Shown here: positions 1 to 64,000 of the stretch, in pieces
Position numbering within the stretch: the first letter of the stretch is position 1
How the letters are laid out: the number at the start of each line of letters is the position of its first letter
From: Candidatus Binatia bacterium
GTDB taxonomy: Bacteria; Vulcanimicrobiota; Vulcanimicrobiia; Vulcanimicrobiales; Vulcanimicrobiaceae
Direction: 5' to 3'
DNA: 64,000 nucleotides
Assembly: GCA_035544215.1 (NCBI GenBank)
Contig: DATKHY010000001.1
Span: forward strand, 1 to 64,000
Position numbers and translations under genes: made by a program
The notes under the pieces: model-generated
Told to the model about the DNA's origin: nothing
The model's input: only the letters and a program-made list of their open reading frames with translations
Databases searched by the model: none

Positions 1-195
1 GAGTCTCTGCGGTCCCTTCGGCAGCGCCGATCGCGGAATGATGCTCACCGCGCCCGCGCGTTTGAGCGCCTGGACCTTCGCTGCGCTGCCGGTGCCGGGA
101 ACGGACGAGGTCATCGATCCCGGGTTGCCGCCCGAGCAACTTGCCAGCAGCGCCGCTGCGACGGCTGCCGCCAACGAAAGTGTAAATGCGCGCAT
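1..195 (-). CDS. Lipoprotein, N-terminal part only (cut by window edge)
   Basis: This reading frame starts at an ATG at 195 and runs off the left end of the window, so only 65 residues are visible. The N-terminus is a lipoprotein signal peptide: a short basic start (MRAF), an Ala/Leu-rich hydrophobic core and a lipobox LASC followed by Ser-Gly-Gly. A good ribosome binding site (AAAGGAG) lies 7 bases upstream of the ATG, which fixes the start. After the lipid-attachment Cys the visible sequence is Ser/Gly/Ala-rich linker, so the mature function cannot be named. It is probably anchored in a membrane facing the periplasm. It sits in the same orientation downstream of the HTH/TPR regulator, separated from it by a terminator. 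Confidence 0.7.
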   Translation of the reverse strand, partial: MRAFTLSLAAAVAAALLASCSGGNPGSMTSSVPGTGSAAKVQALKRAGAVSIIPRSALPKGPQRL

Positions 196-337
196 GATTG
201 TTGCTCCTTTACATTAATCGGCCCGCTGCACGGTGACCCGGCGAGGCGGGCAGAGTCTTCCCGTCACCTTCGGCAAGGCTGGGCCCTATGTGGCTGATTT
301 TAGTTGGTCGAAGGCACGTCGGCAAACTCGGAAGTGC

Positions 338-367
338 AAAAAAGCCGCACTTGTTGCAAAAAGTGCG
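338..367 (-). terminator. Intrinsic terminator after the HTH/TPR gene
   Basis: Read leftwards, a perfect 7-bp stem (CGCACTT/AAGTGCG) with an 8-base loop is followed by GC and six T residues. It lies about 20 bases past the stop codon of the gene at 388-2025 and ends its transcript before the lipoprotein gene at 1-195. Confidence 0.8.
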
Positions 368-387
368 CCCGCTTCAGCCCTTGCCCA

Positions 388-2025
388 CTACATCGCTAAC
401 AGTCTTGAGAGTTCTCTCGCTTTCCGTCGAAAGCGAGGATCGCCGCCGGCGCCCCTAGCGGCGACCTTGTAGGCGTCTCTCAAAATCGGTGCCGATCCAA
501 GCACTTCCGCCTCGGGAATAAGCGCTTCGACGACAGCACGAGATTTTTGGTGCCAACCAAGCTCGTAAGCCGCGGCGGCCGCAATAAGTCGCTTCATCAG
601 GGTCAGGTCGGCATACCCGGCGGTCTCATCGCTGACATTTGCTAGGCGCCAAGCGTCTTGGAACCGGTGCAGCCGAAGGGCACGCGCTGCAACAATGTAT
701 TCTGCGTTCGCGCGGTAAAACACCGCGCAGTTATCGACACGCTTAACATCCGAGAAGAAGGTCAAGGCCTCCTCCCAGTAGTCTGTCCGCATCAGTTTCG
801 CGGCCACATCAATCGAAACTTGAGTTCTGATTTTTTCGCTTGGTTGGTGATTAGCTAGCGAGGCGGCAAGCTCAGCTGCACGAAGAGCTTCGACCTTACG
901 CCCGGCAAGGGCGTTACATTCAGTAATAGCTACAAGCGCGTCCATTGCTTGGGCGAGTGACCCAGACGCGTAAGCCTCTTCAAAGGCAGTTGTGAGTCCC
1001 TTCAGGCGTTCCCAAGCTGGATACCAAGCCTTCGAACTCATGACGAGGCGGTTGCGGAACTTCCAAAGAGTTACAGCGAGTTGCGAACGCAGCGTCCAGT
1101 CACTTCGAGGGGGATGACGCAGGCTTGCTTCAGCCTTGACGATGTACTCGTAGCCGTGGTCTCGGTCGCCGAGATTCCACAAGCTTATGCCGACCTCTAA
1201 AAGGCTTTCTATGTACAGCTCCCTGATGTGTACTGGTCCGGTGGACTGAATACGTTCGAGGCGTACCGCCGCGAGTTGCCCCCTCCGTACCGCTTCTCGC
1301 GAGTCGCCCCGATGCTGCGCAAACTTAGAGCCGGTTAGATCGATCCAGGCTTGACTCAGATCCGAGACAAGCGAGGTGTTTCGGTCCAGTTGTCCAGCAA
1401 GAAATATCTTAGCCGCGGAAAAGGCGGCATCTGCCCGCTCTATGCTCTCAAACAACAATGACACGAGCGCCTTCAGGCAAAGCGCCTCGACCTTCTGGTC
1501 GACGGTTGACGCTGCTCGTATCAGGGCGCCGCAATGTCGAGATGACGCCTCAACATCGCCAGCATTGATTACGGACGCCGTACGATCTACCAGAGATCGA
1601 AACTCGTCTAGCTCCGCCAGGTAGTCCGGCACTGCCAGCTCGCCGCACTCACCTATGTAGCGCGCGACGCGGCGGCAGATATCCGCGCGTTCGCGATAGC
1701 AAGTGTTAACTGATATTCCAAGTTCAGCCGCAACCCGTGAAATGGGCAGGCTCTGAAGGCACTGCTGCACGATGATTGCGTGCTGGCGCCGCGCGCGCTC
1801 CTCTTTGCCACGTGCAAGGTCCGCGCCGCGGCAATAGTCCGCACCCTGGCGAACGAGTTGATGAATTCGAACCAGCACGACGTGGCTGCGATTCTCGCCG
1901 AAACCACCGACGGGTTGATTATCAAAGACTTTTCGAACGATCGGGTTCCGACTAAGAGCGCGAGGATCGTGAAGATGTCGGAAAAGGTGCTTCACCGCCT
2001 TCTCAAAGGGAGCGTTTGCGTTCAT
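388..2025 (-). CDS. HTH/TPR regulator-like protein, paralogue of 9272-11008
   Basis: A 545-residue protein. Residues 1-40 hold a motif shared with the protein at 9272-11008: a Phe-led helix, then L-x-D-P, R-x-P-[IL]-V-R and a final Phe. Residues about 75-120 contain a helix-turn-helix-like stretch (VAAELGISVNTCYRER) that looks like a sigma-70 region 4/LuxR-type recognition element. The remaining ~400 residues are helical Ala/Leu repeats of TPR type. The start at 2025 (MNANAPFEK) is chosen because alignment with the paralogue begins there and GAAAGG lies upstream; a start at 2067 is also open. It is probably a cytoplasmic DNA-binding protein with a protein-interaction scaffold, but no target is visible. 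The gene is somewhat less GC-rich than its neighbours. Confidence 0.75.
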   Translation of the reverse strand: MNANAPFEKAVKHLFRHLHDPRALSRNPIVRKVFDNQPVGGFGENRSHVVLVRIHQLVRQGADYCRGADLARGKEERARRQHAIIVQQCLQSLPISRVAAELGISVNTCYRERADICRRVARYIGECGELAVPDYLAELDEFRSLVDRTASVINAGDVEASSRHCGALIRAASTVDQKVEALCLKALVSLLFESIERADAAFSAAKIFLAGQLDRNTSLVSDLSQAWIDLTGSKFAQHRGDSREAVRRGQLAAVRLERIQSTGPVHIRELYIESLLEVGISLWNLGDRDHGYEYIVKAEASLRHPPRSDWTLRSQLAVTLWKFRNRLVMSSKAWYPAWERLKGLTTAFEEAYASGSLAQAMDALVAITECNALAGRKVEALRAAELAASLANHQPSEKIRTQVSIDVAAKLMRTDYWEEALTFFSDVKRVDNCAVFYRANAEYIVAARALRLHRFQDAWRLANVSDETAGYADLTLMKRLIAAAAAYELGWHQKSRAVVEALIPEAEVLGSAPILRDAYKVAARGAGGDPRFRRKARELSRLLAM

Positions 2026-2660
2026 AAGCCCGAAAGCCACCTTTCTTCGTGGCGAAGCACGAAGCACGTAATTTCGACAGGCCCTTTCTTACCCCGCCTC
2101 TAGCACCTACTCGCGGCTCGATTTGCGCGCGCGCATCACCTGCGATGGACGGCCAAAGACGCCTCCCGCCGACTGCTCCGCTGAGCTAGAGCCGCAAAGA
2201 CGAGACAAGCCCGGAGGCTCGGCTGCCTAGCGTTAACGCGATCGAAGCAACTTTGCCGGCTAAACCAAGGTCCGGATGGCAATCTGTGGTTTGCGGAGCG
2301 TAACGCTAACCAGATCGGCAAAATCACGACAGGCGCGGCGCCAGGCTTCCGTCGTAGCCACAAGCTCCATAGACAATGAAGGGCGCGCGCGACTTGCGGC
2401 ATCCTATTTGGTCTGACTAACTTCGAGCACCAGGACCATGTTACAAGGCCAGCAGGAAGGCGCACCCTAGCTGAGAGGGGCTGTCCTCGTGCGTCGCACT
2501 TAGGCTCGTCGCATTTATCTCTTTTTGGCACCTCCAAGCCCTCACGTCGGTCCTGCGATCCGCGGCTCAGCTTCGATGACGCGACCGTTCACTTTGGAAG
2601 ATGCGTTGCAGGCGCATGATCCATCCCGAAACCACTTCGGAGAGAGTAGGTTTAGAATCC
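2026..2660. other. Gene-free stretch
   Basis: I see no convincing gene here. Open frames on both strands are short, rich in Arg/Ser/Ala and show no domain or signal peptide. Apart from the inverted repeat at 2045-2064 nothing structured stands out. The stretch may hold the promoters for the leftward regulator and for the rightward lipoprotein fragment. Confidence 0.5.
2045..2064. promoter_or_regulatory. Inverted repeat upstream of the HTH/TPR gene
   Basis: Perfect 7-bp arms CTTCGTG and CACGAAG separated by 6 bases, 20 bases upstream of the proposed start codon at 2025. It could be an operator (perhaps autoregulatory) or a leader hairpin. No equivalent was found upstream of the paralogue. Confidence 0.3.
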
Positions 2661-2771
2661 ATGCGAATTGCGATTTCGTCTTGCTACGCATTAGGCGTTT
2701 GCGCAGCCGTTGCCATGCTCGCCGGCTGCAGCGCAGCGGGTCGTCAGGGCTTGGTTCCACGTCTGGTGTAA
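2661..2771 (+). pseudogene. Lipoprotein signal-peptide stub
   Basis: ATG at 2661 opens 36 codons that form a complete lipoprotein signal peptide: MRIAIS n-region, hydrophobic core and lipobox LAGC followed by SAAG. A stop codon comes 13 residues after the Cys, so no mature protein remains. The style matches the other lipoproteins in the window. I read it as the 5' remnant of a broken lipoprotein gene. A shift into the frame used by the downstream ORF (2710-3096) would join the two, so the pair could also be one frameshifted gene. Confidence 0.5.
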
Positions 2772-3096
2772 TCCCCAGTTCAAGCAGCGTAATGAGGCAT
2801 CCCAGCAATTCAGCCAAGCTTTTGACGATTATACAAAAATCAATGACGAGCTCAGTGAGAAACGTAAAATATGGGAAAACGAACGAAACAATAGAGCCAG
2901 GGACATAGGACAAAAAATGCGTGCAACCGACGTACGTAAGGTGCTACTACTACAGTCACGCGTCGAGAGGCTCGCAAAAGCCATGCGACCCGTAGCAATG
3001 ATCCTCACCGCACGCCTTTGGATTGACACGGCGTTCCCAATTGGGTTCGGGGTGGCGGCCATAATTTGGGGTGCGTGGCGCGCCTTTTCGCCCTAG
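2710..3096 (+). CDS. Hypothetical protein with charged helix and C-terminal membrane segment
   Basis: The first ~25 codons are the out-of-frame reading of the lipoprotein stub and probably not natural. From about 2785 onward the frame encodes a charged, coiled-coil-like helix (residues ~30-90, rich in Glu/Arg/Asn) and ends with one hydrophobic segment (PIGFGVAAIIWGAW). A terminator follows 17 bases after the stop, which supports a real rightward transcript. The centre (about 2830-2950) is clearly more AT-rich than surrounding DNA. No family is recognised. It may be the 3' part of a frameshifted lipoprotein gene starting at 2661. Confidence 0.35.
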   Translation: MPCSPAAAQRVVRAWFHVWCNPQFKQRNEASQQFSQAFDDYTKINDELSEKRKIWENERNNRARDIGQKMRATDVRKVLLLQSRVERLAKAMRPVAMILTARLWIDTAFPIGFGVAAIIWGAWRAFSP

Positions 3097-3113
3097 GGCC
3101 TCACAGCTCGGAA

Positions 3114-3137
3114 CCCCGGGAGCGGGGCCTCGTTTTT
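3114..3137 (+). terminator. Intrinsic terminator
   Basis: Stem CCCCG/CGGGG with loop GGAG, then CCTCG and five T residues, 17 bases past the stop of the ORF ending at 3096. Confidence 0.55.
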
Positions 3138-3623
3138 GTGGGCTCTTTGCAGCCTTGAGCTCACGGGCTCGATCGCAGCGCTTGGGGAGGGGGCCCGTTT
3201 TGAAGGGCTCTGTCTAACGATGCGCCGGGTGTACGAAGAAAAGAAGCAGGACGACCACGGCCACGCTCCCGATGAAGGTGAAAAGCGCGCCCATAAAACT
3301 CCACGCCTTCATGGTCTCCTGGTCGCGCCACTGTCCAAGAGAGAATATAGAGTAGAGAACCTGCATGAACCTCGGCGCGCGTTGCCACCGTTGCTGTTGC
3401 TTAACCATCCACCTCCCGCCATAAATCATGCCGAAAGCGCTGTAGACAGCAAAAGCTGAGAAAACCGCGATAGGCACCCACTTTGAGATCACGGCAACAG
3501 CTAGCACAGCGATTCTTATTCGCTACGTCGCCGCTCGGAGACCCTGGGGTGCCCCCCGATCACGCCTGGCCGCCTCGCCGCCCGGCGCCGGGCCGAGGGG
3601 CCTCGTTTTGGAATGCTCTGTCT
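3124..3623 (+). repeat. Three diverged copies of a short GGGGCC-CGTTTT repeat
   Basis: Related 25-30 base segments occur at about 3124-3146, 3191-3215 and 3597-3623. Each runs GGGGCC[T]CGTTTT, a few bases, then GGCTCT or TGCTCTGTCT. The first and third include a small hairpin before the T-tract, so these may be copied terminator modules. The small membrane-protein gene at 3214-3507 lies between copies two and three. Confidence 0.35.
3214..3507 (-). CDS. Small membrane protein
   Basis: A 97-residue protein with two predicted membrane helices: residues ~3-30 (VISKWVPIAVFSAFAVYSAF) and ~70-92 (FMGALFTFIGSVAVVVLLLFF). The linker is basic and aromatic (KQQQRWQRAP). The start is GTG at 3507; an internal GTG five codons later is also possible, and no strong ribosome binding site decides. 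No family recognised. Coding on this strand is favoured over the opposite frame because of the clean hydrophobic pattern. Confidence 0.55.
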   Translation of the reverse strand: MLAVAVISKWVPIAVFSAFAVYSAFGMIYGGRWMVKQQQRWQRAPRFMQVLYSIFSLGQWRDQETMKAWSFMGALFTFIGSVAVVVLLLFFVHPAHR

Positions 3624-3710
3624 CCTATCCCCGGGTTACCGTGCCTTAGGCTAGCGGATGACGCATTACCTCGGACGTCGAGCGCGCTCGCGCCATCAGA
3701 TATGGGAGCG

Positions 3711-4643
3711 TTACCACGGCCCCACGGACGCGGCAATGCCGCTAACCGCCGTGGAAAAAACGTTCGTCGCGCCGGAAGCCGCCGGAGCAATCTCGTACAT
3801 CTTGCCCTGCTGGTAGTTCGGCCAGTAGATCGTGCCGGCGGCCGTCACGGCGATCTGGGCATAAAAGCCGCCCGTGTTGAGGTTGATCGTCCGCACGATG
3901 CTCGAGTTTCCGGATGCATACACAGCGATATTGCCCTCGTGGTCGCCCACATAGATGTAGCCCGCCCTATCGGCACCCAGCGATCCGCCAAGCGCATTTT
4001 GCAGATTCAGATTTATCGCTTTGGATGACCCTGGCGCGACGCTATAGACGGCCGCTGCGTTCGTCTTGACGTCGAAAACGTCGACGAGCAGATCGCCGTT
4101 CGCATCGAAAGCCATACCGCCCGCTACTCCCGCGCCACCCACCTGGATCGTCCTCGTCGGAGAGCTAGCGCCTTTCGCATAGACGGCGACGACGACGACG
4201 ACGCCGCTGCTGGCACGTTGCCCCACGTAGAGGTTTGCGTAACGATCGACGGTGAGGGAATTCGGATAATCTAAACCGTTCGTAATCGTCTTGAACGGCG
4301 TGGAGCTTCCGCGTTTGTACTCGGTGACGTTCACCGCGCTGCCGCCAAAATTGAGAACGTAGAGGGTGCCTTGCCGGTCGATGCAGACGCCGGTCGATCG
4401 GGAGACACCCTGCGTGATTTCGCCGAGGAGCGGAGGATTCGATTTATTGATGTTAGCCGTGTAAATCAGGACGTTGCTGCTGACGTCGGCAATGAATAGG
4501 TCTTGAGGAACGAAGTTCTCGCTCACCCCGGCTTGGACCGAGACGCGTTCGGCCGAACCGCCCCCGCCCATGACCGCGACGCACCCCCCAAGTAGCATCG
4601 CTGAGACGAGAACGCCCGCTATCAGGAAAGTGCGAACAGCCAT
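3711..4643 (-). CDS. NHL/beta-propeller lipoprotein (Vgb-like) 1
   Basis: A 310-residue lipoprotein. The start at 4643 (MAVRTFLIAG) has a strong GGAGGGG site just upstream. The signal peptide ends in lipobox LGGC. The rest is a run of ~45-residue repeats with the pattern hydrophobic-D-x-x-G-x-L/I-Y-V (for example VDRYANLYVGQ, ADRAGYIYVGDH), typical of NHL or virginiamycin-B-lyase-like beta-propellers. Known relatives are secreted or surface-anchored; their substrates are mostly unknown and lyase activity should not be assumed. It is a paralogue of 10908-11852 and 19553-20530. Confidence 0.75.
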   Translation of the reverse strand: MAVRTFLIAGVLVSAMLLGGCVAVMGGGGSAERVSVQAGVSENFVPQDLFIADVSSNVLIYTANINKSNPPLLGEITQGVSRSTGVCIDRQGTLYVLNFGGSAVNVTEYKRGSSTPFKTITNGLDYPNSLTVDRYANLYVGQRASSGVVVVVAVYAKGASSPTRTIQVGGAGVAGGMAFDANGDLLVDVFDVKTNAAAVYSVAPGSSKAINLNLQNALGGSLGADRAGYIYVGDHEGNIAVYASGNSSIVRTINLNTGGFYAQIAVTAAGTIYWPNYQQGKMYEIAPAASGATNVFSTAVSGIAASVGPW

Positions 4644-4744
4644 AGTCCCCTCCAAGTTGCCCCCGCGCTAGCGGCAAAGATAACACGCGGACCGTGAAAA
4701 AAGTCTGAAAGCCGTCGCGACAGGTGTCAAGAGCCCGGTGTTTC

Positions 4745-5908
4745 CTAGTTCACCGCTGCTAGCGCGCGCTCCAAATCCACGATGAGATCCTCGGTCGACT
4801 CGAGACCGATGCTGAATCGCACTAGGCGATGATCGTAGGCCGGCCGGCCTCCAGCCGGCGCTATCGTGTACGCGACCGCGAGGCTGGTCGTGCCAGCCCA
4901 GCTGTACCCCACCTCAAAGAGCTGCAGCGCGTCGACGAATGCGCAGACCTGCTCCCACGCCGGGCCCGGCTTGAACACGATCGAGAACACGCCGGATGAG
5001 CCGGTAAAGTCGCGCTTCCAAAATTCGTGGCCGGGGCACGAGGGCAACGCCGGATGCAGCACGCACTCCACCTCCGGCCGCTCCGCGAGCCAGCGCGCGA
5101 TCTCGAGCGCCGACGCCTCGACCGCGCGCAGGCGGACGGCGAGCGTCTGCAGCCCGCGCAACGCCAGGCTGCAGTCGTCCGGCGACGCGGCGCAGCCGAT
5201 GACCTGGCGCGCCGCACCCAAGCGCTGGTAGAGCGCGTCGTCGCGCACGGTCACCGAGCCCAACAGCAGGTCGCTGTGGCCGCCGACGTACTTCGTCAGC
5301 GCCTGCATCGTGACGTCCGCGCCGTGCGCGAACGCGTCGAAGAACACGCCCGCCGACCACGTGTTGTCGAGCGCGACTAGCGCGCCGCGCTCGTGCGCCG
5401 CGGCGGCGATCGCCGGCACGTCCTGCACCTCCATCGTCACCGAGCCCGGGCTCTCCGTCCAGACGAGCCGGGTCTCGTCGCGCATAAGCGACGCGATGCC
5501 GGCGCCGATCTCGGGATCGTAGAACGTAGCCGTTACGCCGAAGCGCGAGAGCAGCGCCGTCGTGAGCTGGCGGTTCGGCCGGTACACGCTCTGCGGAACC
5601 AGGATGTGATCGCCGCTCTTGAGCAGCGCGAAGTCGATCAGCGAGATCGCCGATTGTCCGCCCGGGGTCAGGATCGTGCGTCCGCCGCCCTCGAGCTCGG
5701 CGATGCGCGCGGCCAGCTCGAGCGTCGTGGGCGTTCCGTAGAGCCCGTAGGTGTAGCCAAAGCGCTCCTGATCCCAGCGGTCCGTCACCGCGGCGGCCGA
5801 GGGAAAGAGCGTCGTCGAGCCGCGATAGACCGGGGTCGCCAGCGACCGGTAGCCTTCGGGGACGCGCGCGTCGGAGTGGAGGAGTCGAGTCTGCCAGGTG
5901 GTGTCCAT
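4745..5908 (-). CDS. metC: Cystathionine beta-lyase (MetC-type PLP enzyme)
   Basis: A 387-residue fold-type I PLP enzyme of the Cys/Met metabolism family. The PLP-binding lysine sits in ALTKYVGGHSD, preceded by the LDNTW motif that carries the conserved Asp. The N-terminal sequence (LATPVYRGSTTLF, then YGLYGTPTTLELAARIAELEGG) is that of MetC cystathionine beta-lyases, which cleave cystathionine to homocysteine, pyruvate and ammonia in methionine synthesis. Cytoplasmic. It starts at ATG 5908 and is divergent from sixA with only 22 bases between start codons, so the two promoters must overlap the genes. Other family members (cystathionine gamma-synthase or lyase) are less likely. Confidence 0.85.
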   Translation of the reverse strand: MDTTWQTRLLHSDARVPEGYRSLATPVYRGSTTLFPSAAAVTDRWDQERFGYTYGLYGTPTTLELAARIAELEGGGRTILTPGGQSAISLIDFALLKSGDHILVPQSVYRPNRQLTTALLSRFGVTATFYDPEIGAGIASLMRDETRLVWTESPGSVTMEVQDVPAIAAAAHERGALVALDNTWSAGVFFDAFAHGADVTMQALTKYVGGHSDLLLGSVTVRDDALYQRLGAARQVIGCAASPDDCSLALRGLQTLAVRLRAVEASALEIARWLAERPEVECVLHPALPSCPGHEFWKRDFTGSSGVFSIVFKPGPAWEQVCAFVDALQLFEVGYSWAGTTSLAVAYTIAPAGGRPAYDHRLVRFSIGLESTEDLIVDLERALAAVN

Positions 5909-5930
5909 ATCGTCTGCGTAGTTGCAGGCG

Positions 5931-6422
5931 ATGAACTGCTATTTCCTACGCCACGGCATTGCCGTCGAGCCGCAAGCGTGGCGCGGCAGCGACGACGACC
6001 GACCCCTCACACCCGAAGGCGAGAAGCGCATGGAGCGCGAGGCGCGAGCCATCGCCGACCTCGACTTGGACGTCGACACGATCGTCACGAGCCCGCTGCT
6101 ACGCGCGCGACAGACCGCGGAGATCGTCGGCGACCGGCTGCGCATCGGCGAAGGGCTCGTCGAGGACGCACGTGTCGCGCACGGCTTCAACGCCGACAGC
6201 GTCGTCGCGATGTTGCGCGAGCACGACCGTGCGGCGTCGGTAATGTTCGTCGGCCACGAGCCAAGTATGAGCGCGACGATCGGGCGGCTCGTCGGCGGCG
6301 CAAGCATCGAGCTCAAGAAGGGCGGACTCGCTGGCGTTGAGCTCGACGATCCACCGGTGGGCGCCGGCACGCTGATCTGTTTGATCCCGCCCAAGATTCT
6401 CGCGGCGCTCGGGAAGCGCTAA
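5931..6422 (+). CDS. sixA: SixA-type phosphohistidine phosphatase
   Basis: A 163-residue histidine-phosphatase superfamily protein. The catalytic R-H-G motif is at residues 7-9 (FLRHG), the second Arg lies in TSPLLRARQTAE and the second His in FVGHEPS. Length and the PEGEKRME segment match SixA, which dephosphorylates phosphohistidine on proteins such as HPt domains or PTS components. The ATG at 5931 is preferred over an upstream TTG. The 3' end overlaps the stop of xth by four bases (convergent). Confidence 0.8.
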   Translation: MNCYFLRHGIAVEPQAWRGSDDDRPLTPEGEKRMEREARAIADLDLDVDTIVTSPLLRARQTAEIVGDRLRIGEGLVEDARVAHGFNADSVVAMLREHDRAASVMFVGHEPSMSATIGRLVGGASIELKKGGLAGVELDDPPVGAGTLICLIPPKILAALGKR

Positions 6423-7186
6423 ATCTCGTAGTCGATGGTCAGGGGCGCATGGTCGCTGAAGCGCGCTCCCTTGTAGATCGAGGCGCCGCGAACGAGGTCC
6501 GCTAACCCCGGAGTGACGAGCTGATAGTCGAGCCGCCAGCCAAGATTGCGTTCCCACGCAGCCGGCCAGTTCGACCACCACGTGTATTGCTTCGGGTTCG
6601 GGTTGACGACGCGAAACGCGTCGATCCAGCCGACTTGCTCGAGCAGCGTGTCCATCCAGGCGCGCTCTGCCGCTAGGAAGCCGCTCACGGTGCTGTTGCG
6701 GCCCGGGTTGTACGTGTCGATCATTTTGTGCGCGATGTTGAAGTCGCCGCAAAGGATCTGCTCGCGTCCGGAGTGACGCAGCCGCGCCAGCACCGCGAGC
6801 AGCCGCTCGAGGAAGTCCATCTTGAAGGCCTGCCGCGGCGGACCGCTGATCCCGGACGGGACGTACAGCGACGAGACGGCCACGGCACCGAAATCGGCCT
6901 GCACAAAGCGCCCCTCCGCGTCCATGTCTTCCCATCCGAGTGTGCGCCGTACCTCGATCGGCTCTTGCCGGCAATAAAGCGCGACGCCGCTGTAGCCGCG
7001 CCGCTTGGCGTCGACGAAGTAGCCGGTGAAGCCCGCAAGCGCCGCCGCTTCGGGTAAGAGCTGATGCTCCTGCGCGCGCGTCTCCTGTATGCAGACGACG
7101 TCGGGCTCCTGCGTCCTCGCCCACTCGAAGAAGCCACGCCGCACCGCCGAACGTATGCCGTTGGCATTGAACGTGATGATCCGCAC
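6419..7186 (-). CDS. xth: Exodeoxyribonuclease III
   Basis: A 255-residue member of the exonuclease-endonuclease-phosphatase family. Recognisable motifs are ITFNANGIRS at the N-terminus (metal-binding Asn), VCIQETRAQ (catalytic Glu), CGDFNIAHK (Asp-x-Asn), WRLDYQLV and the terminal FSDHAPLTID (catalytic His). It acts as an AP endonuclease and 3'-5' exonuclease in base excision repair. It begins one base after the acetyltransferase stop, so both are probably one transcript. Confidence 0.92.
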   Translation of the reverse strand: MRIITFNANGIRSAVRRGFFEWARTQEPDVVCIQETRAQEHQLLPEAAALAGFTGYFVDAKRRGYSGVALYCRQEPIEVRRTLGWEDMDAEGRFVQADFGAVAVSSLYVPSGISGPPRQAFKMDFLERLLAVLARLRHSGREQILCGDFNIAHKMIDTYNPGRNSTVSGFLAAERAWMDTLLEQVGWIDAFRVVNPNPKQYTWWSNWPAAWERNLGWRLDYQLVTPGLADLVRGASIYKGARFSDHAPLTIDYEI

Positions 7187-7187
7187 G

Positions 7188-7637
7188 CTAGCGAAGGGTC
7201 TTGCAGAATTTGACGAGGCGCTCGGTCTCGCGAAAGCCGCAGCGAGCGTGCGCGGCGATGGATCGTTCGTTCCATGGCTCGGTGTCGGATGCCAGCTCGG
7301 TGAAGCCGCGCTCGCGCGCCCAGCTTTCGGCCGACTCCATCAGCGCTCGGCCGACGCCCTTTCCGCGCGCGAACGGCTCGACGTACCAGCCCTCGACGTG
7401 CGGCACCGGCATCGAGTCGCAGCCATCGGAGAACGAGCGCACCGCGAGCTCGAGAAAGCCGACAGCGGTCGCTTCTTCTTCGGCGATGAAGACGGCGGCG
7501 ATCGTCGGCATCGTCGTGCCATCGAGGAAGGCGCGCGCCTCCGCAACGAGCTCGGCAGCGTCGGCGGAACGCCAGAGCCGGGAGCGAAGGAGCGCCCACG
7601 CTGCTTCGTCGGCGGGTCCAACCGCGCGTATTAGCAT
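7188..7637 (-). CDS. GNAT acetyltransferase resembling aminoglycoside 6'-N-acetyltransferase
   Basis: A 149-residue GNAT protein. The acetyl-CoA site is the RGKGVGRALMESAE stretch (residues ~91-104). The C-terminal half (FTELASDTEPWNE, then AHARCGFRETERLVKF) follows the conserved pattern of AAC(6')-I enzymes, which acetylate the 6' amino group of aminoglycosides. Similarity of motif does not prove drug modification; many chromosomal AAC(6')-like proteins act on unknown amines. Start ATG/ATA region at 7637. It is immediately upstream of xth on the same strand. Confidence 0.7.
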   Translation of the reverse strand: MLIRAVGPADEAAWALLRSRLWRSADAAELVAEARAFLDGTTMPTIAAVFIAEEEATAVGFLELAVRSFSDGCDSMPVPHVEGWYVEPFARGKGVGRALMESAESWARERGFTELASDTEPWNERSIAAHARCGFRETERLVKFCKTLR

Positions 7638-7712
7638 CCCGTCGAGTTCCGATCCGTTCTAAAGGGGGCCTGTTTACGCGTCAACTTCTCGGCTTTGTGA
7701 TAGAACAGAATC

Positions 7713-8659
7713 ATGAACTTCACCATGCGATCGTTGGCTCTCGGCCTGCCTGGCACACTCATCGCACTCTGTGCTTGTGGCGGGCTGCCAGCCTCCCCCG
7801 GCGGTCGACTCACACCTCATTCGCGATTCGGCGACGCTTAGGTGCCGAACGCTCGATGATCCCGAACAGCCGAGACATAACTGGCTAATCGGCATAGGTC
7901 CCGCGCAGAACATAGGCGGCTATCTCATCGACAAAGGGAGTGGCCGCGTTGTGTATTACGTGACCGTTCCGCCCTATAGTCGGCACGATTACCGGTATTA
8001 CCGGTATCCCCGGGGTGTCACTATTACGTCACCCATAGGGAAAACAGTCTCGGGATATCTAATCGACCGAGAAAACCCCTATGGCGTCTGGGGCTTTATC
8101 GAAAAGATCAATATCTGGACGCTGTTCAGAGACCCCCATGAAGGCCATGGCAAATACGCGGTTACTGAGATACTCGGACTGAATAATTCCGGCCTCGCCG
8201 TCGGCTTTTACGTAGACCGCTCCGGCGCAGACGTTCCGTTCGAGGTCAACGTCGCTAAGGACAGTTTCGCCGATCTCAAGCCGCCCGGAGCGGCCAGCGC
8301 CCGGGCTACGGGAATTAACCCCAGGGGCGACATCGTCGGCTGGTTGACGGGACCGAGCGGCGCTGAGGGTTTCATCCTTCATAGCGGTAGCTACCAAGTC
8401 TTTTCGTACCCGAAGTCAACGAGTACACAAGCACTGGGCCTTGACTTTCAGGATCAGATCGTTGGCTCGTACGTGGATGGGTCAGGCCTAACGCATGGCT
8501 TTTTGCTCACCGGCCCAGTAAGCCACCCCTCAATGGCAATCCTTTGATAATCCAAAAGCGAACGGCTCCGCGGCCCTGACCGGCATCAACTCGCGCGACG
8601 ATCTTGTCGGCAACTACTTCGACAACATGGGTGACATGCAAGGCTTTGTCTGCAGATAG
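7713..8659 (+). pseudogene. HAF-repeat-like lipoprotein, twice frameshifted
   Basis: Three consecutive reading frames carry one protein. From ATG 7713 frame one gives the n-region and hydrophobic core of a signal peptide; the lipobox LVAGC appears only in frame two (from about 7771). Frame two runs to about 8530 and contains repeats of the form G-I/L-N-x-x-G-x-I/A-V-G-x-Y/F ... G-F-x-L, as in HAF-type extracellular repeat proteins. It then breaks at a CCCC run and frame three continues with another repeat (GINSRDDLVGNYF) to the stop at 8659. Both shifts are in the same direction. Either the gene is dead or the assembly has two indels. Confidence 0.6.
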
Positions 8660-8817
8660 ACCCGCTACCGTGGATATGAAGCTTAGGCGCTTAGAGATTC
8701 CAGCCTTGGTCTCGCCTTCGAGTTCGGGCTTCTTTGGGGTCGCCGCGTCCCCTGCCCGATGCGGTCGGCGGCAAGCCGAGGCAGGATCATACTGAGCCAG
8801 CTTCTGAACAGCGCCTC

Positions 8818-9306
8818 TTGGAAAAGACGCACAAGTATTCCGTAGACGTGCATTGGAGCGCGGCGGGCGGCGAGGGTACGAAGAGTTATCGCAGCTACCG
8901 CCGCGATCACACGATCGTGGTCGAGGGTAAGCCGGAGATTCTCGCGTCGAGCGATCCGGCGTTCCGCGGCAACCCCGTGCGGCACAATCCCGAGGAGCTG
9001 CTCGTCGCGAGCCTCTCGTCGTGCCACATGCTATGGTACCTACACCTCTGTGCTACGAACGGCATCGTCGTGCTCGATTATCGTGATCGCGCGACCGGCA
9101 CGATGCGCGAAGACAGGGACGGGTCGGGGCGGTTCGTCGGCGTCGAGCTGCGCCCGGAGGTCGTGCTCGCGGCCGAGGCCGACAGCACGCGCGCCCTGGC
9201 GCTACACGAGGAGGCGCATCGGCTCTGCTTCATCGCGCGATCGGTCAACTTCCCGGTGGAGATTGCGGCGGTTACGCCAGTCCTCGCGCCGCCAGCTGCG
9301 CCCTAG
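8818..9306 (+). CDS. OsmC/Ohr-family peroxidase-like protein
   Basis: About 162 residues of an OsmC-family domain. The characteristic segment NPEELLVASLSSCHMLWYLHLC carries the first redox Cys, and AHRLCFIARSVNFPV carries the second. Family members reduce organic hydroperoxides with a Cys pair. The TTG at 8818 is preferred because family N-termini begin at about HKYSVDVHW; an upstream TTG at 8734 would add a poor 28-residue extension, and there is no in-frame ATG. The last 35 bases overlap the 3' end of the convergent HTH/TPR gene. Confidence 0.78.
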   Translation: MEKTHKYSVDVHWSAAGGEGTKSYRSYRRDHTIVVEGKPEILASSDPAFRGNPVRHNPEELLVASLSSCHMLWYLHLCATNGIVVLDYRDRATGTMREDRDGSGRFVGVELRPEVVLAAEADSTRALALHEEAHRLCFIARSVNFPVEIAAVTPVLAPPAAP

Positions 9307-11008
9307 CGTCGGGCGCTCGCAGCGTGTCGCGGATCTCTCGTGCCAGGCGCAGCGCGGGGCCGCCGATACCGACGCGCTTCGCGGTTGCGTAAGCGCGCGC
9401 GAGCGAGTGCGGATGACCGTGCGCCGATAGAACGCACAGCGCCAGGTCGGCCTGTTCGCGCGCCTGTAGCGGAAGGTTGAGGGTGGCGTAGGCGTCGGCG
9501 GCGACGCGCGCGGCCATTCCCGTGTAACGCTCCATCGCGCGCGCCGATGCGTAGCGGGAGGCTTCGCCGGCGTACGTTAGCGCCGGTTCGGCGTCGCCCA
9601 GCGCCAAATGCGCTTCCGCCATCGCCAGCGGCGCCCGCACCGCGAACAGCGCGGTCCCTCCAAGCGTCGCGGCCTCGCGCGCGAGCGTCAGGCCGACCTT
9701 CGGATCGCCGCCGAGCGCGTGTGCCTGCGCGAGCAGCAGTGCCTTATCCGCAATCAACTTTGGGTTTCCGGCGGTGCGTGCGGTCTCGAGCGCCATCGAA
9801 CCGAGCGCCAACGCGTGCTCGAACTCGCCGCACTGCGTCAGCGCGGAGCAGAGTAAGCCGCTCGCGACCGCGACACCTTCCACGTGGCGCGCACATTCGA
9901 ACACGTCCAGTGCTTCGAGTGCATACTCGATCGAACGCGGCATGCCGCCGACGACCAGCGTGTGCACGACGCTGAGCTGGATGAAGAGCCGGCCGAGCAG
10001 ATCGTCGGGCTTGTAATGCAACCGGTCGATCAACCGCCGCGCGCGTCCGAGCGTCTGGAGCGCCGCCGCCGGATCGCCGTGCAGGCACGACAGCTCCGCG
10101 CGATGGAACAGCGCGCCGGCTGCCGTCCTGACGTGGTCGCGCTCCAAGGTGGGCGGTAGCCGTTCGGCGGCGACGGCGGCCCGCTCGAGGTGCACGGTCG
10201 CGCCCGCCAAGTCGCTGCCGGCGTTCCAGGCCACGTACGCGGAGGCCATCTGCAGATTGACCTCGCCGATCGCCTCCAAATCGTCGGGCATTTCCCGAGC
10301 GTGCTGAAGTGCCCGCGCAAAGAGGCGCAGCGCGCGCTCGTTGTCGCCGATGTCGCTCGCGATTTCGACGCCGTAACACCAGGCGCGTACGCCGTCGTGG
10401 GGATCGGGCGCCTCGCGCGCGATGCGCTCGAGCAGCTCGAACGCCGCGCCGAACGCGCCGACCAGGCGAAAGTTGGCAACGCGGTCCAGCTCGAGCTCGA
10501 AGCGGGTCGGTAAAGTTCGCACCGGCCGCTGCGCTTCGCGCAAGTTGGATTCGAGGTTCGCCAGCAGCCGCTCCAACGCGCGCCGCCGCTCGCGATAGAA
10601 CTCGCGCAGCGAGACGCCGAGATCGGCCGCCACCGCGGCGTGCTTTTCCCCGCGCAAGTCGCAGCGCGTGACGATCGCGCGTTGGCGCGCGAAGTGCACG
10701 TTACGCGCGTTGAGCTCGGTATCGAGCGTCGCCACCGCCGACAGCACCGCCGCGCGAATTCGCAGCAGCGTCAAATTGTCGTCGATCGAGATGCTTGGAC
10801 CCCGCGGTCCGCCGAACGCGCCGCGCACCAGCGGACTTCTGCGCACGGATTCCGGATCGTCGAGCCGGCGCAAGAGGCGCGCCAGCTCGGCGAACTGCGA
10901 CGGGCGCTTAATACGGACTGTCCGGACTCGTCGCGACTCCGAACGCTCCCGCCAGACCGGTGGAGAAGCTGCGAATCGGCGTTCCCGAGGGATACGCGAC
11001 CTCCGCAA
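9272..11008 (-). CDS. HTH/TPR regulator-like protein, paralogue of 388-2025
   Basis: Up to 578 residues. A conserved N-terminal block (FAELARLLRRLDDPESVRR, then PLVRGAF) matches the paralogue at 388-2025. Residues ~105-140 carry a helix-turn-helix-like region (VAADLGVSLREFYRERR). From residue ~170 there is a long series of TPR-like helical pairs, covering ~400 residues. The start is uncertain: ATG 11008 overlaps the upstream propeller gene by 99 bases and adds an Arg-rich leader with no counterpart in the paralogue, so a non-standard start near 10912 is likely. It follows directly behind the lipoprotein gene at 10908-11852 and is probably co-transcribed with it. Confidence 0.75.
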   Translation of the reverse strand: MRRSRIPRERRFAASPPVWRERSESRRVRTVRIKRPSQFAELARLLRRLDDPESVRRSPLVRGAFGGPRGPSISIDDNLTLLRIRAAVLSAVATLDTELNARNVHFARQRAIVTRCDLRGEKHAAVAADLGVSLREFYRERRRALERLLANLESNLREAQRPVRTLPTRFELELDRVANFRLVGAFGAAFELLERIAREAPDPHDGVRAWCYGVEIASDIGDNERALRLFARALQHAREMPDDLEAIGEVNLQMASAYVAWNAGSDLAGATVHLERAAVAAERLPPTLERDHVRTAAGALFHRAELSCLHGDPAAALQTLGRARRLIDRLHYKPDDLLGRLFIQLSVVHTLVVGGMPRSIEYALEALDVFECARHVEGVAVASGLLCSALTQCGEFEHALALGSMALETARTAGNPKLIADKALLLAQAHALGGDPKVGLTLAREAATLGGTALFAVRAPLAMAEAHLALGDAEPALTYAGEASRYASARAMERYTGMAARVAADAYATLNLPLQAREQADLALCVLSAHGHPHSLARAYATAKRVGIGGPALRLAREIRDTLRAPDARAQLAARGLA

Positions 11009-11852
11009 CCGACGGGCCGAACGGATCGCTCACGAAGAGGTGCGTGTCCTTATGGCTGAGCGCGATCTGGTAGGCTAGGTTGAAGCCCTTGATCTGCTTG
11101 GACGGCGTGGTCGCTCCCGGCGGAAAGACGTCGACGCCCGGCAGGCTCTGATCGTCGAGCAGCAGATCGCCCTTATTGTCGAACGCGAGACCGCCCGCGT
11201 TGCCGTTCTTGAGGTGAATGCCGAGGTTCCTTCCCGTCTTCGATCCCGGCCTGAACTTCAGCACTTCGATATCGGTGTTGGTGGAATCGTTGTATGCCAC
11301 GTAAACTTTGTTATGGGTATCGAGTGCGACGCCGGCCGGGAACGTCGCGAACGGGATGGTCGTCGTGGGCGTCGTGCTGCCGCCGGCATATTCATAGAAA
11401 TTGCTGTGCGAGCCGTTGCCGAAATCCGAAACGTACACCGTCCCGTCGCGGCCGGCAACGACATACTTGGGACCGATGGTGCCGGTCAGCGTCTTCGAGT
11501 GCGTCGTCTGCCCTTTGGGATATTCCGTCACCGTTCCGGCGCCGAAGTTGCAAACGTAGAGCGTGCCGCTGGGATCGACGTACAAGCCGTCGGGGCCGGC
11601 GATCGCGTCGGTGATTTGCCCGGTCGAGGCGCCGGTTTTCTGAGAGAATATCGCGACGCGTTGATTCGGCTGATCGGCAACGTATAGCTGGCCGCCGCGC
11701 GTCACCTGCGGTGAGAGCCAACCCGAGCGTGCGCCCGATAGTGCCGACGCCAAGCTCGTGGGAGGAACGGCCTGGGCGCCGCTCGAGCATCCCGCCGCCA
11801 CGGCCGAACCAGCAACGAGCGTCAAGGCGCCCAAAAGACGGTGTGCGTGCAT
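10908..11852 (-). CDS. NHL/beta-propeller lipoprotein 2
   Basis: A 314-residue lipoprotein. ATG 11852 is chosen because it opens the signal peptide MHAHRLLGALTLVAG with lipobox AAGC and has GAAAGG upstream. The mature part has about six blade repeats with D-x-x-G-x-[LV]-Y-V signatures (VDPSGTLYVCNFG, GRDGTVYVSDFG). Likely exported and membrane anchored; ligand unknown. Paralogue of the proteins at 3711-4643 and 19553-20530, and the one physically coupled to an HTH/TPR regulator gene. Confidence 0.75.
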   Translation of the reverse strand: MHAHRLLGALTLVAGSAVAAGCSSGAQAVPPTSLASALSGARSGWLSPQVTRGGQLYVADQPNQRVAIFSQKTGASTGQITDAIAGPDGLYVDPSGTLYVCNFGAGTVTEYPKGQTTHSKTLTGTIGPKYVVAGRDGTVYVSDFGNGSHSNFYEYAGGSTTPTTTIPFATFPAGVALDTHNKVYVAYNDSTNTDIEVLKFRPGSKTGRNLGIHLKNGNAGGLAFDNKGDLLLDDQSLPGVDVFPPGATTPSKQIKGFNLAYQIALSHKDTHLFVSDPFGPSVAEVAYPSGTPIRSFSTGLAGAFGVATSPDSPY

Positions 11853-11968
11853 CTTTTCAAACCTTTCTCGTGACAGAACGCAAAGGCCCCTAGGTTTGAA
11901 ATCCCGCATCCCGCCGCCTTGCGCGCGGCATGACCAAAAGCTGACCGTCCGACCTCAGCGCAGGTTCG

Positions 11969-13957
11969 CTAGTTGTCGTCGTCCTTGAAGCCGGCGTACC
12001 AGTGCGAGCCGTCGCAGAACGGCTTGTTCTTGGACTGGCCGCAGCGGCACAGCGCGTAGTGCTCGCGCAGCGCGCCCTTGTTCATCGGCTCACCCTCGAG
12101 GTCGATGCCGCCGCGGACGTAATAGCTCGCGTTTTCGGCCACGTAGATCTCCGCTTCGCGCCGCTCGCCCTCGTACTTCACACCGTCTTTGATGAAGCCG
12201 AGTGCACCCGACGGGCACGCGCGAACGATCTCCTCGACCGCATCGGGACCGGCGCCGTCGGGCGTCACGAACGGGTCGCCCTCGTGATGAAAGACCTGCG
12301 GCAGATGGTCCGTGCAGTTGCCGAAGTGGCAGCACGTGCCGCGGTTGTCGAGCACGACGATCTCCTTGCCGGCGTACGTGTCGGCGCGATCGGGCGTTCG
12401 GTCCGGCGACTTCGCGCTGCAGAAACCATTGCGCGCGTGTGTGCCGTCGCAGTACGGCTTGATGTTGGAGCCGCCGCAGCGACACAATGCAACGACGGGG
12501 CGGACTGCCAGCGTTTCGCCCTTGGAGTTGGTTAGCTTGCGCAGGTTCCGGACGATGTACGGGCCATCCGCTTCCGGGCGGATCGTGGTGCGCTCGTTGC
12601 GCTCGTCGGCCTCCGACCGCACCACCATGGCGAACTGTGCAGGGATGAACGGCGTGAGGTGTTCCGCGACGGATTCGAGTGCGGCCGCGGCCTCCTGAAC
12701 CTCCTGCGGCAGCGTGGCTTCTTCCGCGAGTCGCGTGAGGCGCATGGACAGGTCGTAGAGCCGCTCAAGAAAGTAGATCCACGCGGCGTTCTTGTGGGGA
12801 AGCAAGTCGACGTGCGTGAAACCGAACGTCGGGCCCGCTGTGCGGCCCGGATACTCCGGCCCGGCGGGCGTCTTCGCCAGCGCCTCGCCCAACGGGCGCA
12901 GCACTGAGGCCATGATGCGCAGCGTGCCACGCGCCAGGAGGCGCCATTCGTCCTCCGTCTCGTCGCCGTGGGCGAAGAAGCGCGCGAGCATCATCAGCAT
13001 CAAGCCGTACGTGCTGTTGAACAAGCCCGCAAGCTCTTGCGCTACGGCGTTGGTGATGCGGTTCGTTCCGGCGATGCTGCCGATCCCGCGAGTGCTCGGA
13101 TTTTCGATCATCGGACGAAACGGCTCGAAGACTCGCCCCTCCGCCCGGGCCTTCGCGCTAAGCTCTTCGTATTCGCGCCGGATGCCGTCGAAGACGACGA
13201 AATGCGCGTCGGGGTGGTGCGCGGAGGGCGACTCGCCCTGCTCGATGATCATCTCGATCGCTCGGCGCGCCGAATCGGCATCGACGACGCGGACGAGCTC
13301 CTTCGGCAGATCGAGATACTGTGGATTCGCCTGCGCCGCGGGGTCGCCAATGAACAGACGCTCAGCCGGAATTCGGTCGAACGCCGTCTCGATCTTGTGA
13401 TAAAACTCGCCGACGGTGCGGAAGTCAACGTCGAAGGGTTCGACCGAGTTTTGCAGCCGGATCGTCTCCAGCTGGTCGGCGGCCGCGGCCGTGTGCTTCA
13501 GGATCGGCGCGTACTCCGCCATCTGCTCGGGCGACAGAACACCTTCCTCGGGAAACTCGTAACAGACAAAGCGCTCGATCAGCGATTGCGAGAGCGGCTC
13601 CAGCGAAATGGCGATGCCGAACGGAAACGTCGAGGCCGGCAGCGGGAAGTTCGATCGCCCGAAGTGCGGCGCACCGCCGACCGCCGTGAGAATGTTCGAC
13701 ACCTGCCCGAGGTGCAGCATCTCCTCGACCGCGACCTGAGCGATCTTTCGCTTCCAGCCTCGAATGGTGACGAGCTCGTCGTGGGTGACTCCGCCCTCTT
13801 CCGGCCGCATTTTGATCGAATATCCCGCGTAGAGATACGAGCATGCCAGGTCATGCTCGAGCTCGGAGGCTCGGGTCAGTAGATACAGCAGCTCCTCGCG
13901 CGTCTCGACGGGAGAGATCAGGGCCGGCACGGGAAGAACGACCTCCCCGATTCGCAA
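11969..13957 (-). CDS. Ferritin-like / CDGSH / mono-cluster ferredoxin fusion protein
   Basis: A 662-residue protein with several metal domains. Residues ~15-250 resemble the ferritin-like domain of VioB/RebD-type proteins (helices with ELEHDLACSYLYAGYS and VEEMLHLGQVSNIL, giving Glu/His diiron-type ligands). Residues ~488-515 are a CDGSH [2Fe-2S] motif (CRCGGSNIKPYCDGTH). Residues ~536-586 resemble the divergent 4Fe-4S domain PF06902 (CCHFGNCTDHLPQ, then RACPSGAL). Residues ~632-655 are a second CDGSH (CRCGQSKNKPFCDGSH). A redox or oxidative-stress role is plausible; no reaction can be named. Start TTG 13957, no strong ribosome binding site. It lies 27 bases after aqpZ. Confidence 0.8.
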   Translation of the reverse strand: MRIGEVVLPVPALISPVETREELLYLLTRASELEHDLACSYLYAGYSIKMRPEEGGVTHDELVTIRGWKRKIAQVAVEEMLHLGQVSNILTAVGGAPHFGRSNFPLPASTFPFGIAISLEPLSQSLIERFVCYEFPEEGVLSPEQMAEYAPILKHTAAAADQLETIRLQNSVEPFDVDFRTVGEFYHKIETAFDRIPAERLFIGDPAAQANPQYLDLPKELVRVVDADSARRAIEMIIEQGESPSAHHPDAHFVVFDGIRREYEELSAKARAEGRVFEPFRPMIENPSTRGIGSIAGTNRITNAVAQELAGLFNSTYGLMLMMLARFFAHGDETEDEWRLLARGTLRIMASVLRPLGEALAKTPAGPEYPGRTAGPTFGFTHVDLLPHKNAAWIYFLERLYDLSMRLTRLAEEATLPQEVQEAAAALESVAEHLTPFIPAQFAMVVRSEADERNERTTIRPEADGPYIVRNLRKLTNSKGETLAVRPVVALCRCGGSNIKPYCDGTHARNGFCSAKSPDRTPDRADTYAGKEIVVLDNRGTCCHFGNCTDHLPQVFHHEGDPFVTPDGAGPDAVEEIVRACPSGALGFIKDGVKYEGERREAEIYVAENASYYVRGGIDLEGEPMNKGALREHYALCRCGQSKNKPFCDGSHWYAGFKDDDN

Positions 13958-13984
13958 AGGGTTGCGAAGGGCTACGCCGCTACT

Positions 13985-14707
13985 TCACGCCTTGCCGACA
14001 ATCGGTTCTTCGCTGACGTCCGAGCCGAACAGCGTTGGATAAACGAGGCCCGCCAGGCCCCCGCCGACGATCGGTGCTATCCAAAACAGCCATAGCTGCG
14101 AGAGCTCGGCTCCGCCCGCAAAGATCGCCGGACCCGTGCTGCGCGCCGGATTGACCGACGTGTTGTCCACGGGAATGGCGACCAGATGGATCAGCGTCAG
14201 CGCAAGACCGATGGCCAGACCCGCGAAGCCCACCGGCGCGCGCTTGTCGGTCGCGCCCAAGATCACGATCAGGAAGCCGAACGTCAGAACGATCTCGACG
14301 ATGATCGCGGCGCCCGGTCCGTAACCGCCCGGAGAAAGCGGGCCGTAACCGTTGCTAGCAAACTGTCCCGGAACCCAGCCCGGCTTGCCCGACGCGACGA
14401 GGTAGAGGACTCCGGCCGCGGCGATCGCGCCGAGGACTTGCGCGATCATGTATGGCACGACGTCGCGCGCGGGGAATCGCTTCGCCAGCCAAAGGCCGAA
14501 CGTCACGGCGGGATTGATGTGGCATCCCGAGATCGGTCCGATCGTGTACGCCATCGTCAGCAGGGTCAAACCGAACGCCAAGGCGACACCGGCGAATCCG
14601 ATGCCTGTTTGCGGAAACGCCGCCGCGAGCACCGCGGCTCCGCAACCGCCGAAAACGAGCCAAAACGTGCCTAGAAATTCGGCCCAAACGCGTCGAGAGA
14701 GTGGCAT
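13985..14707 (-). CDS. aqpZ: Aquaporin (AqpZ-like water channel)
   Basis: A 240-residue MIP-family channel with six membrane helices and both pore motifs: [11 protein letters not shown] in the first half and [13 protein letters not shown] in the second. The Arg after the second NPA and the residues around it (SVNPAR) fit a water-selective aquaporin rather than a glycerol facilitator. Inner membrane. AAAGGAAAG precedes ATG 14707. Divergent from mutM. Confidence 0.92.
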
Positions 14708-14781
14708 AGTGACTTTCCTTTCCGCGAGCGCAGTTATTGCTGAGGATAACAGAAGGCGGTCGCTTGGTGCAACTTGACAAA

Positions 14782-14804
14782 CGCTCGCGCGTGTTACGCG
14801 AGCG
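14782..14804 (+). promoter_or_regulatory. Hairpin ending on the mutM start codon
   Basis: Perfect 8-bp stem CGCTCGCG/CGCGAGCG with a 7-base loop. The last stem base is the G of the GTG start codon at 14804, and there is no free Shine-Dalgarno sequence in between. If formed in mRNA it would occlude initiation. Confidence 0.4.
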
Positions 14805-15703
14805 TGCCCGAACTTCCGGACATCGCCGCCTATGTCACGGCGCTCCAGTCGCGCATCGTCGGCCGTCCGCTGACGCGCGTGTCGATTAGCAAGCCGTTCG
14901 TGCTGCGAACCGCTTCGCCGGCTCCATCCGAACTGGAAGGCCGGCGCGTTCGCGAGCTGCGCCGCGTCGGGAAGCGCATCGCCATCGGCCTAGAAGGCGA
15001 CTACTGGATCGTGCTGCATCTCATGATCGCGGGCCGGCTGCACTGGACTGCACCGGGCACGCGCCGAACGCGCGCGGCGCTGGCGGCGCTCGATTTTCCC
15101 GACGGTTCGCTCGTGCTGACGGAGGCCGGCTCGAAGCGGCGCGCGTCGCTGCACATCGTCTCCGGCGAACCGGCGCTCTCCGCGCTGGATCCCGGCGGCA
15201 TCGACGTCTTAGAGTGCGACCTGCGCGCCTTCCGCGACGCGTTGCTCGCCGACAACCGGACGCTCAAGCGCGCGCTCACCGATCCACACGTGCTGAGCGG
15301 CATCGGTAACGCCTACTCCGACGAAATTCTCCACGCGGCGCGGCTCTCGCCGATCGCGCTTACGCAGAAACTCGACGCCGAACAGTGGGGCAGGCTCTTT
15401 GCGGCGACGCAGGCGACGCTGCGGCTCTGGATCGAGCGCCTCGCGAGCGACGCCCAGCGCGAGTTCCCAAAGAAGGTGACCGCCTTCCGCGACGATATGG
15501 CCGTGCACGGTCGCTACGGGAAGCCGTGCCCTGTCTGCGGCGAGAGGGTGCAGCGGATTCGCTACGCCGACAACGAGACGAACTATTGCCCGCGTTGCCA
15601 AACCGGCGGCCGAATTCTAGCAGATCGCGCGCTGTCGCGGCTGTTGAAGTCTGATTGGCCGCGAAAGCTAGAAGAGTTGGAGAGCCTCAAGCGCAGCCGA
15701 TGA
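14804..15703 (+). CDS. mutM: Formamidopyrimidine-DNA glycosylase
   Basis: A 299-residue Fpg/Nei-family glycosylase/AP lyase for oxidised purines. The start is set by chemistry: the enzyme needs an N-terminal Pro exposed after Met removal, and GTG 14804 gives (M)PELPD, whereas an upstream TTG at 14774 would bury it. The C-terminal zinc finger is intact (CPVCGERV, then YCPRCQTGG), with a ~30-residue tail beyond the usual end. An internal Lys in RRVGKRIAI corresponds to the conserved DNA-contacting position. Cytoplasmic base excision repair. Confidence 0.9.
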
Positions 15704-15704
15704 G

Positions 15705-16643
15705 TTATCTCGGTACCTCATCGGGTCTCCCGAACAAGAAGGTCACGGCATTCGGGAACCGGGTACCGAAGTCGGCATTGCGATGCCGCGCACAATCTAC
15801 CACGGTGAGTAGGATCGTCGATGTGCCACGCTGGCGGCGTTCGAGCGCATCGCTCAGCGTCCAAACGTCTTGAACTTCCGGGCCCACCTGGCCGGGGACG
15901 CAGTTCGCCCCGCCTTCCTCATTGGTTCCCACACCGATCGAGATGCGCTGGGGCAGCATCGGCGCTTTAGCAATCGACCTAATCAACGCGTAATTGTAGG
16001 GATATACCGACGGACTTTCGACGAGCAGCCGGCCGAAGCGCCCGGGGCGCCGCGTAACCAAATATACAGCCGCGAGCGCGCCGTATGAAGCACCCCCGAC
16101 TCCGGTATCCGACGCATCCGTGAGCACGCGGAAATGCGCTTGGATGAACGGCATGACCTCATCCGTCATGAAATCCGGATATTGCGTCCCGTGCGGATTA
16201 AGCATCAGGGGCCTCAACGTGCTATCGGGCCAGGGCAAATACTCGTTTGGCCGCATGCGATGACCCGCGTTGTCGACGCCGACGATTAGAATCGGACGAA
16301 TCGCGCCTCGTGCGTAAAGCGCTTGCATCTTTTCTTTGAGCAGATACGAGCCGCCCCGGCGAAAGGTCGATAGATGCGGGTCGAACAGGTCCTGGCCATC
16401 GTTGAGGTACAGGACTGGGTATCGCTCGAGAGCGTTCCCGGCCGCGCCGTAGCCGGGCGGGAGAAGGACTCGAAGCGTCCGGTCGTTTCGAAAAACTCGA
16501 CTGTGCAGCCGCAGGAAGACCAAGCGACTTTCGAAAGCGCGCCCATCTTTGGAGATGAACAGCTCCCGGTTGACGATGAACGCGGCGACGAGCACTGCCA
16601 AGAGCAGTAAGCTTGCCAGGATCAATCGTCGGCCTGAACTCAT
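15705..16643 (-). CDS. Esterase (PF00756-type alpha/beta hydrolase), membrane anchored
   Basis: A 312-residue protein. Residues 5-27 form a hydrophobic N-terminal anchor or uncleaved signal. The catalytic domain resembles enterochelin-esterase/esterase-D-like hydrolases: LLPPGYGAAG, YPVLYLNDGQDLFD, and the nucleophile elbow GGASYG (Ser). A C-terminal His in VVDCARHRNADF is a candidate for the triad. Likely acts outside the cytoplasm. Substrate unknown. Convergent with mutM, with one base between stops. Confidence 0.7.
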   Translation of the reverse strand: MSSGRRLILASLLLLAVLVAAFIVNRELFISKDGRAFESRLVFLRLHSRVFRNDRTLRVLLPPGYGAAGNALERYPVLYLNDGQDLFDPHLSTFRRGGSYLLKEKMQALYARGAIRPILIVGVDNAGHRMRPNEYLPWPDSTLRPLMLNPHGTQYPDFMTDEVMPFIQAHFRVLTDASDTGVGGASYGALAAVYLVTRRPGRFGRLLVESPSVYPYNYALIRSIAKAPMLPQRISIGVGTNEEGGANCVPGQVGPEVQDVWTLSDALERRQRGTSTILLTVVDCARHRNADFGTRFPNAVTFLFGRPDEVPR

Positions 16644-16714
16644 GTCTTGACGCCAGATTAGCTATCGGCGGCGCTTTTTCATTGCGCAGAATTCTTTGAT
16701 ACTTCTTGAAGCTT

Positions 16715-18154
16715 TTAGCCGCGATCGCCGGCGCAGCGGTTGCGCTCCGAGGCGACGTAGTCGAAAAGGATCTTCCCAAACTCGCCGATGACGACGATCG
16801 CCGAGAGATCGATCGGCGTCAGCGGCATCTGCAGGCGCAGCGCGTCCTTACCGTCGAGCATCCACGGACCGACGCCGGAGAAAAAGAAACCGCGCGATTC
16901 GAGCGCCTCGCAGAGAGCCGGCGTGCCTGCATCCTCGAGCGGCAGCGACGCGTAGACCGCGCCGAGCCGCTGGGTGGCGCGCAAGTCTTCCACGGCCTGA
17001 TATACCAGCTCGGCAGTCTCGGTGCCGACCGCTTCGACGTCGACCGTAGCGATGCGATCGAGGCGCGTGATGCCGGTATGAAAGAGGCCGCGCCCGTTCG
17101 CCGGAGCGCCGCCGGAGAACGTTACCGGCAGGCCGAGCTGCTCGTAGATGCTCGCGACGATCGAGCGGTGTCGCGGCGGCGCGTAGATCGCGCGCGGCTC
17201 GCGCGGCCGCAGGGGCTTGACATAGAGCATGCAGCTTTGGCGTTGCGTGGTCGTCGACAGCTCCATGTGCCGCGCGACGAAGCTGCGCGGCGCCTCACCG
17301 AGCGTGACGCCGCAAGCCTTCTCGCCGAAACTTTCGCTGGAGAGCTGCGTGCGCGGGTGATCGGTGACGGGCTCGGAGTAATACCCGGCGAGTCCGAGCG
17401 CGGCCGCTTCGGCCTCGGCTCGATCGAGCATCCTGTTCAAAAGATTACGGCCGCGGTGCGCCGGCAGCACGATCGCGCCGGCGAGGTCGGCAATGGGCGC
17501 GGCATGGTCACGAGCGAGCGCGCAGTGACCGACCACTTCCCCGTCACTCGCCAGCGCGACGATCGAAATATAGCTCCCCTGCTCGTTTAGCTCGACGAGC
17601 CGCTCCGGAGCGTAGACGGCGGCGAGATCGTAAGCGTAACCATACGTCAGGTAGAACGCGCGCGCGACGCCGATAGCGTCGCCGGGCACGAAGCGCCGGA
17701 TCGTGTACTCCTGCGCGGGCGCGAGCGGGACGTCTTCTTCTGCCGGAATGGCCGCGGCTGCGGCGTCTTCCGCTGCGTGGGCCCGATTTACGATCAGCCG
17801 CAACTCGCTACCGGCTGCGCCGTGACAACGCCAGTGCACGACGTCGACGCCGGAGCACAGCTCGCTCCAGCGTGGATCGCGCCGCGCAAGTGCGTCGTCC
17901 ATCGGCAGCCCGCGCTCGAACAGCGCGAGCTCGAGGTACGCCGGAGTGCACGCCGCGACGATCCGGATCGGCTCGCGTCCTTCCGCGAGCGCCTCGGTAA
18001 CGATCGCGCCAAAACCCTCCCGTGCAGCTAACACGAGCCCGTGCGCACGTGCGGCCGAAAGCTCGGCACGCTCCGCAGCATCGGCGGCGAAGCGCTCCAC
18101 GAGCGACCCGAACGCGGAATCCGGCGGCACTTTGAGCTCGGTTCTGAACGACAT
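16715..18154 (-). CDS. HATPase-like / GNAT fusion protein
   Basis: A 479-residue protein. Residues ~1-130 resemble the ATPase fold of anti-sigma/serine-kinase regulators ([13 protein letters not shown] as the N-box-like helix, followed by [15 protein letters not shown]). Residues ~150-260 are a GNAT domain ([19 protein letters not shown]; acetyl-CoA loop [15 protein letters not shown]). The C-terminal ~200 residues look like a degenerate second acetyltransferase-type domain. The start at ATG 18154 is used; longer open frames upstream run into the divergent phosphoesterase gene. This architecture occurs in other bacteria but its substrate is not known to me. Confidence 0.65.
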
Positions 18155-18196
18155 TACGGCGCAGGCGGAGCATCTCGGGCCGGGGAACTTCGGTCC

Positions 18197-19549
18197 ATGA
18201 GGCTGCGTTATATCGCGTCGTTCGTTCTCCTGGCCGCTGCAGGCTGCGCGTCCAGTTCGCAACCGTCGCTGCCCTACATGCAAAGCGGCAACGCAGTGCG
18301 CGCTCTCGCGGGCACGGGCGCGGGCAAGATCACGCACGTGATCTTCGTCGTGCAGGAAAACCGCAGCTTCGACAACCTGTTCCAAGGCTATCCGGGCGCG
18401 GATACCGTCTCCAAGGGGTTGAACTCGAGCGGGCAGACGATCACGCTGCAACCGTCGTCGCTCAAGAACGTCTACGTTATCGATCACTCGGCGTACGCGA
18501 TGTTCGCGGCGTGCAACGGCACGGGCACGGTTCCCGGAACCCAATGCAAGATGAACGGCTTCAACAATGAGGGCGCGTATGGAGGGCCCGCCAACCCGCA
18601 ATACGTCTACGTGCCGCATAGCGAGTCGAAGCCATACTTCGACATGGCCCACGAGTGGGTCGTCGGAGATCGTATGTTTCAGTCGCAGCTCGACGAGAGC
18701 TTCGTAGCACACCAGTATGTGATCGCCGCGCAGGCAGCGTCGAGCGTCGATTTGCCGGCCTCGCTCATTTGGGGATGCGCGGGGGGCAAGTACGATACCG
18801 TCGCGACGATCACTCAGAACCGCAACCCCTACGGGCCGCAGCAGCAGGCCTGCTTCGACTACACGACGCTGGGCGACGAGCTCGACACGGCGCACCTATC
18901 CTGGCACTTCTACGCCGCGCGCTTCGGCAACGACGCCGGAGGCAACGGCGGGACGTGGTCCGCCTATCAGGCGATTCGGCACATCTTCAGGGGCCCCGAT
19001 TGGAAGCACGACGTCGTTTCTCCGAACTGGCGGTTCATCACCGACGTGCGCGCCGGCAAGCTGGCCAACTTCACGTGGATCACGCCGTTGTGCGCGGAAT
19101 CGGACCACCTCGAATGCGGCGGCGGCTACGGACCGTCGTGGATCGCCGCGATCGTCGACACCGTCGGCGCGAGCAAGTTCTGGAACTCGACGGCGATCTT
19201 CGTGCAGTGGGACGACTGGGGCGGCTTCTACGACCACGTCGCTCCGAAGTACCAGGATTACGACGGCGTGGGATTCCGCGTTCCGCTCTTAGTGATTTCG
19301 CCGTACGCGAAGAAGGACCACGTGTCGCACGTCCACTACGAGACAGCTAGCGTGCTGCGCTTCGCCGAGGACCTCTACGGCCTGCCGAATCTCGCCGCGG
19401 CGGACAAACGCGCCGCATCGCCGGCCGGCGACTGCTTCGACTTCTCGCAGGCGCCGCGTCCGTTCGTGTTCATCAAGGCCCCGTATCCGGCGAAGTTCTT
19501 CCTTCACCATCGCTTCGAGAGCGACTACTTCGCTCCCGACTACGAATAA
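18197..19549 (+). CDS. Phosphoesterase lipoprotein (phospholipase C / acid phosphatase family)
   Basis: A 450-residue lipoprotein starting at ATG 18197 with signal peptide [17 protein letters not shown]. The signature [19 protein letters not shown] is the metal-binding and nucleophile region of the PF04185 family (AcpA, PlcC). Further family blocks: [24 protein letters not shown] and [28 protein letters not shown]. Members hydrolyse phosphomonoesters or phospholipids outside the cytoplasm. Divergent from the HATPase-GNAT gene with a 42-base gap. Confidence 0.85.
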
Positions 19550-19552
19550 ACG

Positions 19553-20530
19553 TCAGTTGCTCACGGTCACGCCGAACGGCTCCTGCACGCTGATGCTCCA
19601 CAGCGCCGCGCCGCCGGCCGGGTATTTGTAGAGCGCGAGCGAGCCGGCGTCCTGGCTGGGCGCGATCACACGCGCCCTTCGCGCTTCCCTTCTCCTGGCG
19701 ACGGATCCGTTGATCCAGAACTCGTTGACGTAGTTCGCGCCGCTTAGTTTCGTGGATCCGGTGACGCTGCCGTTGGCGGGATCGATCTGATACACCGTAA
19801 CGGTGTCGGTGTCGCCGACAGCGATGTGCTTGCCGTCCCACTGCACGCCGCCGGGCCACTCGATGGTCTGCTTGATCGGGATGTTAGTGAAGGTGCTGCC
19901 TCCCTTGGGAAGCTCGGCCAGCGCGAAGACCGAGCTGCTGTTGGCGCCATCGACGAAGAGGTTGCCCTTCGCGTCGTAACCGCAGAACCGGTAGTTGACG
20001 ATGCTCGGGTCGCTGAAGGTCTGCGGCGTACCCTTCGCGCCGGCGTAGATTGCCACGTTCCCGCCACCCGACTTGCTCGAGAAGTTCGCGACCGCGAGGT
20101 TGCCGGTTGTAGGATCGACGGCGCAGCCTTCCGGATATTCGCCGGTATCGCTGAGCGTGGCGATCGGGCTGCTGCCGCCGTGAGCGTACTCGAGCAGCTG
20201 AGATGCGCCGTCGTTGGCGACCCAGACGTCGCCGCTCTTATCGACGCAGAGGCCGTACGGCGTAGTGAAGCCGGTGAGCGTCCCCATCAGCTGATGCGTC
20301 GAATACGAGTAGGCGTAGACGTCGTTGGTCAGCACGGACGAGACATAGATGAGAGGCTGTTGTCTGGCTTGCGGCGCCATCCATGAGGCACCGCGCGCCG
20401 CGGCCTGACGCAACGCGGGCTGTACCGGCGGCGCGGATCCGCTTGTGGCCGGACCTGCGCAGCCCGCTGCGAGTAGCACGAGCGCGAACGTTCCGATGAT
20501 TGCGATTCGAGTGTTATGTAGCTTCGTCAT
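19553..20530 (-). CDS. NHL/beta-propeller lipoprotein 3
   Basis: A 325-residue lipoprotein: ATG 20530, hydrophobic core, lipobox LAAGC. Blade repeats are visible (VDKSGDVWVANDG, YDAKGNLFVDGAN). Residues ~275-285 form an Arg-rich insert (VARRREARRARV) that breaks the last blade and differs from the other two paralogues; a pair of compensating small indels could explain it. Likely membrane anchored and exported. Convergent with the phosphoesterase gene. Its promoter region lies between 20531 and the tmRNA 3' end. Confidence 0.75.
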   Translation of the reverse strand: MTKLHNTRIAIIGTFALVLLAAGCAGPATSGSAPPVQPALRQAAARGASWMAPQARQQPLIYVSSVLTNDVYAYSYSTHQLMGTLTGFTTPYGLCVDKSGDVWVANDGASQLLEYAHGGSSPIATLSDTGEYPEGCAVDPTTGNLAVANFSSKSGGGNVAIYAGAKGTPQTFSDPSIVNYRFCGYDAKGNLFVDGANSSSVFALAELPKGGSTFTNIPIKQTIEWPGGVQWDGKHIAVGDTDTVTVYQIDPANGSVTGSTKLSGANYVNEFWINGSVARRREARRARVIAPSQDAGSLALYKYPAGGAALWSISVQEPFGVTVSN

Positions 20531-20622
20531 GGCGGACCGGGGTTCGGCGCTCTCGTTCCGAATCCGCCACCTTGGAGCACCACCGGCCGACGAACCGCTC
20601 GGGTGCTGCAGACTCTAAATGA

Positions 20623-20678
20623 GAAATCCACTTCGATCGCTTCCGAATTTCTGGCATTTTGCGACCCAAGTGGATTTC
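20623..20678. repeat. Inverted repeat between tmRNA and lipoprotein gene
   Basis: Arms GAAATCCACTT (20623-20633) and AAGTGGATTTC (20668-20678) are perfect 11-bp complements separated by 34 bases. It lies just past the tmRNA 3' end and about 95 bases upstream of the lipoprotein start. Function unknown: it could be a back-up terminator for the tmRNA or an operator for the lipoprotein gene. Confidence 0.45.
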
Positions 20679-20697
20679 CGGAATCGGTTAAAAAAGT

Positions 20698-21053
20698 TGG
20701 TGGAGCTGTCGGGGTGCTGCCCCCCGAGTCCAAGCAGCCTGACCGGCGCGTTCTCCAGGCTCAGCCTCGAATTTTTCTTGGTCGAACGGACGCCCCGAGA
20801 CGCGGCTTACCGTTCGCTGCAGATCCTTGATCTCGCACGTGCGCCGAATCACACGCCAGTGCCAGCCCGAGTTGATGACCGGAGGGCGGAGCGGTTCGGG
20901 CCGACTCTCCGCGTCCGGTGGCTAACCTAGATTAGGCAGCCAGTGCGTATTCGTGATTGGCAGATATTGCCGTTTGCGATCGTTTTAGGAGTGCTCGCAA
21001 CTCCGCCTGCTGACGCCGACCACGGACTGTCTTGTCGAACCTATTTCAGCCCC
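20698..21053 (-). ncRNA. ssrA: tmRNA (transfer-messenger RNA)
   Basis: A 356-nt one-piece tmRNA. The 5' end GGGGCUG pairs over 7 bp with CAGCUCC near the 3' end, followed by discriminator A and an encoded CCA. The 5' region has the tmRNA hallmark GGUUCGACA. About 90 nt in, a short frame ends in GCA CTG GCT GCC TAA; reading from GCC at the usual position relative to an upstream AAUAUCU gives tag peptide ANHEYALAA, with the conserved ALAA degradation end. The T-arm is odd: a 6-bp GC stem closes a GGCAGCA loop instead of the usual UUCRANY. A run of six T follows 2 bases after CCA. It rescues stalled ribosomes with SmpB. A -10 box lies just upstream. Confidence 0.9.
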
Positions 21054-21066
21054 GCGTCGGACAAAC

Positions 21067-21072
21067 ATTATA
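21067..21072 (-). promoter_or_regulatory. -10 box of the tmRNA promoter
   Basis: Read leftwards this is a perfect TATAAT, 13 bases before the mature tmRNA 5' end, which leaves room for a short leader removed by RNase P. No good -35 hexamer is seen at 16-18 bp (best is ACTCCC). Confidence 0.65.
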
Positions 21073-21098
21073 ACACCCCGAAGCAAGTGGGGAGTTGC

Positions 21099-21125
21099 GG
21101 CGCCGGACTGCGTGCGTCCGGCGCC
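21099..21125. other. Strong hairpin between small membrane gene and tmRNA
   Basis: Perfect 10-bp stem GGCGCCGGAC/GTCCGGCGCC with a 7-base loop. It is 17 bases past the stop of the gene at 21142-21510. A T-rich stretch (TTGTGTTT) follows only in the rightward direction, so it is a clear intrinsic terminator only for rightward transcripts, though it could still stall or protect the leftward mRNA end. Confidence 0.5.
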
Positions 21126-21141
21126 TTGTGTTTCGAAGTGG

Positions 21142-21510
21142 TTACGCCCGCGACGCCTCTTGGCTAGCACCCATTGCGACGAGCACCGAGACGACCGTCA
21201 TGATGAGCGCGCCGTACAAGTCGGCGAGCCAGGGATTGACGCCGCTCGACGGATCGTAGAAGTGGATGAGCCGCACGGTGATCACGAACAGCAGGTAGTT
21301 GATCACGAGGGCAAATAGGCCGTGCGTGATCCAGGTGAGAGGCAGTGAGATCAACCGAAGAATCGGACCGATAAGCATGTTGACCACGCCAAAAACAATC
21401 GCCGCGATGATGGCATTCCATACGCTAACGTTGTGGTAGAAGCCGGGGACGAATTTCCCGATGCAGTAGAAGACGAGGGCATTGATGAGAAACCGTAGCA
21501 ACCAGTTCAC
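21142..21510 (-). CDS. Phage-holin-4-2-type small membrane protein
   Basis: A 122-residue protein with four hydrophobic segments matching the widespread PF04020 family (FLINALVFYCIGKFVPGF, NAIIAAIVFGVVNMLIGPILRLISLPLTW, GLFALVINYLLFVIT, ALIMTVVSVLVAMG). Despite the name these are mostly chromosomal inner-membrane proteins of unknown function, not phage lysis proteins. GTG start at 21510 overlaps the uvrC stop by one base (TAGTG), indicating coupled translation. Confidence 0.8.
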   Translation of the reverse strand: MNWLLRFLINALVFYCIGKFVPGFYHNVSVWNAIIAAIVFGVVNMLIGPILRLISLPLTWITHGLFALVINYLLFVITVRLIHFYDPSSGVNPWLADLYGALIMTVVSVLVAMGASQEASRA

Positions 21511-23471
21511 TATCTGTAGCCTCCTTCCAGCTCTTGCTTAATCTTTGCGGCCAACGCGGGCGTCATCCCTTTGACGGCCGCAATTTCGGAGAGGCCGGCG
21601 CGGCGAATACCGGCCGGGGAGCCGAAGGCCGAGAGAAGGCGCTTGCGGCGAACGGGGCCGACGCCCGCGAGCGCGTCGAGGGCCGAGCGCGTCATCGATT
21701 TGTCCCGCCGCTGGCGATGGTACGTCACGGCGAATCGGTGGGCTTCATCGCGGATTCGCGCAACCAGGTGCAGGGCCGGAGAGTTGGCGGGCAAGACGAT
21801 TGGGTCGGGCTGATTCGGCAAATAGAGCCACTCGTGCTCCTTGGCCAGGCCAGCCACGGCGAGGCCCGTCATGTCCAGCTCCTCGAGCACCTCGACGACG
21901 GCGCTGAGCTGGCCCTTCCCCCCGTCGATCAGTAGCAGGTCAGGCTTCTTGTTGAACTTTTCTTTCTTCGCCAGCTCCCGCTCGAGCGGCGTTTCCGTTC
22001 GATCGGTCTCGCGGCGCAGATAGCGGAGCCGGCGCCGCAGCGTCTCCTGCATCATCGCAAAGTCGTTGGGTCCGCGATCGTATTGAATCTTGAACTTTCG
22101 GTACTCGCTCTTCTTTGCGCGACCCTCGACGAATACGACCATCGACGCCGTCGGATTGGTACCCTGAATGTTCGAGACGTCATAGCATTCGATGCGATGC
22201 GGCGGCTCGGGGAGCTCGAGCGCGTCGGCGAGATCGGTGAGCGCGCGCGCCTGAGCCGTCTCCTGCACTTCTTGATGCGCCAAGAACGCCTTCAGGTTTT
22301 GCTCCGCGTTCTTCCGCACGAGCCGCAGATACTCGGCGCGGGCACCGCGCTGCGGCTGCAGGATACGAACGCGCTGGCCCTTCACGTCAGAAAGCCACGC
22401 TTCGATCGTCGCGCGCTCGTCCGGAAGCGCCGAGACGAGCAGCTCCTTCGGTACGGCCGCGGCCTGCGCTCTCGCCCGGCGCTTCTCCGGCACCGGCGCC
22501 TGGTTGTCGCGGGCGACGCGCGCGAGCGAGACGGTGTTGTCTTCCGGCGCACCCGCCGTGCGCGCCGTATAGAATTGCTTGAGAAACTCGCTCGTCAGCT
22601 CCTCGTCGGATTGTTCGTAGACGCCCTCCAGAATGAAGTACTCCTGGCCGATCAGCTTGCCGCCGCGCACGAGGAAGACTTGCATGCAGGCCTGCCCCTG
22701 CGCGCGAGCGATCGCGACGAGATCCATGTCGAGCCGCGACTTCCATACGACCTTCTGATTCTCGGTGACCCGGCGCACCTGAACGATGCGATCGCGAATG
22801 CGCGCGGCCGCCTCGAAGTTCAAGTGCCCGGCCGATTCAGCCATCTCTCGCTGCAGCCGCGCCAGCAGCGAGTCTTGCTTGCCTTCGAGGAACAGCACGA
22901 CCTCGTCGATCGTCCGATCGTAATCTTCTTCCGTTTGATATCCGACGCACGGCGCCAGGCAGCGCTTGATGTGATACTGCAGGCAGGGACGCATGCGGCG
23001 CCCGTCGATCGGCTCGCGGCACGTGCGCAGCGGAAAGACCAGTCGCACCAAATCGATCAGCTCGCGCAGCCCGTGTGCGTTCGTATACGGTCCGAAGTAG
23101 CGCGCCCCGTCGTTGCGGACCATCCGCGTAAACACGACCCTCGGAAACGGCTCGTTGGTGACCTTGAGATAAGGATAGCGTTTGTCGTCGCGCAGCCGGA
23201 CGTTAAACGGGGGCTGATGGCGCTTGATGAGGTTGGCCTCGAGTATCAGCGCCTCGACCTCGTTGGTCACGACGATCGTTCGCACATCGGCGACCTTCTC
23301 CACCATGGCGGTCGTGCGCGGATGGTGCACGGCACCCTCTTGAAAATACGAGCGCACGCGACTGCGCAGCGAAATCGCCTTGCCGATGTAGAGAATCTCG
23401 CCGTCGCGTCCGATCATCAGATACACGCCCGGTGCATCCGGGATCTGGGCCAGCGTTTCTAGTGCCGTCAC
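21510..23471 (-). CDS. uvrC: Excinuclease ABC subunit C
   Basis: A 653-residue UvrC. Domains in order: GIY-YIG nuclease (residues ~13-90, GVYLMIGRDGEILYIGKA), a Cys cluster (CREPIDGRRMRPCLQYHIKR broken by non-Cys residues), the UVR UvrB-binding helix (~200-235), the RNase H-like nuclease domain (YDVSNIQGTNP; LLIDGGKGQLSA) and C-terminal helix-hairpin-helix pair (GVGPVRRKRLLSAFGSP). It makes both incisions in nucleotide excision repair. GTG 23471 is chosen because it begins right before the GIY-YIG domain and overlaps the dedA stop as GTGA; longer open frames upstream are not UvrC-like. Confidence 0.93.
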   Translation of the reverse strand: MTALETLAQIPDAPGVYLMIGRDGEILYIGKAISLRSRVRSYFQEGAVHHPRTTAMVEKVADVRTIVVTNEVEALILEANLIKRHQPPFNVRLRDDKRYPYLKVTNEPFPRVVFTRMVRNDGARYFGPYTNAHGLRELIDLVRLVFPLRTCREPIDGRRMRPCLQYHIKRCLAPCVGYQTEEDYDRTIDEVVLFLEGKQDSLLARLQREMAESAGHLNFEAAARIRDRIVQVRRVTENQKVVWKSRLDMDLVAIARAQGQACMQVFLVRGGKLIGQEYFILEGVYEQSDEELTSEFLKQFYTARTAGAPEDNTVSLARVARDNQAPVPEKRRARAQAAAVPKELLVSALPDERATIEAWLSDVKGQRVRILQPQRGARAEYLRLVRKNAEQNLKAFLAHQEVQETAQARALTDLADALELPEPPHRIECYDVSNIQGTNPTASMVVFVEGRAKKSEYRKFKIQYDRGPNDFAMMQETLRRRLRYLRRETDRTETPLERELAKKEKFNKKPDLLLIDGGKGQLSAVVEVLEELDMTGLAVAGLAKEHEWLYLPNQPDPIVLPANSPALHLVARIRDEAHRFAVTYHRQRRDKSMTRSALDALAGVGPVRRKRLLSAFGSPAGIRRAGLSEIAAVKGMTPALAAKIKQELEGGYR

Positions 23472-24085
23472 CCCGCGCCGACGGGGCGCCGCGCGCGGAC
23501 GACCGCGATGACGACGACCACCGCGAGGATGGCGACGCCCAGCACGACGTAGGCACCGCGATGCAGCAACGGCAGCACATCGCCAAGATGCGCGCCCAGC
23601 GCGTTTCCGAGCAGGATTAGAAGGCTGCAGAAAATCAGTGAGCCGAGGAACGTCCACAGATAAAACAGCCCGACGTTCATCTCGGCGATGCCCGCCGGAA
23701 TCGCGGCGATGCCGCGCAAGACGGGCAAGAACCGGCAGACGAAGATCGCGAAGGTGCCCCATCGCTCGAAAAAGCGATGGACGATCTGCAGGCGCTCGTG
23801 GGTGATATGCACGTACCGACCGTAGCGTTCGATCAGCGGCACGCCGCCGTAGCGCCCGACGGCATAGCCGATCGAGCCCCCCGTCAACTCTCCGACCAGT
23901 GCCACCAGAATCGTCAGCCACAGGCTGCTCAAGTGGCCGGTCGCCACCAAAGCTCCGGCGGCGGGCAGGAGCAGTTCGGTGCCTATCGGTGCGCCGAGAT
24001 TACCGAGCGCGAGACCCACGAACAAACCTAAATATCCGTAGTGGTCGACGAGCGCTACGACCGCCTGCTGCAGATGCTCCACCAA
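23468..24085 (-). CDS. DedA-family membrane protein
   Basis: A 205-residue protein of the DedA/SNARE-associated (PF09335) family with 4-5 membrane helices. Conserved parts: the early P-x-G-T-E-L-L-L-P-A segment, GYAVGRYGG, and the RFLPVLRGIAAIPAGIAEM stretch with the family's key Arg and Pro. Members are inner-membrane proteins implicated in lipid carrier (undecaprenyl phosphate or phospholipid) translocation. The start is TTG 24085 or the adjacent GTG, five bases after the Clp N-domain gene stop. Its stop overlaps the uvrC start. Confidence 0.85.
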   Translation of the reverse strand: MVEHLQQAVVALVDHYGYLGLFVGLALGNLGAPIGTELLLPAAGALVATGHLSSLWLTILVALVGELTGGSIGYAVGRYGGVPLIERYGRYVHITHERLQIVHRFFERWGTFAIFVCRFLPVLRGIAAIPAGIAEMNVGLFYLWTFLGSLIFCSLLILLGNALGAHLGDVLPLLHRGAYVVLGVAILAVVVVIAVVRARRPVGAG

Positions 24086-24090
24086 CGTCG

Positions 24091-24495
24091 TTACTCCACC
24101 GTAGAGGCGGTGTTTCGCGGCGCCGCGCGCCGCAAAATCTCCGCGGCGGAACTCCCGCCCTCCGAGCGCAGGGCCTCGAAGAGATCGATCGGGCCGACCT
24201 CGCGGTCCGCGGCGCGTTCCTCCGCGAGCGCGATGATTCGCCGAACGCGCGGCGTGATCAAGATGCCTTCCCAGAGCCGCTCCTCGCCCGTACCGAGCGC
24301 TCGGCGTACTTCCGAGTGCACTTCCGGCACGTCGATCCCGGCCTCATCGAGGGCGCGCAGCGTCGCCGCGTCGCGCTCTTCGAGCAAGGCGACGAGCAAG
24401 TGTTCTGCACCGACGTAGTAATGGCTATGGTTGCGGCACTCTTGCTCAGCTAGACGTAGCACGCGCCGCGCCGCTAGGTTGAATTTCGCGAACAA
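24091..24495 (-). CDS. Stand-alone Clp N-terminal domain protein
   Basis: About 134 residues with two Clp-N repeats (FNLAARRVLRLAEQECRNH..YYVGAEHLLVALLEE and ITPRVRRIIALAEERAADREVGPIDLFEALRSEG), the fold ClpA/ClpC use to bind substrates and adaptors. There is no AAA+ module, so it may be an adaptor or an anti-adaptor for ClpC; this is inference. Start TTG 24495 has GGGAG nearby and begins just before the first repeat; it is 34 bases from the tRNA-Pro 3' end. Longer frames would read through the tRNA. Confidence 0.72.
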   Translation of the reverse strand: MFAKFNLAARRVLRLAEQECRNHSHYYVGAEHLLVALLEERDAATLRALDEAGIDVPEVHSEVRRALGTGEERLWEGILITPRVRRIIALAEERAADREVGPIDLFEALRSEGGSSAAEILRRAAPRNTASTVE

Positions 24496-24529
24496 TCGGT
24501 CTCCCGGGCCCCGGAGGGAGGAGAGAATT

Positions 24530-24603
<74 letters not shown>

Positions 24604-24713
24604 AGGAACTCCCGAAGTTTCGCAGAGCCGCGCCACCTTCCTTTGCCCCCCGCGGCAAGGGGGCACCGCAACCAGGGTAAATCTGAGAAGACTCTGAAGC
24701 TCACAACGAACTC

Positions 24714-25388
24714 ATGAGACACCTCATCGTCGGGTGCGGACGCGTCGGCTCTGCACTCGCGAAGCTGCTGGACGCCGACGGGCACGAAGTCATCGTCGTA
24801 GACGAGAATCCGGCCGCATTCAAGCGGCTAGGCCCGAAGTTCAAGGGACACGAGGTCGTGGGCACCGGCATCGACTACGATGTTCTGAAGCGGGCCGGCG
24901 CCGCAACCGCCGACGGCTTTATCGCCGTTACCAACGGCGACAACCGGAACATCATGGCCGCGTTGATCGCGAAGCGGATGTTCAAGATCAAACGCATCGT
25001 GGCGCGCATCTACGATCCGCCCCGCGGCCAGATGTATCGCGAACTCGGCGTGGAGACCGTCTGCCCCACGACGGTAGGTGCGAAACTGATCCGCGACGTT
25101 CTGATCGAGGCGCCGTGGGAGATGCAGACCTTCGACCTCGGCAAGCTCACGTCGGTATCGGTCGTCGTCACGGCGGCGGACGCCGGCAAACGCATCGGCG
25201 AGATCGAGGAAGCCGGGAAGATCCGCATCGCCGCGGTCAGGCGCGGAGACCGCGACGTGATGATCGCAACGGAGGAGCTCGTGCTCGCGGAGGGCGACGA
25301 GCTCAGCGCCGTCGTCGCACCCGAGGCCATCTCTGGAGTCGCCAAGCGATTCCGCGCAACGGCTGAGCGGTCCAAGGTCACGGCGTAG
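24714..25388 (+). CDS. TrkA-type K+ uptake regulator 1
   Basis: A 224-residue protein with an N-terminal Rossmann RCK domain (IVGCGRVGSALAKLL dinucleotide loop, then the acidic VVDEN end of strand 2) and a C-terminal TrkA-C domain (residues ~140-215). Such proteins are cytoplasmic NAD(H)/ATP-binding gating subunits of TrkH/Ktr channels. No channel gene (trkH) is in the window. Start ATG 24714. Followed after 3 bases by a second TrkA-type gene; the pair may form a heteromeric ring. Confidence 0.85.
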   Translation: MRHLIVGCGRVGSALAKLLDADGHEVIVVDENPAAFKRLGPKFKGHEVVGTGIDYDVLKRAGAATADGFIAVTNGDNRNIMAALIAKRMFKIKRIVARIYDPPRGQMYRELGVETVCPTTVGAKLIRDVLIEAPWEMQTFDLGKLTSVSVVVTAADAGKRIGEIEEAGKIRIAAVRRGDRDVMIATEELVLAEGDELSAVVAPEAISGVAKRFRATAERSKVTA

Positions 25389-25391
25389 CAG

Positions 25392-26072
25392 ATGTTCATT
25401 CTGATCGTCGGCGGCGGCAAGGTCGGGTCGTATCTGAGCCGGGCGCTCCTCAATCAAGGTCACGAGGTCGTCGTCATCGAGAAGGACGAGCGCAAGGCCA
25501 AGATGCTAGAGCGCCTGATCGATCGGCACGTCAGCGTCGTGGGCGACGGCTGCGATCCGCTCGTGCTGGACGCCGCCGGCGTCGCGCGCGCCGATGTGGT
25601 CGTCGCGGACACAGGCGACGACGAGGACAACCTCGTCGTGGTGCTGCTCTCCAAAAGAAAATCGAAGGCCCGCTGCATCGCCCGTGTCAACAACCCCGCC
25701 AATAAGCTGATCTTCAACTCGCTGGACGCCGAAGACCCGGTCATCGTCATCTCATCGACGGAGCTGATCCTGGACGTGCTCAACGAGCACGTCAACGCCT
25801 CGAAGTATCGCTCGATGCTCGAAACGATGCACCTGTTCGGCAAAGGCGACATGCAGCTGGTCAAGGTCGCGATTCCGGAGCGCTCGCCGGTCGATGGTAA
25901 ACGCCTCGCCGAGATCGATTTCCCGCACAACTCCGTGGTCGTCGCAGTCGACAGGCCGAACAGCGATCTCGAGATCCCCACGGGCGACACGACGCTGCGC
26001 TCGGGCGATGCCATGATCGTGATCGTCAAGAACGGCGCGGCGGAACGGATCCGGACGATTCTCGGCGCTTAG
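25392..26072 (+). CDS. TrkA-type K+ uptake regulator 2
   Basis: A 226-residue protein with the same layout as its neighbour: Rossmann loop IVGGGKVGSYLSRALL, strand-2 acidic end VVIEKD, and a C-terminal TrkA-C domain with ALDP-like conserved hydrophobics (residues ~145-222, PTGDTTLRSGDAMIVI). Sequence divergence from the first copy suggests an old duplication with separate roles rather than a recent one. Transcribed with it. Convergent with the response regulator gene. Confidence 0.85.
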   Translation: MFILIVGGGKVGSYLSRALLNQGHEVVVIEKDERKAKMLERLIDRHVSVVGDGCDPLVLDAAGVARADVVVADTGDDEDNLVVVLLSKRKSKARCIARVNNPANKLIFNSLDAEDPVIVISSTELILDVLNEHVNASKYRSMLETMHLFGKGDMQLVKVAIPERSPVDGKRLAEIDFPHNSVVVAVDRPNSDLEIPTGDTTLRSGDAMIVIVKNGAAERIRTILGA

Positions 26073-26077
26073 GGTCC

Positions 26078-26719
26078 CTAGATATAGCCCTTTCGCAGCG
26101 CGACGACCGCGGCCTGAGTGCGATCCGACGCCGACAGCTTCTCGAGGATGTCGCGAATGTGCCCCTTCACGGTTCCTAACCCGATGTGCAGCGATTCGGC
26201 GATCTCAGAATTCGCGCGCCCGTCCGAGATGAGACGAAGAATCTCGGTCTCGCGTTGCGTCAGCGGCGAAGGGCGCGCGTCGTTCGACCTCGTCGCCGAG
26301 AAGCGCCCTAGCACGACGTGTGCGATCATTGGGTCGAAGTATGCACCGCCTTCGCTCGCGATGCGGACGGCGTCGACGATCCTCTCGGGATCGGAGGTCT
26401 TTAGACAGTAGGCGTCGGCGCCGGCCGCAAGCGCGGCCAGCACTTCGTCCTCGAGGTCGATCATCGTCACGATGACGACGTGCGTCGACGGCAGCTCGGC
26501 CCGAACCTTCTGCGTGAGCGCCACGCCGTCCATTGCGGGAAGGCCGATGTCGATAACGGCGACGTCCGGGCGCTCTAGCGCAATCGCTTCCCAGCCGGCG
26601 CGCCCATCCGCCGCTTCACCGACGACGTCGAACGAGGCTTGTAGCGCGGTGCGCAGGCCGGCGCGCGTCAACGCGTGATCCTCCACGATGACAACCCGCG
26701 TGCGGGCGGCTCGTTCCAC
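26078..26719 (-). CDS. NarL/LuxR-family response regulator
   Basis: A 213-residue two-component regulator. The receiver domain carries the acidic pair VEDH, phospho-acceptor Asp in VAVIDIGLPAMDG, the Thr/Ser switch in VIVTMID and the Lys in YCLKTSD. The C-terminal LuxR-type HTH is LTQRETEILRLISDGRANSE with recognition helix LGTVKGHIRDILEKL. The GTG start at 26719 follows the kinase stop by one base, so the pair is one transcript. A NarL-type output partnered with a HisKA-type kinase is not the usual KdpDE arrangement. Confidence 0.9.
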   Translation of the reverse strand: MERAARTRVVIVEDHALTRAGLRTALQASFDVVGEAADGRAGWEAIALERPDVAVIDIGLPAMDGVALTQKVRAELPSTHVVIVTMIDLEDEVLAALAAGADAYCLKTSDPERIVDAVRIASEGGAYFDPMIAHVVLGRFSATRSNDARPSPLTQRETEILRLISDGRANSEIAESLHIGLGTVKGHIRDILEKLSASDRTQAAVVALRKGYI

Positions 26720-26720
26720 G

Positions 26721-28274
26721 TCAGCCTGCCGTCGCGGGCAGCGTCATCGTAAAGGTGCTCCCCTGCGGTTCTCGCGGCGCATACGCAATGCTTCCACCGT
26801 GTTTTTCGATAATCCGCCGGACGATGTACAGCCCGAGGCCCGTTCCCCCACGGAAATTGCCGCCGCCGAAGCGCTCGAAGAGGTTCGCGCGGCGCTCCGG
26901 CGCCACGCCGTAGCCGTCATCCTCCACGGCAATGGCCAATCCCCCTTGGTCGGCGGCGCAGCGCACGACTACGTGACCGCCCCGCGGGGTCGCGTCCAGC
27001 GCGTTTGCGACGAGGTTGATGACCGCACGCCGGATCTCGTGTGGATCGCCTAGCGTCACCAGCGAGTGCGGGCGGACTTCGGCGCGAAGGTCGACGCCCT
27101 TGATCTCGCTCACGGGTTGAAACTCTTCGACCACTCCCGTCACCAGATCCGCGCACGGTACCGGCTCGCGCACCGTCGAGGACTCGCCGGCCTCGTAGCG
27201 CGCCACCAGCAGCAGCGTCTCGACTATTCGGCGTTCGTCGTCGTTGGCCGCCAGTGCCGTGCCCAGAATGCCACGGTAGCGCTCCGGAAGCTCGCCGTAC
27301 GCGCCCGATAGCGCCTGGTTCATCGTCACGTGCGCTGCCGCAAGCGGCGTCCGCAGGTCGTGCGCCAGAGCGTAGACGATATCGCGGATCACGTCGCTGC
27401 GGTCGGCCAGCTCATCCTTCTGCCGAGCGATCTCGTCGTTGCGGTCGCCGAGCTGGGTGAAGAGGCGGGCCTGCTCGAGCGCGATCGCAGCCTGCTCCGC
27501 GAAGCTCGTGAGCGTGACGCGCGCATCGGGAACGAAGGCTTTCCCGGCGCCAACGGAAGCGATGAGGATGTATTCGACTCCTCCGCTCGTCGCGATCGAG
27601 GTCACGAGGGCCTCGCTGGCGCCGAGCGCCTCGAGGTTGAGGCGTCCGAGCACGTCGTTTCGGGTGACCGCAAAGACGTCGGGCGTCTCTCCGGCACGCG
27701 CAACCAACGACGCCATCTCCGTGGAGAGCGCCCGCCGCTCGATCGAGACATCGGAGTCGCCGGCGCCGTATGAGAGAACCAGCGCGAGACCGAACGCGGA
27801 TTCGCGCACGATCAGCGTCGCTTTCGACGCGCCGAGTAGCTCAACCGACTCGCGCAGGATCGCGCGCTGCACCAGCTCCACGTTCAGCGTTTCGCGCACT
27901 CTGCCGGTCGCGCCGCGCAGCGCCTTCTCGATCTCGATCTGGCGCATTCTCCCCGCCGAGGCGCCGGCTTCCCCCGCATACTCCTGCGTGCGGATGCTCA
28001 GGTAACCGACCAGCACGAACGACGCCGCCAAGAGAAAGCGATCGCCGATTGCGATCGTGTCCCAATGATTCCTTGCCTGAATTCCGTTGACGTAACCCGC
28101 GATTGCGTTTGCGACTTCCGCGACTACGACGAGGTTGGTCGTCAACCGCCGGTTCAGCGCGAGGCTGCTCAGCGCAATAGGACCGTTAAACAGGATAGAG
28201 GCGATGAAGAGCTGCGGCGTAAGCAAGTCGAGGATCCACGCGACGATGAGCAATCCGTAGCAGAGCAGGGCCAC
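26721..28274 (-). CDS. Sensor histidine kinase (membrane-GAF-HisKA-HATPase)
   Basis: A 517-residue kinase. Residues ~1-90 hold three to four membrane helices (ALLCYGLLIVAWILDL; FLLAASFVLVGYL). Residues ~130-285 are a GAF-like domain. The HisKA H-box is YALAHDLRTPLAA, followed by N-box INLVANALDATP, G1 VEDDGYGV and G2 GGTGLGLYIV. The GTG 28274 is the likely start because it opens the first membrane helix; longer frames overlap the divergent KdpD-like gene. The layout from membrane helices onward equals the C-terminal half of KdpD. The K+-module neighbours suggest it senses K+ or turgor together with the divergent protein. Confidence 0.8.
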   Translation of the reverse strand: MALLCYGLLIVAWILDLLTPQLFIASILFNGPIALSSLALNRRLTTNLVVVAEVANAIAGYVNGIQARNHWDTIAIGDRFLLAASFVLVGYLSIRTQEYAGEAGASAGRMRQIEIEKALRGATGRVRETLNVELVQRAILRESVELLGASKATLIVRESAFGLALVLSYGAGDSDVSIERRALSTEMASLVARAGETPDVFAVTRNDVLGRLNLEALGASEALVTSIATSGGVEYILIASVGAGKAFVPDARVTLTSFAEQAAIALEQARLFTQLGDRNDEIARQKDELADRSDVIRDIVYALAHDLRTPLAAAHVTMNQALSGAYGELPERYRGILGTALAANDDERRIVETLLLVARYEAGESSTVREPVPCADLVTGVVEEFQPVSEIKGVDLRAEVRPHSLVTLGDPHEIRRAVINLVANALDATPRGGHVVVRCAADQGGLAIAVEDDGYGVAPERRANLFERFGGGNFRGGTGLGLYIVRRIIEKHGGSIAYAPREPQGSTFTMTLPATAG

Positions 28275-28335
28275 GCCACCGCGTTTCGGGCCGAGCCGCG
28301 GGGGCGCCTTGCCTGAAGCGGAGAAGGCTGTTGCG

Positions 28336-30465
28336 ATGGACCGCGCAACGAAAGCGGAGGAACTGCTGCGCGAGCTCGGTGGACGCGCGCGACTCGTCGT
28401 GTACGTCGCCAGCGCTCCGGGCGCGGGCAAGACTCGCCGGCTTTTAGAGGACGCACGTCGCCTGACGGCCGACGGCAAACGCGTCGTGATCGGCTGGATC
28501 GAGACGAAAGGACGCCCCGACCTCGAGCTCGCCGCGGCGGGCCTGCCGCGCGTGCCTCCGCGCCACGTCACGATCGGCGCGCGCGTCTTCGAGGACTTCG
28601 ACTACGAGGCTGCCGTGCGCGAGCGGCCCGACGTCGTCATCCTCGACGAGCTCGCTCACGACAACCTCGGCGATGCGCCGCACGCGAAGCGCTGGCAAGA
28701 TGCCCTGGCGCTCAAGCAACAGGGAATCGGAGTGATCGGCGCCTTGAACGTCCAGCACGTCGAAACGGTCGCGCCGACGGCGGAGGCATTGCTCGGCTAT
28801 CCGGTGCGCGAGATCGTTCCGCTATCGTTCTTGCAGGCAGCAGACGAGGTGGTCGCGCTCGACATATCGCCACGCCTCCTGCAGAGCCGCGTTCGGGCGG
28901 GCAAGATCGTCAACGAGCAAGACATCGATCGCGCCCTCAACGGAGCGTTCAAAGAGCAGACGCTCTACATGCTCCGCGAGCTGCTCCTGCGCACCGTCGA
29001 TAGCCTCACGCTTCCCGTCGTCAGAGCGGGACGAACGTCGATGGCGGCGGCGTTCGTGTATCCCAGCGTCGACTTGGTGCCGTATCTTCGGCGCTCGGCG
29101 GCGGTTGCGAGCGCCCTCGATCTCGGTCTCGAGGTCGTGCCGTGTCCGGGGGTGGATCCGGGCACCGTCGAGCGCACGGCGCGCGAGCTCGGGGGCGAGG
29201 TGCTGCACGATACGTTCGACGCGGCGGGCGTCCCTGAAGACACGTTGCGCGCGTCGCTCGTCGCGGTACCCAACGGAAAGGTCGCTGCGAAGCTATCCAA
29301 CACGCCGCTCCCGTACGACCTGTTCATCGTCGGCGAGCGTCAGACGTATCTCGGCGAAAACCCAGCCCGTTCGCCCTATTCGCAGACCGCCGGCGACAGG
29401 CTGCGCGTGGGCTACGGCAAGCTCACCGTGTACATCGGCGCCGCGGCAGGCGCCGGCAAGACCTACGCGATGCTGGACCGCGCCCACCAGCTCAAGGCGG
29501 AGGGCGTCGACGTAGTGGTCGGATTCGTCGAGACGCACGGGCGGAAAGAAACGGCCGCGCTGCTCGAAGGGCTCGAGATCATTCCGCCCAAAATCGTCAC
29601 GCTCAACGGGATCACGTACAAAGAGTTCGACCGCGACGCGCTCATCGCGCGCAAGCCTCAGGTGGCCCTGATCGACGAGCTCGCGCACACCAACGCTCCG
29701 GGCTCGATCGCCCCGAAGCGCTTCCACGACGTGCTCGCCGTCCTTCGCGCCGGAATCGACGTGCTCACGACGCTGAACGTCCAGCACCTGGAGGGTTTGG
29801 GCGACACAATTCTGCGACTCACCGGCACGATCGTACGGGAGACGCTGCCGGACGGCATCCTGGCGCTGGCGGACGATGTTGTGCTCATCGACGTCACGCC
29901 CGAGACGCTGCGGCAGCGGCTGCGCGAGGGCAAGATCTACCCCCTCGACCGCACGGAGACGGCGCTCGCGAACTTCTTTCGGATCGAAAATCTCCACGCG
30001 CTGCGCGAGCTCGCGTTACGCGAGGCGCTGCGCGCGCGCCATCGCGAACGCATCGTGTCGCCGTTCGAGCGCCTTTTGCTTGCGATCGGATCACGGGACG
30101 TCGACCTTCCGATGATCCGGCGAGCCGGACGAATCGCGGCTCGGCTGGCGATCGACTTCGCGATCGCGCACGTCGTCGACCGTCGAGCGCACGTCGACCC
30201 AGCGGTGGTCGGTGCGTTGCGCGCGGAAGCCCGCAAAACGAACATCGAATGGATCGAGGAGGTCGCGGATGACGTGCCGCGCCGCCTGCTACAGATCGCG
30301 CGCGCTCGCCCCGAGACTACGATCGCGCTAGCGGGGCCGCAGCGCCCACCGCGCTGGTTAGCGCGCCCCTCGTTTCCTCGGCGACTGCTCAACGCCGGCG
30401 CGCGCGAGCTGCTCATACTGCTGCCTCCCGCCGAGCCCATTGCCGCGGCCTTGCCCGAGGAGTAG
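28336..30465 (+). CDS. Tandem KdpD sensor-domain protein without kinase
   Basis: A 709-residue protein made of two repeats of KdpD N-terminal domain (PF02702) plus a Usp-like domain. Repeat 1: P-loop SAPGAGKTRRL (~residue 30), IETKGRPDLE, ILDELAHDN, ALNVQHVE. Repeat 2: P-loop AAAGAGKTYAM (~residue 375), VETHGRKETAALLEGLE, LIDELAHTN, TLNVQHLE. Usp-like stretches occupy ~240-330 and ~590-700. No membrane helices, HisKA or HATPase follow. Repeat 2 is closer to the KdpD consensus. ATG 28336 with GGAGAAGG upstream. Divergent from the kinase and convergent with kdpC, so a role in controlling the Kdp pump is likely. Confidence 0.85.
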   Translation: MDRATKAEELLRELGGRARLVVYVASAPGAGKTRRLLEDARRLTADGKRVVIGWIETKGRPDLELAAAGLPRVPPRHVTIGARVFEDFDYEAAVRERPDVVILDELAHDNLGDAPHAKRWQDALALKQQGIGVIGALNVQHVETVAPTAEALLGYPVREIVPLSFLQAADEVVALDISPRLLQSRVRAGKIVNEQDIDRALNGAFKEQTLYMLRELLLRTVDSLTLPVVRAGRTSMAAAFVYPSVDLVPYLRRSAAVASALDLGLEVVPCPGVDPGTVERTARELGGEVLHDTFDAAGVPEDTLRASLVAVPNGKVAAKLSNTPLPYDLFIVGERQTYLGENPARSPYSQTAGDRLRVGYGKLTVYIGAAAGAGKTYAMLDRAHQLKAEGVDVVVGFVETHGRKETAALLEGLEIIPPKIVTLNGITYKEFDRDALIARKPQVALIDELAHTNAPGSIAPKRFHDVLAVLRAGIDVLTTLNVQHLEGLGDTILRLTGTIVRETLPDGILALADDVVLIDVTPETLRQRLREGKIYPLDRTETALANFFRIENLHALRELALREALRARHRERIVSPFERLLLAIGSRDVDLPMIRRAGRIAARLAIDFAIAHVVDRRAHVDPAVVGALRAEARKTNIEWIEEVADDVPRRLLQIARARPETTIALAGPQRPPRWLARPSFPRRLLNAGARELLILLPPAEPIAAALPEE

Positions 30466-31041
30466 CTACTGCGGCTTGAGGCCGTCGAGTGCGAGGTTGA
30501 GCTCGAGCACGTTCACGCGCGGCTCGCCCAAGAACCCGAATGTCCGGCCTTGCACGTGTTTCGCGATCAGCGCGTCGACGTCCGAAACGCTCATATGGCG
30601 CGCCTTCGCTACGCGCGGCGACTCCCAGTACGCCGATTGCGGGCTGATGTCGGGATCGATCCCGCTGCCGCTCGAGGTGACGAGGTCCATCGGCGGTGGC
30701 CCAACGGCATCGGGATTCTCCTTCTCCAAATCGGCGATCGTCTTGCGCGTCGAATCCTTGAGCTTCTTCGACGTCGGTCCGTAGTTGGTGCCGCCGGTTG
30801 CCGTCGGGTCGTAGCCCTTGCCGGCGGCCGAGGGCCGCCCCTGAAAATACTGCGGTTTCGTCCAGAGCTGACCGATGATTGCGGAGCCGACGACCTTTCC
30901 GTTCACCGTAATCAGCGAGCCGTTGGCCTGCCGCGGGAAAAGCGCCTGCGCGAGGCCCGTCATGACCAGCGGGTAAATCAATCCCAGCAACACGATCGAG
31001 AAGATCGTGACGCGCAGCGCGGTGCCGAGATGCCTAATCAT
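30466..31041 (-). CDS. kdpC: K+-transporting ATPase subunit C
   Basis: A 191-residue KdpC with one N-terminal membrane helix (TIFSIVLLGLIYPLVMTGLAQALFP) and a periplasmic domain with the conserved GSxxIGQ (GSAIIGQLWTKPQYFQGRPSA region), DLVTSSGSGIDPDIS and VNVLELNLALD. It stabilises the KdpAB complex. Last gene of kdpFABC; its stop abuts the stop of the convergent KdpD-like gene. Confidence 0.95.
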   Translation of the reverse strand: MIRHLGTALRVTIFSIVLLGLIYPLVMTGLAQALFPRQANGSLITVNGKVVGSAIIGQLWTKPQYFQGRPSAAGKGYDPTATGGTNYGPTSKKLKDSTRKTIADLEKENPDAVGPPPMDLVTSSGSGIDPDISPQSAYWESPRVAKARHMSVSDVDALIAKHVQGRTFGFLGEPRVNVLELNLALDGLKPQ

Positions 31042-31052
31042 GAGACTTCATC

Positions 31053-33110
31053 CTACGTAAGGTGGAGCGCCGCGAGGATCATGTCGATCAGCTTGATGCC
31101 GATGAATGGGACGATGATGCCGCCGACGCCGTAAAGCATAACGTTTTCGAACAGAACGCGATTCGCGCCCTTCGGCTCGTACCGGACGCCGCGCAAGGCA
31201 AGCGGAATGAGCGCGACGATGATGAGCGCATTGAAGATGACCGCCGACAGTATCGCGCTCTGGGACGTCGTCAGGCGCATGATGTTGAGTGCAGCCATGG
31301 CGGGGTATGCGGTTGCGAACATCGCGGGGAGGATCGCGAAGTACTTCGCGACGTCGTTCGCGATCGAGAACGTCGTGAGCGAGCCGCGAGTCATGAGCAG
31401 CTGCTTGCCGATCTCGACGATCTCGATGAGCTTCGTCGGGTCGGAGTCGAGGTCGACCATGTTGGCGGCCTCCTTGGCGGCCTGCGTGCCCGAATTCATC
31501 GCGACGCCCACGTCCGATTGCGCCAGGGCGGGCGCGTCGTTCGTGCCGTCGCCCGTCATAGCCACGAGCCTGCCGGAGCCCTGTTCGCGCTTGATCAGGT
31601 CCATCTTCGCCTCGGGCGTGGCCTCGGCGAGGAAGTCGTCGACGCCGGCCTCCTTCGCGATCGTCGCGGCGGTCAGCGGGTTGTCGCCGGTGATCATCAC
31701 GGTCCGAATCCCCATCGCGCGCAGCCGATTGAAGCGCTCCGTCATGTTCGGCTTGAGGATGTCCTTGAGATAGATCACGCCGATCACGAGGGTGTTGCGG
31801 GCCAACAATAATGGCGTGCCGCCGCTGCGCGCGATGCGCTCGATGACGGGGGCGAGCTCGGTCGACGGATTGCCGCCGCCGTCTCGCACCCACGTGAGAA
31901 TCGAGTCCGGCGCGCCCTTGCGAATCTTTGTGCCGTCGGCGAGATCGAGCCCGCTCATCCGCGTGTACGCGCTGAACGGCACGAAGACCGAGCCCGCGGG
32001 AGCCTCGCCGTTACGCGCTCCGACCTGCTGCGCGAGGGCCACGATCGAGCGCCCTTCAGGCGTTTCGTCGGCGAGTGAAGAGAGATAGGCGATGCGGGCG
32101 GCATCCTTCGCATCGATTCCGTCCGACGTGATGATCTCGACGGCTTGGCGGTTTCCGAGCGTGATCGTTCCGGTCTTGTCGAGCAGCAGAGTGTCCACGT
32201 CGCCCGCGGCCTCGACGGCGCGGCCGCTCATCGCCAAGACGTTGCGCTGCATCACGCGATCCATGCCGGCGATGCCGATCGCGGAGAGCAGGCCTCCGAT
32301 CGTGGTCGGGATCAAGCAGACCAGCAGCGCGATGAGGATGGTCACGCTCTGATGCGTGCCGGCGTACAGCGAATACGGCGCCAGCGTGGCGACCGCGATC
32401 AGGAAGATGATCGTGAGTCCGGCGAGCAATATCGACAGAGCGATCTCGTTGGGCGTCTTCTGCCGCTGCGCGCCTTCGACCAGGCGAATCATGCGATCGA
32501 GGAAGCTCTCACCCGGATTCGCGGTCACGCGCACGGTGATGCGGTCGGAGAGCACGCGGGTGCCGCCCGTCACCGAGCTGCGATCCCCGCCGGACTCGCG
32601 AACGACTGGCGCCGACTCGCCGGTAATCGCCGACTCGTCGATCGTCGCGGCGCCCTCGATCACGTCGCCGTCCGCGGGGACGACCTCCCCGGCCTCAACG
32701 ACGTAGCGGTCGCCCTTGCGCAGGCTCGTGCTCGTGACGCGCTCCTCCGTTCCGTCGTCATGGAGCAATCGCGCATACGTGTCGGATTTCGTCCGCCGCA
32801 GCGTCTCGGCTTGCGCCTTGCCGCGGCCCTCGGCCACCGCCTCGGCGAAGTTGGCGAAGATCACAGTAAACCACAGCCATGCCGCGATGGCGAAATCGAA
32901 ACCGGGCGAGCCGATGTGTCGAACGATGTCGCGCACGAAGAAGATCGTCGTCACCGCGGCGCCCACTTCGACGACGAACATGACGGGATTGCGCGCCTGC
33001 CAGCGAGGATCCAGCTTCTTGAAAGAGTCCCACAGCGCGCGCGTGAGAATCCCGCGGTCGAAGAGCGAGCGCGCTTTGGGACGCCGCTCCAAGCGCCTCT
33101 GACTGAGCAT
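31053..33110 (-). CDS. kdpB: K+-transporting ATPase ATP-binding subunit B
   Basis: A 685-residue P-type ATPase. The phosphorylation site is [11 protein letters not shown]; the actuator loop has TGES; the hinge has [10 protein letters not shown] and the late [14 protein letters not shown]. Membrane helices flank these as in other KdpB proteins. It hydrolyses ATP to drive K+ import through KdpA. ATG 33110 overlaps the kdpA stop by one base (TAATG). Confidence 0.96.
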
Positions 33111-34810
33111 TAGAATGTCTTTCCTTGGAGCATGAGCAGGTGTTCCACGATCGGCCCCAGCGAGTCGGCCGGCAAGAACGTGAGCGCGCCGACGATCACG
33201 ATGACGCCGATGAGCAGCGCCACGAAGATCCCCGAGTGCGTCGTGAACGTGCCGGCGCTTTCGGGAATCGCCTTCTTCCCGGCCAGCGCGCCCGCGAGCG
33301 CCAGCGCCGGAACCGCGACCGCGAAGCGGCCGAACATCATGTTCACGCCGGTCAGGAGGTTGTAGAACAAGTTCGGGCCGAGGCCCGCGAAGGCCGAGCC
33401 GTTGTTCGCGTTGGTCGACGTGAACGCGTACAGGATCTCGGAGAAGCCGTGCGGACCCCCGTTATTGAGCGTCGCGATGCCTGCCGGCAGCACCGCGGCC
33501 ACGGCGGTCGGCACGAGGCAGAGTACCGGCGTGACCAGCGCGGCGAGGATCGCGAACTGCACCTCGCGCCGCTCGATCTTCTTACCGAGATACTCCGGCG
33601 TACGGCCGACCATCAGGCCGGCGATAAAGACGGTCAGGACGACGAACACGATCATGCCGTAGAGGCCGCTGCCGACGCCGCCGAAGACGATCTCTCCGAG
33701 TTGCATGTCGACCAACGGGATCAGGCCGCCGAGCGCGGTGAACGAGTCGTGCATCGAGTTGACCGCCCCGCACGAAGTGTCCGTCGTGACCGTCGCGAAG
33801 AGCGCCGAGGCCGAGACGCCGAAGCGGCATTCCTTCCCTTCCATGTTGCCGCCGGCCACGCCGAGCTGATGGACGATCGGGTTGCCGGCTGCCTCGGCCC
33901 AGTATGCAACGGTGAAACCCACGAAAAACAGGATGGCCATGGCGGTGAAGATCGCCCAGCCCTGCCGAGTGTCTTTCACCATCTTGCCGTACATGTACGT
34001 CAGGCCGGCTCCCAGCGAGAAGATCAGAAGCAGCTCGACGAGGTTGGTCAACGGGTTCGGGTTCTCGTTCGGCGATGCCGAGTTGGCGTTGACGAAGCCG
34101 CCGCCATTGGTGCCCAGCTCCTTGATCACCTCTTGCGACGCCATCGGGCCGCCCGTAATCGATTGGGCGACGCCTTCAATCGACTTCACGCCCTGATAGG
34201 CATGAAAGTTTTGCGGCATCCCCTGCGACACGAGGAACAGCCCGACGACGATCGAGATCGGCAGCAGCACATAGAGCGAGCAGCGCGTGAGATCGACCCA
34301 AAAGTTTCCGAGCGTTTTGACGTTCGTGCGCACGAGGCCTCGCACGACCGCGACGGCGATGGCAATGCCGACCGCCGCGGAGACGAAGTTGTGCCACGCC
34401 AGGCCTGCCATTTGCGAGAGATAACTCATCGCCGTCTCGCCGGAATAGAACTGCCAGTTCGTGTTCGTCGTGAAGCTGACCGCCGTGTTCCACGCCAGGT
34501 CCGGTGTCATGTTGTCGACGTGGGCAGGGTTGAACGGCAGCCACTTCTGCGTCCTCAGCAAAACGTACAGATAGGCGAGGCCGATCAAGGAAAAGGCCAG
34601 CATGGAGAGCGCATAGGCGTACCAGGTCATCTCCTCGTCTTCGCGCACGCCGCAAATCCGATAGATCAGCCCCTCTACGGGGAGGAGCACGGGGCTCAAC
34701 CACGTGCGCTCGCCCTGAAAGACGCGCGCCATGTAGGAACCCAGCGGCTTGGTGAGCGCGAGGATGATCAGGAAAAAAATGATGGCCTGCAGCCATCCGA
34801 TCGCGGTCAT
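33110..34810 (-). CDS. kdpA: K+-transporting ATPase subunit A (K+ channel-like)
   Basis: A 566-residue membrane protein with about ten helices and four diverged selectivity-filter loops (for example [18 protein letters not shown] and [21 protein letters not shown], both hallmarks of KdpA). It binds and passes K+ in the Kdp complex. ATG 34810 lies two bases after kdpF. Confidence 0.96.
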
Positions 34811-34812
34811 CG

Positions 34813-34902
34813 TCAGAACTTCTCGGGTCGCAGCATCGCAAAGATGAGATAGGCCAGGCCGGCGACGGTCAGAATCAGGCCCAACACGTCATCGAAGCCC
34901 AT
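34813..34902 (-). CDS. kdpF: KdpF microprotein
   Basis: 29 codons: ATG 34902 to TGA 34813. One membrane helix (LGLILTVAGLAYLIFAML) ends in the KdpF signature RPEKF. KdpF is the small lipid-like subunit that stabilises KdpABC. Position directly before kdpA confirms it. Confidence 0.9.
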   Translation of the reverse strand: MGFDDVLGLILTVAGLAYLIFAMLRPEKF

Positions 34903-34904
34903 CG

Positions 34905-34991
34905 CTACACCTTCTCGCAGCCGAGCACGTACAGGTCCAGGACGACGAAACACACGATCGTAAGCACGACGACACCGAGCTCTACTAGCAC
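34905..34991 (-). CDS. Kdp-operon microprotein upstream of kdpF
   Basis: 28 codons from GTG 34991 to TAG 34905, two bases before the kdpF ATG. It encodes a single membrane helix (VELGVVVLTIVCFVVLDLYV) with a short tail LGCEKV. Small membrane ORFs ending in a similar Y-x-x-G-C-E pattern occur before kdpF in some other bacteria, in my recollection. A GTG six codons upstream is an alternative start. It is probably an extra Kdp-associated peptide. Confidence 0.6.
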   Translation of the reverse strand: MLVELGVVVLTIVCFVVLDLYVLGCEKV

Positions 34992-35033
34992 GGACTCAGC
35001 ATAGCCCACGGGGGGCGCGCGTGCTATCCGCCG

Positions 35034-35073
35034 GTCGGATGATCCGAAAGGACGTCCGGTCGGATAATCCGAC
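35034..35073. promoter_or_regulatory. Pair of palindromic operator candidates between kdp and an OMP gene
   Basis: Two copies of a 15-base palindrome: GTCGGATGATCCGAA at 35034-35048 and GTCGGATAATCCGAC (perfect) at 35059-35073, 25 bases centre to centre, both preceded by CCG. They lie in the divergent region between the kdp operon (leftwards) and the outer-membrane protein gene (rightwards). A dimeric regulator bound twice on roughly the same face could control both. Confidence 0.6.
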
Positions 35074-35103
35074 TGACGGCTGCTCGGACTTGGCGCTTCG
35101 CCC

Positions 35104-35109
35104 TATAAT
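35104..35109 (+). promoter_or_regulatory. -10 box very close to the start of the OMP gene
   Basis: A perfect TATAAT ends 9 bases before ATG 35119, so transcription would begin at about 35116 and the message would be nearly leaderless. No clear -35 hexamer; the palindrome pair lies 30-70 bases upstream, so activation is possible. Confidence 0.5.
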
Positions 35110-35118
35110 TGCCAAGTT

Positions 35119-36000
35119 ATGCTTCGTACAACGTTCCTCGGAGCCACCGGGTTTGCGTGCGGGATTGCCGCGGTGACGGGGCTCGCGTTCGGTCAGGCTA
35201 CGGCGGCCCCGTCGAGCTCACCGTCGCCGGCGGTCTCCGCATCTCCGACGCCGAGCGCTCCAAGCGATCCCTGCGGCTCGATTCTGTCGATCGTGAACCG
35301 TCCCACGGTCTCGACCGGAGTATGCACTGTGCGCACCGGACATTTCGATCTCGAGAACGGCTACACCAATACTACGACCAGCGGATCCGGCGGCGGCAGC
35401 AGCGCAAACTATCCTCAATCGTTGCTGCGCATTGGGACCGCCGACCCGCACCTCGATTTCGAGTTCGGTCTCCCGAGTCGCGAGACGTCGTCTGTCGGCC
35501 AACCCACGCTAACCGGTACCAGCGACGTGAGCCTCGCCACCAAGTATGAGCTCGGCTACAGTTCGAACGCCGACTGGGGCGTGTACGGGGCGATCACGTA
35601 TCCTACGGGGAGCAAGGCGTTCACCGCTGGGAACGCGCAGTTCACCGGTGATTTCGATTGGGGCTACACCATCAATCCGGAATTCAGCCTGGCTGGAACG
35701 CTGAGCTTCAACGCGTTGAGTGGTGCTAATGCGGCGGGCGCGGCTCAGTCCTACTTCGCATTCGTTCCGAGCCTGGAGCTGAGCGCTGCGCTTCCGGGCG
35801 GCCCGTCGCAGGTCTCGGCCGAGTACGCGTATTTCTCCGCCGCGGGCCCCGGGTTGCCCGCCAAGAGTCTCGTCGACTTCGTCTACCAGCGCGATTTCGG
35901 CAATCACATCCAACTCGACGTGGAGTACGGCTTCTCGCCGACGGTCATCAACGGGCAGAAGCAGCATTACATCGGAGCGGGTCTGTCCTTCATGAATTAG
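35119..36000 (+). CDS. Predicted outer-membrane beta-barrel protein
   Basis: A 293-residue secreted protein. Signal peptide MLRTTFLGATGFACG..GLAFG, cleavage near AAP, then a Pro/Ser low-complexity linker. The mature part is a series of alternating, aromatic-ended beta strands (LDFEFGLP, LATKYELGY, WGVYGAITYPTG, FDWGYTINPEFSLAGTLSF) and ends in Phe-Met-Asn after a terminal strand, similar to the MetA-pathway (PF13557-like) barrels. Probably an outer-membrane channel or transport protein. It shares its promoter region with the kdp operon. Confidence 0.65.
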   Translation: MLRTTFLGATGFACGIAAVTGLAFGQATAAPSSSPSPAVSASPTPSAPSDPCGSILSIVNRPTVSTGVCTVRTGHFDLENGYTNTTTSGSGGGSSANYPQSLLRIGTADPHLDFEFGLPSRETSSVGQPTLTGTSDVSLATKYELGYSSNADWGVYGAITYPTGSKAFTAGNAQFTGDFDWGYTINPEFSLAGTLSFNALSGANAAGAAQSYFAFVPSLELSAALPGGPSQVSAEYAYFSAAGPGLPAKSLVDFVYQRDFGNHIQLDVEYGFSPTVINGQKQHYIGAGLSFMN

Positions 36001-36069
36001 CGGAAAACCGCGTGCCTTTGGCTAAGGGCGGCGGCGGCGCCCCCTAAATTGCTAGCCGGAGGAAACTGG

Positions 36070-37314
36070 ATGAACGCTACGTCGATTCCCGTCAATATCG
36101 GCAATACCGGGTTCATGTTGCTCTGCGCGAGTCTCGTCATGCTGATGACGCCGGGACTCGCCTTTTTTTACGGCGGCCTCGTGCAGCGCAAAAACGTCCT
36201 CACCATCATGATGCAGAGCTACATGTCGCTGGGCTGGACGACGGTCTTGTGGTTCGCCTTTGGGTATTCGGAAAGTTTCGGACCCGATTGGCATGGCATC
36301 ATCGGAAATCCGGCTACATACGCACTCTTGCGAGGCGTGACACTCCACACGATGTTCACCGGGAACGACGCCGGAATTCCTTTGGTCGTGCACATCGCCT
36401 ATCAGATGATGTTCGCGATCATTACGCCCGCTCTCATCACCGGCGCATTTGCCAACCGCGTGACGTTCAAGGCCTACTTCTTGTTTCTCACGGCCTGGCT
36501 GATCTTCGTCTACTTCCCGTTCGTACACATGCTCTGGAGCCCGAACGGGATTTTGGCGAAGTGGGGCTGCCTCGATTTTGCCGGCGGCATCGTCGTGCAC
36601 GCGTCGGCAGGCTTCGCCGCGTTGGCGTCGGTTCTGTACGTGGGCCGGCGCCATGTCATCGACAACAAGCCGCACAACGTGCCGCTCATCGCGCTCGGAA
36701 CCGGCTTGCTTTGGTTCGGCTGGTACGGATTCAACGCCGGATCGGAGCTGCGGGTCGACTCCGTTACGGCCTCGGCGTTTCTCAATACGGACATCGCGGC
36801 TTCATTCGCCGCGATTGCGTGGCTATTGGTCGAGTGGGCTCGCGGTCGCCAACCTAAATTCGTCGGTTTGCTAACGGGCGCGGTTGCCGGACTCGCGACC
36901 ATAACGCCCGCTGCGGGTTACGTTTCACCGACGACCGCCGTCATTATCGGCATTGCCGCAGGCGTCATCTGTTATTTTGCCGTCACGCTCAAGAACCAGT
37001 TAGGCTGGGACGACGCCCTGGACGTTTGGGGCGTCCATGGAGTCGGCGGATTCTTAGGTATCGTTCTGCTCGGCGTCTTTGCATCGACGCTTTGGAATCC
37101 CAACGGCGCAGACGGCTTGCTCCGCGGCAATCCGGCGTTCCTGGGCAAGCAGTTCGTTGCGGCGCTGGTCTGCAGCGCTTGGGCGTTCAGCTTCACCTAC
37201 GCGATGCTGTGGCTCATCAACCTGGTCACGCGAGTGAAGGTGGACGAGACGGCCGAGCAGCTAGGCCTCGACGTCCATCTCCACGGCGAGGAGGCTTACC
37301 CGCTCGGAATCTGA
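36070..37314 (+). CDS. amt: Ammonium transporter
   Basis: A 414-residue Amt/Mep/Rh channel with eleven predicted helices. The start at ATG 36070 follows GGAGGAAA by six bases. Signature MTPGLAFFYGGLVQRKNVLTI is present, as are the twin pore histidines (GGIVVHASAG and WGVHGVGGFLG). Carries NH4+/NH3 across the inner membrane. No glnK follows; the next gene is convergent and overlaps by 19 bases. Confidence 0.94.
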   Translation: MNATSIPVNIGNTGFMLLCASLVMLMTPGLAFFYGGLVQRKNVLTIMMQSYMSLGWTTVLWFAFGYSESFGPDWHGIIGNPATYALLRGVTLHTMFTGNDAGIPLVVHIAYQMMFAIITPALITGAFANRVTFKAYFLFLTAWLIFVYFPFVHMLWSPNGILAKWGCLDFAGGIVVHASAGFAALASVLYVGRRHVIDNKPHNVPLIALGTGLLWFGWYGFNAGSELRVDSVTASAFLNTDIAASFAAIAWLLVEWARGRQPKFVGLLTGAVAGLATITPAAGYVSPTTAVIIGIAAGVICYFAVTLKNQLGWDDALDVWGVHGVGGFLGIVLLGVFASTLWNPNGADGLLRGNPAFLGKQFVAALVCSAWAFSFTYAMLWLINLVTRVKVDETAEQLGLDVHLHGEEAYPLGI

Positions 37315-38435
37315 TCGGTTCTTCGTCGCGCTAATGATCGCGCATCTCCTGACGTACTAGCACGACGTACGACGGGCACGAGCGCAAAGCTGCTTATCGC
37401 CAGCGTCGCCAGCGAAACGGCGAACGCGGCGTCGACGATCGCCCCGCGATACGGAACTTCCGGCGGCAAGGCCAGCGCGAGTGCCAGGCACAGGCCCCCG
37501 CGCATCCCCGCGGCGCGCACGACGTCGATCCACTCGCGCGGATAGGGCCCGAGCAGCAACAGACCGCCGACCATGCCGCGAGCGACGGCGATCGCTACGA
37601 TGCACGCCACGACGAAGACGGGCTCCTGCGCAACGCGCCCGATCTGCAGCGCGGCGCCTACCATGAAGAAGACCAGGACGTTGGCGAGCAGTGCACCCAC
37701 GTCCCAGAAACGATCGACGTCGTCCGCGATGCTCAGCGTGATCCAGGAACGCTCGTAGAATCGCAGCGCGATCCCGCAGGCGATGGTCGCGAATATGCCC
37801 GACAGCTGAAGGAAGTCGGCGGCAAAGTAGGCGCCATACGCGCAGACGACCGTCGCCGCGATCTGGACTCGCACGTCCCGGCTTCCTCGCAGGATTCGCG
37901 CCGCCAGGAACGCCAAGGCGACGCCGAACGCTGCTCCGCCTGCGGCTCCGCCCAGCGTCTCGGCGGCCACGATCGCGACCGCGCCCGCGCCTGCCGGTCC
38001 CAGCGCCATCGCGGCGAGCACGCAGCGATAGAGCGCCACCGCGACCGCGTCGTTGAAGAGCGCCTCGCATTCGACGATCGTAGCCAGCGTCTTGGGAACA
38101 TTGAGCCGCCGGAACACCGCGACAACGGCGATCGGATCCGTCGCGGACAGGATCGCGCCGGCCAGCAGCGCGGGGTCGAACGGGACGCGCACGATCGCCA
38201 GCGCGCCCGCGACGAGCAGCGCCGTCAGCAGCACGCCCGGTCCGGCCAGCGTCGCGATCGCGATCCACTGCCGCCGGATCGCCCGATAGTTGAGGTTCCA
38301 GGCCGCCTCGAAGAGCAGCGCCGGCAGAAACACGTACAGCGTTGCATGGCCGAACGCATATGCGAAGCGCCCCGGCTGTATGAAGCCGTACCCGATGCCG
38401 AGGGCCACGATCACGAGGATCTGCCGCAGCTTCAC
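37296..38435 (-). CDS. Na+/H+ antiporter (CPA1 family)
   Basis: A 379-residue membrane protein with about eleven helices of the NhaP/NhaA-like Na_H_Exchanger family. The core ion-binding segments are visible: AILSATDPIAVVAVFRRL (TDP motif) and ECEALFNDAVAVALY (N-D pair). It exchanges Na+ or K+ for protons. It follows the radical SAM gene by 12 bases at the end of a long minus-strand operon; the 3' end overlaps amt. Confidence 0.88.
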   Translation of the reverse strand: MKLRQILVIVALGIGYGFIQPGRFAYAFGHATLYVFLPALLFEAAWNLNYRAIRRQWIAIATLAGPGVLLTALLVAGALAIVRVPFDPALLAGAILSATDPIAVVAVFRRLNVPKTLATIVECEALFNDAVAVALYRCVLAAMALGPAGAGAVAIVAAETLGGAAGGAAFGVALAFLAARILRGSRDVRVQIAATVVCAYGAYFAADFLQLSGIFATIACGIALRFYERSWITLSIADDVDRFWDVGALLANVLVFFMVGAALQIGRVAQEPVFVVACIVAIAVARGMVGGLLLLGPYPREWIDVVRAAGMRGGLCLALALALPPEVPYRGAIVDAAFAVSLATLAISSFALVPVVRRASTSGDARSLARRRTDQIPSG

Positions 38436-38447
38436 CGTGCCAACTCC

Positions 38448-39650
38448 CTAGTGAGTGTGCGTGAAGTTCCCCACGCCGGTCAGCGCACGCATCGCTTCGA
38501 TCGCGTGTCGCATGCCCATCGGCGCGCGCGGGCGGCCGACCGCTTCGAAATACAGAGCGGGGTCGATGTTGAGCGTTCGCGTCTGCACCAGCGCCACCGG
38601 GCAGTCGCGCAGGAACGACTCCGTCGCGGCGATTTCGTCTTCGTCGTCGGTGACGCCGGGATGTGTCAACAGATTCAGGCTCACGCGGATGCCGCGCGCG
38701 ACGGCGAGCCGAACGGAGCGCAGCACGTCCGCCAGGTCGTATCCGCGCGGGCGATAGTACGCAGCGTAGACGTGCGAGCGGAACGAATTCAGGCTGATTC
38801 GCACGGCGTCCAAGCCTGCGTCGATGCAGCGCTCGAGCGCCGCTGGCCGGCTGCCGTTCGTGTTGAGATTGACGCTGCCGTTGGCGCGCTTCCCGCGGAT
38901 GGCCTCGATCGCGCGCACCATCGTGGTGGGCCGCAGGAGCGGCTCTCCCTCGCAGCCCTGACCGAACGAGACAATGCCATTCTCGACGCGCTCGAGGTGA
39001 TGGATCGCGATGCGTGCGAGGTCCCGAACCGTCGCCTCCTCGGCGATGCGCTCTTGGGGGGACGGCATTCCCGCGTCCGGCTCCAACTCCGAAATGCAGC
39101 CGATGCAGCGCGCGTTGCACTTCGGGGATAGCGGGAGCGCCGCTTCGCCGCGCTCGAGAAACACGTTCTGCGCGGTAAAGCAGCCGTAGTCGACGGAGCA
39201 CAACGCCACTTGGCGCAACACGCGGTTGTCGGGTTCTCGCGCCAGGCGTCGTGCGACGAGTGCCTCCAGCTCGCCTTCGGCGAAGCGGCGCGGCTCCCAA
39301 TCCTCGCTCTCGTCCGTCTTCATCGCGGCCACATGAAGCCGATCGCCGATGCTGCAGGCGAATGTGTAGCCAAAGAGCGGAAGCGGCGGCGCGTCGCGCT
39401 CGGCGGCGTAAGCCGGCAGGAGCAACCGCGTGTATCCGGCCGGCAGCGCGACCGCCATTGCCGTGCGTCCTGCGATCGGCCCGATCGTCGTCAGGGGATG
39501 CCTCTGCTGCAGGAGCATCGGCATCGTCCCCTCCGGCGCCGCGATCAGTTCGTCGGCCCGCGGTTCGCGCACGAGGCCGCCGTCGGCAAGCGGAACGAGT
39601 GCCGCGTCGTACGCGATTCGTCCGCGCGCGTCGCAAGATGCGAGCGCCAT
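38448..39650 (-). CDS. Radical SAM protein
   Basis: A 400-residue protein. Residues ~1-150 form an unrecognised N-terminal domain. The radical SAM cluster is CNARCIGC (CxxxCxxC), followed by GIVSFGQGCEGEPLLRP (a GGE-like SAM-binding motif variant) and LNTNGSRPAALERCIDAGLD. It would reductively cleave SAM; the substrate is unknown. The start at ATG 39650 is one base after the dapF stop, so the two are coupled. No maturation peptide is evident next to it. Confidence 0.8.
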   Translation of the reverse strand: MALASCDARGRIAYDAALVPLADGGLVREPRADELIAAPEGTMPMLLQQRHPLTTIGPIAGRTAMAVALPAGYTRLLLPAYAAERDAPPLPLFGYTFACSIGDRLHVAAMKTDESEDWEPRRFAEGELEALVARRLAREPDNRVLRQVALCSVDYGCFTAQNVFLERGEAALPLSPKCNARCIGCISELEPDAGMPSPQERIAEEATVRDLARIAIHHLERVENGIVSFGQGCEGEPLLRPTTMVRAIEAIRGKRANGSVNLNTNGSRPAALERCIDAGLDAVRISLNSFRSHVYAAYYRPRGYDLADVLRSVRLAVARGIRVSLNLLTHPGVTDDEDEIAATESFLRDCPVALVQTRTLNIDPALYFEAVGRPRAPMGMRHAIEAMRALTGVGNFTHTH

Positions 39651-39651
39651 A

Positions 39652-40428
39652 TTAGACTTGCACGTAGGTGTCGAAGACCCGTGTCGCCGGGCCCGTGAGA
39701 TATGCGTCTCCCGCGCCGTCCCACTCGACGACGAGCCTCCCGCCCGGAACGAACACCTCGACCGGCGAGCTCGCCATTCCTCGCTGCAACGCGACGGCCG
39801 CGGACGCGACCGCTCCCGTTCCACAGGCCATCGTCGAGCCCACGCCGCGCTCCCAGTGGCGCACGCGTAGCGCGCCTCTACCCTGCGATGCCGCGACGTG
39901 CACGTTCGTGCCGGACGGGAACGCGGGCTCCTCTTGGATCCGCGCGGCGAGCGCGACGAGGTCGACGGCGTCGACGTCGGCCGCGAAGCCGACGACGTGC
40001 GGATTGCCGAGGTCGACGAACCAAGCCTCGTCGAGCGCGGTTAGCGCAATCGGCTCGATCCGCGGGCGTCCCATCGCGACGCGCACCAGATACTCCGGCT
40101 CGCGCGTCACGATCTCGGCACGCACGACGGCGCCCCCGGTCTCGAATGCAATCGGGCTCGGCTGACCGGTCTCGTCCAGCCAACGCGCCGCGCAGCGGAT
40201 TCCGTTGCCGCACATCTCCGCCTGCGTCCCGTCGGCGTTGATCGTCAGCATGCGAATGTCTGCGTGCGCCGACGATTCGAGGGCGATTAGGCCGTCGGCC
40301 CCGACGCCGGCATGACGATCGCACACCCAGCGCGCGAATCCCGCCAGGTCGCGTAGCGGCGCGGCTCGTCGGTCGAGAATGACGAAGTCGTTGTGCGCCC
40401 CGTGCATCTTCGTGAGTGGAACGCGCAT
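39652..40428 (-). CDS. dapF: Diaminopimelate epimerase
   Basis: A 258-residue DapF with both catalytic cysteines in place: AEMCGNGIRC in the first half and MACGTGAVASA in the second. Other signatures: KMHGAHNDFVILD and VDLGNPHVV. It interconverts LL- and meso-diaminopimelate for lysine and peptidoglycan. The ATG at 40428 overlaps the miaA stop (TAATG). Confidence 0.95.
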   Translation of the reverse strand: MRVPLTKMHGAHNDFVILDRRAAPLRDLAGFARWVCDRHAGVGADGLIALESSAHADIRMLTINADGTQAEMCGNGIRCAARWLDETGQPSPIAFETGGAVVRAEIVTREPEYLVRVAMGRPRIEPIALTALDEAWFVDLGNPHVVGFAADVDAVDLVALAARIQEEPAFPSGTNVHVAASQGRGALRVRHWERGVGSTMACGTGAVASAAVALQRGMASSPVEVFVPGGRLVVEWDGAGDAYLTGPATRVFDTYVQV

Positions 40429-41336
40429 TATTCGCGCTTCGCAGACCAGTTCAGCTTTTCCCGTACTTGCTGCGCGACGGACTCAGGCCGCAGCCACAGC
40501 GTCGCCGCCTCGCCGCGAAACCAGGCGCGCTGACGGCGCGCGTAACGGCGCGTCGCTCGATCGAGGCCGTTGCGAAGTTCGGCGAGCGTGCACCAACCGC
40601 GCAGGTACGAGAAGGCCTGCGGATAGCCGACCGCGTTCGCGGCAGCCGCGCCGCTTCCGACGCGCTCCGCCTCGTCGAGCAATCCCGCGTCCAGCATTCG
40701 AGTCGTGCGCTGCGCGATGCGCCGATCGACCTCGCTCCAGGGAACCTCCAGAAAGACGAGCATCCACGGAATGCCCTCGCTCGAAAGCGTGCGTCGTGGC
40801 GCCGCCAGTCCGGTGGCGTCCGATGCGCCGAGTGCGATCTCGAGCGCGCGTAGCACGCGGTACGTATCGGACGCGTGCAGCTGCGCCGCCCGCGCCGCGT
40901 CGTGGAGGGCGAGCCAGCCGTGCAACAATTCCGGTGGATGGAGCAGCGCCTCACGTGCGAGGCGCGCGCGCAGTACATCGTCGTGGCGACGCGCCAGGTC
41001 GACGCCGCCCGTGAGCGCGCGGATATAGAACCCGGTGCCGCCGACGACGATGGCCCGCTTGCCGCGGCGGAGAATGCCGCCGATGGCATCGACCGCGTCG
41101 CTCGCGAAGCGCGCGGCGGAGTAGCGCTCGGCCGGATCGAGGAAGCCGACGAGGTGGTGCCGCGCCGCATCGAGTTGCTCCGCCGAAGGCGCCGCCGTGC
41201 CGATCGGCATGTCCCTGTATATCTGCCGCGAATCCGCTCCGACGATCTCGGCATCGAATTCGCGGGCGAGGTCGATGCCGAGCTCCGTCTTGCCGCTGGC
41301 AGTCGCACCCGCGAGGATGAGGACGCCGTCAGGCAC
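40428..41336 (-). CDS. miaA: tRNA dimethylallyltransferase
   Basis: A 302-residue MiaA. P-loop GATASGKTELGIDLA, DSRQIYRDMPIGTA, HHLVGFLDP, VVGGTGFYIRAL and the DxxxxxRxxRALEI-type block (SDTYRVLRALEI) are all present. It puts the isopentenyl group on A37 of tRNAs reading UNN codons, the substrate that MiaB (52447-53898) then methylthiolates. GTG 41336 overlaps mutL by eight bases. Confidence 0.95.
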   Translation of the reverse strand: MPDGVLILAGATASGKTELGIDLAREFDAEIVGADSRQIYRDMPIGTAAPSAEQLDAARHHLVGFLDPAERYSAARFASDAVDAIGGILRRGKRAIVVGGTGFYIRALTGGVDLARRHDDVLRARLAREALLHPPELLHGWLALHDAARAAQLHASDTYRVLRALEIALGASDATGLAAPRRTLSSEGIPWMLVFLEVPWSEVDRRIAQRTTRMLDAGLLDEAERVGSGAAAANAVGYPQAFSYLRGWCTLAELRNGLDRATRRYARRQRAWFRGEAATLWLRPESVAQQVREKLNWSAKRE

Positions 41337-42954
41337 GCTTGAACATGCGCGCGATCTCGTCGGGGCTCAAACGCACCATCGTCGGCCGGCCGTGCGGGCA
41401 GTGCATGGGATTTCGGCAGCCCTGCAGGCGCTCGAGCAGGCTCGTCATCTCCGGGTCGCCGAGCGGCTCGCCGGCGCGCGTTACCGAGTGACACGCGAGC
41501 GACGCCCACACGCGTTCGCGCACGCTGCGCTGCTTCGGTTCGTCGCTCAAGTCGTCGAGGAACTCGTTCAAGTCGAAGGCTCGGGCGCCGTATCCGGCGG
41601 GCGTCGCGACGATGCGATACGAGCGCTCCCCGAACGGCTCGATCTCTAGGCCGCCTTCGCGCAGCGCCTCGAGCGCGCCGTCCAGAGCGGCACTCCGCAC
41701 GGCGTCGAGCTCGACGACGTGCGGTACGAGAAGCGGCTCGCTGGGCGTACGCTCGCCGTTGCCGGCCGCGGCGATGGCCTCATACGCGATGCGCTCGTGC
41801 GCGGCGTGCTGGTCGATCAAGAGCAGCCCCTCGCCGTCGCTCGCGAGGATGAACGTTCGGTGCAGCTGTGCGAGGACGCGTAAGCCGCCGTCGCCGGCCG
41901 CCGGAGCGAACGAGATGGCCGAAGCGCTTTCAGAATCGGTGTATTGCGCGAACCGACCGCGAGCGTGATTGGTAAGTGTTGCCGCGATGCTGCGGCGCAC
42001 CGAGTCGAAGACTTGGCTTGAGTAGCGCAGCCGAACGTCGCTCTTCGTGGGATGCACGTTGGCATCGACGTGTTCCGGCGGAAGCGTCAACTGCAGCACA
42101 CCATATGGATGGCGACCGAGCATCGCAAAGGTCGAGTAGCCGCTGGTCCACGCGCCGGCCAACAGCGTGCTGCGCAACAGCCGCCCGTTCACGAAGAGCA
42201 GCTGCATCCGGCGATCGGGGCGGTCGTAGCCGGGCGCGCTGACGAAGCCGCTCAACGTGCCCTCGAGCGTGCGCGCTGCGCTGCCGTCAAGCGGCAGCAG
42301 CGTCTGCATCGCCTGGCGTCCGAACACCATCGCGAGCCGTTCCCGCTCTTCCGCGCTGGCCGGCATCACCCAGACTTCCTTGCCATCGTGCCGCAGGGTG
42401 AACGCGATCCCGGGGTACGCTAGCGCGAAGCTCGACAACCAGGACGAGATCCGATTGAATTCTGCGCTTGGCGCGCGCAGATACTCGCGGCGCACCGGCA
42501 GTTCCTCGAACAGACCCGCGACGCGGACGCGCGTGCCCACTGGCGCAGCCGCGGGTTCGACTGCGCCGACCGCTTCGGCAAAGGCGGTAACCCGCGCGCC
42601 GACCTCGTCGCTCCGCGGCCGCGAGACGATCTCCGTTCTCGCGACCGCCGCGATCGAGGCGAGGCCCTCGCCACGAAAGCCGAGCGTCGCGATCGATTCC
42701 AGTTGGGCGGCCGTCGTCAACTTGCTCGTGGCGTGCCGGCGCGGCGCGAGCGATAACTCCCCAGCCGGAATGCCGGCGCCGTCGTCGATGACCTCGATCA
42801 CATCAAGGCCACCCTTCTCGACGTTGACGGTAATCCGCGTCGCCCCAGCATCGACCGCGTTCTCGACGAGCTCCTTGACGATCGAGGCCGGACGCTCGAT
42901 GATCTCGCCGGCGGCGATCTGCCCGATCGTTATCGCGTCCAACCTTTGGATCAT
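41329..42954 (-). CDS. mutL: DNA mismatch repair protein MutL
   Basis: A 541-residue MutL. N-terminal GHKL ATPase motifs: IAAGEIIERPASIVKELVEN, DDGAGI, GFRGEGLASI. The C-terminal domain carries the metal-dependent nicking motif LIDQHAAHERIAYE (DQHA-x2-E-x4-E), plus ACHSVTRAGEPL and CPHGRPT, so this MutL should be an endonuclease and no MutH is needed. ATG 42954 overlaps the stop of the upstream transporter as ATGA. Confidence 0.95.
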   Translation of the reverse strand: MIQRLDAITIGQIAAGEIIERPASIVKELVENAVDAGATRITVNVEKGGLDVIEVIDDGAGIPAGELSLAPRRHATSKLTTAAQLESIATLGFRGEGLASIAAVARTEIVSRPRSDEVGARVTAFAEAVGAVEPAAAPVGTRVRVAGLFEELPVRREYLRAPSAEFNRISSWLSSFALAYPGIAFTLRHDGKEVWVMPASAEERERLAMVFGRQAMQTLLPLDGSAARTLEGTLSGFVSAPGYDRPDRRMQLLFVNGRLLRSTLLAGAWTSGYSTFAMLGRHPYGVLQLTLPPEHVDANVHPTKSDVRLRYSSQVFDSVRRSIAATLTNHARGRFAQYTDSESASAISFAPAAGDGGLRVLAQLHRTFILASDGEGLLLIDQHAAHERIAYEAIAAAGNGERTPSEPLLVPHVVELDAVRSAALDGALEALREGGLEIEPFGERSYRIVATPAGYGARAFDLNEFLDDLSDEPKQRSVRERVWASLACHSVTRAGEPLGDPEMTSLLERLQGCRNPMHCPHGRPTMVRLSPDEIARMFKRA

Positions 42955-43574
42955 TCCGGTGACCATACGAGAAACACGACGCCAACGACTGCTATGACCG
43001 CGCCGCTGATCACCTCGCCGTACCTTTCGAACGGTCCAAGCGACAGACGCGCGAGAGCGGCGCGCGAAGAGACGCAGACCACGACGTACGTGGTGATGGT
43101 GCTGATCGCAAAGCACGCAGCCATCGCGGCGAGCAATCCGGCACCGAATCGGGCGGCCGCGAAAAAAGCCGGGATCCCCTCGACCATTGGAGATGAGCCG
43201 AGAATGATCAGCAGCGCCGTGCTGGTTTTGCCGGCGGCCGCGGACTGGGCATGCGGCTCGGCGCGCATCTCGCGCAACGACGCGATTACGATCCATAGGC
43301 CGAACGCGACGAGTGCGAAGCCCGCGAGGATCGATACGACGTTGCCAAGCCGAACCGCCAGCGCTACGCCGCCAAGCCATACGACGACGCCGATGGCGAG
43401 CGTAGACACGGCGTGGCCGAGCCCAGCGATAGCCGCGGCGCCGGCCGTCCGCGCCGCGGTCCAGTTGAACCGCCGCGCGGCGACGGCGATCGGCAGCCAA
43501 TGGTCCGGAACGAGCGTATGTAAGACGCCGACCGCAACGACGGCGCCGAGCAACAGCGCCGGGCCGAACGTCAC
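42951..43574 (-). CDS. NicO/RcnA-like metal exporter
   Basis: A 207-residue membrane protein with six predicted helices. The first helix pair contains LHTLVPDHWLP, an H-x-L-x-P-D-H motif typical of the NicO (nickel/cobalt) and related urease-accessory or TauE-like transporters. A second His lies in GLGHAVSTLAIG. It is encoded directly behind an RcnR-type repressor with a GTGA overlap, which strongly suggests export of Ni(II), Co(II) or a similar metal. Specificity is inferred from the repressor. It lacks the His-rich loop of E. coli RcnA. Confidence 0.72.
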   Translation of the reverse strand: MTFGPALLLGAVVAVGVLHTLVPDHWLPIAVAARRFNWTAARTAGAAAIAGLGHAVSTLAIGVVVWLGGVALAVRLGNVVSILAGFALVAFGLWIVIASLREMRAEPHAQSAAAGKTSTALLIILGSSPMVEGIPAFFAAARFGAGLLAAMAACFAISTITTYVVVCVSSRAALARLSLGPFERYGEVISGAVIAVVGVVFLVWSPE

Positions 43575-43840
43575 CGCAAGTAGGTCCTGACGACTTCCAG
43601 CAACTCTTCCGCCGCGCTCACCTGAGCGCGCGCCTTGGAGGTCAGGACGTGCGTCCTAACGTGTTCCTCGAGCACCTCGGACATCAACGCGTTCATCGCC
43701 CCGCGCGCGGCGGCGATGCGCTGCAGGACGACCCCGCAGCCGGCCTCGGACTCGAGCGCTCGCTCGACTCCCTCGATCTGTCCGCGGATGCGGCGGACCC
43801 GGTTCAAAAGTTGCGTCTTCTTTATGATCGTATGACTCAC
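43571..43840 (-). CDS. RcnR-type metal-sensing repressor (CsoR/RcnR/FrmR family)
   Basis: An 89-residue all-helical repressor. Candidate ligands sit exactly at the RcnR positions: His3 (SHTI), Cys35, His60 and His64, whereas FrmR has Pro2 and no His64 and CsoR uses a Cys-His-Cys set. The middle helix LQRIAAARGAMNALMSEV is the family hallmark. Metal binding should relieve repression. GTG 43840. A palindromic operator lies 26 bases upstream and the exporter gene is translationally coupled downstream. Confidence 0.85.
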   Translation of the reverse strand: MSHTIIKKTQLLNRVRRIRGQIEGVERALESEAGCGVVLQRIAAARGAMNALMSEVLEEHVRTHVLTSKARAQVSAAEELLEVVRTYLR

Positions 43841-43865
43841 GCGCCCCGCTTCTCGCCACCGCCTC

Positions 43866-43884
43866 TATACCCTCTGGGGGTATA
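43866..43884. promoter_or_regulatory. CsoR/RcnR-type operator
   Basis: A 19-base inverted repeat, TATACCC-N5-GGGTATA, with a G-rich centre. It resembles operators of this repressor family (AT ends, G/C tract centre) and overlaps a likely -10 element (TATAGA on the minus strand) of the repressor gene. It also ends 8 bases from the -35 box of the rightward Mg2+-riboswitch promoter. Confidence 0.65.
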
Positions 43885-43892
43885 TGCCGGGG

Positions 43893-43920
43893 TTGACAAA
43901 CGTGCCTTGGGGAGTATCCT
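43893..43920 (+). promoter_or_regulatory. Promoter of the M-box operon
   Basis: -35 TTGACA (43893-43898), 16-bp spacer, -10 TATCCT (43915-43920). Transcription would start at about 43926, right at the 5' end of the riboswitch. Confidence 0.6.
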
Positions 43921-43925
43921 GGTTG

Positions 43926-44105
43926 AGGATTCCTCGTTAGGTGAGGCGTCTGCACGAAAGAATGCCGCTGCCCGGAAAGGTCGAGAGACCCCAACGGGTG
44001 ACCAGATCCCGCCGAATCAAGGCGGAATCTAACGCGGCTGGCCCCGAGCGGAGTCGAAGGGCCGACGTTGTGCAGTGCTAAAGCTCGACACTGAGGGAGA
44101 TGGCG
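43926..44105 (+). promoter_or_regulatory. M-box (ykoK) Mg2+ riboswitch
   Basis: The conserved M-box core is present in order: GTTAGGTGAGGCG, GCCGCTGCCCGGAAAGG, GAGACCCCAACGGGTGACCAG, and later AATCTAACGCGGCTGG and GACACTGAGGGAG. These match the ykoK/mgtE leader family, which folds when Mg2+ is plentiful. A variable arm at about 44040-44067 contains GGCCC/GGGCC and resembles a REP-type repeat. A strong terminator follows at 44130. Genes downstream encode an outer-membrane barrel, an Nramp-related transporter and an MgtC remnant, as expected for Mg2+ control. Exact ends are approximate. Confidence 0.88.
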
Positions 44106-44129
44106 CGGCCAGCCGCGCGAAGTTTCTCG

Positions 44130-44165
44130 AACTGTCGGCCTGCGAGGAGCAGCGACAGTTTTTTT
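44130..44165 (+). terminator. Intrinsic terminator, expression platform of the M-box
   Basis: Stem AACTGTCG/CGACAGTT (8 bp) with inner CTGC/GCAG pairing and a run of seven T. It stands between the riboswitch and the genes, so it is the likely switch: high Mg2+ should favour termination. Confidence 0.8.
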
Positions 44166-44194
44166 ATTGCTGAGAAAGGGGGTGATGCCTCGCC

Positions 44195-44287
44195 ATGGAC
44201 GACGGCCCAGACAGTCGATATCGTAAGCGGCTCGCGATGCGCCGCCTTCACCTGCCGTGTCCGTCCGCTCGGCGCGGCAAACCGTAA
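44195..44287 (+). CDS. Possible 30-residue Arg/Pro-rich leader peptide
   Basis: ATG 44195 to TAA 44285-44287, preceded by AAAGGGGG about 12 bases upstream. The product is rich in Arg (8) and has four Pro. No domain. It sits after the riboswitch terminator and before the next ORF, where a regulatory uORF would be expected. No homology can be judged from here; it may be untranslated. Confidence 0.3.
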   Translation: MDDGPDSRYRKRLAMRRLHLPCPSARRGKP

Positions 44288-44307
44288 AGCAATAGGAGGA
44301 ACGTGTC

Positions 44308-44445
44308 ATGAAGGGGTTTCTGGCATTTCTGCACACCGTCGGACTCACGCTGCGCCCGATCGGGACTTACCACGACGATTCGCTTCGCGCGAATCAGGGA
44401 GATCGCACCCCCAGCTTTAGCTTTTGGCGAGCTCTCGTTAGCTAG
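44308..44445 (+). CDS. 45-residue small protein in the M-box operon
   Basis: ATG 44308 has an excellent AGGAGGA site eight bases upstream. The product begins MKGFLAFLHTVGLTLRPIG, continues hydrophilic (YHDDSLRANQGDR) and ends FWRALVS. It stops 8 bases before the start used for the outer-membrane protein. Two readings are open: a genuine small or leader protein, or the true N-terminus of the next gene separated by a frameshift (FWRALVS would serve as the missing basic n-region of its signal peptide). Confidence 0.55.
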   Translation: MKGFLAFLHTVGLTLRPIGTYHDDSLRANQGDRTPSFSFWRALVS

Positions 44446-44453
44446 GGGTCTCG

Positions 44454-46301
44454 TTGGCCGTCGTGCTGCTCGCGAATATTCAAGTCGCCGCCACAGCAGC
44501 GCCGGCGCCTTCCCCGTCTCCGACGGCGACGCCGCGCTTCGCGCTGCATGTCAGCGGATCGAACGTCTTCGTCGATCAGGCGACCGGCGGTCCCGGCACG
44601 ACGCCGCCCGAGGGTTTCGAGTTCGCGCACGGCTCGCCCATATCGCCGATGTCCCCCTATGACTGGTTTACGGCCGCGCCGATCACGCCCGGCGTCGCCG
44701 GCATCGCGCAGTATGAAATCTCGGGCCTCTACCATGCCGGAGCGGTGGACCTCGGGGCCACGCTCGGAATCGGCGCGCTGACCGGCAGCACGACCAACGC
44801 GCTGTACTGGGGCGAGCCGCCGATCCCCAACTTGAACGATCACGCCATCTCGCGCATCGTTCCGTACTCGATCGTCTTTCCAACGCACGCGGGTCAGGAC
44901 GACGCGAGCGTTTTCAACGCCAGCGTGCTCGGCGGATCCGTCGCCGCCGCGGACGGCACCTGGCGCGTTCGCGGCGGCTATTTCGATTTGAATCAGACCG
45001 ACCGCTTCGTCTTTGCGCCGCCGCCGCTGACGTCCGTGGTTCCCTCGCTCGGCGTGCAGACCGCCGAGACACTCGGCCCGGGCATGCCGTCGATCCAAGG
45101 GTGGACGGCGAGCCCGTCGGCGCTGCCGTTGTTCGGCGCCGACGGCGTGCTGCACGACGGCAACGCGACGCTCGAGCTGACCGATGCGGCCCTGCCGGCG
45201 CTCGCGGGGACGAACGTCCGCTTGACGATGGGCTCGCTCGTGCTCGATCGCGGTGACTACGGCAGGTTCTCGCTACAACTCGCGCACGTCTGGAGCAGCG
45301 GCGCGCCGATCATCACGACGACCTTTTACGGTGTCGATCGGGAGATTCATCCGGGCGCTCAGGGGCGGTTGTTCAGCAGCACGCTCGCCGATCAGGTACA
45401 GACGATCGGCGGCGCGCGCGCCTTCTTCCATCCCGTCAAGAACTGGGACGCGCTCGTCGAGCTCGGGCGCGCGTGGTACGACGCGCGGCTCGTCAGTTAT
45501 CCGGGCACATCGCACTTCGGCAACTACGAGCACTTCAGCCTCGCGCAGCACCTCGGCGACGACGTCGTCACCCTGGAATACCATCGGTTCGATCCGACCT
45601 ACGCCACCATCATCTTGCCGTACGGCATACCCGAGAACGTGTGGAGCATCGCGTGGTCGTGGCCAGGCGTGTGGCTCAAGTCGACCTATCAGCTCGTGGA
45701 CAACACCGTCATCGGCGCGAACCGCGCCGGCGTCCGTCTGAAGTACGATCACGACAACAAGAATCTCGAAGTGCACGTCAGCTTCGGCGATTGGCGGCAG
45801 CTCGTGCCGGAGACGGAGGCAAACGCGTCGCAGGTCGGCTTCGTCGACGGCTTCTTCCTGTTGCAGAAAAACGGATTCGGCACCTTCGGCGAGGACCGGC
45901 AGGCCGGCCTCTACGTGGCCTGGCACCTCAAGAACGACGACCTCGCTTTCGACGGCATCGAAGACTATCTCAGCCGGCGCGCGGATCCGGGTCAGCCGCT
46001 GGACACCGTCGCGACGCGCGCTCCGCAGGCGGCCTTGAGCTGGACGCACCACTTCAGCGACAAGCTGCTCGCCGTCGGCGGCTACGGACGCTACGAGCTC
46101 GCCGGAACGTGGGCGACGACGCCCGTCGACGCGATCTACGGAGACGCGTTCGGTGGCGTGCAGTTCGCGACCGGTCCCCACACCGCGCTGCTCGTCGAGG
46201 CTCGACGCTACGCGCTGGTGGGCCTTCCCTCGATTCCGTACGGGCTTCCCCCGACGATGCGAGGCACGGCACTGATCGTCGACCAGCGGATCGACCTCTG
46301 A
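44454..46301 (+). CDS. Outer-membrane barrel protein of the M-box operon
   Basis: A 615-residue protein. TTG 44454 follows AGGGG. The N-terminus (AVVLLANIQVAATA, then Pro/Ser linker) looks like a signal peptide lacking its basic start. The rest has many amphipathic beta strands ending in aromatic residues (YEISGLYHAGAVDLGATLGIG, WRVRGGYFDLNQ, FSLQLAHVW, AGLYVAWHLK, VGGYGRYEL) and a final strand VDQRIDL. Probably a 16- to 20-strand porin-like channel. Its coupling to the transporter (TGATG overlap) and its riboswitch suggest a Mg2+ or divalent-ion route across the outer membrane. No named family recognised. Confidence 0.65.
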   Translation: MAVVLLANIQVAATAAPAPSPSPTATPRFALHVSGSNVFVDQATGGPGTTPPEGFEFAHGSPISPMSPYDWFTAAPITPGVAGIAQYEISGLYHAGAVDLGATLGIGALTGSTTNALYWGEPPIPNLNDHAISRIVPYSIVFPTHAGQDDASVFNASVLGGSVAAADGTWRVRGGYFDLNQTDRFVFAPPPLTSVVPSLGVQTAETLGPGMPSIQGWTASPSALPLFGADGVLHDGNATLELTDAALPALAGTNVRLTMGSLVLDRGDYGRFSLQLAHVWSSGAPIITTTFYGVDREIHPGAQGRLFSSTLADQVQTIGGARAFFHPVKNWDALVELGRAWYDARLVSYPGTSHFGNYEHFSLAQHLGDDVVTLEYHRFDPTYATIILPYGIPENVWSIAWSWPGVWLKSTYQLVDNTVIGANRAGVRLKYDHDNKNLEVHVSFGDWRQLVPETEANASQVGFVDGFFLLQKNGFGTFGEDRQAGLYVAWHLKNDDLAFDGIEDYLSRRADPGQPLDTVATRAPQAALSWTHHFSDKLLAVGGYGRYELAGTWATTPVDAIYGDAFGGVQFATGPHTALLVEARRYALVGLPSIPYGLPPTMRGTALIVDQRIDL

Positions 46302-47620
46302 TGCAGGCCACGACTACCGCGCGGCTCGTGCGCCCGAGTCTCTGGCGATCGATCATCATGTTTTTGTCGATCGTCGGGCCCGGCATCATCACGGCGAACG
46401 CCGACAACGACGTCGGCGGCATCTGGACCTATTCGCAGGCCGGCGCTCAATTCGGCTACTCGCTGCTGTGGCTGCTGATCCCGATCACGATCGCGCTCAT
46501 CGTCGTCCAGGAGATGTGCGCGCGCATGGGAGCCGTCACCGGGAAGGGCCTGGCCGATCTCATCCGCGAGAATTTCGGCGTCAAGATAACGTTCTGGTGC
46601 CTGCTGCTCTTCGTCTTGGGCGACATCGGAAACACCGCCACCGAGTTCGCCGGTGTCGCGTCTTCCGCACCGATCTTCGGCGGTTACCTGCACGTGCCCA
46701 ACGCCGAGGCGTTCAAGATCGCGCTGGTTGTGGGCGCCGCGATCTTCGTCTTCACGACCGTGACCCGTGGCACGGCCAAGATGGTCGAGCGCGTCTTCTT
46801 CGTCTTTTGCTTCGTCTACGTCGCTTACGTGATCAGCGCTTTCGCCGTGCATCCCCCGTGGGGCGACGTGCTGCGTCAGAGCGTGATCCCGCACTTCCAG
46901 GCCTCGAAGGCGTACATCATCATGATCATCGCCGTGATCGGCACGACGATCTCGCCGTGGATGCAGTTCTACATTCAGGCCGCCGTCGTCGAGAAGGGCG
47001 TGAGGGAGGACGACTACGCGTACTCGCGCCTCGACGTCGTTGCGGGCGGCATATGGACCGACGTGATCGCCTATTTCATCATCGTGGCCTGCGCCGCGAC
47101 GATCTGGATCCACAACCTCCACGCCGCGCACCCGATCAGCGTGAACAACGACGTCAGCGACGTCGCCGCCGCACTCGTACCCATCGCCGGCAAATTCTCC
47201 GCGTTGCTGTTCGGCATCGGGCTGCTCAACGCCGCGGTCTTCACCGCTTCCATCCTGCCGCTGTCGACAGCCTATTACGTCTGCGAGGCGTTTGGGTTCG
47301 AGCGCGGCGTCGACCACCGGTTCTTCGACGCGCCGATCTTTTACGGGTTCTACCTTGCACTCATCGTCATCGGCGCGGGAGCCGTCATCATTCCCGGGGC
47401 GCCGCTGGGCGCGATCATCTTCTACTCGCAGGTTCTCAACGGCATGCTCCTGCCGATCGTTCTCGTGCTAATGCTGCTGCTCATCAACAACAAACGCCTG
47501 ATGGGATCCTGGACGAACAGCCGGACCTTCAACATCATCGCCTGGGCGACCGCGATCATCGTCGGGGCGCTCACGCTCGTGTCGACGGCGCAGATCGTCT
47601 TCCCGCAGCTGGGAAGTTAG
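46301..47620 (+). CDS. Nramp-related Mg2+ transporter (NRMT-like)
   Basis: A 439-residue member of the Nramp superfamily with about eleven helices. In helix 1 the canonical DPGN metal motif is replaced by NADNDVGG, and helix 6 reads GTTISPWMQFYIQAAVVEKG without the Met-Pro-His motif of Mn/Fe transporters. Loss of those soft ligands and control by an M-box match the Nramp-related magnesium transporters first described in Clostridium. I infer Mg2+ uptake across the inner membrane. ATG 46301 overlaps the previous stop. Confidence 0.8.
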   Translation: MQATTTARLVRPSLWRSIIMFLSIVGPGIITANADNDVGGIWTYSQAGAQFGYSLLWLLIPITIALIVVQEMCARMGAVTGKGLADLIRENFGVKITFWCLLLFVLGDIGNTATEFAGVASSAPIFGGYLHVPNAEAFKIALVVGAAIFVFTTVTRGTAKMVERVFFVFCFVYVAYVISAFAVHPPWGDVLRQSVIPHFQASKAYIIMIIAVIGTTISPWMQFYIQAAVVEKGVREDDYAYSRLDVVAGGIWTDVIAYFIIVACAATIWIHNLHAAHPISVNNDVSDVAAALVPIAGKFSALLFGIGLLNAAVFTASILPLSTAYYVCEAFGFERGVDHRFFDAPIFYGFYLALIVIGAGAVIIPGAPLGAIIFYSQVLNGMLLPIVLVLMLLLINNKRLMGSWTNSRTFNIIAWATAIIVGALTLVSTAQIVFPQLGS

Positions 47621-47628
47621 CGTCGTGA

Positions 47629-48148
47629 CCAGCCGCGATCGGCGTCGAGCGTCAGTGGCGCCAGCGCATGGCCGGCCTGCGCACGAACGCGCTCGTCGCC
47701 GTCGGCGCCGCGCTCTTCGCGTCGATCTCGATCCTCATGAACGCGCGAAACAATCCGACCCAAGTAGCCGCCTACGTCGTGTCCGGCGTAGGATTCCTAA
47801 CCGGTGCGGCCGATCGTTGCGCGGATCAACCGCCAGCCGCTCGATCAAACGGAGCTCTCCCAGGTGTACGAGATCGCGGTGACTTCCAACGCGCAGAAGG
47901 AGGAGGCCGTCCGCGCAAGCACGCTCGCGCAGATCCGCGCGACCACTCTGTCACTACGCTCCTTGGAGAGCCACGACGTGGATCAGAGCCACGTCCGCGT
48001 CAAGGCCACGGTCGCCACCACGGCGCGCGCCGACGCGAAACTCGAGCGCATCGTCGGCCGGCTGAGCCTCGATCCGGCGATCGTCGCGGCGAGCTGGCGC
48101 GTGGCGGCCCTCGAGAATCACGAATCGGTCGACGAGGCCGAGGAGTGA
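47629..48148 (+). pseudogene. mgtC/sapB remnant
   Basis: Starting right after the transporter, one frame reads IGVERQWRQRMAGLRTNALV..VVSGVGFLTGA, the conserved MgtC N-terminal block but without helix 1. A second frame (from about 47804) reads VRPIVARINR and continues to the stop at 48148 as the ACT-like C-terminal domain. Some 50-70 residues of the membrane part are missing between the two, with loss of frame. MgtC modulates Mg2+ homeostasis or ATP synthase in other bacteria and fits this operon, but this copy cannot make a normal protein. Confidence 0.75.
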
Positions 48149-48155
48149 TGACGCC

Positions 48156-49277
48156 TCAATCGGTGTCGGGCGCAAGGTCCGCACCGATGATCAGCGCGGT
48201 CGCGGTGCCCGGACGGATCGCCGTGGCGAAGGCCCTCGCTAGCGCCAGCGCGGCGGGCGATCCGCCGATCACGATGCTCCTGCGCTTCACTTTTTCGTCG
48301 ACGAAGGTCGGCACGTTCCAGCCCGCGCCGCGCAGCGCCCCGATGATGGTCCGATCGAAGGCCGCGTTACCGGTCGCGTTCGCGACCAAGACCGCGTCCT
48401 GCGGCGGATCCCCTCGGTCGAAGAGCAGCGCACCGATCAGCTTCGCCCAACGCTGATCCGCGAACACGACGGAGGCGTCGCCGACCCACCCGGCCTTGCT
48501 GGGCAGCGTGAAGGACCGAACGTTGTCGTCGGGCACGTTGCGATAGATCGTGAGGAGCGACGCGAGTTGACCGTTGCTCAGGGTCGTATTGACGTCCTTA
48601 CGCGCGATCTGCAGGATGTGCGCTAGCTTGGCCCAGTTCTGCGGCAGGCTGAGCTGACCCATCATCAGCTTGAGCACTTGCTGCTGGCGCTTGACGCGGC
48701 CGAAGTCGGAGGCCGCGTCGTGCCGGAAGCGCACGTAGCCCGCGACCTGATCGCCGGTGAGATGTTGCTCACCCTTGCGCAGGTGGATGTGCAGCTCCCC
48801 ACTGTTGTCGTCGTAGTCCATGTCCTCGTCGACGTTGACGTCTAGGCCGCCCATCGCGTCGACGATCTTCGACGCCCCCTCGGGCTGCAGCGCAACGATC
48901 GCGTCGATCGGGATGCCTCCCAGCAGTTGGCTCGCCGCTCGTCCGGTGGAGTGCGCGCCGCCGAAGGCGTAGGCCGCGTTGATCTTCATCGAGCCCTGCT
49001 TGGGAATCGGCACCCAGGTATCGCGCGGAATCGACACGAGCGTCGCGGTGCGCCGCGCGACGTCGAGGTGCGCCAGGATGATGGTATCGGTGGTCTCTTC
49101 GTCGGACTGATATCCCAGAATCAGCACGTTCAGTTTGAGCTGACCGAAGTAGTGGCGCGCCGTCTGGGCGACGATCTGCTGCCGGAACGCGAAGCGGTAC
49201 AGAAAGAACCCCGCGACGAGCGCGATTGCAGCTGCGGCCACTATTGCCGCAAAGCGACGCGTTGTTTTTTGTGACAT
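48156..49277 (-). CDS. LytR-CpsA-Psr family protein
   Basis: A 373-residue membrane-anchored protein. ATG 49277 has GGGAGAG upstream; residues ~8-30 are a membrane helix. The LCP catalytic domain (~50-220) includes LVSIPRDTWVPIP and KINAAYAFGG, the two Arg/Asp blocks that bind pyrophosphate-lipid, and VRFRHDAASDFGRVKRQQQ. A LytR_C domain (~285-370) follows. Such enzymes transfer glycopolymers from lipid carriers to cell-wall acceptors. Convergent with the mgtC remnant. Confidence 0.88.
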   Translation of the reverse strand: MSQKTTRRFAAIVAAAAIALVAGFFLYRFAFRQQIVAQTARHYFGQLKLNVLILGYQSDEETTDTIILAHLDVARRTATLVSIPRDTWVPIPKQGSMKINAAYAFGGAHSTGRAASQLLGGIPIDAIVALQPEGASKIVDAMGGLDVNVDEDMDYDDNSGELHIHLRKGEQHLTGDQVAGYVRFRHDAASDFGRVKRQQQVLKLMMGQLSLPQNWAKLAHILQIARKDVNTTLSNGQLASLLTIYRNVPDDNVRSFTLPSKAGWVGDASVVFADQRWAKLIGALLFDRGDPPQDAVLVANATGNAAFDRTIIGALRGAGWNVPTFVDEKVKRRSIVIGGSPAALALARAFATAIRPGTATALIIGADLAPDTD

Positions 49278-49347
49278 TTTCTCTCCCAATAGCCCGCGGC
49301 CGACGGCGATGAACGCCGTCGCCCACGACGAGTCTAGTTTTTGTAGA

Positions 49348-49953
49348 CTAGCCTGCGGCTACGGGAGGTGCGCGTTCTCCGATGCTGCAGAGAACGGGCG
49401 CGAGCTCTTTGAAAGAGCGCGCCTCGAACGTGCGACGCGCGGGGACGGCGCAGCTTCGCACGGCCAGCGTGGCGATCGCGCGGATGAGACGGATGACGCG
49501 CAGCGTCGTCGCCGCGAGCGTGCGAATCGAGCGCCCGAACCAGACTGAGACGCCGGCGCAAACGGCGGCGTGGACCGCCAGGCTGATCAGCGGCGGAGCC
49601 CCGAGCCACACGGCCGGACCAAATAGATGTCCGGCGACGACGAGCTGCTCGGCCGACTCCATACTGTAGAGCGCCAGCAACTGGAGCACGAAGATCGCCG
49701 GAAGCAGCGGGGCGACGCCGCGCGGAAAGGCGCGGCCGGAAACGACCAGTCGCGCCTTGCGGAAGAGGTAGACCGTCATCAACGCGACGCCGGCCAGCAG
49801 GGCCGGTACCACGTCGAGGTTGCTGTGGTCGGTGAAGCTTCCGCGCCCGAACCAGCCCGCGTTGGAGGCAAACTCGACGAGCGGATCCGCTATCGCGGCG
49901 GAAATCACCGCGAGCGCAGCGCAGAATCCCCATCGCACGTAGCAGTTACTCAT
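49348..49953 (-). CDS. Membrane protein, unknown function
   Basis: A 201-residue protein with about five hydrophobic segments (GFCAALAVISAAIADPLV, VVPALLAGVALMTVYLF, APLLPAIFVLQLLALY, LISLAVHAAVCAGVSVWF). The pattern recalls Yip1-type proteins, without a firm match. ATG 49953 lies inside the last codons of mutS (8-base overlap), so it is co-transcribed with it. Confidence 0.6.
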   Translation of the reverse strand: MSNCYVRWGFCAALAVISAAIADPLVEFASNAGWFGRGSFTDHSNLDVVPALLAGVALMTVYLFRKARLVVSGRAFPRGVAPLLPAIFVLQLLALYSMESAEQLVVAGHLFGPAVWLGAPPLISLAVHAAVCAGVSVWFGRSIRTLAATTLRVIRLIRAIATLAVRSCAVPARRTFEARSFKELAPVLCSIGERAPPVAAG

Positions 49954-52450
49954 AGCTTCGCACTTCCGGCGTCAGGAACGACATCTGTCGCTCCGCGGCC
50001 GGCCGCTTCGGCATCTTTTTACGCAGCGGCACGCGCTCCTCGATGTCGGCGTCGCCCGACAGGGCGTCTGCTACCTCCTGCGCTCGCTCGACGACGGCTT
50101 CGGGCAATCCCGCCATGCGCGCGACCTCGATTCCAAATGAGCGGGACGAGCTCCCGGGCTGCACGCGGTGCGAGAACACGGGGGCTCCGCCCGCCGCCCG
50201 ATTTTCCACCGCCGTGATGTGGTAGTTCGCCACCAGCTTCCAGTGTTCGGCCAACGCGCACAACTCGTGGAAGTGGGTCGCGAAGAGCACCAGGGGGGCC
50301 TGCTCGTCGAGACCCAATAGGAACTCGCAGATCGCCTGCGCGATGGCGAGGCCGTCGAGCGTCCCAGTGCCGCGTCCGACCTCGTCGATCAAGAGCAGCG
50401 AGCGCTGCGTGCAGCGCCGCAAGATGTTTGCGGCTTCCGCCATCTCCATATAGAAGGTCGACTGTCCCGACGCGAGATCGTCGCCGGCTCCGATGCGCGT
50501 GAAGATGCGATCGATGATCCCGAGGCGCATCTTCCCCGCCGGCACGAACGAACCGATCTGCGCCATGATCGCGAGCAGTCCCGCCTGCCGAAGATAGGTC
50601 GACTTGCCGCCCATGTTCGGACCGGTAAGCAAGATGAAGCGATGGTCGGCCACGCTCAGGCGCAGGTCGTTCGGAACGAAGTTGGTGCGGAGAACGGCTT
50701 CCATGACGGGATGGCGCCCGTCTTCGAGGACGACGACGCTCTCGTCGGTGAAGCTGGGACGCACGTAGCCGCGCTCGGCAGCGCACTGTGCGAGTGCCGC
50801 GAGGACGTCGATCTCGGCGACGGCCTCGGCGGCCGCGAGCAATCGCTCGATCTCGGCAGCGAGGCGTTCGACAAGCGCCTCGAACAGCTGCTGCTCGAGC
50901 CGCTCCTGGCGTGCCTGCGCGGTCGAAATCGCGAGTTCGAGCTCCTTGAGCTCCGGCGTCACGTAGCGCTCGCCGTTCGCCAGCGTCTGCTTGCGCACGT
51001 AGTCGGGCGGGACCGCTTGCGCGTGGCTCTTGCTCACCTCGATCGCGTAACCGAAGGGGCTCGCGTACTTCACTTTGAGCGTCTTGATCCCGGTGCGCTC
51101 GCGTTCGCGTTGCTCGAGCGCCGACAGCCGCGAGCGGGCGTCGCCGCGCAGCGCAACGCACTCCGCTAGCTCGGCGCTCGCTTCGGCGCGGATCACGCCC
51201 CCCTCCCCGATCTGCGCGGGCGGATCCTCGACCAGCGTGCGCTGCAGGTCGTCGAGCATTTCGCCGAAGTCGCCAATGCGCTCGAAGAGCGCCGCCAGCG
51301 GCGGGAATACGAGCTGGCGCAGCGGCCGCAAGGTCTCCAGCGTTCGCCGCAACGACGCCAGATCGCGCGGGGTCGCGCGGCGAAAGCGAATCTTCTGTGC
51401 GATGCGTTCGAGGTCGAAGGCGCCTTTTAGCACTTCACGGATCGCGCCGCGCCGTGCGTGCTCTTCCAGCAGCGCCGCTATCACGTCGTGTCGCACGGCG
51501 ATTGCCTGCGCGTCGACGAGCGGCGCGAGGATCCAGCGCGCGAGCATCCGTGACCCCATGGACGTGACGCAAAGGTCCAGCGTAGCGAGCAACGTCGCGT
51601 GTGGGTTCTGGCCCTGCGCTTGCGTGAGCTCCAGATGTTTGCGCGTCGCCGCGTCGATCGCCAGAAACTGCCGGCGCCGATAGAGCTGCGGCTCGTTTAG
51701 GCCTCGTTCGCCGTTGGTGACGCCGGTGCGGCTCACGAACGCCCCGAGAGCCTCGAGGGCGCGATGAACGGCCAGCGACTCGCCGATCGAAAAGCCCGAG
51801 AACGCGGCGCGCTCGCGAACGTCCACCAGGTTGACCGCGGGCGTCGTCAGCCGTACATCGGTTCCCTCGAGCGACGCGGCGAGGAACGCGCGCAGATCCG
51901 CCGGGACGTCGGCGACGATTTCGGCGGGTCCGATGCGCGTCAACTCCGCGAGCAGCTCGTCGTACGCGTTCTCGCCGTCGATCGCGGTCGCGGTCGAGTA
52001 GCCGGTCGAAACGTCCGCATATGCGAGCGCAAACGTATCGCCGGCCGCGGCGATCGCGGCGAGGTAGTTGTTCTGTTTGCCGTCGAGGAACTGCTCCTCG
52101 ATCAGCGTTCCCGGGGTCACGAGGCGCACGACGTCGCGGCGCACCAGCCGGTTGGGCTGCGGAACTTCGAGCTGCTCGGCGAGCGCAACGACGAAGCGCT
52201 GCGCGACGAGCCTCGCGAGGTACTGCGAGAGCGCGTGGTGCGGCACGCCCGCCATCGCGACGCGCTTCCCGGCACCAGCCTCTTTGCTCGTCAGCGCAAT
52301 TTGCAAAGCGCGCGCCACAATTTCCGCGTCCTCGCCGTAGGCCTCGTAGAAGTCCCCGACGCGGGAGAGCAGGATCGCCTCGGGATGCTTCGACTTCATC
52401 CCGAAGTACTGCTCGAGCATCGGCGAGTACTTCGGGCCCGACGCCTTCAC
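49946..52450 (-). CDS. mutS: DNA mismatch repair protein MutS
   Basis: An 834-residue MutS. The mismatch-probing F-x-E is in GDFYEAYGEDA near residue 30; connector, lever and clamp regions follow; the C-terminal ABC ATPase has Walker A GPNMGGKST (~residue 610), the ABC signature STFYMEMAE, Walker B LLLIDEVGRGTGTLDG and the His in FATHFHEL. GTG 52450 overlaps the miaB stop (GTGA) and opens just before the conserved N-terminus; longer frames lie in miaB. Confidence 0.95.
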   Translation of the reverse strand: MKASGPKYSPMLEQYFGMKSKHPEAILLSRVGDFYEAYGEDAEIVARALQIALTSKEAGAGKRVAMAGVPHHALSQYLARLVAQRFVVALAEQLEVPQPNRLVRRDVVRLVTPGTLIEEQFLDGKQNNYLAAIAAAGDTFALAYADVSTGYSTATAIDGENAYDELLAELTRIGPAEIVADVPADLRAFLAASLEGTDVRLTTPAVNLVDVRERAAFSGFSIGESLAVHRALEALGAFVSRTGVTNGERGLNEPQLYRRRQFLAIDAATRKHLELTQAQGQNPHATLLATLDLCVTSMGSRMLARWILAPLVDAQAIAVRHDVIAALLEEHARRGAIREVLKGAFDLERIAQKIRFRRATPRDLASLRRTLETLRPLRQLVFPPLAALFERIGDFGEMLDDLQRTLVEDPPAQIGEGGVIRAEASAELAECVALRGDARSRLSALEQRERERTGIKTLKVKYASPFGYAIEVSKSHAQAVPPDYVRKQTLANGERYVTPELKELELAISTAQARQERLEQQLFEALVERLAAEIERLLAAAEAVAEIDVLAALAQCAAERGYVRPSFTDESVVVLEDGRHPVMEAVLRTNFVPNDLRLSVADHRFILLTGPNMGGKSTYLRQAGLLAIMAQIGSFVPAGKMRLGIIDRIFTRIGAGDDLASGQSTFYMEMAEAANILRRCTQRSLLLIDEVGRGTGTLDGLAIAQAICEFLLGLDEQAPLVLFATHFHELCALAEHWKLVANYHITAVENRAAGGAPVFSHRVQPGSSSRSFGIEVARMAGLPEAVVERAQEVADALSGDADIEERVPLRKKMPKRPAAERQMSFLTPEVRSYE

Positions 52451-53898
52451 CGCCGCAGCGGCTGCAGATCGAGCGCGGTCAAGTCCACGAGCGCGGCGGG
52501 CATGGTCGCGCCTGGATCGGTGAAACGGGACGCGCAGCCCACGATCGTCCCCTTGCAGCCCCAGACGTGACCGCTCTCGATCGCGACGTCCAGCCACGGC
52601 ATCCGCGCGCCGTACGCGGGCGGCTTCGGCGCTACCACCGTCACGTTGTCGAGCGTCTTGGCGGTCAGTTTGCTCGCGTCTTTCTTCGACTCTCCGGCAA
52701 TCAGCGCCCGAACGACGCTGCCGACCTTGCTCTCGTGGTAGGCGCGCGTGACGCGGTTCTGCTCCTCGACGAGCCGTTCGAAGCGCGCGAGCACGACGTC
52801 TCTCGGCAGTTGTTCCCAGCGCGCCGCGGGGGTGCCGCGCCGCGTCGAGTACATGAAGGTGAACGCGTTGGCAAATACGCCGGTGCGCACGTAATCGAGC
52901 GTCGCCTCGAAGTCGTCCTCCGTCTCACCGGGGAAGCCAACGATGATGTCGGTTGTGATCGCGCAGCCGGGGATCCGGCTGCGCAGCGACCGCACCTTCT
53001 CGTCGAAGCCGGCCAACGTGTACTTGCGATTCATCCGCCGCAGCAGCGCGTCGCTCGCGGATTGGAGCGGCAGATGGATTCGCGGATTGAGCCGCACGAT
53101 GCCGCCCAGATCCTCGACGATCTTCTCGGTGAAGTCCTTGGGGTGGGGCGAGATGAACGTGAGCCGCTCGAGTGCGGGCAGGCGCGCGACGTCGCGGCAG
53201 AGATCGCCGAAATCCGCCCCCGCCGCGTCGTGCCATGCATTGACCGTCTGCCCGACCAGGACGATCTCGCGAGCGCCCCGTGCGACGCGCTCCGCGGCCT
53301 CGCCGAGAATATCGGTTCGCGACCGATGGTCGAAGCGGCCGCGCACGTGCGGCACGATGCAGAACGTGCAGTAGTAGGAACAGCCTCGCTGGACCGTCAC
53401 GAACGCGCGCAGGTGCGAAAACTCGTCCGTCACGCCATCCGCCGTACCGCCCATCGCGAAGCGCAGCATGGAGACGCCCGTGTCATCCTGAGGGCGAGCT
53501 TGCCCTGAGCTCGTCGAAGGGCGCGGCGGAGCGTCTCGAAGGGCGAGGGACCAGGCCGCGAGTTGGTCGCCCAATCGCACGAGCTCGCGCGTGCCGAAAA
53601 CGGCGTCGACGTGCGGCGCCAGCGTCTGCATCCGATCACGGTCTTGCTCGGCCAAGCATCCCGTGACCACGAGGCGCAGCGACGGATCGCGGCGCTTGAG
53701 CGCGTTGAGATGATTCATGCGCCCGTACGCGCGGCGTTCCGCGCTGTCGCGAACGGTGCAGGTGTTGAGAATGACGACGTTCGCGTCCTCCACCGCGCGC
53801 GCCACGCTGTATCCGGCGTCGAGCGCTCTCTCGGCGATATACCGCGAGTCGGCCTCATTCATCTGACACCCGAAGGTCTCGATGTAAATGCTGGGCAT
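52447..53898 (-). CDS. miaB: tRNA-2-methylthio-N6-dimethylallyladenosine synthase
   Basis: A 483-residue methylthiotransferase. N-terminal UPF0004 domain with three cluster Cys (ETFGCQMNEADS, LNTCTVRDSAE, VTGCLAEQD), radical SAM domain with RGCSYYCTFCIVP, and a TRAM domain at the C-terminus. It thiomethylates i6A37 made by MiaA. Residues ~120-140 (around PRPSTSSGQARP) are an extra segment encoded by a repeat element, in frame. ATG 53898. Heads the miaB-mutS transcript and is divergent from der. Confidence 0.93.
   Translation of the reverse strand: MPSIYIETFGCQMNEADSRYIAERALDAGYSVARAVEDANVVILNTCTVRDSAERRAYGRMNHLNALKRRDPSLRLVVTGCLAEQDRDRMQTLAPHVDAVFGTRELVRLGDQLAAWSLALRDAPPRPSTSSGQARPQDDTGVSMLRFAMGGTADGVTDEFSHLRAFVTVQRGCSYYCTFCIVPHVRGRFDHRSRTDILGEAAERVARGAREIVLVGQTVNAWHDAAGADFGDLCRDVARLPALERLTFISPHPKDFTEKIVEDLGGIVRLNPRIHLPLQSASDALLRRMNRKYTLAGFDEKVRSLRSRIPGCAITTDIIVGFPGETEDDFEATLDYVRTGVFANAFTFMYSTRRGTPAARWEQLPRDVVLARFERLVEEQNRVTRAYHESKVGSVVRALIAGESKKDASKLTAKTLDNVTVVAPKPPAYGARMPWLDVAIESGHVWGCKGTIVGCASRFTDPGATMPAALVDLTALDLQPLRR
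53482..53541. repeat. REP-like repeat inserted in frame in miaB
   Basis: The stretch contains CCTGAG and GTCGAAGGGC modules and a partial inverted repeat (GAGCTTGCCCTGAGCTC), typical of dispersed palindromic repeats whose reading in protein genes gives the PSTSSGQ string. Related pieces occur at about 44042-44067 and 61727-61764. It adds roughly 20 residues between the N-terminal and radical SAM domains of MiaB. Confidence 0.7.
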
Positions 53899-53969
53899 GT
53901 CCTTCGATTGCGCAGTTCGCTCGACGCCTCGGCCGTTCCGGCCCGGGTCTCGCTCGGCCGGGTTGCGAA

Positions 53970-55367
53970 GTGAGCCGGGTGCACGAGCTCGGGAAGCCCC
54001 GAAACGACGGGGCGCTCCGGCCCGCCACCGTCGCCATCGTTGGGCGGCCGAACGTGGGGAAGAGCGCGCTTTTCAACCGCCTGATCGGCCGGCGTGTGGC
54101 GATCGTCGAGGACACTCCGGGCGTGACCCGCGATCGTTTGTACGCTCTCTGCGACTGGCGTGGCCGCGTCTTCAGCCTGGTCGACACCGCCGGCATAGAT
54201 CCGACCGCCGCCGTCGCCCACGGCGCCGCGCTTGCTGAAGCGACCCGCCGGCAGGCCGAAGCCGCGGCCGAAGAGGCCGACGTCGTCCTCATGGTCGTAG
54301 ACGCCCAAACCGGCCTCCACGCGCTCGACGATGACGTCGCACGCATCCTGCGGCACAAACGCCGGCCCATCGTGCTGGTCGCCAATAAGGCGGAAGCCGA
54401 GAGCGCCGCGACGAGCGTTCCCGCCGAGTTTGGGCGGCTGGGTTTCGGCGAGGCGGTCGCGGTGTCAGCGATCCACGGCGAGGGCACTGGAGACCTGCTC
54501 GACCGCATCGTCGACCTCTTGCCGCCGGAGAGCGCCGACGCGTCCGTTGAGGGCGAGCTCGCGTTGGCCGTGATCGGGCGCCCGAACGTCGGCAAGAGCT
54601 CGCTGGTCAACGCACTGCTCGGCGAGGAACGCGCGCTGGTTTCCGCTGCGCCGGGAACGACGCGCGACGCGATCGACACGCAGTTCGATTGGCAGGGGCG
54701 TTCTTTTCGGCTGGTCGACACCGCGGGCGTGCGCAAGAAGCCCGAGGCACACGGCGCGATCGAGTACTACGCCGCGCTGCGTTCGCTCGGCGCGATAGCG
54801 CGCTGCGACGTCGCGCTGCTTGTCTTCGATTCGATGACCGGCATCCTGGCGCAGGACCGCCGGCTGGCCGGCATCGCGATCGAAGAACGTAAGGCTCTCG
54901 TCGTCGTCGGCAATAAGTGGGATCTCGTGCGCGAGCAGAGCGGCGACTTCAACCAGGCGGAGCTGACCGAAGCCGTGCGCGAGGCCCTCCCGTTCGCATC
55001 GTTCGCACCGATCACGTTCTTGTCGGCCAAGACGCACCGCCGACTGGGGAGCCTGATGCCCATCGTCGCAGGGGTGGCCGAGAATCTCGACCGGCGCGTG
55101 CCCACGCCGCAACTCAACACGACCGTCCGCGACGCCATCATCGCCCACCCGCCCTCCACGGTGAGCGGCCGCGTCCTGCGCGTCTACTACGCGTCGCAGC
55201 CCGCAACGCATCCGCCGATCGTCGTGTTGCATTGCAACGATCCCGATCTCGTCCAGGCGCACTATCGCCGATTCCTGGAGAACGTCATCCGCCGGCACTT
55301 CGACTTCGAAGGCGTTCCATTAACCCTGCGCTTCGTCGCCCGCCGCGAGCTAAAGGAGCCGGAGTGA
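53970..55367 (+). CDS. der: Ribosome assembly GTPase Der (EngA)
   Basis: A 465-residue protein with two GTPase domains: GRPNVGKSALFNRLI..DTPGVTRDR..DTAGI..NKAE (~20-180) and GRPNVGKSSLVNALL..AAPGTTRDAID..DTAGV..NKWD (~200-375), then the KH-like C-terminal domain (ARRELKEPE end). It acts in 50S assembly. GTG 53970; another in-frame GTG four codons on is possible. It starts the der-plsY-efp run. Confidence 0.95.
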   Translation: MSRVHELGKPRNDGALRPATVAIVGRPNVGKSALFNRLIGRRVAIVEDTPGVTRDRLYALCDWRGRVFSLVDTAGIDPTAAVAHGAALAEATRRQAEAAAEEADVVLMVVDAQTGLHALDDDVARILRHKRRPIVLVANKAEAESAATSVPAEFGRLGFGEAVAVSAIHGEGTGDLLDRIVDLLPPESADASVEGELALAVIGRPNVGKSSLVNALLGEERALVSAAPGTTRDAIDTQFDWQGRSFRLVDTAGVRKKPEAHGAIEYYAALRSLGAIARCDVALLVFDSMTGILAQDRRLAGIAIEERKALVVVGNKWDLVREQSGDFNQAELTEAVREALPFASFAPITFLSAKTHRRLGSLMPIVAGVAENLDRRVPTPQLNTTVRDAIIAHPPSTVSGRVLRVYYASQPATHPPIVVLHCNDPDLVQAHYRRFLENVIRRHFDFEGVPLTLRFVARRELKEPE

Positions 55368-56074
55368 GCGATATCGGACTCTCGGACTCCGTCGGCTTCT
55401 CGATCATGCTAACCGTGATCGCGATCGTCGTCGCGACATTCATCGGCGCGTTCCTGATCGGCTCGATTCCGTTCGGCTACATCATCGGCCGCCTGTTCTA
55501 TCGCACCGACATCCGCGGACAGGGGTCGGGCAACATCGGAGCGATGAACGCTCTGCGGACGCTCGGCGCGGCGGGAGCGATCGCGGTGCTCCTGCTCGAC
55601 GCGGCCAAGGGCTTCGGGCCGACCCTCTGGGCGCAGGATTTCTTCCGCGGGCATCTCGACCTCGAGAACTTTCCGCCGTCGGACCAGCTAATGGGCAGCC
55701 TCGTCGCCACGGGCGCCATCCTCGGCCATTGCTTCTCGCCGTGGCTGCGCTTCCGCGGCGGCAAGGGGGTCGCCACGTCGTTCGGCGCCGTGTTCGCGTT
55801 GAGCTGGCCCGCGGGCATCGTCGCCGTTAGCGGATGGATCGCGGGCGCGGCCTTGACGCGGTATTCTTCCTTCGGCTCGCTGCTCGGCAGCGCGCTCGCG
55901 CCCATCGCGATATACGGCTTCACTCGCTCGCTCCCGGAAACGGCGTACGGGCTCGTGGCGGCGGTAATCATCTTCGTTCGTCATCGCGACAACATCGCTC
56001 GCTTACAGGCGGGAACGGAGAGTCCCATCGGCAAGGGCTCGCGTTCCCGCGGCCCGTACTCTCAGCACCCATGA
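55364..56074 (+). CDS. plsY: Acyl-phosphate glycerol-3-phosphate acyltransferase
   Basis: A 236-residue membrane enzyme. Conserved PlsY motifs: GSIPFGYIIGRLFY, RGQGSGNIGAMNALRTLG, and FRGGKGVATSFGA, then VFVRHRDNI-type end (FVRHRDNIARL). It makes lysophosphatidic acid from acyl phosphate at the inner membrane. GTG 55364 overlaps the der stop (GTGA) with AAAGGAG upstream. About 30 residues longer at the N-terminus than many PlsY proteins. Confidence 0.92.
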   Translation: MSDIGLSDSVGFSIMLTVIAIVVATFIGAFLIGSIPFGYIIGRLFYRTDIRGQGSGNIGAMNALRTLGAAGAIAVLLLDAAKGFGPTLWAQDFFRGHLDLENFPPSDQLMGSLVATGAILGHCFSPWLRFRGGKGVATSFGAVFALSWPAGIVAVSGWIAGAALTRYSSFGSLLGSALAPIAIYGFTRSLPETAYGLVAAVIIFVRHRDNIARLQAGTESPIGKGSRSRGPYSQHP

Positions 56075-56631
56075 TTTCCTCAAACGATCTCCGCAACGGC
56101 GTGACCATCATCGTGGACGGTCAGCTCTGGACCGTAATCGAGTTTCTGCACGTCAAGCCGGGAAAGGGATCGGCCTTCGTGCGAACCCGGCTGAAGAACG
56201 TCAAGACCGGCACGACGTTGGAGCGAACGTTTCGTGCTGGGGAAAAACTCGAGCGCGCGATGGTGGACAACCGCCAGATGCAGATGCTTTACAACGATGC
56301 GGACGGTTATCACTTCATGGACCAGCAGACGTTCGAGAACGTGACGCTTCAACGCGACCTGATCGGCGATCCCGCGGACTTCTTGAAGGACGGAATGGTC
56401 GTCGACATGCAGTTCCACGACGGCACGCCCATCGGCGTCGATCTGCCCGCGCACGTCGAGCTGAAGATCGTTGAGACCGATCCCGGCTTCCGCGGCGATA
56501 CCGCCACGAACACGACCAAGCCTGCTCGACTCGAAACCGGCGCGACCGTCAACGTTCCGCTCTTCGTCGAAGCCGGCGACGTCATCCGCATCGACACGCG
56601 CGACCGCCGGTACATCGGGCGATCGAACTAA
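56071..56631 (+). CDS. efp: Elongation factor P
   Basis: A 186-residue EF-P with three beta-barrel domains. The modification loop is HVKPGKGSAFVRTRLKN, with the Lys at the tip where beta-lysyl or other modification takes place in many species. The C-terminal block GDVIRIDTRDRRYIGR is typical. It relieves stalling at polyproline. ATG 56071 overlaps the plsY stop (ATGA). No epmA/B genes are nearby. Confidence 0.95.
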   Translation: MISSNDLRNGVTIIVDGQLWTVIEFLHVKPGKGSAFVRTRLKNVKTGTTLERTFRAGEKLERAMVDNRQMQMLYNDADGYHFMDQQTFENVTLQRDLIGDPADFLKDGMVVDMQFHDGTPIGVDLPAHVELKIVETDPGFRGDTATNTTKPARLETGATVNVPLFVEAGDVIRIDTRDRRYIGRSN

Positions 56632-56693
56632 GCCACCTTCGTTTCCCCCTAGAGCTGTTTTTCGTCGCGTTTGCGGCGAGCATCTTCGGTTCG

Positions 56694-57407
56694 ATGGTCG
56701 GGCTCGGCGGCGGCTTCGTGCTCGTTCCGCTGCTGCGTTTGCTGCTCGGGTTTTCACCCGCCGACGCGGCCGGCACGTCGCTCGTCTTGATCGTCGCCAA
56801 CAGCGCGAGCGGTGCGTTAACCTACCTCCTCCATCAGCGCGTCCACTTAAAGATCGGGCTGCTGATCGCGCTCGGCGCGCTTCCCAGCAGCGTCTTCGGA
56901 GCGGTGCTATCGTTGCACATTCCGGCCCGCATCTTCGACGTGCTGCTCGCGATCTTGCTGATCGGTGTGGCCGTCGACATGGCGTGGAATGCGGAGCGGC
57001 GCATGGCCGGGCGACCCGAGCCGCATCGCATTCACGAGATCAAGGGCATGTCCTACCGCGGCGCGCTCGGCCTCGGCTTCGTGGTCGGAATATTCCTGAG
57101 CCTGTTCGGGCTGGGAGGCGGAATCATTTTAGTTCCGGCGTTCCTCTATTTTTCGGAGCTGCCGGCTCACGCGATCAGCGCGACGTCGCAATTCGCAATC
57201 CTGCTCGCCTCGCCGCCCGGTTTGATCACGCACATCCTCCAGCGCGACGTCGTCGGGTCCGACGTCGTGCCGCTCGTCGCCGGCGGCCTGCTAGGCGGCC
57301 CCATCGGCGCGCGATTCTCGCTGCGCCTGCGATCGCCGCAGCTCTTGATCGTCGTCGCGATCGCGCTCGTGATCGCCGCCGTCACGCTCGTTTGGCGTCA
57401 GCTCTAA
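56694..57407 (+). CDS. TauE/SafE-family membrane transporter
   Basis: A 237-residue protein from ATG 56694 with about seven helices and the internal repeat of the TauE family: GLGGGFVLVPLLRLLLG near the start and FGLGGGIILVPAFLYF in the middle, each followed by A-x-x-T-S. The first helix clearly extends upstream (ELFFVAFAASIFGS), but no ATG, GTG or TTG lies there in frame; CTG 56655 could be the real start. Substrates of relatives are sulfite, sulfoacetate or similar anions. Confidence 0.78.
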   Translation: MVGLGGGFVLVPLLRLLLGFSPADAAGTSLVLIVANSASGALTYLLHQRVHLKIGLLIALGALPSSVFGAVLSLHIPARIFDVLLAILLIGVAVDMAWNAERRMAGRPEPHRIHEIKGMSYRGALGLGFVVGIFLSLFGLGGGIILVPAFLYFSELPAHAISATSQFAILLASPPGLITHILQRDVVGSDVVPLVAGGLLGGPIGARFSLRLRSPQLLIVVAIALVIAAVTLVWRQL

Positions 57408-57424
57408 CCTAAGCGCGCCGGAGC

Positions 57425-58852
57425 CTACCGTGGGGCCGTCATCTCTTTCGGCACGACGATGCGGTCGTATTCCGCCTCGGTCACGTGCCCGAGCGAGAGC
57501 GCCGCGCTCCTGAGGGTCGTCTTCTCGTGATGAGCCTTCTTGGCGATCTCGGCGGCCTTGTCGTAACCGATGTGCGGCGATAGCGCCGTAACGACCATCA
57601 GCGACTCGTCGAGGTAGCGCTTGATCTGATCCTCGTTGGCTTGCAGTCCTTCCACTGCGTGCTCACGGAACATCGTGCACGCGTCGCGGAGGAGCGTCGT
57701 CGAATGCAGGAAATTGTAGATCATCACCGGGTTGAAGACGTTGAGCTCGAAGTTGCCCTGCGATGCGCCGAAGCTGACCGCGAGATCGTTTCCATAGACC
57801 TGCACGCACACCATCGTCATCGCCTCGGATTGCGTTGGGTTGACCTTCCCGGGCATGATGGAGCTGCCGGGCTCGTTCTCGGGGAGCACGAGCTCGCCGA
57901 TTCCCGCGCGCGGCCCCGACGCGAGCCAACGGATGTCGTTAGCAATTTTCATCAGCGCCGCGGCGAGCATCTTGAGCGCGCCGGACGCAAACACGAAGTC
58001 GTCGTGCGAAGCCAGCGCCGTGAATTTGTTGGGGTGCGAACGGAACGGCAGCCCCGTCAGCTCGGCGATCTTACGCGCGGTCCGCTCGCCGAACTCCGGA
58101 TGGGCGTTGAGCCCGGTCCCGACGGCGGTCCCCCCGATCGCGAGGTCGTAGAGCGGCCGCAACGCCTCCTTGCAGGCCGTCATCGCGCGATCCAGCTGAG
58201 TGACGTAGCCGGAGAACTCTTGCCCGAGGGTGAGCGGCGTTGCGTCCTGCAGGTGCGTCCGCCCGACCTTGACGATGTGCGACCACGCCTTCGCCTTGTC
58301 ATTGAGCGCGTCGCGCAGTGCCTCGACCGCCGGGAGCATCTCCGCCATCCCCTGCGCTCCCGCGACGTGCATCGCAGTGGGGAACGTGTCGTTGGACGAC
58401 TGTGACATGTTCACGTGATCGTTGGGATGCACCGGCTTTTTGGAGCCCATCTCGCCGCCCGCGAGCTCGATGGCACGGTTCGAGATCACTTCGTTGACGT
58501 TCATGTTCGTCTGCGTGCCCGAACCCGTCTGCCACACGCGCAGTGGGAAGTGCGCGTCCAGCTCGCCCGCGATGACCTCATCGGCGGCCGCGACGATGAG
58601 CCGCGTTCGCTCCGCGTCGAGTTTCCCAAGCTCGCGATTGACGAGCGCCGCAGCCTTCTTGAGCAGAGCCATCGCGTGGACGACCTGTCTCGGCATGACG
58701 TCGCGCGGCCACGCGCCGTCGCCGATGTCGAAGTGGACCAGCGAGCGCGCCGACTGCGCGCCGTAATACTTGCCGGCAGGAACGTCGATCTTGCCCATCG
58801 AGTCGGACTCGACTCGCGTGGTTGCCTTCTCGGCCGTCTTCATACTCGTCAT
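57425..58852 (-). CDS. fumC: Fumarate hydratase class II
   Basis: A 475-residue fumarase. The catalytic signature [16 protein letters not shown] is intact, with [19 protein letters not shown] and [14 protein letters not shown] upstream. Converts fumarate to malate in the TCA cycle; needs no iron-sulfur cluster. ATG 58852 (or 58843) is preferred; a longer frame would overlap the SprT-like gene. Confidence 0.94.
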
Positions 58853-58874
58853 AGCGCCCGCGTCTTCGTCACCA

Positions 58875-59423
58875 CTATCCGCCTTTCCGGGCGGCGCGCA
58901 GTACGTCAATTGTCGTTCCCGCGGCGCGCATCTCGACGATCTCGTAGATCGTCAGGGGATAGCGCGCGTCGAAGCCGCGTTTGTTGCAGCGCGGGCAGCT
59001 CGAGGGCTTGCGCGGGCGGTTGCGGCGTAACGCCTCGAAGGCGCACCCTTCGCAGCGAAGGATGTAGCGCTTACTCGATTCCTTGGTCGGCGCAACGCTG
59101 CCGAGGTCGTGGTAGATCGAGTCCAGGCCGCAATCGCGCAGCTTTCGCTTGAAGCGCGCGCCGTGTCCCGCGTCGCGGAATTTGGCGAAGCACCACGCGT
59201 GCACCATCTCGTGGAGCAGCGTGTCGGTCAGCGCCTCGGGGTGCTGTCGAAAATGCTTCGGTGAGAGCTCGATCAGCATCGGTCGCGACCCGTACGTGAT
59301 GCGGCCCGCCGAATTCGAGAAGCGCGCGTTGTAGCGGATCCGGCAGTCGGGCACCTCTCCGTTGAAGAACTGGTAGTTCAAGCGGGCGAAGATCAACTGC
59401 AGGTCGGCTTCCGTATGCAACAC
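58875..59423 (-). CDS. SprT-like zinc metalloprotease domain protein
   Basis: A 182-residue protein. The zinc protease motif is LLHEMVHAW (HExxH) with a third ligand in GHGARF. A C-terminal zinc ribbon has CEGCAF and CPRCNKRGF. Eukaryotic Spartan relatives digest DNA-protein crosslinks; bacterial SprT proteins are poorly understood. GTG 59423. Lies 22 bases before fumC on the same strand and is divergent from the TPR gene. Confidence 0.82.
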
Positions 59424-59463
59424 GCTAAAAGATTTCGTTCGCCGCGCGTCTAACCGACTCTTC

Positions 59464-59880
59464 GTGCCGTCGGATGCCTCTGGTGGACTGCCTCCTCGGA
59501 TCTACGTTCCGATCGTCGTCGTGATCGGAGCGATTTTTCTGTGCACGATGGCGTATCTCGTCGCCGTCGGCTTCGGCGTCACGGGATCGGTGTTCGGTAA
59601 GGCCGCGTCCTCGCAAGCGGCCATTACGCGGCAGGGTTCGCAAAACGCGGTCGAGGGCGGTCCTCCGGCGCCGGTCGTCGCCGCACTGCAGACGCTGCGC
59701 AGGCGGATCGCTGCGCACCCCAACGACGACGTCGCGCTCACGCAGCTGGGCGACATGTATCTCGCCGCAAACAAGTTCGAGCAGGCGATCCCGCTGTACG
59801 AGCGCGCCTTACGCGCGAATCCGCACAACGTCGCCGCGCAGACGGGCCTGGCCCAGGCGCGCGAGGCGCTTGGCAAGTGA
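59464..59880 (+). CDS. Membrane-anchored TPR protein
   Basis: A 138-residue protein. GTG 59464. Residues ~14-38 are a membrane helix (VPIVVVIGAIFLCTMAYLVAVGFGV). Residues ~70-135 hold two TPR units (DDVALTQLGDMYLAANKFEQAI and LYERALRANPHNVAAQTGLAQ). It resembles the C-terminal part of CcmI/NrfG-type assembly proteins, but no cytochrome genes are near. The stop overlaps the next start as GTGA. Confidence 0.7.
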   Translation: MPSDASGGLPPRIYVPIVVVIGAIFLCTMAYLVAVGFGVTGSVFGKAASSQAAITRQGSQNAVEGGPPAPVVAALQTLRRRIAAHPNDDVALTQLGDMYLAANKFEQAIPLYERALRANPHNVAAQTGLAQAREALGK

Positions 59881-60710
59881 AGGTTTACATCTCGTGCGAC
59901 ATGGAGGGAACGGCAGGGGTCTGTTCCTGGAAGCAGGTCGATCCCGGCGACGCTCACGAGTATCCCGTCTTCCGCCGCTACATGACGCGCGAGGTGCGCG
60001 CGGCAATCGAGGGAGCGCGGGATGCGGGAGCCCGCCGCGTGCTCGTCAACGATTCGCATTGGTCGATGCGGAATCTCCTGTTCGACGAGCTGCCTGACGA
60101 CGACGACCTGCGCGTCATCTCCGGCGCGCCCAAGCCGTGGAGCATGGCGTCGGGCATCGATTCCGGAGTCGACGCCGCGTTCTTCACCGGCTACCACGCG
60201 CGGGCCGGCGAGGCGGCAACGCTCGCGCACACCTACTCCGACGACGTCTACTGCGTGAGTGTCAACGGCACGCGCTGCAGCGAGGCACTGCTCAACGCCG
60301 CACTCGCGGGCAGCTTCGGCGTGCCGGTCGTCCTCATCACCGGCGACCGAACGATCGTCCAGGAGACGACGAAGGCGCTGCCGTGGGCGGTCGGCGTGGC
60401 CGTAAAGGAAGCCATCGGGTACACTTCGGTAAACTCGATGACGCCGCGGCAGGCGCAGGACGCGATTCGGGCCGGTGCGCGCGAGGCGATCGGTCGCGTC
60501 GATCGCGCGTCGCCGTTTCACTTCGAGCCGCCCTTCGAGCTGACGATCGAGACTGCGCAGGTCGAGCACGCCGACTTCATCGAGCTGATGCCCGGATTCG
60601 TGCGGATCGGAGGGCGCGCGGTGCGGTTCGCCGGCACCGAATACGTCGCGGTCTTCGAAGCCTTCGTCGCCGCGACGCGCATCGCAGCCGCCGCTAATCC
60701 GATCGCCTGA
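59877..60710 (+). CDS. M55-family D-aminopeptidase 1 (DppA-like)
   Basis: A 277-residue zinc peptidase. Ligand motifs of DppA are present: CDMEG (Asp-x-Glu), NDSHWSMRN (His), FTGYHARAG (His) and CSEALLNAALAG (Glu). DppA of Bacillus hydrolyses D-Ala-D-Ala and forms a decamer. In this copy the usual NDGHGPMRN loop is changed to Ser-His-Trp-Ser, which may alter the specificity. GTG 59877 overlaps the TPR gene. Confidence 0.85.
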   Translation: MKVYISCDMEGTAGVCSWKQVDPGDAHEYPVFRRYMTREVRAAIEGARDAGARRVLVNDSHWSMRNLLFDELPDDDDLRVISGAPKPWSMASGIDSGVDAAFFTGYHARAGEAATLAHTYSDDVYCVSVNGTRCSEALLNAALAGSFGVPVVLITGDRTIVQETTKALPWAVGVAVKEAIGYTSVNSMTPRQAQDAIRAGAREAIGRVDRASPFHFEPPFELTIETAQVEHADFIELMPGFVRIGGRAVRFAGTEYVAVFEAFVAATRIAAAANPIA

Positions 60711-60714
60711 CGCG

Positions 60715-61539
60715 ATGCGGATCTATATCTCGAGCGACATGGAGGGCGTCGCCGGCGTCTGCGCTTGGGAGCAGACCGACGCGCGCACACCGCATCCCGA
60801 CTACTCCATCTACCGGCGCTACTCCACGCACGAGGTGCGCAGCGCCATCGAGGGCGCCCGCGCCGGCGGCGCGACCGGCGTTCTCGTCAACGACGGTCAC
60901 GGCCCGATGCGCAACGTGCTGCTCGACGATCTGCCGGAAGACGTGCGCGTCGTCTTCGGCAATCGCAAGCCGTTTTCGATGGTGCAGGATGCCGACGGCG
61001 GGTTCGGCGGCGCGTTTTTCGTCGGATATCACGGTGGGGCCGGAGCGGCGGACGCCGTGCTGTGTCACACCTACACGCCGTCGGTCATCTACGAGGCTCG
61101 TCTCAATGGCGTGGCGTGCAGCGAGGCAACGATCAACGCCGCGCTGCTCGGCTACTACGGCGTGCCGCTGCTGCTCGTGACGGGCGATCGAACGACCGTC
61201 GAAGACGTTCGCGGTCAGATGCCGTGGGTTCGCGGCGTCGCGGTCAAGGAGTCGATCGGGAACCGCGCGGCCGCCTCGATGACGCCGGCCGCCGCCCGTC
61301 GCGCGATTCGCAGCGCGGCCGAACAGGCGGTTCGCGACGCCGCGAGCGCTCAGATCTTCCGCTTCGAGCCGCCGGTCGTGCTCGACGTACAACTCGTCAG
61401 CGCTGCACAGGCGCACCTCGTCGCCACCATCCCGAGCTTCGAACGCACGGGTTCGCGGAGCGTGCGTTTCGTACACGACGATTTCGCGCTGATATTCAAG
61501 GCATTCGTCGCGACCTGGCGCCTCGGCGCCCAAGCGTAA
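60715..61539 (+). CDS. M55-family D-aminopeptidase 2 (DppA-like)
   Basis: A 274-residue paralogue of the preceding gene with the consensus loop NDGHGPMRN, SDMEG, FVGYHGGAG and CSEATINAALLG. ATG 60715 is four bases after the previous stop, so the two are a tandem duplication on one transcript and might form mixed rings. Probable role in D-amino-acid peptide recycling. Confidence 0.87.
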   Translation: MRIYISSDMEGVAGVCAWEQTDARTPHPDYSIYRRYSTHEVRSAIEGARAGGATGVLVNDGHGPMRNVLLDDLPEDVRVVFGNRKPFSMVQDADGGFGGAFFVGYHGGAGAADAVLCHTYTPSVIYEARLNGVACSEATINAALLGYYGVPLLLVTGDRTTVEDVRGQMPWVRGVAVKESIGNRAAASMTPAAARRAIRSAAEQAVRDAASAQIFRFEPPVVLDVQLVSAAQAHLVATIPSFERTGSRSVRFVHDDFALIFKAFVATWRLGAQA

Positions 61540-61557
61540 AGAGGTAGCGCTAGCGCT

Positions 61558-61705
61558 GAGAGGCTCGCAGCCCCGCAGCGAGGCGTGCGACTTTTCCGCA
61601 AAAGACAGGATGTCGTATTCCTTTGGTGTTGCGGAAAAGCGCGCGAGCAGGAGCCCACACGGATGTGGGCGACGAGCGTCCGAGTCGCGGGGCTACGAGC
61701 CTCTC
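61558..61705 (+). ncRNA. Nested-hairpin intergenic element, candidate structured RNA
   Basis: A 148-nt unit closed by GAGAGGCTCG-C-AGCCCCGC (61558-61576) pairing with GCGGGGCT-A-CGAGCCTCTC (61687-61705): 18 pairs with one mismatch. Inside are CTTTTCCGCAA/TTGCGGAAAAG (61591-61601 and 61629-61639) and two small hairpins exposing GGA: GACA-GGA-TGTC (61604-61614) and GCCCACA-CGGA-TGTGGGC (61653-61670). GGA in hairpin loops is what CsrA/RsmA proteins bind. It lies 18 bases after the second peptidase gene and could be a 3' UTR, a small RNA or a mobile palindromic unit. Strand is a guess. Confidence 0.5.
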
Positions 61706-61726
61706 GCGCGTTACGTTATCGCGGCG

Positions 61727-61764
61727 TCATCCTTCCCTTCGACTCGCTACGCTCGCTCAGGATA
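61727..61764. repeat. REP-like palindromic repeat
   Basis: Contains CCTTCGACTCGCTACG followed by CTCGCTCAGGAT, a half of the same TTCGAC/CTCAGGAT repeat family seen in miaB. Intergenic here. Confidence 0.6.
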
Positions 61765-61812
61765 GGCTCTCGGCTCAGGTGACACCGAGAGGCCGGACGA
61801 CGTAGGGAGAGA

Positions 61813-63204
61813 TTACGAGGCTTTGGCCGGAGCTCCGATGGCAAGGGCGATTTCGATGACGTCGTCCTCGTTCAGCGAGAGCCTGCGCATCGCGTCTTCG
61901 TAGGCCTCGATCGTTTCTTCGCTCTTGCTCGAGGCGGCGCGCTCCTCGCGCAGCCGCTTGACCTCATCGGTGACGCGATGCGCGAGCTCGGAGCTCGGCT
62001 CGACGCCGGCTTGCGCGAGACGCCGGTGCTGGCGGCGGAGCGTGTCTTCCACCAGCGCGGCGCCGGTGTGTTTTCCGAAGACCCAGCTCGTCGCGCCGCC
62101 GACGAGCTCCGCGGGCACCGCCTCGTACATGCGGTGGTCGATCAGCATCGCCTGCGTGTGGATGCCGGACTCGTGTGCGAAGACTTTGGAGCCGACGATC
62201 GGCTCGTGCTGCTGCAGCGGAATCCCGCTCATCCGCTCCATGAAGCGCGCGAGATCGCGCAGCTTGCCGTACTTGAAGCCGGGCAGCTCGATGCCGTAGA
62301 GCACGCGCAGCGCCACGACGAACTCGTGCAGCTTGACGTTGCCGGCGCGCTCGCCGTAGCCGTTGGCCGTGACCGAGATCACCTTGAACCCGCACGACGT
62401 CGCGACGATGGCGTTGATCGTGCCCAGGCCGTAGTCGTTATGGAGGTGGGCGACGATCGGCAATCCCTGCGGCAGCGCGGCGACGATGCGCGAGCAATAC
62501 CAGCGCGCGGCTTCAGGCGTGAGCGTTCCGACCGTGTCGGGCCACGCCGGGCGCGTGCCGCCGGCGTCGAGGCCGGCCTTGAAATACTCGATGAAGTACT
62601 CGACGTCGCCGCGGCTCCCGTCCTCGGCACCGAACTCGACCCGCTCGACGCCGCATTCGCGCGCGTGGTGAATCGCGTCGCACTGCAGCCGGATGTTCGC
62701 GGCGCGATAGAACGACAGGGGCAAATCGAGCCATTCTCGCTGCTCCCGCCCCTCGTAGCGCAGCAGCGTCTTGCCGATCTTATACTTAAGGTGCAGATCG
62801 CTGCCGCTCGTGAAGATGAAGAACGTGACGTCGCGCGGTTCGACACCCACCTCGCGCAGCGTGCGCGCGGTGACGTCGATGTCATTGCGGTTGCTGCGGC
62901 ACATCACCACGATCTCGACGTCGCCGAGCCGGCCGCGGCGCTTCGCGTCCATCACGAGCTGCAGCGTTCGGCGATCTCCCTGCGACGCGGCCGGGAAACC
63001 GACGCTCATCACGTGCACGCCGATGTCGGCCAACGCGCCGGCGATTTCGAGTTTCTGCTCCGGCGTATAGCAGACGCCCGGCATCTGTTCGCCGTCGCGC
63101 AGCGTCTCGTCGTAGATCCGGATTTGCGACGGGTCGGGAAAGTTCACTCGATCGGTGAATTCCTTAGGATCCCGGATGAGGCGTTCGATCGGCTCGCGCA
63201 GCAT
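61813..63204 (-). CDS. 2-isopropylmalate / homocitrate synthase family enzyme
   Basis: A 463-residue DRE-TIM metallolyase. The N-terminal DETLRDGEQMPGV motif carries the metal-binding Asp and catalytic Arg; IVAHLHNDYGLG gives the two metal His; GYGERAGN and FAHESGIHTQAML are typical of the LeuA/NifV/citramalate group. The C-terminal ~90 residues are too short for a LeuA allosteric domain, so homocitrate or citrate (Re) synthase activity are as likely as isopropylmalate synthase. ATG 63204. Acetyl-CoA plus a 2-oxo acid is the expected reaction. Confidence 0.78.
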   Translation of the reverse strand: MLREPIERLIRDPKEFTDRVNFPDPSQIRIYDETLRDGEQMPGVCYTPEQKLEIAGALADIGVHVMSVGFPAASQGDRRTLQLVMDAKRRGRLGDVEIVVMCRSNRNDIDVTARTLREVGVEPRDVTFFIFTSGSDLHLKYKIGKTLLRYEGREQREWLDLPLSFYRAANIRLQCDAIHHARECGVERVEFGAEDGSRGDVEYFIEYFKAGLDAGGTRPAWPDTVGTLTPEAARWYCSRIVAALPQGLPIVAHLHNDYGLGTINAIVATSCGFKVISVTANGYGERAGNVKLHEFVVALRVLYGIELPGFKYGKLRDLARFMERMSGIPLQQHEPIVGSKVFAHESGIHTQAMLIDHRMYEAVPAELVGGATSWVFGKHTGAALVEDTLRRQHRRLAQAGVEPSSELAHRVTDEVKRLREERAASSKSEETIEAYEDAMRRLSLNEDDVIEIALAIGAPAKAS

Positions 63205-63229
63205 GAGTCAGCGTTCTACGCAGAGCGGA

Positions 63230-64000
63230 CTATCTCTTGGTAGCCGCTTCCTCGCCTTCACGCTCGCCGAATCGGAGCTCCGCCGTGTCGCGCGGGAAAA
63301 GCAGCTCGAGCGTCCAGTCGAACGCCACGCGCAGCTTGCGGTCGAGCCCCGGAAGCCGCAGCAAGTAGTAGGTGCGCCAGAAGAACCACGCGACGAAACC
63401 GGTGATGACGACGTTCCCGGGAAGCTGCGCCACCGCTTTGCGGCCGCCGAGCGCGGCCATCATGCCTAGTGAGCGATATCGAAACGGCGTCGTGGGCTTG
63501 CCGCGGAGCACCGCGACGATGTTGTCGGCCAGACGCGGTCCTTCGCGGATCGCGTGCTGCGCGGTCATGGGATATATACCGCCTGCGCCGTCCGGGATCG
63601 CGGCGCAATCGCCGAGGGCCCACACGTCGTCGAATCCTTTCACGCGCATGTCGCGCTCGGTGCTCACCGCGCCGCGCTTCGTCGTCGGCAGCGCGATCGA
63701 CGCGAGCGTCCGCGAAGGCTTCACGCCGGCGCTCCAGACGATCGTCTCCGATTCGACGCGGCGTCCGCTCTGCAGCGTCAGGCCGCGCTCGTCCGCCCCG
63801 GCGACGCCGTCGCCGAGGAGCACCTCCACGCCGCGGCGCTCGAGCACGCGCCGGGAGTACTCACCCATCTTCGGCGGCAGCCCGGCGAGCAACGACGCGC
63901 CCGCCTCGACGAGGATCATGCGCACCTCGTCGACGCGCAGGTTCTTGTAGAAACGCAGTACGCTACGGAACATCTCGACGATCTCGCCGGCCGTCTCCAC
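63230..64000 (-). CDS. ndh: Type II NADH dehydrogenase (NDH-2), C-terminal part
   Basis: The gene runs off the right end; 256 C-terminal residues are visible. They include the NAD-domain strand MILVEAGASLLAGLPPKM, VWSAGVKPS, and the FAD-binding ALGDCAAIPD followed by YPMTAQHAIREG, all as in NDH-2. The C-terminal amphipathic region with FVAWFFWRTYYLLRLPG anchors it at the membrane. Transfers electrons from NADH to quinone without pumping protons. Sits 25 bases upstream of the synthase gene. Confidence 0.88.
   Translation of the reverse strand: METAGEIVEMFRSVLRFYKNLRVDEVRMILVEAGASLLAGLPPKMGEYSRRVLERRGVEVLLGDGVAGADERGLTLQSGRRVESETIVWSAGVKPSRTLASIALPTTKRGAVSTERDMRVKGFDDVWALGDCAAIPDGAGGIYPMTAQHAIREGPRLADNIVAVLRGKPTTPFRYRSLGMMAALGGRKAVAQLPGNVVITGFVAWFFWRTYYLLRLPGLDRKLRVAFDWTLELLFPRDTAELRFGEREGEEAATKR

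Follow-up and report, generated by a model that had tools for sequence, protein, structure and literature searches.

Accounts of Mg2+ import in Gram-negative bacteria usually deal with the inner membrane only and credit passage across the outer membrane to general porins. The locus described here raises the question of whether the outer-membrane step, too, can be placed under the control of a Mg2+-sensing RNA. It occupies positions 43893-48148 (forward strand) of a 64,000-nucleotide stretch of DNA (the window) from a soil-dwelling member of Eremiobacterota, a phylum that has been little studied, and comprises, in order, an M-box riboswitch, a small open reading frame (ORF), a beta-barrel gene, a gene for an Nramp-related Mg2+ transporter (NRMT) and a broken mgtC. 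That a single Mg2+-sensing RNA governs a small protein together with a pore-like protein of the outer membrane and a Mg2+ transporter of the inner membrane hints at a dedicated outer-membrane route under Mg2+ shortage. We put at roughly 60% the probability that this is a Mg2+-starvation operon serving both membranes, in which a putative acidic porin-type barrel feeds the periplasm and NRMT imports Mg2+ across the inner membrane. An earlier note on this DNA had proposed such a cross-envelope route; its observation is confirmed and was understated, and its interpretation is partly supported.

The riboswitch and its expression platform

The M-box (ykoK leader) Mg2+ riboswitch aptamer, which the earlier note had placed at 43926-44105, is matched by the Rfam model RF00380 at 43926-44102 on the forward strand, over its full length (positions 1-169) and with a score of 126.6 bits where the gathering cut-off is 44 (E = 5.2e-28); it is the sole M-box in the 3.23-Mb genome. 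Just ahead of it, where a promoter had been claimed, lies a promoter-like site (43893-43920, forward strand; -35 TTGACA, 16-nt spacer, -10 TATCCT), which a consensus scan found once in the real sequence versus 0.3 times in shuffles, and whose TTGAC and GTATCCT elements align in most of nine genus members. The strong terminator proposed for 44130-44165 also held: an intrinsic terminator hairpin with T-run, ACTGTCGGCCTGCGAGGAGCAGCGACAGTTTTTTT, occupies 44130-44167 (forward strand; -17.1 kcal/mol, z = -3.0). It was not picked up by a simple terminator scan; its stem and T-run are kept in the nine genus members, and terminator-like hairpins accompany 24 of 26 barrel-associated M-boxes versus 2 of 97 random stretches.

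Folding also predicts an antiterminator at 44083-44140 (forward strand), in which GCTCGACACTGAGGGAGA is paired with TTTCTCGAACTGTCGGC. The 5' arm also belongs to aptamer helix P1, and the 3' arm also to the terminator. Terminator and antiterminator exclude each other, and both are conserved in the genus. Each of the nine genus members shows this fold for the segment (-25 to -31 kcal/mol), and the pairing is the computed ground state of the entire leader without Mg2+. A second candidate pairing, between GGCCGAC (44060-44066) and GTCGGCC (44134-44140), is found in the window only and is unconserved in the genus; the P1-arm pairing was preferred.

M-box, terminator and conserved antiterminator together form a predicted Mg2+ OFF switch. 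At high cytosolic Mg2+, the M-box would fold, helix P1 and the terminator would form, and transcription would end; at low Mg2+, the freed 3' arm of P1 would make the antiterminator and polymerase would proceed into the operon, transcribing the genes for the ~45-aa protein, the barrel and NRMT, and for MgtC as well in relatives where it is intact.

Two divergent neighbours on the reverse strand lie outside the operon. One encodes a CsoR/RcnR-family metal-sensing repressor (43571-43840; PF02583, 1.1e-22), with His3, Cys35, His60 and His64 all present, and the other a membrane protein with an HTLVPDH motif (42951-43574), possibly a Ni/Co-type permease as judged by reading its sequence, for which Pfam and NCBIfam matches were weak.

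Proteins encoded by the operon

The first gene, absent from the earlier note, is a 45-aa small ORF, MKGFLAFLHTVGLTLRPIGTYHDDSLRANQGDRTPSFSFWRALVS (44308-44445, forward strand), with an AGGAGG ribosome site ahead of it. It belongs to a conserved family that matches no Pfam family. Whole-genome searches gave 29 strong matches, 25 of them downstream of an M-box at a distance of 94-387 nt (about 200 nt). The ~45-aa protein is a second M-box-linked component.

The second gene (44454-46301, forward strand) encodes a 615-aa outer-membrane beta-barrel protein. Its barrel-like character, previously read from the sequence, was borne out by an AF2 model (pLDDT 86.9, pTM 0.85) with about 20 or more strands, whose matches among PDB folds are outer-membrane barrels, the best being Occ porins and TonB-receptor barrels (Z about 15). 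Sequence and profile searches against the PDB gave no match, nor did Pfam for any of 42 family members or a plasmid collection for the family. The N-terminus has a signal-like stretch and a Pro/Ser-rich linker, and the N termini of relatives read by eye like signal peptides. The genome encodes LpxC (1.7e-86) and Omp85 (1.3e-19), which points to an outer membrane and to machinery for assembling barrels. Profile comparison shows homology between the family and barrels of this phylum that carry an SLH anchor (hhalign 99.3%, E = 2.1e-20, 529 columns); the SLH domain, present in those homologues from other classes, is missing in the 42 members. The family is acidic, with a mean net charge of -14 (-23 for the copy in the window) versus -5 for other proteins of 450-800 aa.

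The protein is most likely an outer-membrane cation channel produced at low Mg2+. It would sit in the LPS-bearing outer membrane as an acidic porin-type channel and raise the periplasmic supply of Mg2+, probably of cations generally; NRMT would then carry Mg2+ inward. We infer that the barrel is conductive, prefers cations and increases Mg2+ uptake, and it may pass Mg2+ itself or cooperate with NRMT.

The TGA of the barrel gene and the ATG of the third gene overlap by one base at 46301, as the earlier note had it. This gene (46301-47620, forward strand) encodes a 439-aa protein whose reading as an Nramp-superfamily member stands: it falls in the NRMT (Nramp-related Mg2+ transporter) clade, being closest to EleNRMT (7QIA, E = 3.4e-91), followed by MntH (4.9e-23), and matches PF01566 (1.5e-89). 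Its helix 1 motif, DVGG, fits the DxxG pattern (PMC8806188). Helix 6 reads TTIS, keeping the Thr and lacking the binding-site Met, with Ser at the fourth position instead of the Ala or Thr expected from TxxA or TxxT (PMC8806188); this Ser is found in all close relatives, and Trp comes next, as in EleNRMT. An Acidobacterium NrmT without an M-box acted as a Mn transporter (PMC4072509), so that, from sequence alone, Mg2+ is a putative substrate of NRMT here.

Behind NRMT, and likewise missing from the earlier account, is a broken mgtC (47638-48148, forward strand), located by tblastn with the intact MgtC of L065 and L066 and by PF02308 and PF21770. Its N-terminal (47638-47808) and C-terminal (47804-48148) pieces lie in different frames, and compared with the intact homologue residues 1-19 and 77-125 are gone; with two gaps and a frame change, the N-terminal membrane domain is not intact.

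Linkage of the barrel to M-boxes and Mg2+ genes

Among 149 Eremiobacterota genomes, we found 56 barrel genes, 27 of which have an M-box at most 4 kb upstream, where 0.04 would be expected; these cases span 11 genera and six gene orders. In G118, for example, the M-box (739684-739849) is followed by NRMT, the barrel (742483-744315) and MgtC. The genes that follow 112 M-boxes are almost only Mg2+ genes (NRMT 91, MgtE_N 43, barrel 26, MgtC 12). Some further barrel genes adjoin NRMT or MgtC where the M-box is absent, and the family is thus not one that occurs mostly away from Mg2+ genes. The idea that the barrel always adjoins both NRMT and an M-box fared less well: M-box-linked barrels are often without NRMT and are often the sole evident M-box target, and for roughly half of the family there is no M-box in the vicinity. 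In five of these cases the contig itself ends about 0.9 kb or less upstream, and 25 M-box-less barrel loci put through full Rfam scans revealed no hidden M-boxes. Counted by whole genome within the class, barrel and M-box showed no significant co-occurrence (45/9 vs 51/12, p = 0.81); the association is one of local linkage. One apparent barrel outside the phylum, on a contig (L149) of an 'Acidobacteriaceae' MAG, is 83% identical to an Eremiobacterota copy and has the same aquaporin-like neighbour; we regard it as mis-binned.

Within the genus, G042, G050 and G051 keep M-box and NRMT with the barrel absent, and the barrel is therefore dispensable; many genomes have NRMT without it, which makes it an accessory component. 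In well-studied Gram-negatives, general porins let Mg2+ through, so a special Mg2+ channel need not be required. A further member of the genus without the barrel, G048, has an OprB porin in the barrel's operon slot, and in G033 an OprB porin adjoins NRMT and MgtC. None of the 42 barrel members match the OprB family (PF04966) at E up to 1. A profile alignment of the two (hhalign 76.7%) was confined to the signal, the linker and one short motif, and was not accepted as homology.

Alternative roles and known systems

The barrel could instead be a porin for cations generally or for other metals (Mn, Ni, Co, K), brought under M-box control in certain lineages and regulated otherwise in the rest, with Mg2+ not its main load. 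The half of the family without an M-box fits this, as do neighbours such as a Ni/Co-type permease (L078, L082, L105, L106), the Mn efflux gene Mntp (L084, L087) and the K+ transporter Kup (L102). However, the commonest partners by far are Mg2+ genes, and lone units of M-box and barrel have Mg2+ as their only known signal, so that we consider this role rather unlikely. It is also unlikely that the barrel is an envelope-adaptation protein, sharing the transporter's switch and, rather than serving as a Mg2+ channel, stabilising the outer membrane once Mg2+ stops bridging LPS, much as OprH does in Pseudomonas. Both M-box control and the LPS genes are consistent with such a function, and the SLH-anchored homologues belong to an outer-membrane-tethering class (PMC10628300), but the barrel has no SLH anchor, a porin replaces it in G048, and the large, net-acidic structure predicted by the model would be unlike a small LPS-binding barrel. 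A TonB-energised, ligand-gated receptor importing a Mg2+ complex is very improbable: the top-scoring fold matches do include TonB-receptor barrels (Z 13-15), but there is no plug domain, the model starting the barrel at residue 28 and the 42 members giving no match to any plug family. Many M-box operons lack the barrel, yet that it is a chance passenger of a Mg2+ operon is hardly credible given its excess near M-boxes across genera and gene orders and its substitution by another porin family.

Several known systems resemble parts of the proposed operon serving both membranes. NrmT/NRMT operons (Shin 2014, PMC4072509; EleNRMT, PMC8806188) share the M-box followed by an NRMT-clade transporter, together with an MgtE-like N-domain gene in many relatives; the barrel and small ORF are extra here, and the former study does not mention the outer membrane. 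MntH, an Nramp protein, is the inner-membrane partner of MnoP in Bradyrhizobium. MnoP itself is an outer-membrane protein dedicated to one divalent metal, Mn2+, and required when that metal is scarce (PMC9334652); it parallels the putative Mg2+ role of the barrel, differs in metal and regulation, and is compared with it by role rather than sequence. Outer-membrane barrels with an SLH anchor are also known from Terrabacteria as OmpM and SlpA (PMC10628300, PMC9388160), and the anchored OmpM is reported as both tether and nutrient channel (PMC10628300). The barrel here has SLH-anchored homologues in other classes of its own phylum, lacks anchor and stalk itself, and is under a Mg2+ riboswitch.

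We found no report of an M-box-controlled beta-barrel in the open-licence literature. The earlier suggestion that an outer-membrane step lies outside standard Mg2+ import nevertheless has to be qualified, as PE20/PPE31 of Mycobacterium tuberculosis are M-box controlled (PMC12810186), and Mg2+ uptake through them has been reported (PMC7312605). The pe20 locus consists of an M-box, the small ORF rv1805A, PE20/PPE31, Rv1810 and MgtC (PMC12810186), and thus shares with the present operon its M-box control, a conserved small ORF in first place, outer-membrane proteins of Mg2+ uptake (putatively so here) and MgtC. The small ORFs are alike in their position in the layout. There, the outer-membrane components are unrelated mycomembrane PE/PPE proteins rather than a beta-barrel, the expression platform is translational/Rho rather than an intrinsic terminator, and NRMT is lacking.

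Tentatively, Eremiobacterota may have evolved, convergently with mycobacteria, a Mg2+-selective, M-box-switched path through an LPS outer membrane, using an anchor-less relative of SLH-anchored barrels that is helped or tuned by a new ~45-aa protein rarely encountered except behind an M-box. A version of the system is present in the cultivated Vulcanimicrobium alpinus WC8-2 (DSM 115291), which makes the question testable. In this phylum, a Mg2+-sensing RNA repeatedly controls an outer-membrane barrel that is replaceable by a porin of another family; this control and the similar arrangement in M. tuberculosis jointly suggest that entry through the outer membrane can limit Mg2+ supply.

The M-box leader

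The Rfam M-box model matched positions 43926–44102 (+) over its full length (126.6 bits, E 5e-28), its only match in the 3.23-Mb genome, bearing out the M-box core described in an earlier note. The promoter and terminator proposed there were also recovered: a promoter-like pair ending at 43920 (+) directly precedes the aptamer, such that transcription is expected to begin at the aptamer, and a hairpin with a T-run lies downstream at 44130–44167 (+). When the segment running from the 3′ arm of P1, the aptamer helix, to the 5′ arm of the terminator hairpin was folded for nine genus members, it formed a single long helix (−25 to −31 kcal/mol), which is incompatible with both P1 and the terminator and is the predicted ground state of the leader without Mg2+. 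This anatomy is that of a transcriptional OFF switch. Terminator-type hairpins follow 88 of 118 M-boxes phylum-wide and 24 of the 26 with a downstream barrel gene, compared with 2 of 97 random stretches.

Genes for a CsoR/RcnR-type repressor (with His3, Cys35, His60 and His64) and an HTLVPDH membrane protein lie divergently within 42951–43884. The palindrome TATACCCTCTGGGGGTATA (43866–43884), just upstream of the M-box promoter, is probably the repressor's operator, as it occurs mainly in relatives retaining that repressor.

The transporter and the barrel

The nearest solved structure to the 439-residue transporter (46301–47620, +) is EleNRMT (7QIA, 3e-91), with MntH far more distant (5e-23); the protein previously noted as Nramp-superfamily fits the NRMT clade well by sequence and is a putative Mg2+ transporter. 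At the binding site it carries DVGG, where NRMTs have DxxG, and TTIS, where they have TxxA/T (PMC8806188); the Ser of TTIS, common to its close relatives, departs from the latter pattern. A broken mgtC (47638–48148, +), which has lost two stretches and changes frame, directly follows; it is intact in three relatives (L065, L066 and L068). M-boxes also precede a second, longer NRMT-clade paralogue (~530–550 residues), which is extended at its N terminus and has DAGA in helix 1 (loci L086:5562-7211, L073:5630-7228 and L175).

Neither the acidic protein encoded at 44454–46301 (+) nor any of 42 members of its family matches a Pfam family, and it has none in NCBIfam. AlphaFold2 with the family alignment gave a confident β-barrel (pLDDT 86.9, pTM 0.85), as the earlier note had anticipated, with fold matches to outer-membrane porins, receptors and ushers. 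Residues 392–411, around WSIAWSWPG, were modelled with low confidence yet are among the most conserved; they may form part of the pore lining or act as a gate. Weak matches from other classes of the phylum are SLH-domain proteins, whose barrels align with the M-box barrel over 529 columns in a profile comparison (E 2e-20), indicating that the latter is a cousin lacking the SLH anchor. OmpM, an SLH-anchored barrel, is reported to be both tether and nutrient channel (PMC10628300).

The host, a member of Candidatus Eremiobacterota (WPS-2), has an outer membrane: LpxC and Omp85 are both found in its genome, and the phylum's sole representative in culture possesses a typical Gram-negative wall whose outer membrane contains LPS (PMC9758169). 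The placing in this phylum follows from the named contigs bearing the barrel, nearly all of which are Eremiobacterota MAGs. One locus filed under an Acidobacteriaceae MAG (L149) carries an Eremiobacterota-type barrel and neighbour, and its contig is probably mis-binned.

A conserved small protein

Between terminator and barrel lies a 45-residue ORF (44308–44445, +) preceded by an AGGAGG site. Its frame, start and stop are conserved in nine genus members, where length differs by whole codons and variation is greatest at third codon positions. A profile search of the 149 genomes, blind to M-boxes, returned 29 strong matches, 25 of them 94–387 nt, mostly ~205 nt, downstream of an M-box. The protein, with the consensus MKxxLAFL...H(D/N)DxLRANQ...FSxWRALV, matched no known family. 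A conserved small ORF is likewise controlled by an M-box in M. tuberculosis, ahead of PE20/PPE31 (PMC12810186). One genome (G038, L267:4273-4413) retains small ORF and NRMT with no M-box ahead reaching the Rfam cut-off. A single copy far from any M-box (L266, G054:C9:121821-121955) resembles a paralogue reported from M. tuberculosis that is likewise independent of an M-box.

Linkage and replacement of the barrel

Searches of the same 149 genomes, with four very weak barrel matches excluded, found the barrel in 54, the M-box in 96 and NRMT relatives in 129. The linkage of barrel, M-box and NRMT proposed earlier stood in part: 27 of 56 barrel genes are preceded by a same-strand M-box at a distance of up to 4 kb (0.037 expected), but half of the family lacks a nearby M-box and NRMT is retained in relatives without this barrel. 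The linked genes span 11 genera and occur in at least six arrangements, in which genes were called by a simple codon-usage script: M-box-barrel-NRMT(-MgtC), M-box-NRMT-barrel, M-box-long NRMT-barrel(-MgtC) (a single unit with MgtC in G118), M-box-NRMT-MgtC-barrel, M-box-MgtE_N-NRMT-barrel, and M-box-barrel alone. For the 112 M-boxes followed by sufficient sequence, the genes downstream were NRMT (91), MgtE_N (43), barrel (26), small ORF (25) and MgtC (12). In two loci (L084:8577-9119 and L087) the M-box and barrel are followed by a Mntp-type Mn efflux gene, which may tie Mn2+ export to Mg2+ starvation.

One member of the same genus (G048) lacks the barrel; there the M-box is followed by the small ORF, a 458-residue OprB-family porin (PF04966, 5e-28) and NRMT. 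In a second genome (G033) the M-box leads into the small ORF, long NRMT, OprB and MgtC, and in a third (G127) an M-box precedes OprB. The OprB-family porins behind M-boxes are at L199:4236-5609 (−), L175:2784-4112 (+) and L223:1633-3027 (+), one of them exactly at the barrel's position. Another putative outer-membrane family, with a weak Phenol_MetA_deg match, occurs behind M-boxes or the small ORF (L167:1262-2107, +; L250:5049-5633, −).

A distinct porin family at the barrel's position is our best evidence that this slot serves an outer-membrane channel. In weaker readings the barrel may be a general cation porin or a stabiliser of the outer membrane. The switch, the operon, the barrel fold, the host's outer membrane, the linkage, the replacement and the conservation of the small protein are established by computation; we infer any role of the small protein, and that the barrel would be a cation-selective channel conducting Mg2+ and working jointly with NRMT.
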